NCBI GenBank assembly: GCA_012511885.1 | Contig: JAAZFE010000050.1 | Coordinates: 1-41,352 of the forward strand | Source of the DNA: Lentisphaerota bacterium | GTDB lineage: Bacteria; Verrucomicrobiota; Kiritimatiellia; CAIQIC01; Lenti-01 | DNA: 41,352 bases | Direction: 5' to 3' | In this document: positions 1 to 41,352 of the stretch, one piece after another | Layout of the letters: each line of letters starts with the position of its first letter | Numbering within the stretch: the first letter of the stretch is position 1 | Program-made: the position numbers and the translations under genes | The notes under the pieces: generated by a model | Databases searched by the model: none | What the model was told of the DNA's origin: nothing | The model's input: only the letters and a program-made list of their open reading frames with translations

Positions 1-29
1 ACAGATCAGGTGTGATAGACTTCTTCATG

Positions 30-98
30 AGTTGGCCTTCTTTTGTTTAACTGCATCCTATTCTGGCAGAATAGGATGAGAATGCCAACTCCTTTTTT
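30..98. terminator. Nested inverted repeat followed by a T-run; possible terminator
   Basis: GAGTTGGC at 30-37 pairs with GCCAACTC at 84-91. Inside it CATCCTATTCTG (54-65) pairs perfectly with CAGAATAGGATG (67-78) around a single base. The outer arm is followed by CTTTTTT (92-98). On the plus strand this would work as a factor-independent terminator for a gene left of the window. Alternatively it is the hairpin arm of the repeat family whose end lies at 101-127. Confidence 0.45.
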
Positions 99-100
99 GT

Positions 101-127
101 CCTCAGGTTGATGAATTATTCAGGTTA
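101..127 (-). repeat. Gene-end repeat, right-end-like copy
   Basis: Read on the minus strand this is TAA followed by CCTGAATAATTCATCA. It matches the right end of the complete element at 18320-18531 (TAA, then CCTGGATTATTCATCA). No gene supplying this TAA is recognised, so it may be a solo or truncated element end. Confidence 0.5.
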
Positions 128-456
128 GAGAAACCTCCTGTTGCAATAGCCTCTGGAACGCGCGCGCCCAAAACACCAAAAATTGCCCCAAAACTCCTCG
201 AAATCGTCCAAAACCATGCAAAATCATCAAAAATCGCCCCACTCCCTCGCCTCAACCGACCAAAATTTCCTCTCATTGCCCAACGCCAATTCCCTGCAAA
301 AAACCCAAATTCCGCCCGAAATCCCCGCCAAAACTCAAAAATCGCCCCCAAAAAGCAAATTTCAGCCTGAAATCGTTTGATTTTCCTCTCATTTTCGCCC
401 CTTATGCCCTTCTGCGGCAGAAAACAGTAATTCTGCTCTCTGGAGACCCCAAAATC

Positions 457-669
457 ATGGGCAAACTGACCAACGACCGCTACCGCATTCATCTGAAAAC
501 CGCCAACTTTTCCGAATGCTATTACCGCGATCAGGAAGACTGGCTCAAGGTCAGCGCCCAAAAACGAATATTCCGAATGACCGCCGAGCAAGTGCTCAAT
601 CACCTCCTGCCCGCTCTGGCCGACATCAAGCCCGGCCTGACCGTTCAAGTCGAGTATCTGCCAGAATAA
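457..669 (+). CDS. Small hypothetical protein, 70 aa
   Basis: A 70-residue soluble protein that I do not recognise. It starts with MGKLTNDRYRIHLKTANFSE and contains QVLNHLLPALADIKPGLTVQ near the C-terminus. There is no signal peptide, membrane segment or cysteine pair. A purine-rich CTGGAGA lies about 10 bases before the ATG. Amino-acid use is balanced and codon use resembles the neighbours, which favours a real gene over a chance frame. It stands alone, convergent to the TonB receptor gene, with the gene-end repeat at 686-700 between the two. Function unknown. Confidence 0.55.
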   Translation: MGKLTNDRYRIHLKTANFSECYYRDQEDWLKVSAQKRIFRMTAEQVLNHLLPALADIKPGLTVQVEYLPE

Positions 670-685
670 CTCCGGCCGGTCCTAA

Positions 686-700
686 CCTGAATAATCCAGG
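686..700. repeat. Gene-end repeat, 15-bp near-palindrome abutting the receptor stop codon
   Basis: CCTGAATAATCCAGG. On the minus strand the TAG stop of the TonB receptor gene (703-701) is followed with no gap by CCTGGATTATTCAGG. It is the short, solo form of the family seen at 18320, 18531, 30921 and 31831. Confidence 0.6.
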
Positions 701-2839
701 CTAAAATGCCACATTCAACCGCGTCCAAAAGACCCGCGGTTGACCAGGAAAATTCTCGCTGCCATGGCGGTTGGACTCAACATAAGACTCGTCGAACACG
801 TTTTTGACGCCGAATTCGAGTTTGGTTGCCACGCGCTCGCTGCTGAACCAAGGCAGAGGATAGTCAAACGCCATATCCACCACCACGGAGGGGTCAATCT
901 CGAAATCATCGCCCAGATATTGCCCCCGGAAGGTCGTGTAATACTTGCTCTTGGCGCGCAAACCAATGCCTGACTGCAACCCCTTGAGCGGCCCGCCGGG
1001 CAGCCGGTAGGCCGTCCACAGCGAAGCGCTGTGCGAGGGCTGCCGCTCGAAGCTGATCTTCTCATCCAAATCCTTGTACTTGCAGAAGGTATACGAGCCC
1101 CACCAGGTCCAATCCTCGTTGAATTCTCCGCTCAATGTTGCCTCAAATCCGCGCGAACGATTGCGTCCGTCCAGAACATAACTGTTGAACGTCGGGTCCA
1201 GCGGATCCAACTGGGGCACATTTTTCTGAGTGATCTGAAACCCCGCCAGCGTCAGCCAAAGATTGTCAAACAGCTTGGCCTTGGTGCCCGCCTCAAATTG
1301 TTCGGACCGCCAGGGATCGTCCAGTTCCTTCTCATTGATGTCCTTGTAGCCGAAGTTCGGACCCTCGGCAAAAGTCACATTCCCAAACAACGCCAGCTCT
1401 GGGCGCGCGAACCAGGTCAGGCCTAGGCGTGGACTGGTTGACCAGGCGTGCTGACCCGCCGCGCTCTTGCTGTAGTCGAACCGCGTGCCGGCCAGCAGGC
1501 GCCACTCCCGCCAACTGGCAAAATCCTGCACAATCAGACCCGTGCGCTCGACCTTGGACTTCGACGGCGACCCCGCTGTCGCCGAACCCGGCACCGCCAG
1601 CACCGGCTCATGCAGAGCCAGCCAATCGGTATAGCCCGTCACAAACGGTTCGCTGCTACTTTCACGCTGCAGCCAATCCCCGCCCAACAGGAGGCGGTGT
1701 TGAGCCTCGCCCCAGTCCAAATCATAGGTCAGGCGCGCATACCCATGATAGTTTTCATCCACCGAATCCCCCGCCGAATAAACAAAACGGGCCTCGTGAC
1801 GCGCAAAAATCTCGTCATAATACTGCATCAGGCTCATCCCGTCGGCCGGCAGCGGATTCGGACTCACCGACCAGTGAACGCGCTCGCTGTCCGCTCTTGC
1901 GTAGCCCGCGCCAACCGCCAGTTGCAGCTGCTCGCTGAAGGAATGCGTGGCACGTCCTTGCACCGTCAAAGCCTTGTAGTCCGCACGCGTATTCTTCGTG
2001 CCATAGTAGGTGTCGCGCGGAACCAGAACATCCCCCTTTAGATAAGGAATGCCCTGATACGCCGCCCGCTCCGTCTGCAAATAGGACGACGACAGCGTCA
2101 GCGTCGTCTTCTCACCCGGCTGCCAGGTGATTGCCGGCGCGATTGTCAGCGTCCAGTCACGATCCAGACCGCTGTGGTGATAATAGGGCTCCTCATAGGT
2201 GAACGCGAACGGCAACCGCGCCGCCAGCCCGTCCGTCAAAATCTCGTTGAAGTCCGTCGTCAACCGCCCCGACGCCCCGTTGCCGAATGTGCCCCCCAGC
2301 GACATCCGATAAAACGCGCCGCTAAAATCCGGCGCACGGCTTACCATGTTGATGCCCCCCCCGCCGCCCTGCAATCCGCTCTGCCCCCCCTGAACGCTGT
2401 TCAGCGGTCCCTTGTAAAATTCGATGCCGTCCAGCGCCGCCGCGTCAAAAAATATCGGCATGCTCGCCGGCAAAACCATCCCATCCAGCATCACATCATT
2501 GCCGCCGAAGCCACGGATGGACGGCTTGCCCCCATTCACGGTAAACGTCGAGCGCCCCCCCGTAAACACCCCCGACGTCTGTTCCAGGGCATCATAGAGC
2601 GAGGTCACATAGCGGCTTTCCATCACCTTCTGCGGAAGGATTTCCACCGAAATCGGCAGCTCAACCGGATCAGCCGGAATCAGCGTCCCTCCCGTGCTTG
2701 TGGTCACATGAGAAGAATCCCGGGGTGCGGTCACCACCACATCCGAAAGCCTGGCCGGCGGCGACACCTCCGCCATTCCCGTCCCGCCCCAAGCCCAAAC
2801 CAACCCCGCAACACAAGCCATCATCCAATAACGCGACAT
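701..2839 (-). CDS. TonB-dependent outer-membrane receptor (siderophore-receptor type)
   Basis: A 712-residue outer-membrane beta-barrel importer, the usual size for this family. Residues 1-23 look like a Sec signal peptide (hydrophobic core, GTGMA before the predicted cut). The plug domain follows, with a likely TonB-box region around SDVVVTAP and typical plug sequence (VEILPQKVMESR, SIRGFGGNDVMLDGM, IEFYKGP, GGGINMVSR). The remainder is barrel-like with alternating aromatic strands, and the chain ends in Phe as outer-membrane proteins do. GGAGG sits just before the ATG. It diverges from arsR1, and two 28-bp palindromes fill the shared promoter, so repression by ArsR1 is likely. Family knowledge suggests a ferric siderophore or similar metal-chelate ligand, but the substrate cannot be read from sequence. 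No tonB-exbBD genes are nearby. Confidence 0.93.
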   Translation of the reverse strand: MSRYWMMACVAGLVWAWGGTGMAEVSPPARLSDVVVTAPRDSSHVTTSTGGTLIPADPVELPISVEILPQKVMESRYVTSLYDALEQTSGVFTGGRSTFTVNGGKPSIRGFGGNDVMLDGMVLPASMPIFFDAAALDGIEFYKGPLNSVQGGQSGLQGGGGGINMVSRAPDFSGAFYRMSLGGTFGNGASGRLTTDFNEILTDGLAARLPFAFTYEEPYYHHSGLDRDWTLTIAPAITWQPGEKTTLTLSSSYLQTERAAYQGIPYLKGDVLVPRDTYYGTKNTRADYKALTVQGRATHSFSEQLQLAVGAGYARADSERVHWSVSPNPLPADGMSLMQYYDEIFARHEARFVYSAGDSVDENYHGYARLTYDLDWGEAQHRLLLGGDWLQRESSSEPFVTGYTDWLALHEPVLAVPGSATAGSPSKSKVERTGLIVQDFASWREWRLLAGTRFDYSKSAAGQHAWSTSPRLGLTWFARPELALFGNVTFAEGPNFGYKDINEKELDDPWRSEQFEAGTKAKLFDNLWLTLAGFQITQKNVPQLDPLDPTFNSYVLDGRNRSRGFEATLSGEFNEDWTWWGSYTFCKYKDLDEKISFERQPSHSASLWTAYRLPGGPLKGLQSGIGLRAKSKYYTTFRGQYLGDDFEIDPSVVVDMAFDYPLPWFSSERVATKLEFGVKNVFDESYVESNRHGSENFPGQPRVFWTRLNVAF

Positions 2840-2946
2840 GCAACTCCTCCGTATTCCTTGTTAAACCTTCACTTCTAGCATGCAAACGATCCCACCCCAC
2901 GAAAAGTTCAAAATCCCCCCTCCATCTTTCTTGTCCACCCGTAATT

Positions 2947-2974
2947 ATTTCCATATATAATTATATATGGAAAT
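2947..2974. promoter_or_regulatory. 28-bp perfect palindrome, operator A of the receptor/arsR1 promoter
   Basis: Half-site ATTTCCATATATAA followed by its exact reverse complement. The centre contains TATAAT on both strands, so it would overlap a -10 box in either direction. Its centre (2960.5) is 87 bp from that of operator B. The position matches the operator pairs at 31110/31197 and 31899/31986. Confidence 0.7.
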
Positions 2975-3033
2975 ATTGATATTTGTAACTTTCTATACAT
3001 CAATTATATATATTAAAATTGTTTATATAGTTT

Positions 3034-3061
3034 TATACCACATATAATTATATGTGAGAAT
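3034..3061. promoter_or_regulatory. Imperfect 28-bp palindrome, operator B upstream of arsR1
   Basis: The core CACATATAATTATATGTG is perfectly palindromic; only the outer positions differ. TATAAT lies inside the core, and TTGTTT about 18 bases upstream could be the -35 box of a promoter reading into arsR1. It ends 61 bases before the arsR1 ATG, the same distance as between operator B and the ATG of arsR2. Confidence 0.65.
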
Positions 3062-3121
3062 TTAGATGTTTACTTTGCATTCGTGCAAGTGTAGTCTTAA
3101 TTGGCGGAAAGGGATATTGTC

Positions 3122-3676
3122 ATGATTTTGACCCCTACTCTTTGGAGGACTTGTCGTGTTTTGGGAAGTCCAACGCGCTTGCGACTGTTGAGGCATATTG
3201 TTCGGCTCGATAGAGCCTGTGTGCAACAGCTGGGCGATTTGGAAAACTTGTCAGAACCGCGTGCAAGTCAAGAATTGCGCCGTTTGCAGGCTCGTGGTTT
3301 GGTTCGTGCCGAGCGGGACGGCCGCTATGTGTTTTATCGGCCGAGCCCTGACCCCAAGGTGCCTTCCGCTCGGCCTATCCTCGAAGCGGCCAAGCTGGCT
3401 CTTGAAAACCATCCCGATGATGAAACCGTACGGCTTGCCTGGGCCTTTGGAAATCAGCGGCGTCTGGATATTCTGTACGCCTTGCAGGCGGGACCTTGTG
3501 ACTATGAGATTCTGAATATGCGTGTGGATATGCCTATCAATACCATGTCCCGGCACCTGCAGATTTTGGCCGATAACGGTTTGGTTGTCAGACAGGACAA
3601 AATATGGCGGTTGGGCAAGGTAACTCATCCGCTGACCAAGGCCATGCTCAAGCTGATCAAGGCCAAGGAGGCGTGA
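3122..3676 (+). CDS. ArsR-family regulator with two winged-helix domains (arsR1)
   Basis: A 184-residue DNA-binding protein made of two ArsR-like winged helices. The first is at about residues 7-75 (RVLGSPTRLRLLRHI, recognition region PRASQELRRLQARGLV, wing with RDGRYVFYRPSP). The second is at about 108-180 (AFGNQRRLDILYAL, recognition region INTMSRHLQILADNGLV). I chose the ATG at 3122 because the paralog at 31285 starts at the same residue and both have a GAAAGG/AAAGGAG site before it. The paralog is about 85% identical by eye, with most differences in the second domain. It diverges from the TonB receptor gene and precedes the ABC genes by 89 bases. It probably binds the two palindromes upstream and represses itself and the receptor. 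The inducer is unknown; few cysteines are present, so a classical metal site is not evident. Confidence 0.85.
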   Translation: MILTPTLWRTCRVLGSPTRLRLLRHIVRLDRACVQQLGDLENLSEPRASQELRRLQARGLVRAERDGRYVFYRPSPDPKVPSARPILEAAKLALENHPDDETVRLAWAFGNQRRLDILYALQAGPCDYEILNMRVDMPINTMSRHLQILADNGLVVRQDKIWRLGKVTHPLTKAMLKLIKAKEA

Positions 3677-3765
3677 TCAGCCCAGCCTGGTTGAACAGTT
3701 TGAAGCGAACCGGCGTTCATAAGGGATAAAATCTGAGTCCACCGAACAACAGGCACAGGATAACC

Positions 3766-4542
3766 ATGGCCACCACTGAAATGAAAAATCTGGCAATAGA
3801 AACCCAGCGCCTGACCAAGCGCTTTCACTCCGGCGCGGGCGTTGTCGAGGCCGTCCGTGATGTGAGCCTGCGACTTGAACGCGGTGAATTTGTCGCGGTC
3901 ATGGGTGCGAGCGGTTCCGGCAAAAGCACTCTCCTGCATCTGCTGGCCGGCCTGACCCGCCCGGATGAGGGCACGATCCGGGTCATGGGCGCCGATATCC
4001 ACGCCCTGTCGGATCGCGGGCTGACCTATTTTCGCCGCAAGCACATTGGGCTGATCTTTCAGGCATTCAATTTGATCCCGTCGCTGAGCGGCGAGGAAAA
4101 CATCGAGTTGCCCATGTTGCTGGGCGGTGAGGCCGGCGATCCGGAACGCGTCAACAGTCTGATCGAACGCCTGGGGTTGCAGCAGGTACGCAAGCGCCAT
4201 CCCGACGCGATGAGTGGTGGAGAACAGCAGCGCGTTGCCATTGGGCGGGCGCTGGTACGCGGACCCTCACTGATTCTGGCCGATGAACCAACCGGCAGCC
4301 TGGACTCCGCCAATGGCCGGAGGCTCTGTGATCTGTTTCGCGAACTCTGTGCCGAAAGCGGCTCCACGGTCCTGATGGTCACGCATAATCCCGTGGTGGC
4401 TTTTTCCGCCAAGCGTTTTTTGATTCTTCGTGACGGCCAATTGGTCGGCCAATTTGACAAGCAGGATTGCCCGAGTGTCCAGGAACTGAACCGGGTCTAC
4501 GTTGATTTGCTGGAAAACAGCCAATCGGGAATCGCTTCATGA
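3766..4542 (+). CDS. ABC transporter ATP-binding protein (LolD/MacB type)
   Basis: A 258-residue nucleotide-binding subunit. Walker A GASGSGKST is at residues 47-55, the Q-loop in LIFQAFNLIPSL at about 97-107, the signature SGGEQQR at 150-156, Walker B LILADEPTGSLD at 169-180, and the H-loop in VLMVTHNP. The ETQRLTKRF start and PTGSLDSANG segment are typical of LolD, MacB and FtsE relatives that act on substrates leaving the inner membrane rather than classical importers. AGGATAACC precedes the ATG. The stop overlaps the start of the permease gene (ATGA), so the two are coupled. It lies in the arsR1 transcription unit. Confidence 0.93.
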   Translation: MATTEMKNLAIETQRLTKRFHSGAGVVEAVRDVSLRLERGEFVAVMGASGSGKSTLLHLLAGLTRPDEGTIRVMGADIHALSDRGLTYFRRKHIGLIFQAFNLIPSLSGEENIELPMLLGGEAGDPERVNSLIERLGLQQVRKRHPDAMSGGEQQRVAIGRALVRGPSLILADEPTGSLDSANGRRLCDLFRELCAESGSTVLMVTHNPVVAFSAKRFLILRDGQLVGQFDKQDCPSVQELNRVYVDLLENSQSGIAS

Positions 4543-7361
4543 AGAGCGTCCCGGTCCTCTTCAAACTGATTCTGGCGCATAATCTGAAGCGCCGGGTGCG
4601 GATGGCCCTAGGCCTCCTGGGCATAGCCATTTCCACCTGCCTGGTGGTGTGGATCATTCGCGGCTATGAAGCAGCGTCCCTCGACAGTCAGCGCGGCGCT
4701 CAGCAGGAAAGTCGCTTTGATGTGACCCTCACCCCTCCCTCTCCTATGGCCATGCCCGGTCAGCGTGGCGCCGGAACTCGCCGTCCGCCCGTGCCAACCG
4801 ATGCCTCGGAACGCTATATCGGCGCAGAATGGATCGAGGGCTTGCGGCAAGACTACGCTGTGGCCGAAGTCGTGCCGCTGGTGACGGGGCGCATCCGGCT
4901 CGTGGACCCGCCCCCCCCGCCCGAACTCTTCAGCGGCAGCTCCATGGCCGGAACCGACAGTCCGACACCCCTGCAAGCCATCGGCCGGGGGCGGTGGCTG
5001 TCCTCCGCGGAACCCGATGGAATCGTCATCTCCAGCCGCTTCGCCGAGCGCTATGACCTGTCTTTGGGGGACACCATTCTCTTGGGCGGCACGGCCACGG
5101 AGAAAACCCTGAACATTATCGGCATGTTGGCCCCCCCAGCGGGACAACGGTCAACCTACGGCATCCCGCACTTGGCCGATGTCTATACGCGTCAGGCTGT
5201 TGCCGAAGAGCTTAATGGCTACTCCGGAAAAATTCATGCCGTGGTTTTGAATCTCAAAGACAAAGATGATGTGGATGGTTTTGTCATGGAATGGTCCGCG
5301 CGCACCGCTGCCGCAGAACCGCCGATTGTCGTGCGCTCACTGATCGCCAAGGGCCATCCCATGGCCGACCGCATGATGTGGATGATCAAGGCACAGGCCC
5401 AAAATGCCATTGTCCTAGGTTTTCTGGCGGCCTGCTTCATCATGTTTGCCACCTTGAGCGGCGGTGTTCGGGAGCGGTTGCGCGAGTTGGCCTCGCTGCG
5501 GGCCATTGCTCTCTCCAAGCCGCAGCTGGTGCTGATGATTTTGATCGAAGCCGCGATGCTGGCCTTGGCCGGATGGCTCCTTGGACTGCTTCTGGCTCGC
5601 GGATTTTTGCGCTTGGGCAATGCTTGGGCCGTCCACTTGAATTTCTTCCGGGCCGGCGCGTTTGCGGATTTCCCACTCGGGAAAACCGCCTTGGCGATGT
5701 CCGCCCTGGCCGTTTTGATCGGAGCGTTTTCAGCGGCTTTGCCGCCCATCTGGACCGGCTGCACCTTGCGCCCCATGGATATCCTGGGCGGTCCGACCGA
5801 AGACCGGATCCGCCGCTTCCCCTGGCGACTGGTGTCTCTGGGCCTCGCTTTGATTGTCATCAACCCGCTGATTGTCCTCATGGCCGATGTCGAGCCCTTC
5901 CATTCGCTGTTTGCCAAGATCACCCGCATAGGCTTCGCCCCCCCCCTGCTCACCTCGGGCGCGGCTATTTTGGGGCTGGCTTTGGTCACCCCTTTGATGG
6001 TGCGCCTGGTTGAAGTGATCTTCAGTCCCGTTCTGGCCTTCCTGCTGCGTCTTGATCGCCGGTTTCTCCGCCAGCAGCTCACTGGCAATTTGCGCCGCAC
6101 GGTCAGCACAACCGTGGCGCTTTCCGCCGGTTTAACGCTGTTCGTTACCGCGCTGGTTTGGGGCTATTCCATGCTTGTGCCTTTCACCCCCGACGACAGT
6201 TTGCCCCAGATGCTCGTTTCCGTCCTGCCCGCCGGCATTCCTCCTTCTGCTGAAAACGAAGTAGCCAACCTGGAAGGCGTCATCCCCGGGCAAAGTTTGC
6301 CCATGGTAGTCGAGCAACCCCGCCTGACCGATGCCATGCTGGCGTCCAAACCCTTTGAATCGGTTGACTCTTCGCAGCAGCACCTCCTGCTGATGGGTAT
6401 AAATCCCGCCCGTGCCTTTTTGGGCAATCAGCCCCTCTTGCGCTTGAAATTCCTGCAGGGCGACCCAGTCACCGCCGCCCGCAAGCTGGCCGAAGGACAC
6501 TATTGCATTGTCCCCGACCACTTTCACACCCAAACAGGTCTCGGTGTCGGCGACTCCTTTGCCGTTAGCGTTCCGTCCGACCCAACCCGGGAAGTCAGCT
6601 ATGAAATCGTCGGCGTTGTCGAAATCCCCGGCTGGAACTGGTTCACAAAATTTTCGGGCATTCGCCGCCGGGCCGTTCGCGCCTTGGCGCTGGTCTTGGC
6701 AGACTTTGATCAAGTCCGTGCCGATTTCGATCTCGAGCGCATTACGGAGTTCTGGCTCAACGCCGAGCCCGGAGTGACCTTCCAAGAGATGGAACAACGG
6801 ATAACCGATGTCGCCAACCGGCATGTCAATGTGACCGTCAATGTGCCCGGAGTCGGCCCGGCGCTCATTCAAAAACAGTATGTGAAAATCACCGAACGCA
6901 ACGACTTGCTGGGCTGGCTGTCATGGCGCGCGGACAGTGTGATTTGGTCGCTGACCCGCTTCCCGCTCCTGGCACTGATCATTGCCTCGCTGGCCGTCTT
7001 CAACACCGTATTCGCCTCCGTGCAGGCCCGCTACTGGCAATTCGGGATCCTGCGGGGTGTCGGCCTTTCCCGAAGCCAGCTCTTCCGCCTTGTAATCAGC
7101 GAGGCGCTGATGATCTTTCTGGCAGCGGGCGTGCTCAGCCTCGTGGCCGGCGTCCTGCTGGCCTGGTGCGGCATGCAGATTTCCACCCATTTCTTCTATT
7201 TCGCGGGACGCACCCCCCCCCTGATCCTGCCATGGAGTGGGCTTTCTGTGGGGTTTGGCATTGCTTTTGCCCTGTGCTTTGTCGCCGGCCTGCTCCCGGC
7301 CTGGCGCATGGCCCGCCAGGAACCGCTCGCGTTTATTCAGGCCGGCCGCCTTTCGGTCTAA
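4539..7361 (+). CDS. ABC transporter permease with two FtsX-like blocks
   Basis: A 940-residue inner-membrane permease partnering the preceding ATPase. An N-terminal membrane segment lies at about residues 22-42, then a large extracytoplasmic domain (about 45-285) of MacB-PCD style. Membrane segments follow at about 287-309, 329-352 and 385-405 (first FtsX block), then at about 431-450, 465-505 and 520-545, a second extracytoplasmic domain, and the C-terminal FtsX block (about 808-828, 850-878, 900-925) ending with LLPAWRMARQEPLAFIQAG. This duplicated layout is known from large DUF214/LolCE-like permeases. Substrate unknown: lipoprotein, lipid or small-molecule export are all possible. Sharing a locus with a TonB receptor is suggestive but proves nothing. 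No periplasmic adaptor (MacA-like) gene is adjacent. Confidence 0.9.
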   Translation: MKSVPVLFKLILAHNLKRRVRMALGLLGIAISTCLVVWIIRGYEAASLDSQRGAQQESRFDVTLTPPSPMAMPGQRGAGTRRPPVPTDASERYIGAEWIEGLRQDYAVAEVVPLVTGRIRLVDPPPPPELFSGSSMAGTDSPTPLQAIGRGRWLSSAEPDGIVISSRFAERYDLSLGDTILLGGTATEKTLNIIGMLAPPAGQRSTYGIPHLADVYTRQAVAEELNGYSGKIHAVVLNLKDKDDVDGFVMEWSARTAAAEPPIVVRSLIAKGHPMADRMMWMIKAQAQNAIVLGFLAACFIMFATLSGGVRERLRELASLRAIALSKPQLVLMILIEAAMLALAGWLLGLLLARGFLRLGNAWAVHLNFFRAGAFADFPLGKTALAMSALAVLIGAFSAALPPIWTGCTLRPMDILGGPTEDRIRRFPWRLVSLGLALIVINPLIVLMADVEPFHSLFAKITRIGFAPPLLTSGAAILGLALVTPLMVRLVEVIFSPVLAFLLRLDRRFLRQQLTGNLRRTVSTTVALSAGLTLFVTALVWGYSMLVPFTPDDSLPQMLVSVLPAGIPPSAENEVANLEGVIPGQSLPMVVEQPRLTDAMLASKPFESVDSSQQHLLLMGINPARAFLGNQPLLRLKFLQGDPVTAARKLAEGHYCIVPDHFHTQTGLGVGDSFAVSVPSDPTREVSYEIVGVVEIPGWNWFTKFSGIRRRAVRALALVLADFDQVRADFDLERITEFWLNAEPGVTFQEMEQRITDVANRHVNVTVNVPGVGPALIQKQYVKITERNDLLGWLSWRADSVIWSLTRFPLLALIIASLAVFNTVFASVQARYWQFGILRGVGLSRSQLFRLVISEALMIFLAAGVLSLVAGVLLAWCGMQISTHFFYFAGRTPPLILPWSGLSVGFGIAFALCFVAGLLPAWRMARQEPLAFIQAGRLSV

Positions 7362-7445
7362 ACCGAACCTGCCCGCAACAAGCGCATGCCCTCTTCCGGC
7401 AACTTGGCCCAATTTCACCCCATGTCCGTCAGGCTTGTATAGCAG

Positions 7446-7458
7446 CCTGAATTATCAC
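7446..7458 (+). repeat. Possible degenerate copy of the gene-end repeat
   Basis: CCTGAATTATCAC lies 85 bases after the permease stop, in the gap before the glycosyltransferase gene. It resembles the core CCTGGATTATKCA but does not abut a stop codon and has no inverted partner. It may be chance. Confidence 0.25.
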
Positions 7459-7521
7459 CAGCATGCCCAATACTCGGTTTGATTGTAGTGTCATGCCCGT
7501 TTGTGATAATCATCATGTGAA

Positions 7522-8523
7522 ATGCAGAGCACTATTCAGATCCTGACCAACATGGCGTTCTTTGAAAGCGCCATCTGGTCTGCCGCCACCACATCCATCT
7601 GCCGGGAAGGTGAAACCCCGGATACCCTCTGCCCAATGCGTCAAGTTTTTCGACTCATGAAACTGCGTCGTCGTTTTGATGCCGTTGTGACCATGGGACC
7701 GCGTGTATCCCTGCTTTACGGTTTGTGCTGCTCTCTCCTGGGCGTGTCATCCCGGCAAATCATGACCGAGGTCTTTCTGGACACACCCCATCCCTCGTCT
7801 TGGCTCTGGCGGATGAAAACTGCGCTGTTCCGACATGTAGCTCGGCGAAGTACCGGCGTCCTCACGAACAGTTCGGGGGAAATCGTGCTCATTGCGGAAC
7901 GATTCCGGATTCCTGAAAACAAACTGCGGTTTGTGCCGATGTACACCACGGTCAAAGAGCCGCGCCTTCATGAACAAAACGATGGATACGTGTTATCCGT
8001 CGGACGAACCCTGCGCGACCTCGACACCCTCTTCAAGGCTGTCGCTTTCATCAGCGCCCCGGTGATCGTCGTGACCGATCGGCATACCCGTTTGCCAGCA
8101 TCCCTGCCAAAAAATGTGCAAATACAGTGCGATATTTCGCTCGAGGCCAGTCGCGACTTGATGCGGCGCTGCGCCATGGTGGTCATCCCCCTCCTGCCCG
8201 TGCCGCGTTCTACCGGCCAGGTTGTCATGTTCGAAGCCATGGCCATGGGCAAACCCGTTATCGCTACTCGAACAGTCGGCACCGCAGACTACATCCGCGA
8301 CGGCGAAAATGGCCTCCTCGTTGCCCCCGGCAACGCTCAAGCCCTGGCTGACTCAATGAGCCAACTATTGACCGACGCGGTTTTGGCCCGCAGTTTGGGC
8401 GCTGCTGCTTTGCAGGACAGCCAAACTCGCTGGACGCCTGACATGCACGCGCAGAACAAATTGGCGGCAATCGAGGCTTTTTGGAAAACCGCAGGCCTCT
8501 TCATACGGGAGGTTGCAATATGA
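7522..8523 (+). CDS. Glycosyltransferase family 4-like protein
   Basis: A 333-residue GT-B fold glycosyltransferase. The N-terminal half is short for the family. The C-terminal half shows the donor-binding pattern: YVLSVGRTLRDLDTLFKAV at about 154-172, then CAMVVIPLL, the E-x7-E-like region MFEAMAMGKPVIATRTVGTADYI, and NGLLVAPGN. The likely role is transfer of a sugar to a surface glycan or glycolipid. The acceptor is unknown. An in-frame TAA at 7507 prevents an upstream extension, and no clear ribosome-binding site precedes the ATG. The stop overlaps the next start (ATGA at 8520-8523), so the two genes are coupled. Confidence 0.82.
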   Translation: MQSTIQILTNMAFFESAIWSAATTSICREGETPDTLCPMRQVFRLMKLRRRFDAVVTMGPRVSLLYGLCCSLLGVSSRQIMTEVFLDTPHPSSWLWRMKTALFRHVARRSTGVLTNSSGEIVLIAERFRIPENKLRFVPMYTTVKEPRLHEQNDGYVLSVGRTLRDLDTLFKAVAFISAPVIVVTDRHTRLPASLPKNVQIQCDISLEASRDLMRRCAMVVIPLLPVPRSTGQVVMFEAMAMGKPVIATRTVGTADYIRDGENGLLVAPGNAQALADSMSQLLTDAVLARSLGAAALQDSQTRWTPDMHAQNKLAAIEAFWKTAGLFIREVAI

Positions 8524-10505
8524 GCCTTGTGCGAAGCTACAGCAAACAATTGTTTGCCTGGATGCAAATATGCGGTGTGGGCGTTATTGGAATTGGCGTT
8601 GCTTTAGCCTGGTTTGCTGCACTGGGAGTGTTTGTGCGGGGCATGCCGAGCTATTCCATAATGGTCGGCATTGGTTTTGTTGCATATCTAGGCATAGCCG
8701 GCATCGGCATCGCATTGTTGCGCATGGTGCACCGCCGATTTGGAAATCGAGTATTCCTGCTGGTATTGCTTGGCGCATCACTATTCGTCCAATTCGGTGT
8801 TGTCGCGCTATCAAATCCCGATTGGAAAGGCACAATTGATGCAGAATTGTTCAAGCAGGTTCTGACTCAGTTGCACTCAGGGGGGTATTCGCAGGACACA
8901 TTGGCCGCCCTAAGTGCCCGTTACGACTATGGCATTATGACTCGACGGGCGTTGCCTCTATATATGCCACTAAAAATCTTTGGAAGAGCCAATTTCATTC
9001 GCTTGGCGCAATGCACTCAAGCAATTCTGTTGGCTCTTTCTTTGCTTCTGACCTGGCGGATTGCACGCTTGGTGTTCAGTGAAAAAGTTGCGTTTTGGGC
9101 CAGCACGTTCCAATTTGTCATGCCGCAACATTGGATGGGGTGCCTGGATTTGGAGCACCATATCCCGGGAGTGTTCTACTTTCTTTGTTCCCTTTGGATA
9201 CTGGCAGAATGGATCCATCGACCGCCAAGGAGAATGCGCTTTTGGTTATGCGCACTTGGCTTGGGTCTGCTGACTACTGCCATGCGCTTGGAAGGGGGCA
9301 TGGGCAAGATTTATCTGGCTTCGGTTTTCTTTCTTCTGTCTGCCTTGATTACGGGTGGAAAAGCACATTGGTCTTTTTCAATTCGCTCCGGTTTTGGACT
9401 TCTAATTATCCCGGTTCTGCTTTCCACGCTGATTTTATTGCCGCTAAATCGGCGTATAGAGCAGGCTGACGAGCATCGTTTGGCATCTTTAGTGGGCTAT
9501 TGCGGAAGCGCTTGGTCCCCGGAGAGCAAAGGAGGTTTCTCTGATCCGTCAGTCCAACTGGATATTATGACGCCTGTCGCGGAGAAAAAAGATGTGCTTG
9601 TCTCGCTGTTGGCCTCCAGAGCTCTTTACCATCCCGTCGCTTTGTCCGTTCGATTGCCCTTCGTGAAAACGGTGCAATTCTTTCTTCTGGGCTATGCGTC
9701 TGGAGCAGAAGAAATATTGAGACAAAACCGTGAGGCTGACCTGGGCGACTTGGCCAAAGGTGCCCGTGTTGCCTTCTTGATAGGTGTCCTTCCCTTCGTC
9801 GGATGGGGGGCATGGTTGCTGATGCCACTGTTGAACAGTATGAAGCGGCTACATCTGATCCTCCCTTGCATCCTATTTACTGTAGGGATTATTGCCGTTG
9901 GAGAAGTTTCGCCGCGTTATTCCGCTTATATCCATCCTTTTTTATTCATGTTGGCAGCTCTTCCACTGGCTTGGCCTGCACGACGGCGGTGGCTAATGAG
10001 CCGGATGAAGAAACCTGGTGTTATTGCAGTTGTTTCCTGCGTGTCGGCACTTGCTTTGATACTTGGAATGCTGTACGCCACGCGGCCAGTTCTTCGCCAA
10101 CACGCCTTTATGGATCTGCGCGGCTGGGTTGGCCCTACTGCTCAAGTCATGCCGGCATCTCAAGAGATAGTGCCGATTGAACTTCGCCTGCATCCAAAAG
10201 AGGTGGATGGAGTGCCCCGGTGGGGCCCCCTTCAAATCCCGCCGGCGCCGGACCGACCCGGGCAGCTTACATTTTATGCGTTGCGCGGTCCCGGTGCCCC
10301 CCACCCCACTCATGGGGTCCGGCTGATCACGACATATGCCACAGACACTGGAACAATCGTTCAGACCAATTCATTCCCGAGTCAAATCCGGTTGGATATC
10401 CACCCCGGCACGGCCGGAACATTGGCATGGCACACTCTGCCAGCCCGATCGTTTCCACTGCGTATTGGCTATGCATCTTACAGTTTGGAACACGGCGAGC
10501 CGTGA
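8520..10505 (+). CDS. Polytopic membrane protein, possible GT-C glycosyltransferase
   Basis: A 661-residue protein with about a dozen hydrophobic segments across residues 20-530 and a roughly 130-residue soluble tail. I start it at the ATG at 8520, which follows GGGAGGTTGCAAT and overlaps the upstream stop; an open frame further upstream exists but lacks such a site. Its first long loop (NPDWKGTIDAELF) and the overall layout resemble GT-C enzymes that use lipid-linked sugars, but no decisive catalytic motif is visible, so this is an inference. Coupling to the glycosyltransferase gene suggests a joint role in envelope glycan synthesis. The gene looks somewhat more A/T-rich than its neighbours. 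Confidence 0.6.
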   Translation: MSLVRSYSKQLFAWMQICGVGVIGIGVALAWFAALGVFVRGMPSYSIMVGIGFVAYLGIAGIGIALLRMVHRRFGNRVFLLVLLGASLFVQFGVVALSNPDWKGTIDAELFKQVLTQLHSGGYSQDTLAALSARYDYGIMTRRALPLYMPLKIFGRANFIRLAQCTQAILLALSLLLTWRIARLVFSEKVAFWASTFQFVMPQHWMGCLDLEHHIPGVFYFLCSLWILAEWIHRPPRRMRFWLCALGLGLLTTAMRLEGGMGKIYLASVFFLLSALITGGKAHWSFSIRSGFGLLIIPVLLSTLILLPLNRRIEQADEHRLASLVGYCGSAWSPESKGGFSDPSVQLDIMTPVAEKKDVLVSLLASRALYHPVALSVRLPFVKTVQFFLLGYASGAEEILRQNREADLGDLAKGARVAFLIGVLPFVGWGAWLLMPLLNSMKRLHLILPCILFTVGIIAVGEVSPRYSAYIHPFLFMLAALPLAWPARRRWLMSRMKKPGVIAVVSCVSALALILGMLYATRPVLRQHAFMDLRGWVGPTAQVMPASQEIVPIELRLHPKEVDGVPRWGPLQIPPAPDRPGQLTFYALRGPGAPHPTHGVRLITTYATDTGTIVQTNSFPSQIRLDIHPGTAGTLAWHTLPARSFPLRIGYASYSLEHGEP

Positions 10506-10582
10506 TTCCTGCTTTCTGCTGTTGCCCCCGTCGCACTGAATGGACTAGTATCATTTGTCAAAACTGATGAGGAGAGATACCC

Positions 10583-11455
<873 letters not shown>

Positions 11456-11495
11456 AAGCACCCTGCAAAAAGCATTTTTTAGTCAGGAGAACAGC

Positions 11496-11585
11496 ATGGG
11501 TTCGGTAAAGAAGAAGCGTCGCGTCAAAATGGCCAAGCACAAGCGTCGTAAACGGCTGCGCGCGGATCGCCATAAGAAGAAGTAG
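11496..11585 (+). CDS. bS22/AURKAIP1-COX24-like small basic ribosomal protein
   Basis: A 29-residue protein, MGSVKKKRRVKMAKHKRR followed by KRLRADRHKKK. More than half its residues are Lys or Arg. The pattern matches the short AURKAIP1/COX24-domain proteins known as bS22 in actinobacteria and mS38 in mitochondria, which lie on the small subunit near the decoding region. GTCAGGAGAACAGC supplies a good ribosome-binding site. It sits 40 bases after hisG and 10 bases before the TPR lipoprotein gene. Such genes are often missed because of their size. The identity rests on the MGSV-K-KKRR-KM-KHK-RK-LR-RHKKK pattern. Confidence 0.85.
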   Translation: MGSVKKKRRVKMAKHKRRKRLRADRHKKK

Positions 11586-11595
11586 AAAGTACGCC

Positions 11596-13515
11596 ATGTC
11601 CGGGACTTGCCGCTATCGGCTTGTACTCGGCCTCATCTGGATGGCAGTTGCGGCCGGCTGCAGCACTTTGCCAAGTTCCCCTGCCCTGCTGGACGGTGGA
11701 CTGGTGGCGTCCAGTTTGCTGGATAACGAGCGTGAGCGCGCAGCCCAGGCTCATGCTCTGTACGCGCTGGGCATTCACCATGAGTGGGAAGACCAGTTCG
11801 TCCTGGCGCAAGAGGCCTATCAACAGGCCAGTGAGCTGGATCCATCCAACGAGCGCCTCATCCTGCGCATAGCCAGAACTCTGCACCATCAGCGCAAGAC
11901 CGAGGAGGCCCTGCGCACGGTTGAGAGTTTTGTCGCCCGCTATCCCGCGTCCGAAAAAGCCCTGGGCTGGCTTGCCGCATACTACATGTCGGTGGATGAG
12001 ACCGACCGGGGGCTGGAGCTGTACCGGCAGCTGACGCGTCAATTCCCGCGCAACCCGACCAATTGGCTGCAGCTGGCGTCGGCGGTGGCGAAATCATCCG
12101 AGGATACGTCGGCCGAGCTGATTCGCACCCTGGAGCTGGGAATCGCGAAAGCCGAACCGTCCACCGCGTTGCGCCAGGAACTGGTCAGGATCTATCTGGC
12201 CACCATCAAGCAGGTGGAAGAAACGTCGGCAAAACGCCAGGCCGCACTCAAAGCCATCGAGCAGTTGCGCAAGGTTCTTGACGATTTGCCGGGCGACATG
12301 GACACGCTTTACGTGCTGGGGGATCTGCTTGTTCGCAATGGGGACTATGACGCGGCCATCGAGGCTTACCGGAAGATAGAACGCCTCGCGCCGGAAGACT
12401 TGCAGGTCAAACAGCGCCTGCTGCGCACCTATTTGGCCATGGATGATCAGGAGCAGGCGATCAATGTCATTGACAGCGTCGTCAAGCGTGAGGCCGGGCC
12501 ATCCAGTTCTCATTACTACATGGCCGAGCTTTATCTCGAAGCGGGAGAGCCCGAGCGGGCGGCCGAACAGTTTCGGCTGGCCTTGGAGAGCACGTTGGAA
12601 GATCCCATGCCTTGGTTGCGCCTTGCCTCCCTGCAGGTGGATGAGGATCCCAAAGAGGCCATTGCCACGCTTCGGGAAGCCCTCAAGGTGATGCCCGACA
12701 ATCCCAAGATTTTGGAAGTGCTGGCCTTTATTTATCTGGCCAACAACCAGTATGCCAAGGCCGCACGCCTGCTCGACCGGGCCTGGCATGCCACCATAGC
12801 GGAAGATCCGGATGCCGTTGCCTCAAATCTGTTTTGCTACAACTACGCGACGGTCTGTACTCAGTTGCGACGCACCCAGGAGGCCGCGGACTGGCTGGAG
12901 CGCGCGCTTGAACAGGATTTCGAGGTTCTGAGCTTTTACATGCATCGCGCTCTGACGGGTACGACCAGTTTTCGACAAGCCGCAACCCGGGTACTGCAGG
13001 AGCTGAGCACTCGGGATTTGCCGGTTAGCGTCGCCATCCATGGCGACTTGGGCACGCTCCATCTGACCGCCGGCAAGGTTCGACAGGCCGTGCAGGTGTT
13101 CGAACGGGCGTTGGAGATTGTTCAGGCGGACCCTCTCCAAGAAGTCTTCATTACTTCCCATTTCAACTTCGGATACGCGGTTGCCCTGGACCAAAGCGGA
13201 CATACCGATCGGGCGATTGGCGTCTTTGAAACCGTGATCGCCCAGAATCCCGAACACGCCGGTGCTTTGAACTATGTGGCCTATCTGTGGGCCGTGCGGG
13301 GCGAGCGCCTCAAGGAGGCGCAGCACCATGTTCAGGCGGCTTTGGCGTTGGAACCTGACAACGCGGCCTTTCTGGACACTCTGGGATGGGTCTACTTCAA
13401 GATGGAACGATATGAAGAGGCCCTGGAGTTGCTGGAAGAAGCCGACCGTCTGCGTCCGGAGGATCCGGAAATATTGGATCACATTCAACAGACGCGTGAA
13501 AAACTGGGCCATTAG
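11596..13515 (+). CDS. TPR-repeat lipoprotein
   Basis: A 639-residue protein. The N-terminus has a lipoprotein signal: hydrophobic LVLGLIWMAVAAGCSTL with lipobox VAAGC, so Cys22 would be acylated and the protein anchored in the envelope. The rest is a chain of tetratricopeptide repeats from about residue 50 to the end (for example ALYALGIHHEWEDQFVLAQE, NRHAGA-like ALNYVAYLWAVRGE, FLDTLGWVYFKMERYEEALE). These make a superhelical protein-binding scaffold. Partners are unknown. It starts 10 bases after the bS22-like gene, and the downstream amidase gene follows within 43 bases, so co-transcription is likely. Long TPR lipoproteins of this kind are common in PVC bacteria. Confidence 0.88.
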   Translation: MSGTCRYRLVLGLIWMAVAAGCSTLPSSPALLDGGLVASSLLDNERERAAQAHALYALGIHHEWEDQFVLAQEAYQQASELDPSNERLILRIARTLHHQRKTEEALRTVESFVARYPASEKALGWLAAYYMSVDETDRGLELYRQLTRQFPRNPTNWLQLASAVAKSSEDTSAELIRTLELGIAKAEPSTALRQELVRIYLATIKQVEETSAKRQAALKAIEQLRKVLDDLPGDMDTLYVLGDLLVRNGDYDAAIEAYRKIERLAPEDLQVKQRLLRTYLAMDDQEQAINVIDSVVKREAGPSSSHYYMAELYLEAGEPERAAEQFRLALESTLEDPMPWLRLASLQVDEDPKEAIATLREALKVMPDNPKILEVLAFIYLANNQYAKAARLLDRAWHATIAEDPDAVASNLFCYNYATVCTQLRRTQEAADWLERALEQDFEVLSFYMHRALTGTTSFRQAATRVLQELSTRDLPVSVAIHGDLGTLHLTAGKVRQAVQVFERALEIVQADPLQEVFITSHFNFGYAVALDQSGHTDRAIGVFETVIAQNPEHAGALNYVAYLWAVRGERLKEAQHHVQAALALEPDNAAFLDTLGWVYFKMERYEEALELLEEADRLRPEDPEILDHIQQTREKLGH

Positions 13516-13557
13516 TTGGCGGGCGGCGGGCACTGGCCAATCGGCTTGAGACCGGGC

Positions 13558-14046
13558 ATGAACGAGGCAGTCAACGCATTGAGCCGGATCTTGACGGCCA
13601 GCGGTCAAACTCTGGCCACGGCGGAATCCTGCACGGGGGGACTGGTCAGTGCTCAACTAACCGATTTGCCGGGCAGTTCCGCCTGGTATCGCGGAGGCGT
13701 TGTGGCCTATTCCAACGGGCTCAAGATCAACCTGCTGGGCGTCCCCCCCGCCCTGCTGGAAGGCCACGGGGCGGTCAGTCCGGAGGTGGCAGGCGCGATG
13801 GCTGAGGGCGCCTGCCGGGCGTGTCAGGCCGACTGGGCCCTATCCGTGACCGGCATTGCCGGGCCAGGCGGCGGAACGCTCGCCAAGCCCGTGGGCTTGG
13901 TATATATGGCTGTCGCGGGACCGGAATCCACGCAAGTCTGGCGTCACCAATTCACGGGTTCCCGCGATGAGGTCCGCCGCCAGGCCGCCGCCCAGATTCT
14001 CGATCATTTCCTTGCCGTTCTCCGGGGGTCACAGGCCGCGAACTGA
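13558..14046 (+). CDS. pncC: Nicotinamide-nucleotide amidohydrolase, CinA C-terminal domain (PncC)
   Basis: A 162-residue stand-alone CinA C-terminal domain, which deamidates nicotinamide mononucleotide to recycle NAD breakdown products. Hallmarks are LATAESCTGGLVSAQLTDLP near residues 21-40, GVVAYSNGLKINLLGV, HGAVSPEVA and VTGIAGPGGGT. The ATG at 13558 aligns with family starts; an upstream TTG in frame would add 14 unlikely residues. The N-terminal CinA (MoaB-like) domain is absent, as in many bacteria. It follows the TPR gene closely and converges on the sensor-kinase gene. Confidence 0.9.
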   Translation: MNEAVNALSRILTASGQTLATAESCTGGLVSAQLTDLPGSSAWYRGGVVAYSNGLKINLLGVPPALLEGHGAVSPEVAGAMAEGACRACQADWALSVTGIAGPGGGTLAKPVGLVYMAVAGPESTQVWRHQFTGSRDEVRRQAAAQILDHFLAVLRGSQAAN

Positions 14047-14076
14047 GCAGCACTATGCTGACCCGCGAGCTTGGAC

Positions 14077-15804
14077 CTATCCCGGCAGAGCAGGGAACCG
14101 GCAGCATATCCGCACCCCTCCGCCGCCCGGAGAGCTGAGTTCCAAGCTGCCGCCGATCAGTTCCGCGCGATGCCGCATGATGCGCAGGCCGCTGCCCCCC
14201 TCGCCCGCCGGCGAGCTCCCCGCCTGAAGACCGATACCGTTGTCCTCAATGGTCAGACAGCCGTTGGCGCCGTCATAATCAAGCGTAAGAACCACGCGTT
14301 GCGCCCGGCCATGGTTGATGGCATTGTTCACCGCCTCCTGCGCAATCAGATACAAGTGCTCGGCGGATTCCACATCGCGGGGCCGCCCCTCGCGTTCGGC
14401 ATAGAATTCGATCGATTGTTTGAAAAGTGCGGCTGATTCCTCGGCGAGGCGGCGCAAGGCGTCGGGCAACCCGTCCTCGGTCAGGGCAACCGGCGCCAGC
14501 CCCCGGGCGATGCGACGCACCTGGCTGACTGCTTCTTTGAGTGCGGTCGCGATCTGATTGGCTTCCTCCGGGCTGTCCGGCACTTTCTGGCGATAGGCGC
14601 CAAAAAGATACATGGCGCCCGTCAGTTTCTGGCCAAGAGAATCGTGCAAATCTCTGCCGATGCGGGCTTTTTCACCGCCAACGGTGCGCAACATCTTTTC
14701 TTCAAGTTCGCGGCGTTCGGTCATCAGGCCTTTCAGTTGAAGATTGGCCTCGGCCAATTCGGCCGTACGCTTTTTGACCAAGGCTTCGATTCGCCGCGCG
14801 CGGCCAGCCTGTAACAGGAGCGCCCCGGCCAGCAGAAAGGAGAGAAGCCCCCCGCGCACAAGAACCCGCAATGCGACCGACGATTCCCGTTGGGCGCGAA
14901 ATGACCCGTCCACCCGCGCGAAAAACATCCATTCCTGGTTGGCCAGGCTAAAGACCCGCTCAAAGTGACCGGGCGCGTTCGATGACAGGTTGTCCGGAAC
15001 AGCCGGCTGAAGGCCGGCTTGCAGTCCGCCGGAGTCGCTGCCCATCGCCGCGGCCAGAATTTGATCAGGCTGGAACAAGCCAATGGCAAAGCTGGTCAGT
15101 TCCCTTTCGCCGGTGGCTGTTCGATAAAGAATGGGCGCGAACATATACCGGTCGCGCGACGCGGTTGAATCGTCGGGCGTTGCAAGCCCGCCCAGACCGA
15201 AGACTCCCCACCGTTGCATGGCTTCAATGGCGGTTCGATCTTCCTCGCGCGCCATAAAGTCATAACCGATCGGCAACCCCAGGCCTCCCGGCGGCGTCTG
15301 GTAACTCAAGGGGTAGTAGAGCGTTTGTTCGCCGGTCGGCTCGTATCGGCCCCCGCCGGCATATCGAACGATCGGATGGCGGAGCACTTGGGTTTCGAAG
15401 GCCTCGCGCATCGCCCCCGGAATGTGCTGGGCAAACCCGTAGGCCCCCAGAATGCGCCGTTGATAGATCATCCCTTTGCGCACCACTTCCTCAAAGGCCT
15501 CCGGAGTGACCTGGTCTGAGAGGCTGTGCAGTTGACAGATCGAATCGAGCACTTCCATGAACAATTGGATTTCGCGCAGGGTCCGCTCGAAATATTTCTC
15601 GGCGGCCTGCTGGAAGCGCTCCTCGGTGCGGGTCCGCTGCTGCCGGTATTGCGTGGCGGCCATCCAGCCGGTTGCCGAGAGTCCCAATAGCAAAACCAGT
15701 AGCGCCAGAATCACCTGGATGCCGGCGGTTCTCAACCCGCGTCCGGAATGTTCGCCGTTCCCATTTCGCATATTGGCCAACCCTACACCGTGCCCGTGCC
15801 GCAA
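14077..15804 (-). CDS. Sensor histidine kinase, CHASE-like sensor, HisKA_3 type
   Basis: A 575-residue membrane kinase. A membrane segment at about 29-49 is followed by a CHASE-like extracytoplasmic domain (about 70-310, with YQRRILGAYGFAQHIPG and PILYRTATGEREL). A second membrane segment lies at about 315-337, then a short coiled coil (RRIEALVKKRTAELAEANL) and a HisKA_3 domain with phospho-acceptor His387 in GRDLHDSLGQKLTG. The ATPase domain has EAVNNAINHG and EDNGIGL. This is the NarX/DegS-like class that normally pairs with a LuxR-type response regulator, but none lies in the window. A second ATG 33 bases in could be the true start. It converges with pncC and diverges from iorA. Confidence 0.88.
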   Translation of the reverse strand: MRHGHGVGLANMRNGNGEHSGRGLRTAGIQVILALLVLLLGLSATGWMAATQYRQQRTRTEERFQQAAEKYFERTLREIQLFMEVLDSICQLHSLSDQVTPEAFEEVVRKGMIYQRRILGAYGFAQHIPGAMREAFETQVLRHPIVRYAGGGRYEPTGEQTLYYPLSYQTPPGGLGLPIGYDFMAREEDRTAIEAMQRWGVFGLGGLATPDDSTASRDRYMFAPILYRTATGERELTSFAIGLFQPDQILAAAMGSDSGGLQAGLQPAVPDNLSSNAPGHFERVFSLANQEWMFFARVDGSFRAQRESSVALRVLVRGGLLSFLLAGALLLQAGRARRIEALVKKRTAELAEANLQLKGLMTERRELEEKMLRTVGGEKARIGRDLHDSLGQKLTGAMYLFGAYRQKVPDSPEEANQIATALKEAVSQVRRIARGLAPVALTEDGLPDALRRLAEESAALFKQSIEFYAEREGRPRDVESAEHLYLIAQEAVNNAINHGRAQRVVLTLDYDGANGCLTIEDNGIGLQAGSSPAGEGGSGLRIMRHRAELIGGSLELSSPGGGGVRICCRFPALPG

Positions 15805-15922
15805 GCCATGGAAAAATACGGTGCGGCGCTTTCCGCTTTTATTGGCCCCGCCCCCCTGCTATCGTCGCCACCTTGCCGATTAGACAGTCTGAAATAACGA
15901 CACATTCCCGATTGAGTTGACC

Positions 15923-17698
15923 ATGACAAAAAAGATGCTGTTATCCGCAAATCAGGCCATTGCTTGGGCCGCGTATTGTTCGGGCTGCCATGTGGCCGCC
16001 GCCTATCCCGGCACCCCCTCCACCGAAATCATGGAGCATATCGCCGAATTCAAGGGGGCCATTAACTGCGAGTGGTCGGTCAATGAGAAGGTGGCCATGG
16101 AGATCGGCATTGGAGCTTCTTTGGCGGGGGGGCGCGCCCTCGTGGCCATGAAGCATGTGGGGCTCAATGTCGCCATGGACCCCCTCATGACCTTCACACA
16201 CATCGGCGCCACCGGCGGCATGGTCATCATCAACGCGGACGACCCCTCGATGCATTCGTCGCAAAACGAGCAGGACAACCGCACCTTGGCCCGTTTCGCG
16301 CGCGCCCTGCTGTTTGAGCCCGCCGATTCTCAAGAGGCCTTCGATATGGTGCGCGCCGGATTCGAATTGAGCGAGACATATCAGGTGCCGGTGATCGTGC
16401 GCACCACCACGCGAACTGCGCACACTTCGACGCTGGTGGATATCGGCTCCGGGGAGCGTGAAAACCGCCCCGTTATCACCTATGTCAAGAACGCACAGCG
16501 CAACGTGGCCATTCCGGCTTTTGCCCGGACCATGCGCTTCAATGTGGAAAAACGGACGGCTGCTTTGCGGGAGCTCTCCGAATCATCGCCCTTCAACTAT
16601 GCGGAGGCCGGTTCGGGTAACCTTGGATTCGTGGCTTCGGGAGTGGCCTGGCAATATGTCAAGGAGGTCTTCCCCGAAGCTCCTGTATTCAAGGTCGGTC
16701 TTTCCTTCCCGCCGCCTCTTGAAAAAATCCGGGCTTTCGCGGCGGGGTTGTCCCGCCTGGTGGTCATCGAAGAATCTGATCCCGTGCTGGCCGACCAGAT
16801 CCGGGCGGCCGGCATTCCTGTTTATGAGCCCGACCTTGAGCTGCGCATGATGGAGTTGAACCCCATGCGGCTGGCCGCGCTGCGCGCCGAACTGTTGGGC
16901 GAGCCCTCCCTCACAAGCCCGGCTCCGGAAGTCGGCCTGCCCATTCGGCCGCCGGTTTTGTGTTCCGGATGCTCCCACCGCGGCGCTTTTCATGTTTTGG
17001 CCAAACTCAAGGCCACGGTTTGCGGAGACATTGGTTGCTACACTCTCGGCGCCTCCCCGCCGCAGTCGGCCATGGATACCTGCGTCTGCATGGGCGCCTC
17101 GATCGGCACGGCCATTGGCATGCGCAAGGCCGGCCATCCCAATCAGCGCATCGCGGCGGTCATCGGCGACTCCACTTTCTTCCATTCAGGCATGACGGGC
17201 CTGCTGGATGTGGCCTACAACAACATTCCCATCACGGTCATGGTGTTCGACAACCGCATCACGGCCATGACCGGGCATCAGGAAAATCCGGGCAGCGGGC
17301 ACACCCTGCTCGGCCAGGAATCTCCGGGAGCCCGCGTGGCGGATATCGCCCGGGCGTTTGGCATTCGCCGCGTGCATGAGGTCGAACCCTATGATCTGGC
17401 GCATCTCGAAAAGGTCTTCAGCGAATGCCTTGATGCCAACGAACCGGCCGTGGTGGTGGTGCGCGGCCCCTGCGTACTGCACGAAAAATGGGCCGGAAAA
17501 TTTATCAATGCGGTGGATCCGGACAAGTGCACCGCCTGCGGCGCGTGTTTCCGCCTGGGATGTCCGGCCATTGTCCGCGGCGAACCCAAGGATACCGAGG
17601 GCCGGCGCTACAAGGCCGCCATTGACCCCATGTTCTGCACCGGTTGCAACCTTTGCGCGCAAGTCTGCAGATTTGGCGCCATCTCTCCTGTCAGTTAG
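15923..17698 (+). CDS. iorA: Indolepyruvate:ferredoxin oxidoreductase, alpha subunit
   Basis: A 591-residue thiamine-diphosphate and iron-sulfur enzyme that oxidatively decarboxylates aryl pyruvates from aromatic amino acids to acyl-CoA, reducing ferredoxin. It starts LLSANQAIAWAAYCSGCHVA with AYPGTPSTEI, has a central domain, then the TPP-binding part (LCSGCSHRG, DIGCYTLG, IGDSTFFHSGMTG). The C-terminus holds two 4Fe-4S clusters: CTACGACFRLGCP and CTGCNLCAQVC. The ATG at 15923 is preferred to a TTG two codons earlier. iorB follows after 15 bases. The pair implies at least partly anaerobic amino-acid metabolism or aryl-acid assimilation. Confidence 0.95.
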   Translation: MTKKMLLSANQAIAWAAYCSGCHVAAAYPGTPSTEIMEHIAEFKGAINCEWSVNEKVAMEIGIGASLAGGRALVAMKHVGLNVAMDPLMTFTHIGATGGMVIINADDPSMHSSQNEQDNRTLARFARALLFEPADSQEAFDMVRAGFELSETYQVPVIVRTTTRTAHTSTLVDIGSGERENRPVITYVKNAQRNVAIPAFARTMRFNVEKRTAALRELSESSPFNYAEAGSGNLGFVASGVAWQYVKEVFPEAPVFKVGLSFPPPLEKIRAFAAGLSRLVVIEESDPVLADQIRAAGIPVYEPDLELRMMELNPMRLAALRAELLGEPSLTSPAPEVGLPIRPPVLCSGCSHRGAFHVLAKLKATVCGDIGCYTLGASPPQSAMDTCVCMGASIGTAIGMRKAGHPNQRIAAVIGDSTFFHSGMTGLLDVAYNNIPITVMVFDNRITAMTGHQENPGSGHTLLGQESPGARVADIARAFGIRRVHEVEPYDLAHLEKVFSECLDANEPAVVVVRGPCVLHEKWAGKFINAVDPDKCTACGACFRLGCPAIVRGEPKDTEGRRYKAAIDPMFCTGCNLCAQVCRFGAISPVS

Positions 17699-17713
17699 AA
17701 AGGCAAAGACCCC

Positions 17714-18319
17714 ATGACGGCATCCCTCACTCTCTCGGCACCCTTCAACATCTCACTAGTCGGCGTTGGCGGACAAGGCATTCTGCTCACGTCCAACATT
17801 CTGGCGCATGCCGCCATGAATGCCGGCCATGATGTCAAAAAATCGGAAGTCCACGGCATGTCGCAGCGCGGCGGCACGGTGATGAGCCAGGTTCGCTTTG
17901 GCCAAAAAGTCCATTCGCCCATCATTCCGGATGGAGCCTCGGACATTTTGATCGCGTTCGAACGGCTTGAGGCTCTCCGCTGGGCGCATCTGGTTCGTCC
18001 GGGCGGACGCATTCTGGTCAACAACATGGATCGGGTTCCCATCACCGTCTCGAGCGGTCTTCAACCGCCCGCGGCGGATATGGACGCGCGCCTGGCCGCC
18101 TATCCCGGCCTTGTGCTTCTCGAGGCCAATGCGCTGGCAGAACAGGCCGGCACCATACGCACGGCCAACGTGGTGCTTGTGGGGGCGTTGTCCACCCTGA
18201 TCCCCTTTGAACCGGATCACTGGCAGAATGCCATGCGCGAATGCATCCGCGAGGCGTATCTCGAGGTCAATCAGCGCGCGTTCGAACTGGGACGCGCCGC
18301 CATGATGTCGAAGCCTTAG
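17714..18319 (+). CDS. iorB: Indolepyruvate:ferredoxin oxidoreductase, beta subunit
   Basis: A 201-residue gamma-domain subunit that completes the IorAB enzyme. It begins with SLVGVGGQGILLTSNILAHA and has the family segment SEVHGMSQRGGTVMSQVRFG, which closes the active site in 2-oxoacid:ferredoxin oxidoreductases. GAAAGG lies before the ATG, and iorA ends 15 bases upstream. Its TAG stop is followed without a gap by the complete repeat element at 18320-18531. Confidence 0.94.
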   Translation: MTASLTLSAPFNISLVGVGGQGILLTSNILAHAAMNAGHDVKKSEVHGMSQRGGTVMSQVRFGQKVHSPIIPDGASDILIAFERLEALRWAHLVRPGGRILVNNMDRVPITVSSGLQPPAADMDARLAAYPGLVLLEANALAEQAGTIRTANVVLVGALSTLIPFEPDHWQNAMRECIREAYLEVNQRAFELGRAAMMSKP

Positions 18320-18531
18320 CCTGGATTATGCACGCGACAAGTCCGGCCCGGATGCGTGCGGGGTGAAGCTGTATGGACATACTGCGAACCTCGCAGAACA
18401 AAGCAGACGGGTTGGAATCGTCGCGCCTTGGGTCAACATGGATGAAAACTGAATTGTTCATCATTATTTCCGCATCATGCTGCCCTGCAGCAAATAATAA
18501 TACTTTCATCCATGTTGATGAATAATCCAGG
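18320..18531. mobile_element. MITE-like element filling the iorB/nucleotidyltransferase gap
   Basis: A 212-bp non-coding element. Its left end is CCTGGATTATGCA and its right end, read inward, is CCTGGATTATTCA, giving 13-bp terminal inverted repeats with one mismatch. Inside, CAACATGGATGAAA (18434-18447) pairs with TTTCATCCATGTTG (18504-18517). The left arm continues CGCGACAAGTCCGGCC, shared with 30921, 32052 and 39667. It fits exactly between the stop codons of the two convergent genes. No transposase is encoded. Confidence 0.6.
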
Positions 18532-19446
18532 TTAGGCTGGCGCCAGCACCGGCGGATAGTCGCCGCCTTCAACCAGTTCCCGGATCGCGGCCTGGACCAT
18601 GTCGCGATCTTCGCGGTAGGTCACGCCAAACCAGCGCGAGGAGGTTTCCAGAATGGCCACCGTCCCGAGCTCTGCGCGAATCATGCCGTCCACCACTTCG
18701 GGAATAGTGAATTCCGCCTTGGCCGACGCCCCCCCCTCGCCGCGCATGAAGTCAGCAAAGGACCGTTCCAATTCCTCAAAGAAAGACGGCCGGAAACCCC
18801 AGCAATTCATGGAAACCGGTTCCAACCCCGACAGACGGGTGGGCGCACCGCCTTCCGGTTCGTTCCATAAGGAGCCATCGGCGTGCCGGGTGATCCGGGT
18901 ATGCTCCTGAATGCCGGAAAGAAACCCGTCGTCGCCAAGAAGGCATACGCCACGGCTGACACTTCCGTGAGCGGACAAGGTTTGCCCCAACCGAAAGGCG
19001 ACCATGCAGTGGGCGGTGTCCCGCTGTTCCACCGCGAAATAATCCGTCAGGGCCAGAAATGAGGCGGCCCCATAAAAATCGTCCGCATTGATGGCGGCAA
19101 ACGGCTCCCGGATATCCTTGCGCGCGGCGCGGATGGCGTGGGCCGTGCCCCACGGTTTGCCGCGATCGGCCGGCACCGCAAAGCCGGCGGGCACGTCATC
19201 AAGCTCCTGAAACACACAGGAGCAGGGAATGCGCCCGGCCCATTTGGCCATGACTTGTTCGCGGAAAGCCGTTTCCATTTCGCGGCGGATCACAAAAACC
19301 ACGCGTCCAAATCCCGCCTGAATGGCATCATGAATGGAATAGTCCAGAACGATCTCGCCGGCGGGCCCCACCGGATCCAACTGTTTCAGACCACCATAAC
19401 GGCTGCCCATTCCGGCGGCCAAAATCAGCAAAGTCGGTGCTTTCAT
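18532..19446 (-). CDS. Nucleotidyltransferase family protein (sugar-1-phosphate NTP transferase type)
   Basis: A 304-residue enzyme of the GT-A-like nucleotidyltransferase fold. The NTP-binding signature is LILAAGMGSRYGGLKQLDPV at residues 5-24, and GKPWGTAHAIRAA followed by AAINADDFYG gives the product/metal site. I start it at MKAPTLLIL (19446), since the upstream 12 residues in frame do not fit the family. The probable role is activating a sugar phosphate for envelope polysaccharide synthesis; the sugar is not predictable. Its stop codon is immediately followed by the right end of the repeat element. It is convergent with iorB and downstream of pbpC on the same strand, separated by about 80 bases from it. 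Confidence 0.85.
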   Translation of the reverse strand: MKAPTLLILAAGMGSRYGGLKQLDPVGPAGEIVLDYSIHDAIQAGFGRVVFVIRREMETAFREQVMAKWAGRIPCSCVFQELDDVPAGFAVPADRGKPWGTAHAIRAARKDIREPFAAINADDFYGAASFLALTDYFAVEQRDTAHCMVAFRLGQTLSAHGSVSRGVCLLGDDGFLSGIQEHTRITRHADGSLWNEPEGGAPTRLSGLEPVSMNCWGFRPSFFEELERSFADFMRGEGGASAKAEFTIPEVVDGMIRAELGTVAILETSSRWFGVTYREDRDMVQAAIRELVEGGDYPPVLAPA

Positions 19447-19526
19447 GGCCGGCACCCTAACAAGCCCCCCCCTGCCCCGCAATCGGAAAACCGCCCCTTT
19501 CCATTTTGAGCGGCCGGTTGACGCCC

Positions 19527-21818
19527 CTATTCAACCGTGATGTGCACCCGGTCGCTGACGCCCCGCGTGGACGCGCAGACAATCTCATGGGTGCCGCTTT
19601 CCAGCGGCCACCTCAGTTGCTGGCCGGCATAGGTTTGGCCGACCGGACGATCATTGATAAACCAATGCAGCCGCTCGCCCGGGCGGTCACTGGTGGCATC
19701 CAGGGTCAATTGCTGCCAGCTGCTGGCATCTGGGAAACGCCGATAGGCGCTATTGGGCGGCGGCGACAAAATACGCAAGCTCGCGGCAGGGCCGGTTTCG
19801 GCTTTGGCGATTTGCCGGTTCTTGCCGGCTGCCGCCGCGGCGGCCAAGGCGGAGGCGCTCCGCCCATCCTGATGCAACGGACAGGGGATGTGACGCGATA
19901 CCTTGACAATGCCCCAGTCGGTGATCCGGTGTTCGCAATGGGATCCGGGGGTGCATCCGCTCGCCGCGCACACAGTCCGTGGCACGATGCCGGCCGGGCG
20001 CTTGAAGCCCGGGCTGAGATTCCCGGGATAAATCAATCGGGCCATGTCCCAAGCCAGCGGCGTGGCGGCAAGACGGCCCACCAGTTCCTCCGAAGAGGAA
20101 CCGTCCGGATTGCCGATCCAAACGCCAATGACCACTTCGGGATTCCAAGCGACGGTCCACGCGTCGCGCAGACCGGCGGAAGTGCCGGTTTTCCATGCCA
20201 TGTCCGGCAGGCGCACGTCGGCGGCATGTCCGGTCGCGTCACGGGCCCGCTCCTCGCCGGAAAGAATATCGTTGACGAGCCAACAGGCCTCTTCCGAAAA
20301 GATTCTTTTGGTGGTTGCGGTCCGGTCCGATTCCACCAAACGCAACGGCATCCATTCGCCGCCGCGGGCCAGCACGGCATAGGCGTTGGCCAGTTCCAAA
20401 AGCCGCACGTCGGTGCCGCCGAGGGCCAGACCCATGCCATAGTGTTCCGACGGACGCTTCAACGTGGTCAATCCGAGGTCGCGTAGCGTGGCGTGAAAAC
20501 GGGGAATCCCGATGCGGCGGGCCACATCAATGGCCGGCAAATTCAAGGAGAGCACCAAAGAGTCGCGCGCGCTGGCTTTGCCCCGATAATCGCGCGCGAA
20601 ATTGACGGGAGAAAAATCGCGGAACGAGATCGGCGCGTCGGAAAGCATCGTGGCGGGGGTCATCAGGCCGCGATCAAAGGCCAACGCGTAGGCAAACGGC
20701 TTGAGTGTGGATCCCGCCGCCCGGCGCGCCATGGCCCCGTTCACCTGGCCTGCCGTCGGTTCATCGTAATCCGGCGAGCCGGCCAACGCGCGGACCGCGC
20801 CGGTTTTGACTTCGATGACCACCAGAGCCCCCCCTTGGAATCCGCTCGCTTCCGCCTGGCGTTGCAGCAACTCCTCGGCCATGGTCTGCCAGCTCGGATC
20901 CAAGGTTGTGCGGACCGTGCCGCTTTGCCGGGTCGGCTGGGTGGGCACACCGACCAAGTCGCAGAAATGGGGCGCGCGTCGCGGGTATCCCTTCCGGGAA
21001 ATCGCGATCATCTGGTTCTGCGCTTCGGCCTGCTGGACGGCGGTGATATATCCGCAGGCCACCATGCGTTCGAGCACAAAAGATTGGCGCACCCGCGCCC
21101 GCTGGAGGTTCCGGTCGGGATGGAAACGCGACGGCGCCTGGGGCAGACCGGCCAGCAAGGCGGCTTCTCCCAAACTCAGCTCGGCGGGACTTTTGTCAAA
21201 ATAGCGCCGGGCGGCCGCTTCCACGCCTACGATGTTGCCTCCGAAGGGCGCCCGATCCAGATAGAGTGTCAGGATTTCCTCCTTGCTGTGGCGCTGCTCG
21301 AGCTGAAGGGCGCGGAACGCCTCAATGACCTTGGTGCTCCAGTTTCTGCGGCGCGGCTGGGCCATGCGAATCACCTGGGTGGAGAGCGTGGACGCACCGG
21401 AAATCCGCCGCCCCCCCAGCACATTCTGCAACGCGGCGCGGCCCAGTGCCAACGGATCCAGGCCCGCATGCTGCCAGAACCGCCGATCCTCCGCCGCGAC
21501 CAGAGCTTTCACCACCCAATGCTCCGGATCCGGGCAATAGCCGGGACTGCAATCGAAATCGCCCACTCCCAGTTTGACGCGCATGAGTTGGCCGTCTCGG
21601 TCGGTGAGCAGCACCGAGGTGGGCAGGCGCTGCAGCTCTTCCTCGGGAAAGGGCACCCAGCGCAGCGCCAGCCGGAAACCGGCCCAAAGTCCTAGCAGGG
21701 TCAATGCCGCGGTCAGCCAACGCCGCCGCCCGGTCCGGACGGTGCCGAGCCATTGGCTGAAAGACACTGGTCCGGCCCGTGGCATGGTTGCAGATGCTGA
21801 CTCGCCGCCGGGCTTCAT
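19527..21818 (-). CDS. pbpC: Penicillin-binding protein 1C, bifunctional
   Basis: A 763-residue inner-membrane peptidoglycan synthase. After a membrane anchor (about 33-52) comes the GT51 glycosyltransferase domain, with the catalytic Glu110 in AAEDRRFWQHAGLD and GASTLSTQVIRM. The transpeptidase domain has Ser370 in AGSTLKPF, S424-L-N and K543-TGTS. A C-terminal BiPBP_C-like domain (about 690-763) completes the PBP1C layout. The start at 21818 is set by AAGAGGTAAC and lies one base after the stop of the alpha-2-macroglobulin gene. PbpC with an alpha-2-macroglobulin is a known bacterial pairing, thought to repair and defend the cell wall after breach. Confidence 0.95.
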   Translation of the reverse strand: MKPGGESASATMPRAGPVSFSQWLGTVRTGRRRWLTAALTLLGLWAGFRLALRWVPFPEEELQRLPTSVLLTDRDGQLMRVKLGVGDFDCSPGYCPDPEHWVVKALVAAEDRRFWQHAGLDPLALGRAALQNVLGGRRISGASTLSTQVIRMAQPRRRNWSTKVIEAFRALQLEQRHSKEEILTLYLDRAPFGGNIVGVEAAARRYFDKSPAELSLGEAALLAGLPQAPSRFHPDRNLQRARVRQSFVLERMVACGYITAVQQAEAQNQMIAISRKGYPRRAPHFCDLVGVPTQPTRQSGTVRTTLDPSWQTMAEELLQRQAEASGFQGGALVVIEVKTGAVRALAGSPDYDEPTAGQVNGAMARRAAGSTLKPFAYALAFDRGLMTPATMLSDAPISFRDFSPVNFARDYRGKASARDSLVLSLNLPAIDVARRIGIPRFHATLRDLGLTTLKRPSEHYGMGLALGGTDVRLLELANAYAVLARGGEWMPLRLVESDRTATTKRIFSEEACWLVNDILSGEERARDATGHAADVRLPDMAWKTGTSAGLRDAWTVAWNPEVVIGVWIGNPDGSSSEELVGRLAATPLAWDMARLIYPGNLSPGFKRPAGIVPRTVCAASGCTPGSHCEHRITDWGIVKVSRHIPCPLHQDGRSASALAAAAAAGKNRQIAKAETGPAASLRILSPPPNSAYRRFPDASSWQQLTLDATSDRPGERLHWFINDRPVGQTYAGQQLRWPLESGTHEIVCASTRGVSDRVHITVE

Positions 21819-21819
21819 G

Positions 21820-24800
21820 TTACCTCTTGACCACCAGCCGGCCGCCCGCCCCCACCCCGCGAATTTCCGGCTCGTACATGCCGGAGACTGTGGGCGGCGG
21901 GAGCACATAGGTTCCCGGCGTGACAGCCCGAACCATATAATGGTACTGGGCGCTCTGGCCCGCGATGCGACCGGAAAAGATTAGCATCCGGTCGTCGCGG
22001 GCATCGCGATACGCATCGCCCTCGCCGTTTTTGCGGGAGCGCAGCCACCCGACTTGTTCCGAGACCGCCGGATTGACATTTTCGATTTCGAGGCCCGCCG
22101 GCAACAAGTCTTCGACAATCATGTGATCCAGGTTGTTTCCTTGGGGATCCAACGTCAACCGCACCACCAATACGTCGCCTTGTGTAATGGTGTCAGTGGT
22201 CAGGATATTGCCCTCGGGAGTCATGAACTCGCGCTGGATGGACACGCCGTTGGTCAGCGGCGGTTCGGGTTCGACGCCCACACCCATGTGTTGCACCCAC
22301 AGGTAGAGGTTGCCGGGGCCGTCATTGGTCACACTCAGCGGATCGCCGGCTCCCGGCCCCAACAACCAGGTCACATGATTGGTCGGGCCAAACGCGGAGG
22401 TTCCCCGTCCGGGCAAAGTCAGCGCCCCGGCAAAAACTTGGGGCGTGTCCGGCATGGTTCGGGCCATTTTGCCAAGCGCCAGCAGGGCCAGGGCATTGTC
22501 CTGCGTATTGCCCCAATGGCCGTCAATCTGGCGCTCCAGCAGGAAGACCGCCAAACGATCCACCATGTCGTGAGCCGGATCCACTTCCAGCCAGGTGGAC
22601 AGCATCAGGGCGGCGTCGCGGACGGAGCTGTTGAAGATCTCGCCGGCCTCGCGGCGGCGAATGACGGGCAGGCCCATGCCTTCCAGCAGTTCGACACCCT
22701 GGCGGGGCTCGCCTGCCAGCAAAAGGGCCGCCGCGATATGCACGCGCGAGGCGAAGTTCAATTGATGGGCCTGTTCGCGCAGACGGGCATTCCAGCCGGT
22801 GTCGGGTTTCCCGGCCGCGGCCAGCACGTGGCAGGCATAAGCCCGCCATTGCATATTGTCCCGCCATTCATCGGAGCCCGGTGTGGCTGTCACTTTCCGG
22901 CCGATCATGTCTCGGAGAAAGTTCAGGGCGGAATTCAATGATTTGGTCGGCACCGCAAAGCCCGCATGGTTCGCTTCCACGAGGAAATGAATCGCATAAA
23001 TGGAGGGCGGATCGGATGTGTTCGCGAGGAAGGGCCAATAGGCAAACCCTCCATTGGCCCGTTGCATGACCAGCGCCTCCGTGATGGCGTGGGCAATCAT
23101 CTCCTCGACATCCCCCAGGGCTTTGCCCGTGGGCGGAAGCCGGTCCAGCCAGTTGCCGGCATAGAGCAGGGGGAAGGCGCCCGAGGTCACCTGTTCAAGG
23201 CATCCGTATGGATAATGCACCAGATACTCAAGAGCACGGGCAAACTGCAAAGACGGCGCTCCGGACATGGAACCGGAAACCGTGACGGACTCCGGCAGCC
23301 AGTTGGCCGGAGCCGCGATGGTTGTCCCGGCGCCGGGCTCCACTTTTTGGAATGCTGTCGCCGTGCTGCTGGCGGCGGCCGGGCGCACGGGCATCTCGAC
23401 GACATCCTGGAACGGTTCCTTGCCATCGTCATAGCTCAGGGTGATCAGGCCCTTGCCATAGCTCGGACCGGCTTTCACGGAGAGAGGGGCCATCTTCATG
23501 GTTTTGGGGGCAACGGTCAGCACCTGTTCGGCGGGTTCCGCCTGCAAGGGGCCTCCACTGGTCGCCCGCACGGTCACGGTGATTTCCCCGGAGCCTTCGT
23601 TGTAGAGCGCGATGCCGCACTCCGCCTGATCGCCAATGGCCATAAAACGCGGCAAAGCGGACTGCGCCACCAGGTCGCGCCGCACCACCACCGGCGTGGA
23701 TGTCGCACCGATTTGCTCCTGGTTGTAGGCCACCGCCATCACGCGCAATTCGCCGTTGAACTCGGGAATGTCCAACGAGAATTGCACGCGCCCCTCCTCA
23801 TCCACAGGCAGGTCCTCCGCCCACAGGGCCACCGGCTTGAAGCGGTTGGCCTTGATCGGATTCAACCGCCGGGCCATCAAGATTCCGGCATCGCCGCCGG
23901 GAGCTGGAGTGCTTTCCAACTGATCGTCCACAATGGGCATGAGTTCCGCGTAGAAGTCGTGGGCGGAGCCAACCAACGCCCGATGGGCCTCAAAGATATG
24001 CCGGGGATCGGGCGATACAAAATCCGTCAGCAGGCAAATCCCCTCGTCCACGGCCATGACACAGGCCCGGCCGGCGGCCGGTGCGCCATCTTCCCGCCGC
24101 AGGATCAGAGTGCCGGACAGGGTGGTTTGAGGGGCGACCAGTTTCGGCACTTCCAAGGCCGCCGTTATCTTGGTCTCCGGGCGTTCAACCTTGAGAGGGA
24201 TGCAACCGCTCGCGCGGTGGATGCCCCAGATGGCCTCGGGTTTGGCCGGTCGAATCACCGACAGCGTGCACCAGACGTTGGGCGCGAACGACTCGTCAAC
24301 TTCCACCTCCAGTTCGGCGGTGTTTTTCTCAAAGTTGACGACCCGCGTGTGCCGCAACTCCCTGTTCTCGACCGTAAACAGCGCGCGGCCGCCGAAAGGC
24401 GAACGAATCTGCAAGCGCGCGGTATCGCCCGGGCGATACATCTCGCGATCCCACGCCAGTTCGATATGCCCCGGTGTTTCCCGGCTCCACGCCCCCCAAT
24501 CCTCGGTGCCGGAAAACACCTGGAAGGATAATCTCGACGACGCGCCCGAGGCCGGATCCTTGGCCTCAATCATGTAGTCCCCGGGGGTCGTGATGGTGAA
24601 CTCCCAGTCCTCCGGCTCGCCGCCGGCAGCCAGAGTATCCGTGCGGACCACGGAAAGGTGGCGCACCGAACGCCATTCATAGCGCTTGTTGCGATTTTCA
24701 CGCAGCACGGAGGTCCATTCCTCCCGCCACAGGGTCAGCACCAGCGGCTTGCCCTTGGCCACCGGCCGGGCGTCCGGCTGCACTTCCACCACGCTGATCC

Positions 24801-27243
24801 GCTGGGGCTGGCGCGCCTTGACCGAGCCTTTCCAAGCCGGTTTCAGGCCGACATAGAAAGGATAGGCATCCACCATCATCTCCTCATAGGCGGTGACGGC
24901 CCGCCCGCTGGCTTCCGTGATGGTGGCCGCGAAAACCGCGCGCACCGCAGCGGGAGGCTGCCAGTTCTTGCTGGTGTCCACGACATATTCCGCCTCGCCG
25001 TTTTCGTCCAGCAGCCTTTCTTTCCAGACATGGCCGCTGGCGTCGAGCTTCTTTTCCGAATCCTCAAACACCCAGCCCGGCCACTCTTTCGGCGAGAAGG
25101 CGGTCGGATGATAATTGACCTCCCCATCAACCCTCAGCCCGGCGGCCGGCGCGCCGAAGAGGTGGTCGGCGCGCACTTTGACATGCATGACCTCCCCCGC
25201 CTGCGTCCGGGTTTGGGGCGCTTCCACCTTGGCGCGCACCTGCGGCGGCACAAAATCCTCCAGGGCCACACGCGTTGCGCCCAATACCGTCAGCGTGCCC
25301 GGCATGGCCAGATGAATAAAATAGTTGCCCGTCGGCAAATATTCCGGCAGCTCCACTTCAACGCTGGCCCAGCCATAGTCATCCAGCTCCACCGGGAATT
25401 CGCGATACAGCCGCCAATCGGGTTTGTACACCCTTACCAGCGCGGGGAACGGCGTCGGCGCGCGCATCTGATGGTCGCGCACCAGGGCCTGCACCAGAAC
25501 CTTCTCGTTGGGGCGGTAGATGCCGCGCTCCGTGAACACGGCCGCTTCGACTTGATCGGCCCGCAGATAATCGCGCCCGCCCGTGTTTACGGCGGGCGTT
25601 ACCTTGGCCGCATGGAGGTCCAGATAGGTCAGGTCTTCATCCTTTTCAACCGTCACCAGATAGGGCTCCTGGCCGTCGGCAAGCTCCACCTCGCACAGTC
25701 CCTGCTCATCCGTCACGCCGCGGCCGATCACCGTGTTGTTGCGCGCGAACACCGTCACATCCGCGGCCGGAACCGCTTCGGTGGTCGTAAGCTGATTGAC
25801 CCAAACCAGCATTTTGTCCGGGAACACGCGCGCGGCCGCTCCAAGATCGCTCACCACCACCAGGGCCACGGAGGACGACACATCCTTGCCGGCAGCCTCC
25901 AGATAGAACACCCCACGGGGTTCTCCTTTGAAAAGCTGCCGCAGATGAATGGTTCCTTTCAAGACTTCACCCCGGAGGCCGGGCGGTAGCGCCACGTTGG
26001 TTTCGCAACCCGTTGTCAGCATGTCCTCGACAACCCCGGACAGGCCGCGATACGGCCAGCCGTCTATCTTCTCCTCGCGTTGCGCCAAAAATACCAGGTT
26101 GTGGGGCACAACTTTCGCCATTTTGGCGGTGAATTTATCCAGACCGGACGCCTCCACCGGGATGCTCAAGGAGCCGCCGGGCGCGAGATAGCGTCCGGTC
26201 GCGGCCAGACGGATACCCCTGTCCCGCAGGGGAAATTGAACCTTGCGCACGATGTCGCGCGGCAGAGTGGCGCCATTGGACGCGGGCAACCCTTCCTTGA
26301 AGCGCACTTCATAGATTTGGCCGGGCTCAAAATCGCCCCGCAGGAACACCGCGCGCCGCCACCAGTAGTCGCTCTGCTCCATGTGGAACTTCACGTCGGG
26401 AACGATTTCAACATAGTCCTTGATCTTGTCGGCAACCGGCAGAGCCGTAAATTCACAATTGAGATACAAATCATCAAAGGCCGGACTCTCGGTTTCAATC
26501 TTCTGCAAAACCAGGTTCACTTCAATTTTGAGCGAACCCTCTCGTTTGGCGTCCATCGGCTCCGATTCCCCGGCGCAAGGAAAACCCGCCGCAAGCGAAT
26601 AGTGGAGTTTTTCAGTCAGAACCGGATCCGTTTGCACCATCAGGGCGTTTTCTTCGGGCGAACCCATGACTTGATAGCTCACCTTTTTGCCGTCGGAATC
26701 CTTGAGGTACAGATATCTCGACAACTGATCCCGGGCCGGGCGGTCACTGAACATCAGGCGCAGCATAACTTCGCGCTCTTTGGTCACATCCATCTGCTCC
26801 ACCTTGCGCAACCGCAGGATGCGCTCACGGGTGGTTTTCTCGACAGTCGTGTCCTTGCCCCTTTGGGCCTCGAGCCGCGACAAATAATCCGTCCAGCGCC
26901 AAACACCATAGCCATTGATCAGCAGGAAGGCCATCGCCAGCAGGAACCAGCGGGTCAGCGGGCCTCTCCCCGCTTTGAATCCGGCGGCGGCAATCGCGGC
27001 AATTCCGCCCTCCATGACGGGCTCCGCGAAAGTTTCAGGCGGATCCATTTCCGCGATGATCTGCTCCACCTGCTCGATGGTTGCCGGGCCGGACTCCTCC
27101 ACCCGGCGAATCGCCTCCATCAGGTGGTCGCGCAGCCCGCGCACCACTTCCTCGCGCACATCGGCGGTGCGGCCGGCCAAATGACGCTCGACCTCTTGCA
27201 AATATGCCTCCACCCGCCGCATCACGTCCGCTCGATTCTTCAT
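21820..27243 (-). CDS. Alpha-2-macroglobulin with an N-terminal HAAS-like domain
   Basis: A 1807-residue envelope protein. Residues about 1-75 (RVEAYLQEVERHLAGRTADV, then EQIIAEMDPPETFAEPV) match the HAAS/DUF1700-type cytoplasmic domain. A membrane helix follows at about 98-115 (FLLAMAFLLINGYGVW). The remainder is an alpha-2-macroglobulin: macroglobulin beta domains, a bait-like region, then the thioester motif PYGCLEQ with Cys1348 and Gln1351, and the alpha-helical thioester domain. Such proteins trap proteases. Unusually, the membrane anchor is a helix behind a HAAS domain rather than a lipoprotein signal. The start at 27243 overlaps the padR stop (ATGA); a longer upstream open frame is only the padR antiframe. 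pbpC follows one base after its stop. Confidence 0.9.
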   Translation of the reverse strand: MKNRADVMRRVEAYLQEVERHLAGRTADVREEVVRGLRDHLMEAIRRVEESGPATIEQVEQIIAEMDPPETFAEPVMEGGIAAIAAAGFKAGRGPLTRWFLLAMAFLLINGYGVWRWTDYLSRLEAQRGKDTTVEKTTRERILRLRKVEQMDVTKEREVMLRLMFSDRPARDQLSRYLYLKDSDGKKVSYQVMGSPEENALMVQTDPVLTEKLHYSLAAGFPCAGESEPMDAKREGSLKIEVNLVLQKIETESPAFDDLYLNCEFTALPVADKIKDYVEIVPDVKFHMEQSDYWWRRAVFLRGDFEPGQIYEVRFKEGLPASNGATLPRDIVRKVQFPLRDRGIRLAATGRYLAPGGSLSIPVEASGLDKFTAKMAKVVPHNLVFLAQREEKIDGWPYRGLSGVVEDMLTTGCETNVALPPGLRGEVLKGTIHLRQLFKGEPRGVFYLEAAGKDVSSSVALVVVSDLGAAARVFPDKMLVWVNQLTTTEAVPAADVTVFARNNTVIGRGVTDEQGLCEVELADGQEPYLVTVEKDEDLTYLDLHAAKVTPAVNTGGRDYLRADQVEAAVFTERGIYRPNEKVLVQALVRDHQMRAPTPFPALVRVYKPDWRLYREFPVELDDYGWASVEVELPEYLPTGNYFIHLAMPGTLTVLGATRVALEDFVPPQVRAKVEAPQTRTQAGEVMHVKVRADHLFGAPAAGLRVDGEVNYHPTAFSPKEWPGWVFEDSEKKLDASGHVWKERLLDENGEAEYVVDTSKNWQPPAAVRAVFAATITEASGRAVTAYEEMMVDAYPFYVGLKPAWKGSVKARQPQRISVVEVQPDARPVAKGKPLVLTLWREEWTSVLRENRNKRYEWRSVRHLSVVRTDTLAAGGEPEDWEFTITTPGDYMIEAKDPASGASSRLSFQVFSGTEDWGAWSRETPGHIELAWDREMYRPGDTARLQIRSPFGGRALFTVENRELRHTRVVNFEKNTAELEVEVDESFAPNVWCTLSVIRPAKPEAIWGIHRASGCIPLKVERPETKITAALEVPKLVAPQTTLSGTLILRREDGAPAAGRACVMAVDEGICLLTDFVSPDPRHIFEAHRALVGSAHDFYAELMPIVDDQLESTPAPGGDAGILMARRLNPIKANRFKPVALWAEDLPVDEEGRVQFSLDIPEFNGELRVMAVAYNQEQIGATSTPVVVRRDLVAQSALPRFMAIGDQAECGIALYNEGSGEITVTVRATSGGPLQAEPAEQVLTVAPKTMKMAPLSVKAGPSYGKGLITLSYDDGKEPFQDVVEMPVRPAAASSTATAFQKVEPGAGTTIAAPANWLPESVTVSGSMSGAPSLQFARALEYLVHYPYGCLEQVTSGAFPLLYAGNWLDRLPPTGKALGDVEEMIAHAITEALVMQRANGGFAYWPFLANTSDPPSIYAIHFLVEANHAGFAVPTKSLNSALNFLRDMIGRKVTATPGSDEWRDNMQWRAYACHVLAAAGKPDTGWNARLREQAHQLNFASRVHIAAALLLAGEPRQGVELLEGMGLPVIRRREAGEIFNSSVRDAALMLSTWLEVDPAHDMVDRLAVFLLERQIDGHWGNTQDNALALLALGKMARTMPDTPQVFAGALTLPGRGTSAFGPTNHVTWLLGPGAGDPLSVTNDGPGNLYLWVQHMGVGVEPEPPLTNGVSIQREFMTPEGNILTTDTITQGDVLVVRLTLDPQGNNLDHMIVEDLLPAGLEIENVNPAVSEQVGWLRSRKNGEGDAYRDARDDRMLIFSGRIAGQSAQYHYMVRAVTPGTYVLPPPTVSGMYEPEIRGVGAGGRLVVKR

Positions 27244-27581
27244 TGACCGATTTCCTTTCCTTGCTTCAGCGCTTGCAGCGCCGCTACCAAAACTGTCCAA
27301 TACGCGTTCATTTCCGCCAGGCGCACCTTGCCCCGTGGCGTCAGGCTGAAGTATCGCCGCGGCGGCCCCGCCGACGACGGCACGTCCCGCCATTTCAGAT
27401 ACCGTTCCGTGCCCAGCCGACTCAAAATCGGATAGACCGTGCTCTCCGAAACCGACAACTCCTCGATTTGTTTCAGCGCCTGCACAATCTCATAGCCGTA
27501 GTTCTCCCCCCGCCGCAGAACCAACAGCACGCAATACTCAACCAGCCCCTTGCGCAACTGCGTGATCCAGTTCTCGATCAT
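27240..27581 (-). CDS. PadR-family transcriptional regulator
   Basis: A 113-residue winged-helix regulator. Features are LRKGLVEYCVLLVLRRGENY, GYEIVQAL, the recognition region SVSESTVYPILSRL, and the wing segment PPRRYFSLTPRGKVRL. ACGGAGTAGATC precedes the ATG. Its stop overlaps the start of the HAAS-alpha-2-macroglobulin gene. PadR genes are commonly coupled to genes for HAAS-domain membrane proteins, so the fusion downstream appears to have inherited this partner. It probably represses its own operon, including pbpC, through the repeats at 27599-27619. Confidence 0.92.
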   Translation of the reverse strand: MIENWITQLRKGLVEYCVLLVLRRGENYGYEIVQALKQIEELSVSESTVYPILSRLGTERYLKWRDVPSSAGPPRRYFSLTPRGKVRLAEMNAYWTVLVAALQALKQGKEIGQ

Positions 27582-27598
27582 GATCTACTCCGTTTCAC

Positions 27599-27635
27599 GT
27601 AGTACCTAATACATAATACCGCCCGCGCTTGTCAA
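27599..27635 (-). promoter_or_regulatory. Promoter of the padR-macroglobulin-pbpC operon with heptad repeats
   Basis: On the minus strand TTGACA (27635-27630) is followed after 18 bases by TATTAG (27611-27606). Three consecutive heptamers, GTATTAT, GTATTAG and GTACTAC (27619-27599), overlap the -10 box. This would suit repression by PadR. Spacing is one base longer than ideal. Confidence 0.55.
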
Positions 27636-27846
27636 GACCCCCCACAACATTTTTTTGTTTTTCCGCATAAAAAAGTCCGGGAAAGTCGGTTTTACGACCT
27701 ATGACAGCCCATTTTGCGCGTTTTGAGCCCCTGTTGAGCCCCCCACCGGCCCCGCGCCCTTCCTGTCTTGCCGGAACACCCGCTTTCTGCGGCTTGGGCC
27801 CCCTTTGCCGCTTGCTCCGGGCCGTGGAGCGTGGCAGGATAAATTC

Positions 27847-28731
27847 ATGAGTATGAGTTGGGCGGATATTACGCAGATTCCAGGCCCCAAATTGTTGAGC
27901 ATTGGAATCGAAATCGGCGTGCTGACGGCCGTTATTTATTTAACGATCCAGTTTTTGCGCGGCACGCGCGGTGTCCAGGTGCTGCTGGGTTTTGTGATTT
28001 CGGTGGTGGCCATGCTGGTGGTCACGCGCGCGTTCAAGCTCGACACGCTCAACTGGCTCCTGCAACAACTTTCGGTCTATCTGGGGATTGCCTTCGTGGT
28101 TATTTTTCAGCCGGAAATCCGCCGGGCCCTGGCCGAACTCGGCAAACAACCGGTGTTTGCCAACACCGCCCGGGTGCGCGGCATTCTGGACGAAGTTGTG
28201 CAGGCCATCTCCCAACTGGCTGAAAGCAAAATCGGCGCCCTGATTGCCATCGAACGCGAAATCGGCACCCTGGCCATCCAGGAAACCGGAACCCGCATGG
28301 ATTCCGTGGTGACGGCCGAGCTGTTAGCCACCATTTTCTTCCCGCACACGCCCCTGCATGACGGCGGCGTCATCATCGAAGGCGACCGCATTCGCGCCGC
28401 GGGTTGCGTGTTCCCCCTGTCCTCGCGCGACATCGGCAAATATGGCACACGCCATCGGGCGGCCGTCGGCATCTCCGAAGACACCGACGCCGTGGCCATC
28501 GTGGTTTCTGAAGAAACCGGGGCCATTTCGCTGGCCTATCGCGGACGCCTGATCCGCGGGCTGGATGAAAACCGTTTGCGGCGCATCCTCTCCTCGGTGC
28601 TGTTACGAGCCGCCCGCCAAACCAGCCGCTGGCAACGCTTGCGCGAATCCTTGGATTTTACACCGGCCGCCCTGGCGCGGACCGAAGAACTTATGGAGCG
28701 CGAATTTGAAGATTCCTCAAAAGATCATTGA
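27847..28731 (+). CDS. cdaA: Diadenylate cyclase CdaA
   Basis: A 294-residue membrane enzyme that makes cyclic di-AMP from two ATP. Three membrane helices fill residues about 18-90, followed by a short coiled linker and the DAC domain with DGG at 172-174 (TPLHDGGVII) and RHR at 202-204 (GTRHRAAVG), both catalytic. The ATG at 27847 aligns with family members; a TTG 14 codons upstream is less likely. The next gene encodes a YbbR-domain protein, as in the cdaA-cdaR pairs of other bacteria. The gene diverges from padR, with a 265-base gap that shows no clear promoter or structure apart from the padR promoter. Confidence 0.94.
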   Translation: MSMSWADITQIPGPKLLSIGIEIGVLTAVIYLTIQFLRGTRGVQVLLGFVISVVAMLVVTRAFKLDTLNWLLQQLSVYLGIAFVVIFQPEIRRALAELGKQPVFANTARVRGILDEVVQAISQLAESKIGALIAIEREIGTLAIQETGTRMDSVVTAELLATIFFPHTPLHDGGVIIEGDRIRAAGCVFPLSSRDIGKYGTRHRAAVGISEDTDAVAIVVSEETGAISLAYRGRLIRGLDENRLRRILSSVLLRAARQTSRWQRLRESLDFTPAALARTEELMEREFEDSSKDH

Positions 28732-29653
28732 TTTCCTGACCTCCACCTCCGGAATAGGAGTGACTTCGGTCCTGGTGGCCACAGCCTTGTGGGCGATCAT
28801 CTCGACCGCCATCAGCAACGAGATTACAGTCGGCAATATTCCCCTGACCATACAAACGGCAGAAAATTGGACGGTTGCCGAGGTGTCGGCTCAAACCGTA
28901 ACGGTGACCTTTCGGGGGACACGCGACGACGCGCGCCACCTGAGCCGCGATACCGTCACGGCCACGCTGGATTTGCGCGAGAACGTCCCGGAACCCGAAC
29001 AAAAAATAACTCTCGGCCCCGCCAATATCCTGGCCCCAAGAAAAGGGCGCCTCGAGAGCATCAAACCCAACTCCATCACGGTTCGGCTGGATCGAACCAT
29101 CACGAAATCAGTTGATCTCGAGCTCGATTACCACAACATCCTGCCGGAAGGTTACCGGATGGAAAGATACATCATCACGCCTGCCAGCGTGGAGGTGACC
29201 GGGCCATCGCGTGTCGTGGAAGGCATCCAAAAAATAAAAACAACTTCGCTGGATTTGGACAATCGCACCCGGTCCATCAACAAACGCCGTTTGTCTCTTG
29301 CCCTGGATGACTATCCGGGCGACATCCAGGTATCGCACAATATCGTCACCGTGGATCTGCCCATTACGGAGCTGGTTCACAGCAACCGCTATGAAAACCT
29401 GCCCATCCATGTGTTGGTGCGGACGGGAGAACGGGTGCGCGTCAATTTGGACCCGGACTTGGCGAGTGTCACGGTCAAAGGCAAACCCAAATTATTGAAG
29501 AGTTTGTCGGCTGAGGACATTTGCCTGTATATTGATGCCAGCGGACTGGACCAACCCGCCGTCACCCGGCAGCCCATTCTGGCCGTTTTGCCGGATGGCC
29601 TGACTCTGATCCAGACCGAGCCCTCGCGCGTTAAAATCGAACTCAAGGATTGA
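28706..29653 (+). CDS. YbbR-domain protein, CdaR-like
   Basis: A 315-residue protein with one N-terminal membrane helix (about 17-38, SVLVATALWAIISTAI) and YbbR-type beta domains outside the membrane (for example VTVTFRGTRDDARHL, YRMERYIITPASVEVTGPS, VTVDLPITEL). CdaR proteins of this build bind and modulate CdaA. The likely start is TTG at 28706, seven bases after GGAG, which makes it overlap cdaA by 26 bases; the frame is open further upstream but only as a shadow of cdaA. Tight overlap implies coordinated translation with the cyclase. Confidence 0.85.
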   Translation: MKIPQKIIDFLTSTSGIGVTSVLVATALWAIISTAISNEITVGNIPLTIQTAENWTVAEVSAQTVTVTFRGTRDDARHLSRDTVTATLDLRENVPEPEQKITLGPANILAPRKGRLESIKPNSITVRLDRTITKSVDLELDYHNILPEGYRMERYIITPASVEVTGPSRVVEGIQKIKTTSLDLDNRTRSINKRRLSLALDDYPGDIQVSHNIVTVDLPITELVHSNRYENLPIHVLVRTGERVRVNLDPDLASVTVKGKPKLLKSLSAEDICLYIDASGLDQPAVTRQPILAVLPDGLTLIQTEPSRVKIELKD

Positions 29654-29655
29654 CC

Positions 29656-30255
29656 GTGCGCCTGGGATTCTGGGCCATGTTGATCTGGGTTCTGGCCTGC
29701 GGAAGGCTTTTCGCGCAACTGCCCTCGTGGGCCGTCATGCCCCTCCCCCCCGAAGTGGAAAAGCTCAACCAGGCTGCCGCCGCCGCGGAAACGGTGGATG
29801 CCGCCGCGCGCCTCTATGCTCAATCCTTGCGTTTCCACCCTTCCAACGGCCCGGCCCTGCACGGCTTTGGCCTTGCGCTGCTCGAACAGGGACGCCCGGC
29901 CGACGCCCGGCGTATTTTCCAGCGCATGGACACCCTGTTCCCCAACGATCCGGCCATCCAGCTTCTCTTCGCGCGAACCACCACCCGCCTGCCGAATCCT
30001 TATCGCCGGGAGATTCGTCAGGGGCTGGCTGCCGCCCAGCGCGTGATCGAAGCCCAACCCGATGATCCGGAGGGCTGGTATGTGCTCTCGCTGCTCTGGC
30101 ACCTCGACGGCCACTATCCGGCCGCGACCGAAGCCATCCAGCAGGCCCTGCAGCGCACGGATCCCGATTTGACTTCCCCCGATGCCCTTGAACGCTACCA
30201 ACAACAGGAGGCCGCATGTCACGACGCCATTCTGGTATTCTCGCCCTTGGACTGA
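29656..30255 (+). CDS. Exported TPR-like protein
   Basis: A 199-residue protein beginning at GTG (29656), two bases after the YbbR gene, with AAGGA upstream; an in-frame TTG two codons earlier is an alternative. Residues 1-20 form a signal peptide (FWAMLIWVLACGRLFAQ). Several degenerate tetratricopeptide units follow, such as ALHGFGLALLEQGRPADARR and WYVLSLLWHLDGHYPAATEA. The cysteine near the cut lacks a good lipobox. Its end overlaps the next gene by 40 bases. It is presumably a periplasmic scaffold in the cdaA operon. Specific role unknown. Confidence 0.72.
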   Translation: MRLGFWAMLIWVLACGRLFAQLPSWAVMPLPPEVEKLNQAAAAAETVDAAARLYAQSLRFHPSNGPALHGFGLALLEQGRPADARRIFQRMDTLFPNDPAIQLLFARTTTRLPNPYRREIRQGLAAAQRVIEAQPDDPEGWYVLSLLWHLDGHYPAATEAIQQALQRTDPDLTSPDALERYQQQEAACHDAILVFSPLD

Positions 30256-30920
30256 TCTTTGCGCTGGCCCTCGCCGCGACGGCCGCCGAACAGGTCGAAG
30301 AGCCGATCATCATTTATCCGGCCGGTTCCGAACCCCAGCCGGAACCTTCCCCGGTGCGCTGGGACGGCCCCATCGCCCGCTTTGGCGCGGTCACCCTCGA
30401 CTCCCAAACCCGTGTGGTCAGCGCCACCGGCTGGGTCAATCAGGTGGAGGGCGCCATCGAGCTTTTCGCCTGCGGCCCCAAAGGCAAACTCCATGAATGC
30501 GTCTTTGTTCTCGCTCTGAATCCAATCGATCTCCAGGCCGCGCTGCTGCTGGCCGGGCACAAAGCGGGCGCAACCATGCCCGCCATGGGCGAAGGCCCGC
30601 CCAAAGGCTCCCCCATGGATATTCATGTCGAATGGGAACTCGAAGGCGAACCACATCGCGAACGGGCGGAAAAATTCATTTGGGCGGTTCCCGACAACAG
30701 CGCCCTGCCGGATAGCAATTGGATTTTCACCGGTTCCATGATCTATGAAGGCCGCTTCATGGGGTTTGCCGAGGAGTCGCTGGTGGCCAGCTACTGGGAC
30801 CCTTATGCCATCGTCAATCTTGACCACCCCTACGGCGCGGATGACGAACTGCTGCACGCCAATCCGGAGACCGTGCCTCCGTTTGGCACGCCCGTCACCT
30901 TTTTCTTTACGCCGCGCTGA
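30216..30920 (+). CDS. YdjY-domain exported protein
   Basis: A 234-residue secreted protein. A signal peptide (HSGILALGLIFALALAATAA) is followed by a YdjY-like domain with typical pieces: KLHECVFVLALNPIDLQAAL, NWIFTGSMIYEGRFMGFAEE, and SLVASYWDPYAIVNLD near the C-terminus. YdjY proteins occur in PVC genomes and their function is not established. AACAGGAGGCCGC gives a good ribosome-binding site inside the previous gene, with which it overlaps. It is the last gene of the cdaA cluster. Its TGA is directly followed by the inverted-repeat element at 30921. Confidence 0.82.
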   Translation: MSRRHSGILALGLIFALALAATAAEQVEEPIIIYPAGSEPQPEPSPVRWDGPIARFGAVTLDSQTRVVSATGWVNQVEGAIELFACGPKGKLHECVFVLALNPIDLQAALLLAGHKAGATMPAMGEGPPKGSPMDIHVEWELEGEPHRERAEKFIWAVPDNSALPDSNWIFTGSMIYEGRFMGFAEESLVASYWDPYAIVNLDHPYGADDELLHANPETVPPFGTPVTFFFTPR

Positions 30921-31041
30921 CCCGGATAATGCACGCGACAAGTCCGGCCTGACTGCGACATTATTCGGACTCGCAGTATGCCGAATCAATTGCGCCCCGC
31001 TTCGATCCGGGCTGGACTTGTCGCGCGAATGTTTCATCCGG
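30921..31041. mobile_element. MITE-like element after the YdjY gene
   Basis: A 121-bp element. The left arm CCGGATAATGCACGCGACAA (from 30922) continues GTCCGGCC. The right arm at 31007-31041, read inward, is CCGGATGAAACATTCGCGCG then ACAAGTCCAG, forming long terminal inverted repeats. The interior holds ATTCGG...CCGAAT and the reverse complement of the segment CATACTGCGAG found in the elements at 18320 and 39667. It begins on the base after the YdjY stop. Confidence 0.6.
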
Positions 31042-31109
31042 CACGCAAACGCTCCCCCGCGAAACGTACAAAACCCTCCCCCCCCACTGTTCTTCCAAAC
31101 CCCAAAACC

Positions 31110-31137
31110 ATTCTCACTTATTATAATAAGTGAGAAT
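31110..31137. promoter_or_regulatory. 28-bp perfect palindrome, operator A upstream of arsR2
   Basis: Half-site ATTCTCACTTATTA followed by its exact reverse complement, with TATAAT at the centre. Centre to centre it is 87 bp from operator B. Confidence 0.72.
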
Positions 31138-31196
31138 ATGAGAACACCTAACCCTTTGAGGTTAAGGCTGTTGTCAAAAATAATTTATTGATATTC

Positions 31197-31224
31197 ATTC
31201 TCACATATTATAATATGTGAGAAT
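31197..31224. promoter_or_regulatory. 28-bp perfect palindrome, operator B upstream of arsR2
   Basis: Half-site ATTCTCACATATTA and its exact reverse complement. TATAAT inside the core with TTGATA 15 bases upstream could form the arsR2 promoter, so binding would block RNA polymerase. It ends 61 bases before the arsR2 ATG. Confidence 0.72.
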
Positions 31225-31284
31225 AATTGGCTTGAAGAATATCTCCATCCGCAGCTACTATGACCGCAAGAAAGGAGTATTGTC

Positions 31285-31830
31285 ATGATTTTGACCCCAA
31301 CTCTTTGGAGGACCTGCCGTGTTTTGGGCAATCCAACGCGGTTACGACTGCTGAGGCATATTGTACAGCTCAAAAGAGCCAGTGTGCAACAACTGGGCGA
31401 CTTGGAAAACTTGACGGAAACCCGTGCCAGCCAGGAATTGCGCCGTCTGCAGGCGCGCGGCCTGGTTCGTGCCGAACGGGACGGCCGCTATGTGTTTTAT
31501 CGTCCGAGCCCTGACCCCAAGGTTCCTTCCGCTCGGCCTATCCTCGAAGCGGCCAAGCTGGCTCTCGATAACCATCCCGATGATGAAACCGCCCGCCTCG
31601 CCTGGGCCTTTGGAAATCAGCGGCGCTTGGATATCTTGCACGCCTTGCAGACGGGTTCTTGCAACTATGAGACCCTGAACACGCGCGTGGCTATGCCTGT
31701 TGCCACCATGTTCCGACACATGCAGGTTCTGGCCAGCAACGGCTTGGTGGTCAGGCAGGACAAAATATGGAAGTTGACCAAGGCGGCTCATCCGCTGGCC
31801 AAGACCATGCTTAAGCTGATCCAGGCCTAG
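31285..31830 (+). CDS. ArsR-family regulator with two winged-helix domains (arsR2)
   Basis: A 181-residue paralog of the regulator at 3122. The first domain (RVLGNPTRLRLLRHI, TRASQELRRLQARGLV) is nearly unchanged. The second (AFGNQRRLDILHAL, VATMFRHMQVLASNGLV) carries most of the 28 differences I count over 181 aligned residues. AAAGGAG lies before the ATG. Unlike arsR1 it has no target gene beside it: the neighbours are a repeat element and, downstream, a second copy of its own promoter region, then smc convergent. It probably regulates itself, and possibly sites elsewhere such as 38507. The TAG stop is directly followed by the gene-end repeat. Confidence 0.86.
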   Translation: MILTPTLWRTCRVLGNPTRLRLLRHIVQLKRASVQQLGDLENLTETRASQELRRLQARGLVRAERDGRYVFYRPSPDPKVPSARPILEAAKLALDNHPDDETARLAWAFGNQRRLDILHALQTGSCNYETLNTRVAMPVATMFRHMQVLASNGLVVRQDKIWKLTKAAHPLAKTMLKLIQA

Positions 31831-31845
31831 CCTGAATCATTCAGG
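31831..31845. repeat. Gene-end repeat, 15-bp palindrome abutting the arsR2 stop
   Basis: CCTGAATCATTCAGG, palindromic around a single central base, begins on the base after the TAG of arsR2. It is the most symmetrical copy of the family. Confidence 0.6.
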
Positions 31846-31898
31846 CAACGGTGCAGGCTGGCCCGCCCCCCCTGCGAAAAGTTCAAAGCCTCAAAACC

Positions 31899-31926
31899 AT
31901 TCTCACTTATTATAATAAGTGAGAAT
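31899..31926. promoter_or_regulatory. 28-bp perfect palindrome, orphan operator A
   Basis: Same half-site as at 31110 (ATTCTCACTTATTA). It lies between arsR2 and the end of smc and has no gene to serve on the plus strand. Confidence 0.68.
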
Positions 31927-31985
31927 ATGAGAATATCTAACTCCTTCAGGTTAAAAATGTTATCAAAAATAATTTATTGATTTTC

Positions 31986-32013
31986 ATTCTCACATATTAT
32001 AATATGTGAGAAT
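31986..32013. promoter_or_regulatory. 28-bp perfect palindrome, orphan operator B
   Basis: Same half-site as at 31197 (ATTCTCACATATTA), again 87 bp from its partner. A promoter firing here on the plus strand would run antisense into the 3' end of smc. Confidence 0.68.
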
Positions 32014-32051
32014 AATTGGCTTGGAAAAGTCCTCCAGCTGTCGCTGCTTGT

Positions 32052-32081
32052 CTGGATCATGCATGGGGCAAGTCCGGCCCG
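32052..32081 (+). repeat. Left-end copy of the MITE-like family next to the smc stop
   Basis: CTGGATCATGCATGGGGCAA then GTCCGGCCCG matches the left arms at 18320 and 30921. It ends two bases from the smc stop codon (32086-32084). No right end is seen, so it is a solo or truncated end. Confidence 0.5.
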
Positions 32082-32083
32082 AT

Positions 32084-35000
32084 TCAGGCGGATTGCGTGT
32101 CCGTGGCCGCGCCGTCCTGATCGCGGAATTTGACCGACACGATTTTTGAGATCCCCTGTTTTTCCATGGTCACGCCATAGAGCGCATCGGCTGCGCCGAT
32201 GGTCTGGCGCTTGTGGGTAATCAAAATGAACTGGGTCTGATCCAGGAATCCCTTGAGCATGGCCAAAAAGCGGCTGACGTTGCTTTCATCGAGCGCGGCA
32301 TCCAGCTCGTCGGCCAGGCAAAACGCGCTGGGTTTGACCATGAACAGGGCAAACAGCAGCGCCACGGCAGTCAGGGTGCGCTCGCCGCCGGACAGCAGGG
32401 AAACCGTCTGCAGTTTCCTCCCCGGCGGGCGGGCAATAATCTCAACGCCCGACTCCAGCAGGTTGTCCTCGTCCATCAGCACCAGCTTGGCGTTCCCGCC
32501 GCCGAACAACTGCTTGAACAGCTTCTGAAAGTTATCGTTCACCTGCGCAAAAGTTTCCGAGAACAGACTCGTGGCAGTTTCATTGATGGTGCGGATCAGA
32601 TCGAGGAGTTGCTGCTTGGCGGTTTGCAGGTCTTCGTTCTGCTGGTTCAGAAAAGCGAACCGCTCCTCAAGCTCCTGATATTCCTCGATGGCCACCAGAT
32701 TGACCGGCCCCATGCTTTGGAGCTTCATGCGAAGTTCCGCCACGGTCGTTTCGAGGGTTTCGCGGTCGGGGGGCGCTTCGGCGCCATCCCAATCGGGCTT
32801 CCCGGCCTCGTGAATATCGTCGGCTTGCAGGGCGTAGTCCGCCGCCATGCGCTCGAGCAGGTTTTGGCGGTGCAACCGCTGGCGGGCCAGTTGAATGTCC
32901 ACCGCGTTGCGCTGGTCGCGCGCTTCGTCAAGACGCGCGCGGCAGTCGCGGACATCCGCATCGCTTTGGGCCAGCTCCTGATGGTGCGTCTCGCGCTGGG
33001 TGCGGGCTTCCTGCAATTGGTTCTGGCAGGCGGCCACTTCCGCTTCGAGGGGTTCGATGCGGCTTTCGGCCTCGGCGGTGGCCGCGGCCAGGGCGGCGAT
33101 CCGTTCCTGATAGGAGTCAATCCCCACCGCGCGTTCCTGGATCAGCGCCTTCAGTTCGCGCAGGCGGGCCTCAAGCGGTTCGCCGCGCGAGCGCAGGTTG
33201 TCCACCTGCTGCTTGTAGCCCGCGGTGGCCACCCGGTATTCGGTCACGGTTTCGAGCAGAGCATTGCGCTCGGTTTCCAGCTCGCGCAGCTTGTCGTTGT
33301 CGGTGGCGTTCCGGGTGCGCGCTTCGGCCTGACGCGAACGCAGCGCCTCCATCTCGGCGGCCAGTTCCGTGCGCCGTTGAGTTCCCGCGCCGGTTTTTTT
33401 GAGAATGGCCTCGAGTTCCCATCCGATGGTTTCCGCGCGCGACCGGGCATGCCTGGCCTCCTGCTCAACCATCCGGATTTCGCCCTCGACCAAAGCCAGT
33501 TCGCGTCGTTGGGCCTCGAGCGCCTCGCGCGCAGCGCTCACTTGTTCATGATCGGCCAGTTTGCCCTGCTGCAGTTCAGCTGCGCGCGCGGCCTTTTGTT
33601 CGATCTCTTTGCGCAGACGCGACAAATCCTCCGTCCATTCGGCCAACTGGTGTTCGCGCGCCAGCGGATTGGCCTCGCTCTCGCCCGGCGCCCAAAACTC
33701 CACGTTGCCGTCCGCGCGGGCCACGATGCCATCGCGGGTCGCCACAGTCAGCCCGGCCGGAATGACGGTCGGCACATCGGCGGCGGTCGCCACCACGCGC
33801 ACGTTGCCCAGTAAACGTTGGAGAAGTCCGGCAACATCCTTCGAAGCCTGCACATGGTTGATCAGCGGCTCGCCGGGGCCATCGGCCACCTCCGGGCTGT
33901 CCCCCTTGACCGCAAGCAGGCGCGCGGCGCCTTTTTGCCCGGCCTGGAGCTGGCGCACCACCTCCAAAGCCCGGGCGGCATCCGTCACCAGCACCGCGTC
34001 CAGCCATGAACGCAAAACCGCCTCCAATGCCAGTTGATGCGCGGCATCCGCGCGGATATGTTCGGCCAACGCCCCCAAAACATGCTTGGGATTGACCCCG
34101 GAAATGGTTTCCTTCTCGAGGAGCGCGCGCGCGCCTGCGGGAAAGCCATGACCTTCGGCGCGGCTCTTGGCCAGCAGTTGCACCTGGGCCTCGCGCGCGG
34201 CCAACTCCGATTTCGTGGCGGAGATTTCGGCCTGCAGGGCTTCGATCTGCCGGACGCGTTCGTCTTGCGTGGCCTGGGCCGCCGCATGGCGCGTTTGCGC
34301 CTCCTCGGCTCCGGCGGCCTTCTGCTCGCGCTCGCGGGTCATCAGGCTGAGCCGTTCCTCGAACGACTCCACCGCGTGCTCGGCCTCAGTTTTCTCGGCC
34401 GCCGCCCGCTCCCGCCGGATCAGGTCGGTACGCTCGCGCGCTTCGATGTCGTTCCACTCGTTCTGGAGCCGGACCTGGCGCGTCTCCAGTTCCAGCGCCT
34501 CCGTGCGCAGGGTGTCCAGTCCCGTGCGGATAGCGACCATCTGGCGGTCATGGGTTTCCAGGATGCCCTGCTGCCCGGTCAACTCAGCGCGGGTCTTTTC
34601 ATAGGAATCAATGGCGGCCAGGATGTTTTTCTCCAGCGCGTCGAGTTCCGCCTGATGCTGGGCCAGGGTGGCCCGGGCGGCTTCGGTCTCGCGCGAGTCG
34701 CGCTGCGACAAATCCTGAAGTTCCTCGGCCCGCTCCCGGTTCACGCGAATCAGTTCCCGGGCCTGGGTCAGGGCGCTCGAGGCCTCGGTGGCGGAATCCA
34801 GAGCCGTGCTAATCTGCCCTTCGATGTCGCTCATCCGCTGGCGCAGGTCACTGGCGCGGGCTTCGGCCGCTTCCATGCCCTCGCGATGCTCGTTCTCCGC
34901 CCGCGTGTGGACGGTCAAATCTTTTTCAAGTTTGGCCAGCGAGGCATCCAGCTCGGTCAGCCGTTCGCGCGCCAGCCAGACATCGCACCCGCGCAACTGC

Positions 35001-35659
35001 TCCTGCAGGCTCTTGTAGCGGCGGGCTTTGCCCACCTGCCGCTGCAAAGAAATGATCTGGCGCTTGACCTCCTTGATCACGTCGCCCAGGCGCAGCAGGT
35101 TGGCCTCGGTGTGCTCGAGTTTGCGCAGGGCTTCGCGGCGATCCGCCTTGTACTTGCTGATGCCGCTGGCCTCCTCGAACACCTCGCGGCGGTCGTCCGG
35201 GCGCGCGCTGAGAATCTGGTCAATCCGGCCCTGCTCCATCACGCTGTAGGAGCTGGACCCCAGCCCCGTGTCCATGAACAGCCGCTGGATGTCCTTCAGG
35301 CGGCACTGGGCGCGGTTGATGAAATATTGCCCCTCTCCCGAGCGGAAGACCCGGCGGGTGACCGTCACCTCGTTATAGTCGGTCCCCAGCACCGACTCGC
35401 ATTCCCCCAGCGTCAGGCTCACTTCAGCCATCGCCAGCGGCTTGGCCTCGTCGGTGCCGTTGAAGATCACATCGGTCATCGCGCCGCCGCGCAGGGCCTT
35501 CGGGCTTTGCTCGCCCAGCACCCAGCGGATGGCGTCGGCCACATTGCTCTTGCCGCAGCCGTTCGGCCCCACGATCGCCATCATGCCCGGCTCGAATTCC
35601 ATCTTCGTCCGCTCGGCGAAGCTTTTGAATCCGATCATTTCCAATGCTTTGAGATACAC
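32084..35659 (-). CDS. smc: Chromosome partition protein SMC
   Basis: A 1191-residue condensin ATPase that compacts and segregates the chromosome. The N-terminal half-ATPase has Walker [10 protein letters not shown] at residues 31-39 and [19 protein letters not shown]. Two very long coiled coils (rich in Glu/Ala/Arg/Gln) flank a hinge at about 510-660. The C-terminal half has the signature [14 protein letters not shown] near 1089 and Walker [16 protein letters not shown] near 1110. The start is GTG at 35659, supported by GAGGAG seven bases before and by the conserved [13 protein letters not shown] start. ScpA/ScpB genes are not adjacent. It diverges from rpsO. Confidence 0.96.
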
Positions 35660-35839
35660 GACAACTCCTCGCGAAATTCATCCGGCGAATCCCGCACACG
35701 AGCGCCCATTCATGCAAAAATACGGCGCCGACGCAATCCCCATTCCGGCCCGAAATTATTCTTGCATCGCCCGCGCCCCACCCGTATAGTCCGGCGGTCA
35801 ATTAGCAGAAAGAAAAGAAGAAAAGGTGGATTCCCCCCT

Positions 35840-36106
35840 ATGATCGACAGTTCAGTCAAAGAGCAAATCAAGCAAGAGTATCAGCAGCACGAGAAAGACA
35901 CCGGGTCCGTCGAGGTCCAGGTGGCCCTGCTCTCCAAGCGGATTCAGGACCTGACCGGTCATCTCCAGACCCACAAGGGCGACCATAACTCGCGGCGTGG
36001 GCTGATCCTGATGGTCAGCAAGCGCCGCCGCCTGCTCGATTACCTGCGCGACTCGGACCTCGCCCGCTACCAGAAGCTCATCGAGCGCCTCGGCTTGCGT
36101 CGCTAA
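35840..36106 (+). CDS. rpsO: 30S ribosomal protein S15
   Basis: An 88-residue small-subunit protein binding the 16S rRNA central domain. Conserved segments are [39 protein letters not shown] and [20 protein letters not shown]. The ATG at 35840 is the family start, preceded by AAAAGGTGGA within a long purine tract. It is followed by pnp after 198 bases, the classic rpsO-pnp order, in which the two are often processed from one transcript. Confidence 0.96.
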
Positions 36107-36138
36107 CCGGTTTCCACCGTGCGCGGCGTCCGGCCAGG

Positions 36139-36156
36139 GGCCGGGCTGCCCCGGCC
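36139..36156 (+). promoter_or_regulatory. Hairpin in the rpsO-pnp gap
   Basis: GGCCGG, a six-base loop, then CCGGCC. There is no following T-run, so it is more likely an RNA processing or stability structure than a terminator. In other bacteria an RNase III-cleaved hairpin at this position serves pnp autoregulation; that parallel is inference. Confidence 0.35.
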
Positions 36157-36304
36157 AATGAGTACCCGTCGGCATGGCGCCCCAGACCGCGCCTCCGGAT
36201 GCACCCCGCCCCTGACACGGCGTTCATGGCGCGCGCCCGCCCCCTTTTGAGATGATGATTCAAGAAGAAGAAACAAGAAGCAGAAAGACAGTAGGAAGAA
36301 AAGA

Positions 36305-38422
36305 ATGAAAAATACAACCGCAGTCAGCGTCGCCCTCGGCGACAAATCCATGGTCTTCGAGACCGGCCTTCTGGCCCGGCAAGCCGCCGGTCAGGCCACC
36401 TGCCAACTGGGCGAAACCCTTGTGTTTTCCGCCGTCACCTCCACCAACAAGCCGCGCGAAGGCGTTGATTTCTTCCCGTTGCAGGTTGAATATCGCGAGC
36501 GTTTCTATGCCGCCGGGCGCTTCCCGGGCGGCTATTTCAAGCGCGAAGGACGCCCCACCGAAAAGGAAATCCTGACCGCACGCGTCACCGACCGCCCCAT
36601 CCGGCCGCTGTTTGCCGAGGGCTTCTACAACGACGTGCAGATCAATAACGCCCTCATGACCGTTGATGGCGAAAATGAGAGCGACATCCTGAGCATCAAC
36701 GCCGCTTCCGCCGCGCTGATGCTAAGCGAACTGCCCTTCTACGGCCCCATCGGCGCCGTGCGCGTGGGAATGCTCGATGGCCAGTTCGTGCTCAATCCCA
36801 CCCACGAGCAGATCAAAAAGTCCGTCCTCGACCTCGTCTATGTCGGCCGGCGCGACCTGCCTATGATGATCGAAGGTTCCGCCAAGGAAATCAGCAACGC
36901 CGACATGGTGGCCGCCATGAAGTTCGGCCATGAAGCCGTCGTGAAAATCTGCGACGCCCAGATCGAATTGCGCGAAAAGATGGGCCTGCCGCCCAAAACC
37001 GTCGCTGAAGCCGGCCCCGACACCGAAAAAGTGGGCAAATTGCGCGAAATCGCCGGCGCCGACCTCGAAGAAGCCCTCTTCACCGTCATGAAGCTCGAAC
37101 GCCAGGAGAAAATCGGCAAGGTCTTCGATGCCTCGTTCGCCAAAATGCAGGAAATCTTCGGCGAAGACGTCATCACCGAGAACTACTTCAAGCAGCTCTT
37201 CGACGTCATCGAAATCGAGATTGTCCGCCGCAACCTCCTCGAAAAGGGCCGCCGCATGGATGGCCGTTCCCTGGACCAACTGCGCCAGCTCACGGCCGAC
37301 GTGAGCATTCTACCGCGCGTGCATGGTTCCGCCCTGTTCTCCCGCGGCGAAACCCAGGCCATGGCCGTCGTCACCCTCGGCACCGGCCGCGACGAACAGG
37401 AACTCGACGGCCTGACCGGCGGCGAAACCAGCAAGCGTTTCACCCTGCACTACAACTTCCCGCCCTATTCCGTTGGCGAAGTCCGCCGCCTGGGCGGCCT
37501 CAACCGCCGCGAAATCGGCCACGGCGCGCTCGCCGAACGCTCCATCGAGCCGATGATGCCGGAAGACTACCCCTACGCCGTGCGCGTCGTCTCGGAAATC
37601 ATGGGCTCAAACGGCTCATCCTCCATGGCTTCGGTCTGCGTGGGCACCCTCGCCCTCATGGACGCGGGCGTTCCCCTCAAGAAGCCCGTCGCCGGCATCT
37701 CCATCGGCCTGGTCACGGGCGAAGGCAAGACCCCGGTCCTGTTCACCGACATCCTCGGCGCCGAAGACCATTGCGGCGACATGGACTTCAAGGTGGCCGG
37801 CACGCGTGACGGCATCACCGGCTTCCAGGTGGACCTCAAAATCCGCGGACTCGAGTGGGATCTCGTGGCCGGCGCGTTCGACCGCGCTTCGCAGGCCCGT
37901 CTGGAAATCCTCAAGACCATGACCGAGGCCATTCCGGCCCCGCGCGACGACCTGTCGCCCTACGCGCCGCGCATTCTCGTGGTCAAGATCAACCCCGAAA
38001 AGATCGGCGCCCTCATCGGCCCCGGCGGCAAAAACATCCGCCGCATCACCGAAACCACCGGCACGCAGATTGACATCGAGGACGACGGCACCGTGTCCAT
38101 CTTCTCCAACAACAAGGCGCATCTGGATGCGGCGCTGCACGAGGTCGAAGCCCTCACCGCCGAAGCCGAAGTAGGCAAGATCTACCGCGGCAAGGTCACC
38201 GGCATCAAAGATTTCGGCGCTTTCGTCGAATTCCTGCCCGACCAGGAAGGCCTCGTCCACATCAGCGAATTGGCCGATTTCCGCGTCAATCGCACCGAGG
38301 ACGTCGTCAAAATGGGCGAAGAAATCTGGGTCAAGGTGCTTTCCGTCGAAGACAACGGCAAAGTCCGCCTCTCCCGTAAGGCCGCCATGGCCGACCGCGG
38401 CGAGGCCACCCGCCACGCCTAA
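36305..38422 (+). CDS. pnp: Polynucleotide phosphorylase
   Basis: A 705-residue 3'-5' exoribonuclease of the RNA degradosome. Two RNase PH cores flank an all-helical linker: the first includes [20 protein letters not shown] and TDRPIRPLF, the second [19 protein letters not shown] and [17 protein letters not shown] domain ([16 protein letters not shown], about 566-581) and an S1 domain (about 625-695, [20 protein letters not shown]) follow. It is the expected length. A purine-rich leader (GAAGAAAAGA) precedes the ATG. A strong terminator stands 22 bases after the stop. Confidence 0.97.
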
Positions 38423-38444
38423 ATCTCGGGACAACGCTCCCTCA

Positions 38445-38474
38445 CGGCCGCCGGCTCATCCCGGCGGCCGTTTT
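38445..38474 (+). terminator. Factor-independent terminator of rpsO-pnp
   Basis: CGGCCGCCGG, a six-base loop, then the exact complement CCGGCGGCCG and TTTT. A perfect 10-bp GC stem directly after pnp. Confidence 0.88.
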
Positions 38475-38506
38475 CATGTCCTTTCACCCCCTTTTGGCCC
38501 AAATCC

Positions 38507-38534
38507 ATTCTCACTTATTATAATAAGTGAGAAT
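38507..38534. promoter_or_regulatory. Isolated 28-bp palindrome, arsR2-type operator
   Basis: Identical to the palindromes at 31110 and 31899 (half-site ATTCTCACTTATTA). It lies 33 bases beyond the pnp terminator, with no partner 87 bp away and no gene for 570 bases. It is preceded by CCCAAATCC, similar to the sequence before the half copy at 41216. Confidence 0.65.
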
Positions 38535-39108
38535 GGACAATCCCTTGTCCTCCAAGAAGATAAATCATTTTTTAAAAAGATTTTCCGAAATTTTCTAAAA
38601 AATCGGCGGCCGAGCTCGAAAATAGTCATTTTTGGACCGTTTCCCGTCATTTTTGGTCGTTTTCGGGCCATTTCGACTCATTTTTTCCTGAAAAGCCCCA
38701 CCAAGCACGGTATTACGAATGTGCACAATCGTAATACTCGTTTTCTATAGCCGGGCTCGGTGAGCCTGAGCTTAAACAAAAATTTCTCGCCCCCGCGCCT
38801 CAGCGCAAAAAAGGTAGGGACGCATCGCCGAGGCGTCCGATACATCTGTTTAACAATGCCGCTGTCAGACTTCCGTCTACGGTCTCTCGTCGCGCTACAG
38901 GCGCACCCGCCCCTGCGGCGCGGCCCCCCTTCCCTCCGCGTGGACCAACCATGCCCCAGTTTAAGCAATCCCATAATTATCCAATTGACCTTGCTGCAAA
39001 ATTTCGGTAAAAAATCTTTCGAAGAGTTCTCTTTGGCTTTAGCAATTCCGCGTTTAGCCTATGAAACTGTTCGTCAAAAATTAAAAATCAAAGCGATAGG
39101 GAGGAAAT
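38535..39108. other. Non-coding repeat-rich stretch between pnp and the zinc-ribbon gene
   Basis: It begins with T-rich low-complexity sequence (38560-38690) that is the reverse-strand counterpart of the A/C-rich repeats at 160-370 and 39555-39660. At 38813-38837 GGTAGGGACGC and GGCGTCC form a short hairpin of a type common in dispersed repeats. From 38995 to 39108 a short frame in phase with other sequence hints at a decayed gene, but nothing is recognisable. I see no complete gene. Confidence 0.55.
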
Positions 39109-39429
39109 ATGGCTCTGGTAAAATGCCCTGAATGTGGCACGAAGGTTTCTACGGCGGCCTCTGCTTGCCCAAAATGTGGTGCTCCAATTGCAACCCCAAG
39201 TATCGGCACTCCGTTATCCACCATACAGCAGACCAGTAAGAAGCTTAAGATTCAAATCATATTCTCCTCGCTGGCTTTTTGGATTGGTTTAATCTGGTTT
39301 CTGATCGCAATTAACAGTGAGAGCCAGCCGCCTAACGCCCCACCACCGCTAATCCCAGTATTTTTATTTTTAATCGGGGCACTATGGTATTTGGTTACAA
39401 AATTCCGTATCTGGTGGCATCACAAATAA
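39109..39429 (+). CDS. Zinc-ribbon membrane protein
   Basis: A 106-residue protein. Residues 5-24 form a zinc ribbon of the zf-ribbon type (CPECGTKVSTAASACPKCGA, with Cys in two C-x2-C pairs). Two hydrophobic helices follow at about 48-66 (IIFSSLAFWIGLIWFLIAI) and 80-97 (LIPVFLFLIGALWYLV). AGGGAGGAAAT is an excellent ribosome-binding site. Zinc-ribbon plus membrane-helix proteins are widespread and mostly uncharacterised. The gene is more A/T-rich than the core genes. It ends four bases before the first attC-like structure, so it could be the cargo of an integron-type cassette. Confidence 0.78.
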   Translation: MALVKCPECGTKVSTAASACPKCGAPIATPSIGTPLSTIQQTSKKLKIQIIFSSLAFWIGLIWFLIAINSESQPPNAPPPLIPVFLFLIGALWYLVTKFRIWWHHK

Positions 39430-39433
39430 TCGC

Positions 39434-39497
39434 GTCGAACAAAGCGTCCCACCACTATGCGCCGCAAGCGGCGCGAGGGTGAACGCGGGCGTTCAAC
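39434..39497 (+). other. attC-like recombination site 1
   Basis: A 64-nt imperfect inverted repeat with outer boxes GTCGAAC (39434-39440) and GTTCAAC (39491-39497). Inner arms AAGCGTCCCACC and GGTGAACGC pair with a bulge. The centre is the hairpin GCGCCGCAAGCGGCGC. Size and order (R'', L'', hairpin, L', R') are those of integron attC sites, and GAACAA and GCGTT resemble the classical edges. The boxes deviate from the canonical RYYYAAC and GTTRRRY by one base each. Confidence 0.5.
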
Positions 39498-39625
39498 AAA
39501 TGAGGCATGATCCCCAAAACCTCAACGCCCGCGCAAAGGTGTAGCGATAGCGTCAAAAAATGAAAAAAAGCACCGGTTTTGCACCCCGACATCGCCAAAA
39601 ACACCCCCAAATGGCCCTAAAAACC
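39491..39625 (+). repeat. Direct repeat, copy 1 (non-coding)
   Basis: From GTTCAACAAAT onward this matches 41032-41160 with scattered changes, including AAAACCTCAACGC and the block ACCGGTTTTGCACCCCGACA / ACCGGTTCTGCGCCCCGAAA. Each copy starts at the right box of an attC-like site. Confidence 0.6.
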
Positions 39626-39666
39626 GAAAAATACGACTTTTCGACGTCCAAACGCCAATTTTCTTG

Positions 39667-39953
39667 CCGGGATCATTCATGCGACAGGTCTGTGCCCCCC
39701 ACCGCCCCTATTACCGCCGCACCAGCGGCGTCCTCAGCGTCCGTGTCCGTCAGTGACCGTCCGTGTTCGTCCGTGTGGCTGTTCCTACCGCGTCAGCGGC
39801 ATACTGCGAGTCTTGCACAATACTGCAGATGGGTCAGAATCGTCGCGCCCCAGGGCAACAGAGATGAAAAGCCCAAAACCCCCTCCCTTCCCACACCGCA
39901 CCCGGAAATAGACCATCACATTTTCATCCATGCTGATGAGTGATTCTGGCTGG
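39667..39953. mobile_element. MITE-like element between attC-like sites 1 and 2
   Basis: Left arm CGGGATCATTCATGCGACAG and right arm, read inward, CCAGAATCACTCATCAGCAT are diverged versions of the ends at 18320 and 18531. Internal segments CATACTGCGAG and AGAATCGTCGCGCC are shared with the 18320 element, and TTTTCATCCATGCTG matches its right hairpin arm. It is 287 bp long. An inserted tract of GTCCGTG-like words occupies 39738-39780. An open frame across the element is made of repeat sequence and is not counted as a gene. Confidence 0.5.
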
Positions 39954-39959
39954 ACTCAT

Positions 39960-40040
39960 ATGCCCCATTCACGCAAAATGAAGAAGTTGAACAAGGCACT
40001 TGAGGCTATCGGCGGCAAGCCGCCTCAGCCCCATCGCTAG
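39960..40040 (+). CDS. Short ORF running through attC-like site 2, possible gene remnant
   Basis: Twenty-six codons, MPHSRKMKKLNKALEAIGGK then PPQPHR. The last 18 codons lie inside the attC-like repeat, the way small cassette genes often end. It may be a mini-gene or the 3' remnant of a gene lost when the element at 39667 inserted just upstream. No good ribosome-binding site is visible. Confidence 0.3.
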   Translation: MPHSRKMKKLNKALEAIGGKPPQPHR

Positions 40041-40048
40041 CGTTCACC
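39986..40048 (+). other. attC-like recombination site 2
   Basis: A 63-nt structure with outer boxes GTTGAAC (39986-39992) and GTTCACC (40042-40048) and the central hairpin GGCGGCAAGCCGCC, flanked by TGAGGC and GCCTCA. It shares GAACAAGG on the left and CGCTAGCGTT on the right with the other two sites. The next gene's ATG starts directly after its right box. Confidence 0.5.
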
Positions 40049-40771
40049 ATGAAATATATGAAAGCTTTTACGCCGCCACATAAATATGAATTACGGCGTA
40101 ATGGTGTCTCGGACGCGAATACAGTTAAGCTCGCGGAAGATACACTTGTCGTATACCGATCGCTTTATCAGGGTATGGCCCCAATAGGCGAATGGATACA
40201 AACACGAGTCGCTTGCCTTATTCGTGAATGGCTGCCCGAGGAATGGATAACCTCCCACGGTCAAATCGCAGATGTGGATACCCCAGAAATTCAATCCCGA
40301 TCTTGGGACATCATTGTCCATCGACCCATTCCAAAATCTCGGGGTTATCCTCCGCCAGCGTCTTCCAATGGGCCATATCCGCTCGTGCCGAAAGATCTGT
40401 GTTGTGCCGTCGTTGACACAAAAGGCCGTTATAACACCCCGAAGAAGTACGCTGAGGCTAAGGCATTTAATCCGCCCAATAATTGTAATACGAAACAGCT
40501 GGATTTTCTTGGCCAAAATATCCTTCCCGTTCTTTTCATTATGGCCACAAGTCGTTCACCAGACCGTGTTGAAGCTGAGGGTGAAGCTAACGGCATCTCG
40601 ACATTCGTCCTCGCCAAAGCAATTGATCGGAAAACCTCCGATTGGACGAACACTGTATTCTGGCATCTCAATCAAGGTATGGATGGCATTCTCCCGTTGA
40701 GTAGATTCCGCGAGACGCTTCGCTGGGCGGCCAATCAATGGACGATCAGGAATTCCATACAATCCTGTTGA
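40049..40771 (+). CDS. Hypothetical protein with possible PD-(D/E)XK-like (DUF6602-type) fold
   Basis: A 240-residue soluble protein. The central part reads SRSWDIIVHRP (about residues 83-93), then DLCCAVVDTKGRYNTPKKYAE (in two parts, about 117-137). A D, then a hydrophobic strand, then D-x-K spacing is what PD-(D/E)XK nuclease-like proteins and DUF6602 domains show, but the assignment is by eye. No membrane segment or signal peptide. The ATG lies one base after attC-like site 2 with no leader, as in integron cassettes; a second ATG is at residue 4. The following small gene starts 13 bases after its stop. The gene is more A/T-rich than the chromosomal core, consistent with transfer. Confidence 0.6.
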   Translation: MKYMKAFTPPHKYELRRNGVSDANTVKLAEDTLVVYRSLYQGMAPIGEWIQTRVACLIREWLPEEWITSHGQIADVDTPEIQSRSWDIIVHRPIPKSRGYPPPASSNGPYPLVPKDLCCAVVDTKGRYNTPKKYAEAKAFNPPNNCNTKQLDFLGQNILPVLFIMATSRSPDRVEAEGEANGISTFVLAKAIDRKTSDWTNTVFWHLNQGMDGILPLSRFRETLRWAANQWTIRNSIQSC

Positions 40772-40784
40772 AAGCAGCACGTTT

Positions 40785-41030
40785 ATGAATGACACAGACA
40801 AGTTGAAACAGCGGTTTCTGAATATGTCGAAGGAAAAACAACGACGCATTTACGATCGTTTTGCGGAGTTATTTGCCCGCCTAGAGGCTGACTGGAAGGC
40901 AAAACCCGAAAACGCTGGGAAAGCTGTCCCATATAAAAAACTATGGGATGACTTCAGCAGCCAGAGAAAAGAAGCTGAACAAGGGGTGGATGGGTACCCG
41001 CCACAAGGCGTTGAGACCCCAGAACGCTGA
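40785..41030 (+). CDS. Small hypothetical protein, 81 aa, ending inside attC-like site 3
   Basis: An 81-residue, highly charged, probably helical protein (DKLKQRFLNMSKEKQRRIYD, RLEADWKAKPENAGKAVPYK). It has no cysteine or membrane segment, and I do not recognise it. Its last 18 residues (EQGVDGYPPQGVETPER) are encoded within the attC-like repeat. It follows the nuclease-like gene by 13 bases and might be its partner, for example an immunity or accessory protein. That is only positional inference. Confidence 0.55.
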   Translation: MNDTDKLKQRFLNMSKEKQRRIYDRFAELFARLEADWKAKPENAGKAVPYKKLWDDFSSQRKEAEQGVDGYPPQGVETPER

Positions 41031-41038
41031 CGTTCAAC
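40974..41038 (+). other. attC-like recombination site 3
   Basis: A 65-nt structure with outer boxes GCTGAAC (40974-40980) and GTTCAAC (41032-41038). GGGGT (40983-40987) pairs with ACCCC, and GAACAAGG and CGCTGACGTT match the edges of sites 1 and 2. The stop codon of the 81-aa ORF lies inside it. Confidence 0.45.
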
Positions 41039-41160
41039 AAATCAGGAGTGACATCTAAAACCCCAACGCTCTCGCAGAGGGGTGACGTTGCAACCAAAAC
41101 ACCCCAAAAAAACCGGTTCTGCGCCCCGAAATCGTCAAAAACACCCAAAATTGGCGCATC
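41032..41160 (+). repeat. Direct repeat, copy 2 (non-coding)
   Basis: Second copy of the sequence at 39491-39625, beginning at the right box of attC-like site 3. It is followed by more A/C-rich repeat sequence up to 41215 and contains no gene. Confidence 0.6.
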
Positions 41161-41215
41161 TTTGACGGAAAAGCGCCTGTTTTCGGCATTTTCAAGCCAT
41201 TTTCGCCCCAAATTC

Positions 41216-41233
41216 ATTCTCACTTATTATAAT
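41216..41233. promoter_or_regulatory. Truncated arsR2-type palindrome
   Basis: ATTCTCACTTATTATAAT is the left 18 bases of the 28-bp palindrome. Sequence then switches abruptly to CCGGAACTCCCAGTTCTGG, itself a small inverted repeat. Confidence 0.55.
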
Positions 41234-41352
41234 CCGGAACTCCCAGTTCTGGTGAATAAAGGGAGAGTATCACGCCCTGTTTTCTGGCGTGTTGAGCAGG
41301 GGGTAAGAGTGGGGAATCAGGCGATCAGTAAAGGCTTTTGTGACACTTAGAA
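41234..41352. other. Unassigned sequence at the window edge
   Basis: It contains two short inverted repeats (CCGGAACT/AGTTCTGG and CACGCC/GGCGTG) and no recognisable gene start. It could be the end of an inserted element that interrupted the palindrome, or simply the leader of a gene outside the window. Confidence 0.3.

Follow-up and report, generated by a model that had tools for sequence, protein, structure and literature searches.

A short row of at least three integron gene cassettes, with a fourth probably begun, very probably lies directly after the housekeeping gene pnp in a Lentisphaerota genome, carrying attC ends that the integron integrase IntI could mobilise and having most likely arrived by the action of IntI in trans. 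Integron gene cassettes are small mobile gene packets, best known as spreaders of antibiotic resistance. The row occupies the right end of the window, by which we mean the whole analysed stretch of 41,352 nt; the window contig is C12 of a 2.49-Mb metagenome-assembled genome. The features of the region are as follows (model R2 is described below).

36305–38422, + strand: pnp (polyribonucleotide nucleotidyltransferase), left of the array, recognised from its ORF and orthologues
39069–39075, + strand: putative left edge (G/TT) of cassette 0, GTTCGTC against an expected GTTCGAC
39109–39429, + strand: cassette 0 gene, a 106-aa zinc-ribbon membrane-type protein (PF13240, 30.2 bits; PF13248, 29.7 bits; both over the cut-off)
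39434–39497, + strand: predicted attC site 1, R'' GTCGAAC, R' GTTCAAC (R2, E = 9.9e-11)
39492–40042, + strand: cassette 1, 551 bp, containing spacer-type dispersed repeats
39986–40048, + strand: predicted attC site 2, R'' GTTGAAC, R' GTTCACC (R2, E = 1.5e-8)
40043–41032, + strand: cassette 2, 990 bp, delimited by the G/TT distance
40049–40771, + strand: cassette 2 gene, 240 aa, weak resemblance to PD-(D/E)XK nucleases (PADLOC PD_DExK, E = 0.002 only)
40785–41030, + strand: second ORF of cassette 2, 81 aa, stop codon within attC site 3, no family over the cut-off
40974–41038, + strand: predicted attC site 3, R'' GCTGAAC, R' GTTCAAC (R2, E = 5e-12, the top match genome-wide)
41033–41233, + strand: left portion of what is probably another cassette, interrupted by an insertion sequence (IS); 73% identity over 126 bp with the start of cassette 1
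41234–41352, no strand assigned: end of a multicopy IS, at which the contig stops (same sequence at both ends of contig C26 and on C108)

Structure and covariation of the attC sites

Judged from their sequence and predicted fold, the three structures are attC recombination sites. A sequence-only reading of the window had placed them where we find them, with lengths of 64, 63 and 65 nt, and had correctly given their left and right boxes and the right edge CGCKRRCGTT, which is present in all three. It had also proposed folding the bottom strand, and doing so yields a hairpin with extrahelical bases, most clearly at site 1 and less so at site 3. The bottom strand of site 1, expected to be the putative recombining strand, forms the R-box helix with extrahelical bases, and this site gives the best fit to the attC structure among those in the window (24 of 24 pairs). 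At site 2 the bottom strand folds better than the top (−13.6 versus −9.6 kcal/mol), and site 3 alone folds less cleanly. An Rfam search of the region returned no match at E ≤ 5.

As a guard against circularity, the training set of covariance model R2 comprised only 23 sites from G007 and G013, two further members of the same family; these sites were originally picked by a model, R1, that included the window sites, so that their choice was not fully blind. The training sites sit in long arrays between unrelated genes, and one of these arrays adjoins an integrase. In the 41-kb window R2 finds exactly the three sites and no other match at E ≤ 5, and across the 2.49-Mb genome the same three take ranks 1–3. 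A strict pattern search of the whole genome likewise returned only the three window sites, against one control match per strand.

Within the 23 sites of the relatives, 79 cells show compensatory changes where 40.8 are expected (500 shuffles), and 79% of cells are paired, a value that drops to 35–44% once the partners are slid. About 22 of the 23 carry two unpaired bases in the 3' arm, six nt apart. The first is T in 22 sites; the second is C in 14, G in eight and A in one. This T-N6-X arrangement is that described for attC (PMC3053210, PMC2727003). The attC sites of class 1 and Vibrio cholerae integrons further share with the present ones the R''-L''-L'-R' layout, the G/TT point and the bottom-strand hairpin, and their known length range of 57–142 nt covers the window sites (PMC2727003, PMC3053210). 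There are two differences. The fourth base of R' is often C in this lineage (GTTC; in the relatives' 23 sites, G in 13, C in eight and A in two), and in the relatives C outnumbers G as second extrahelical base, whereas most described attC have G (PMC3053210).

AAC and GTT cores are present in all three window sites, and the GTTC and GAAC of their boxes violate the purine/pyrimidine rule of RYYYAAC/GTTRRRY. The earlier suggestion of a lineage-specific attC type that standard models would miss has weak support, as the boxes of relatives are mostly ordinary and GTTRRRY-like; those of the window depart only mildly from the consensus and do not amount to a new system.

Cassette joints, cassette contents and borders of the array

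A circular cassette joined at G/TT takes its left end from the right half of its R' box, and R'' should therefore complement the preceding R' rather than its own. Over 29 junctions, R'' agrees with the preceding R' at a mean of 3.55 of four variable bases, against 1.67 for its own R' and 1.64 for unrelated ones. The two junctions in the window score 4 and 3, with R'' of site 2 the exact complement of R' of site 1; pairing each window site with its own R' also gives 3, so this chaining signature does not discriminate inside the window alone. The G/TT-to-G/TT distances of 551 and 990 bp calculated previously are correct. Upstream of site 1, GTTCGTC at 39069 agrees with the reverse complement of the site 1 R'' at three of four variable bases (six of seven in total), and cassette 0 may start there, 40 bp ahead of the zinc-ribbon gene.

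Cassette 1 is probably geneless: a 127-aa ORF (39560–39943) was rejected as a gene, as it has no Pfam match and consists of dispersed-repeat DNA. A 71-bp repeat with sharp ends occupies positions 39800–39870 and is present in about a dozen genomic copies at 79–84% identity, and positions 39702–39800 are a repeat rich in GTCCGTGT units with more than 25 copies genome-wide, one of them right after the intI fragment of contig C88 (see next section). The 240-aa protein of cassette 2 belongs to no Pfam or NCBIfam family and has one relative among 287 other genomes of the class, located in a partly masked stretch without recognised attC. Its ORF opens at 40049, one base past the middle site, as the sequence-only reading had noted. 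That reading also had two ORFs ending inside sites, and here it was partly right: the 81-aa ORF does stop within site 3, but the cassette 0 ORF stops four bases short of site 1, and the 127-aa ORF, probably no gene, stops 42 bases short of site 2.

On the left the array is bordered by pnp, whose orthologues, 63–87% identical, occur in 16 of the 18 other genomes searched. Other genes follow pnp in these relatives, with no attC match wherever the flank was long enough to judge; it is too short in three (G008, G001 and G006). As the pnp flank varies from genus to genus, there is no exact empty site to align. The right-hand border is the IS in which the contig stops; the 195 bp between site 3 and the IS resemble the start of cassette 1, and the array therefore probably continues. 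From 41234 the window sequence is identical to the IS copies on C26 and C108, which have different left flanks, and in C26 a transposase-like ORF follows. The palindrome CATTCTCACTTATTATAATAAGTGAGAATG recurs in spacers of the window at 31107, 31896, 38504–38537 and 41213–41233, the last copy being halved by the IS.

Integrases and attC loci in the genome and its relatives

A genome-wide search for intI and similar sites, as proposed by the earlier reading, recovered a probable IntI fragment and about five further attC loci. The fragment, 150 aa from the C-terminal part of the protein, abuts the edge of contig C88 and scores 207 bits, below the TIGR02249 cut-off of 265 because the contig starts inside the gene. 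Its closest solved structure is the Vibrio cholerae integron integrase 2A3V (aligned residues 184–317, including the insert region), and its nearest relatives, at 81% and 77% identity, are in genomes labelled Kiritimatiellae. One of these is STCSWMC_75 (G002), which shares its genus with the window genome, and on this ground we assign the host to the Kiritimatiellae (phylum Verrucomicrobiota). The integron-integrase profile has no match on contig C12, including the window. Its matches on C49 (87 bits) and C45 (76 bits), both in pieces, look like other tyrosine recombinases and were set aside.

The further attC loci are on contigs C14, C134, C140, C52 and C101, and several are degenerate. On C134 two attC sites surround a HigBA-like pair, on C140 an attC follows a RelB-YafQ pair, on C52 one follows a RelE-like ORF, and on C101 one precedes a gene of PADLOC class PDC-S18. 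A match of the first model on C156 (30 bits) falls inside a 580-aa ORF and was taken as chance.

Several relatives hold recognisable integrons. In G007, of the same family, 16 attC sites stand in a row on contig C27, and the row stops ∼0.6 kb short of a divergent, full-length 464-aa IntI with a TIGR02249 score of 377 bits (cut-off 265). STCSWMC_75 (G002), of the same genus, carries two IntI-like genes without interruption. One, of 469 aa, reaches 385 bits, with 407 bp of its contig remaining upstream of the start; the other, of 491 aa and on contig C50, has three model matches on its cassette side, beginning ∼0.36 kb upstream of the start. A third integrase gene of this genome, on contig C92 (L039:2160-3556), is split into overlapping frames of 109 and 368 aa with two attC sites on the cassette side; the split is either a frameshift or an assembly error, and intact gene copies exist in relatives. 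Full-length IntI of the relatives score 363–385 bits. The lineage's IntI carry ∼110–160 extra N-terminal residues over the family model (L038:408-1814, L192:13367-14761, L041:2563-3849); these extensions match no Pfam family over the cut-off, and two of them are barely alike.

Among the sampled drafts of the family, IntI and attC occur together in G002, G007 and G013. Seven others have attC matches without a clear IntI (G001, G008, G010, G011, G012, G014 and G016), and six of the 16 other same-family genomes (G003–G006, G009 and G015) have neither; as these are drafts, the absences are soft. The sedentary chromosomal integrons of Kiritimatiellae (G007 contig C27, STCSWMC_75 and G013) offer a close comparison: they share the attC fold, sequence type and joining signature of the window array, and differ in having an IntI, either adjoining the array or at another place in the genome (with its frame broken at the STCSWMC_75 locus L039), whereas the window has none.

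Nature and origin of the array

The row next to pnp is an array of integron gene cassettes, an ordinary kind of element and a new member at the level of the lineage. Two or more attC with no intI nearby define a CALIN (cluster of attC sites lacking an integron integrase), and the array has three sites on a contig without an integrase match, its right side being open past 41352. A complete integron has intI and attI adjoining the array; no intI is present in the window. The original description of integron-like cassettes without a visible integrase stands insofar as the sites fold, covary and chain as attC and the same sites in relatives adjoin an integrase gene. It needs amending in that the genome, with its C88 fragment, is not without an integrase, and the CALIN assignment is certain only on the left, since the contig ends within a multicopy IS. 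Genomes with IntI elsewhere also bear CALINs (PMC12444791); the window array differs in that its right end stops in an IS. Arrays of cassettes that lack an integrase are common, and the phyla with integrons include Verrucomicrobiota (PMC8618304).

Two other readings of the row itself were weighed. It might belong to a larger chromosomal integron of the ordinary sort, served by the C88 integrase and seen only in part because the assembly truncates it, and so be no CALIN. The position of the IntI C-terminus at the very edge of C88 and the run of the array into an IS at the end of its own contig would suit this, but in G007 and G002 the integrase stands at the array start, reading away, and here pnp and smc occupy that side; with no integron-integrase match on C12 either, we consider such a truncation unlikely. 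The structures might instead only look like attC and be terminators or dispersed hairpin repeats of the REP or MITE kind. The genome is rich in dispersed repeats, and at several loci the likeness between middle-type sites extends ∼50 bp further upstream than the attC core. This reading is nonetheless disfavoured and highly improbable: in relatives the same sites stand head to tail in arrays, between unrelated genes and next to IntI, R'' agrees with the previous site's R' and not its own, the geometry of the extrahelical bases is conserved, and the six same-family genomes without such matches yielded no clear IntI in the integrase-protein search.

For the integron cassettes that we favour, each would end in an attC whose bottom-strand hairpin could be bound and cut by IntI at the G/TT of R'. 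Most likely an IntI acting in trans brought the cassettes here, whether into a chromosomal site of non-classical type or as what is left of an earlier array, and any compatible IntI could excise them again. Present-day recombination at these sites, like their route to pnp, is inferred. Off-target insertion at an attG-like chromosomal site, as opposed to decay or rearrangement of an integron, has in our estimate slightly better than an even chance. Such insertion is one proposed origin of CALINs (PMC8618304), and attG sites have been described (PMC12444791, PMC12901181). Pointing the same way, position 39069, ahead of the first cassette gene, accommodates a G/TT edge, the pnp flanks of relatives that can be judged lack attC, and loci of one to three attC are scattered over the genome. 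Against it, the pnp flank differs between genera and provides no exact empty site, and the left edge agrees at six of seven bases only.

A more speculative idea, to which we give little credence, is that a longer dispersed repeat, when copied onto gene ends, carries attC along and so gives birth to new cassettes. The ∼50 bp upstream of the attC core are common to cassette 1 and the unrelated loci on C14, C52, C101 and C140 (L020:1129-1203, 2175-2223 and 6868-6936; L177:6849-6951; L178:8298-8377; L022:3280-3360; window 39950-40053). If true, such copying would offer a view of how new cassettes arise.

We found no description of integrons in Kiritimatiellae in the literature searched, in which coverage of subscription papers and preprints was limited, and this seems to be a lineage where such arrays are little described. 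The present analysis adds a record of integrons and dispersed attC loci across one family of the Kiritimatiellae; the genes identified at these loci are of toxin-antitoxin and nuclease-like types. Sites whose second extrahelical base is mostly C, together with integrases that have a long N-terminus, would be useful for testing which features of the site IntI reads.
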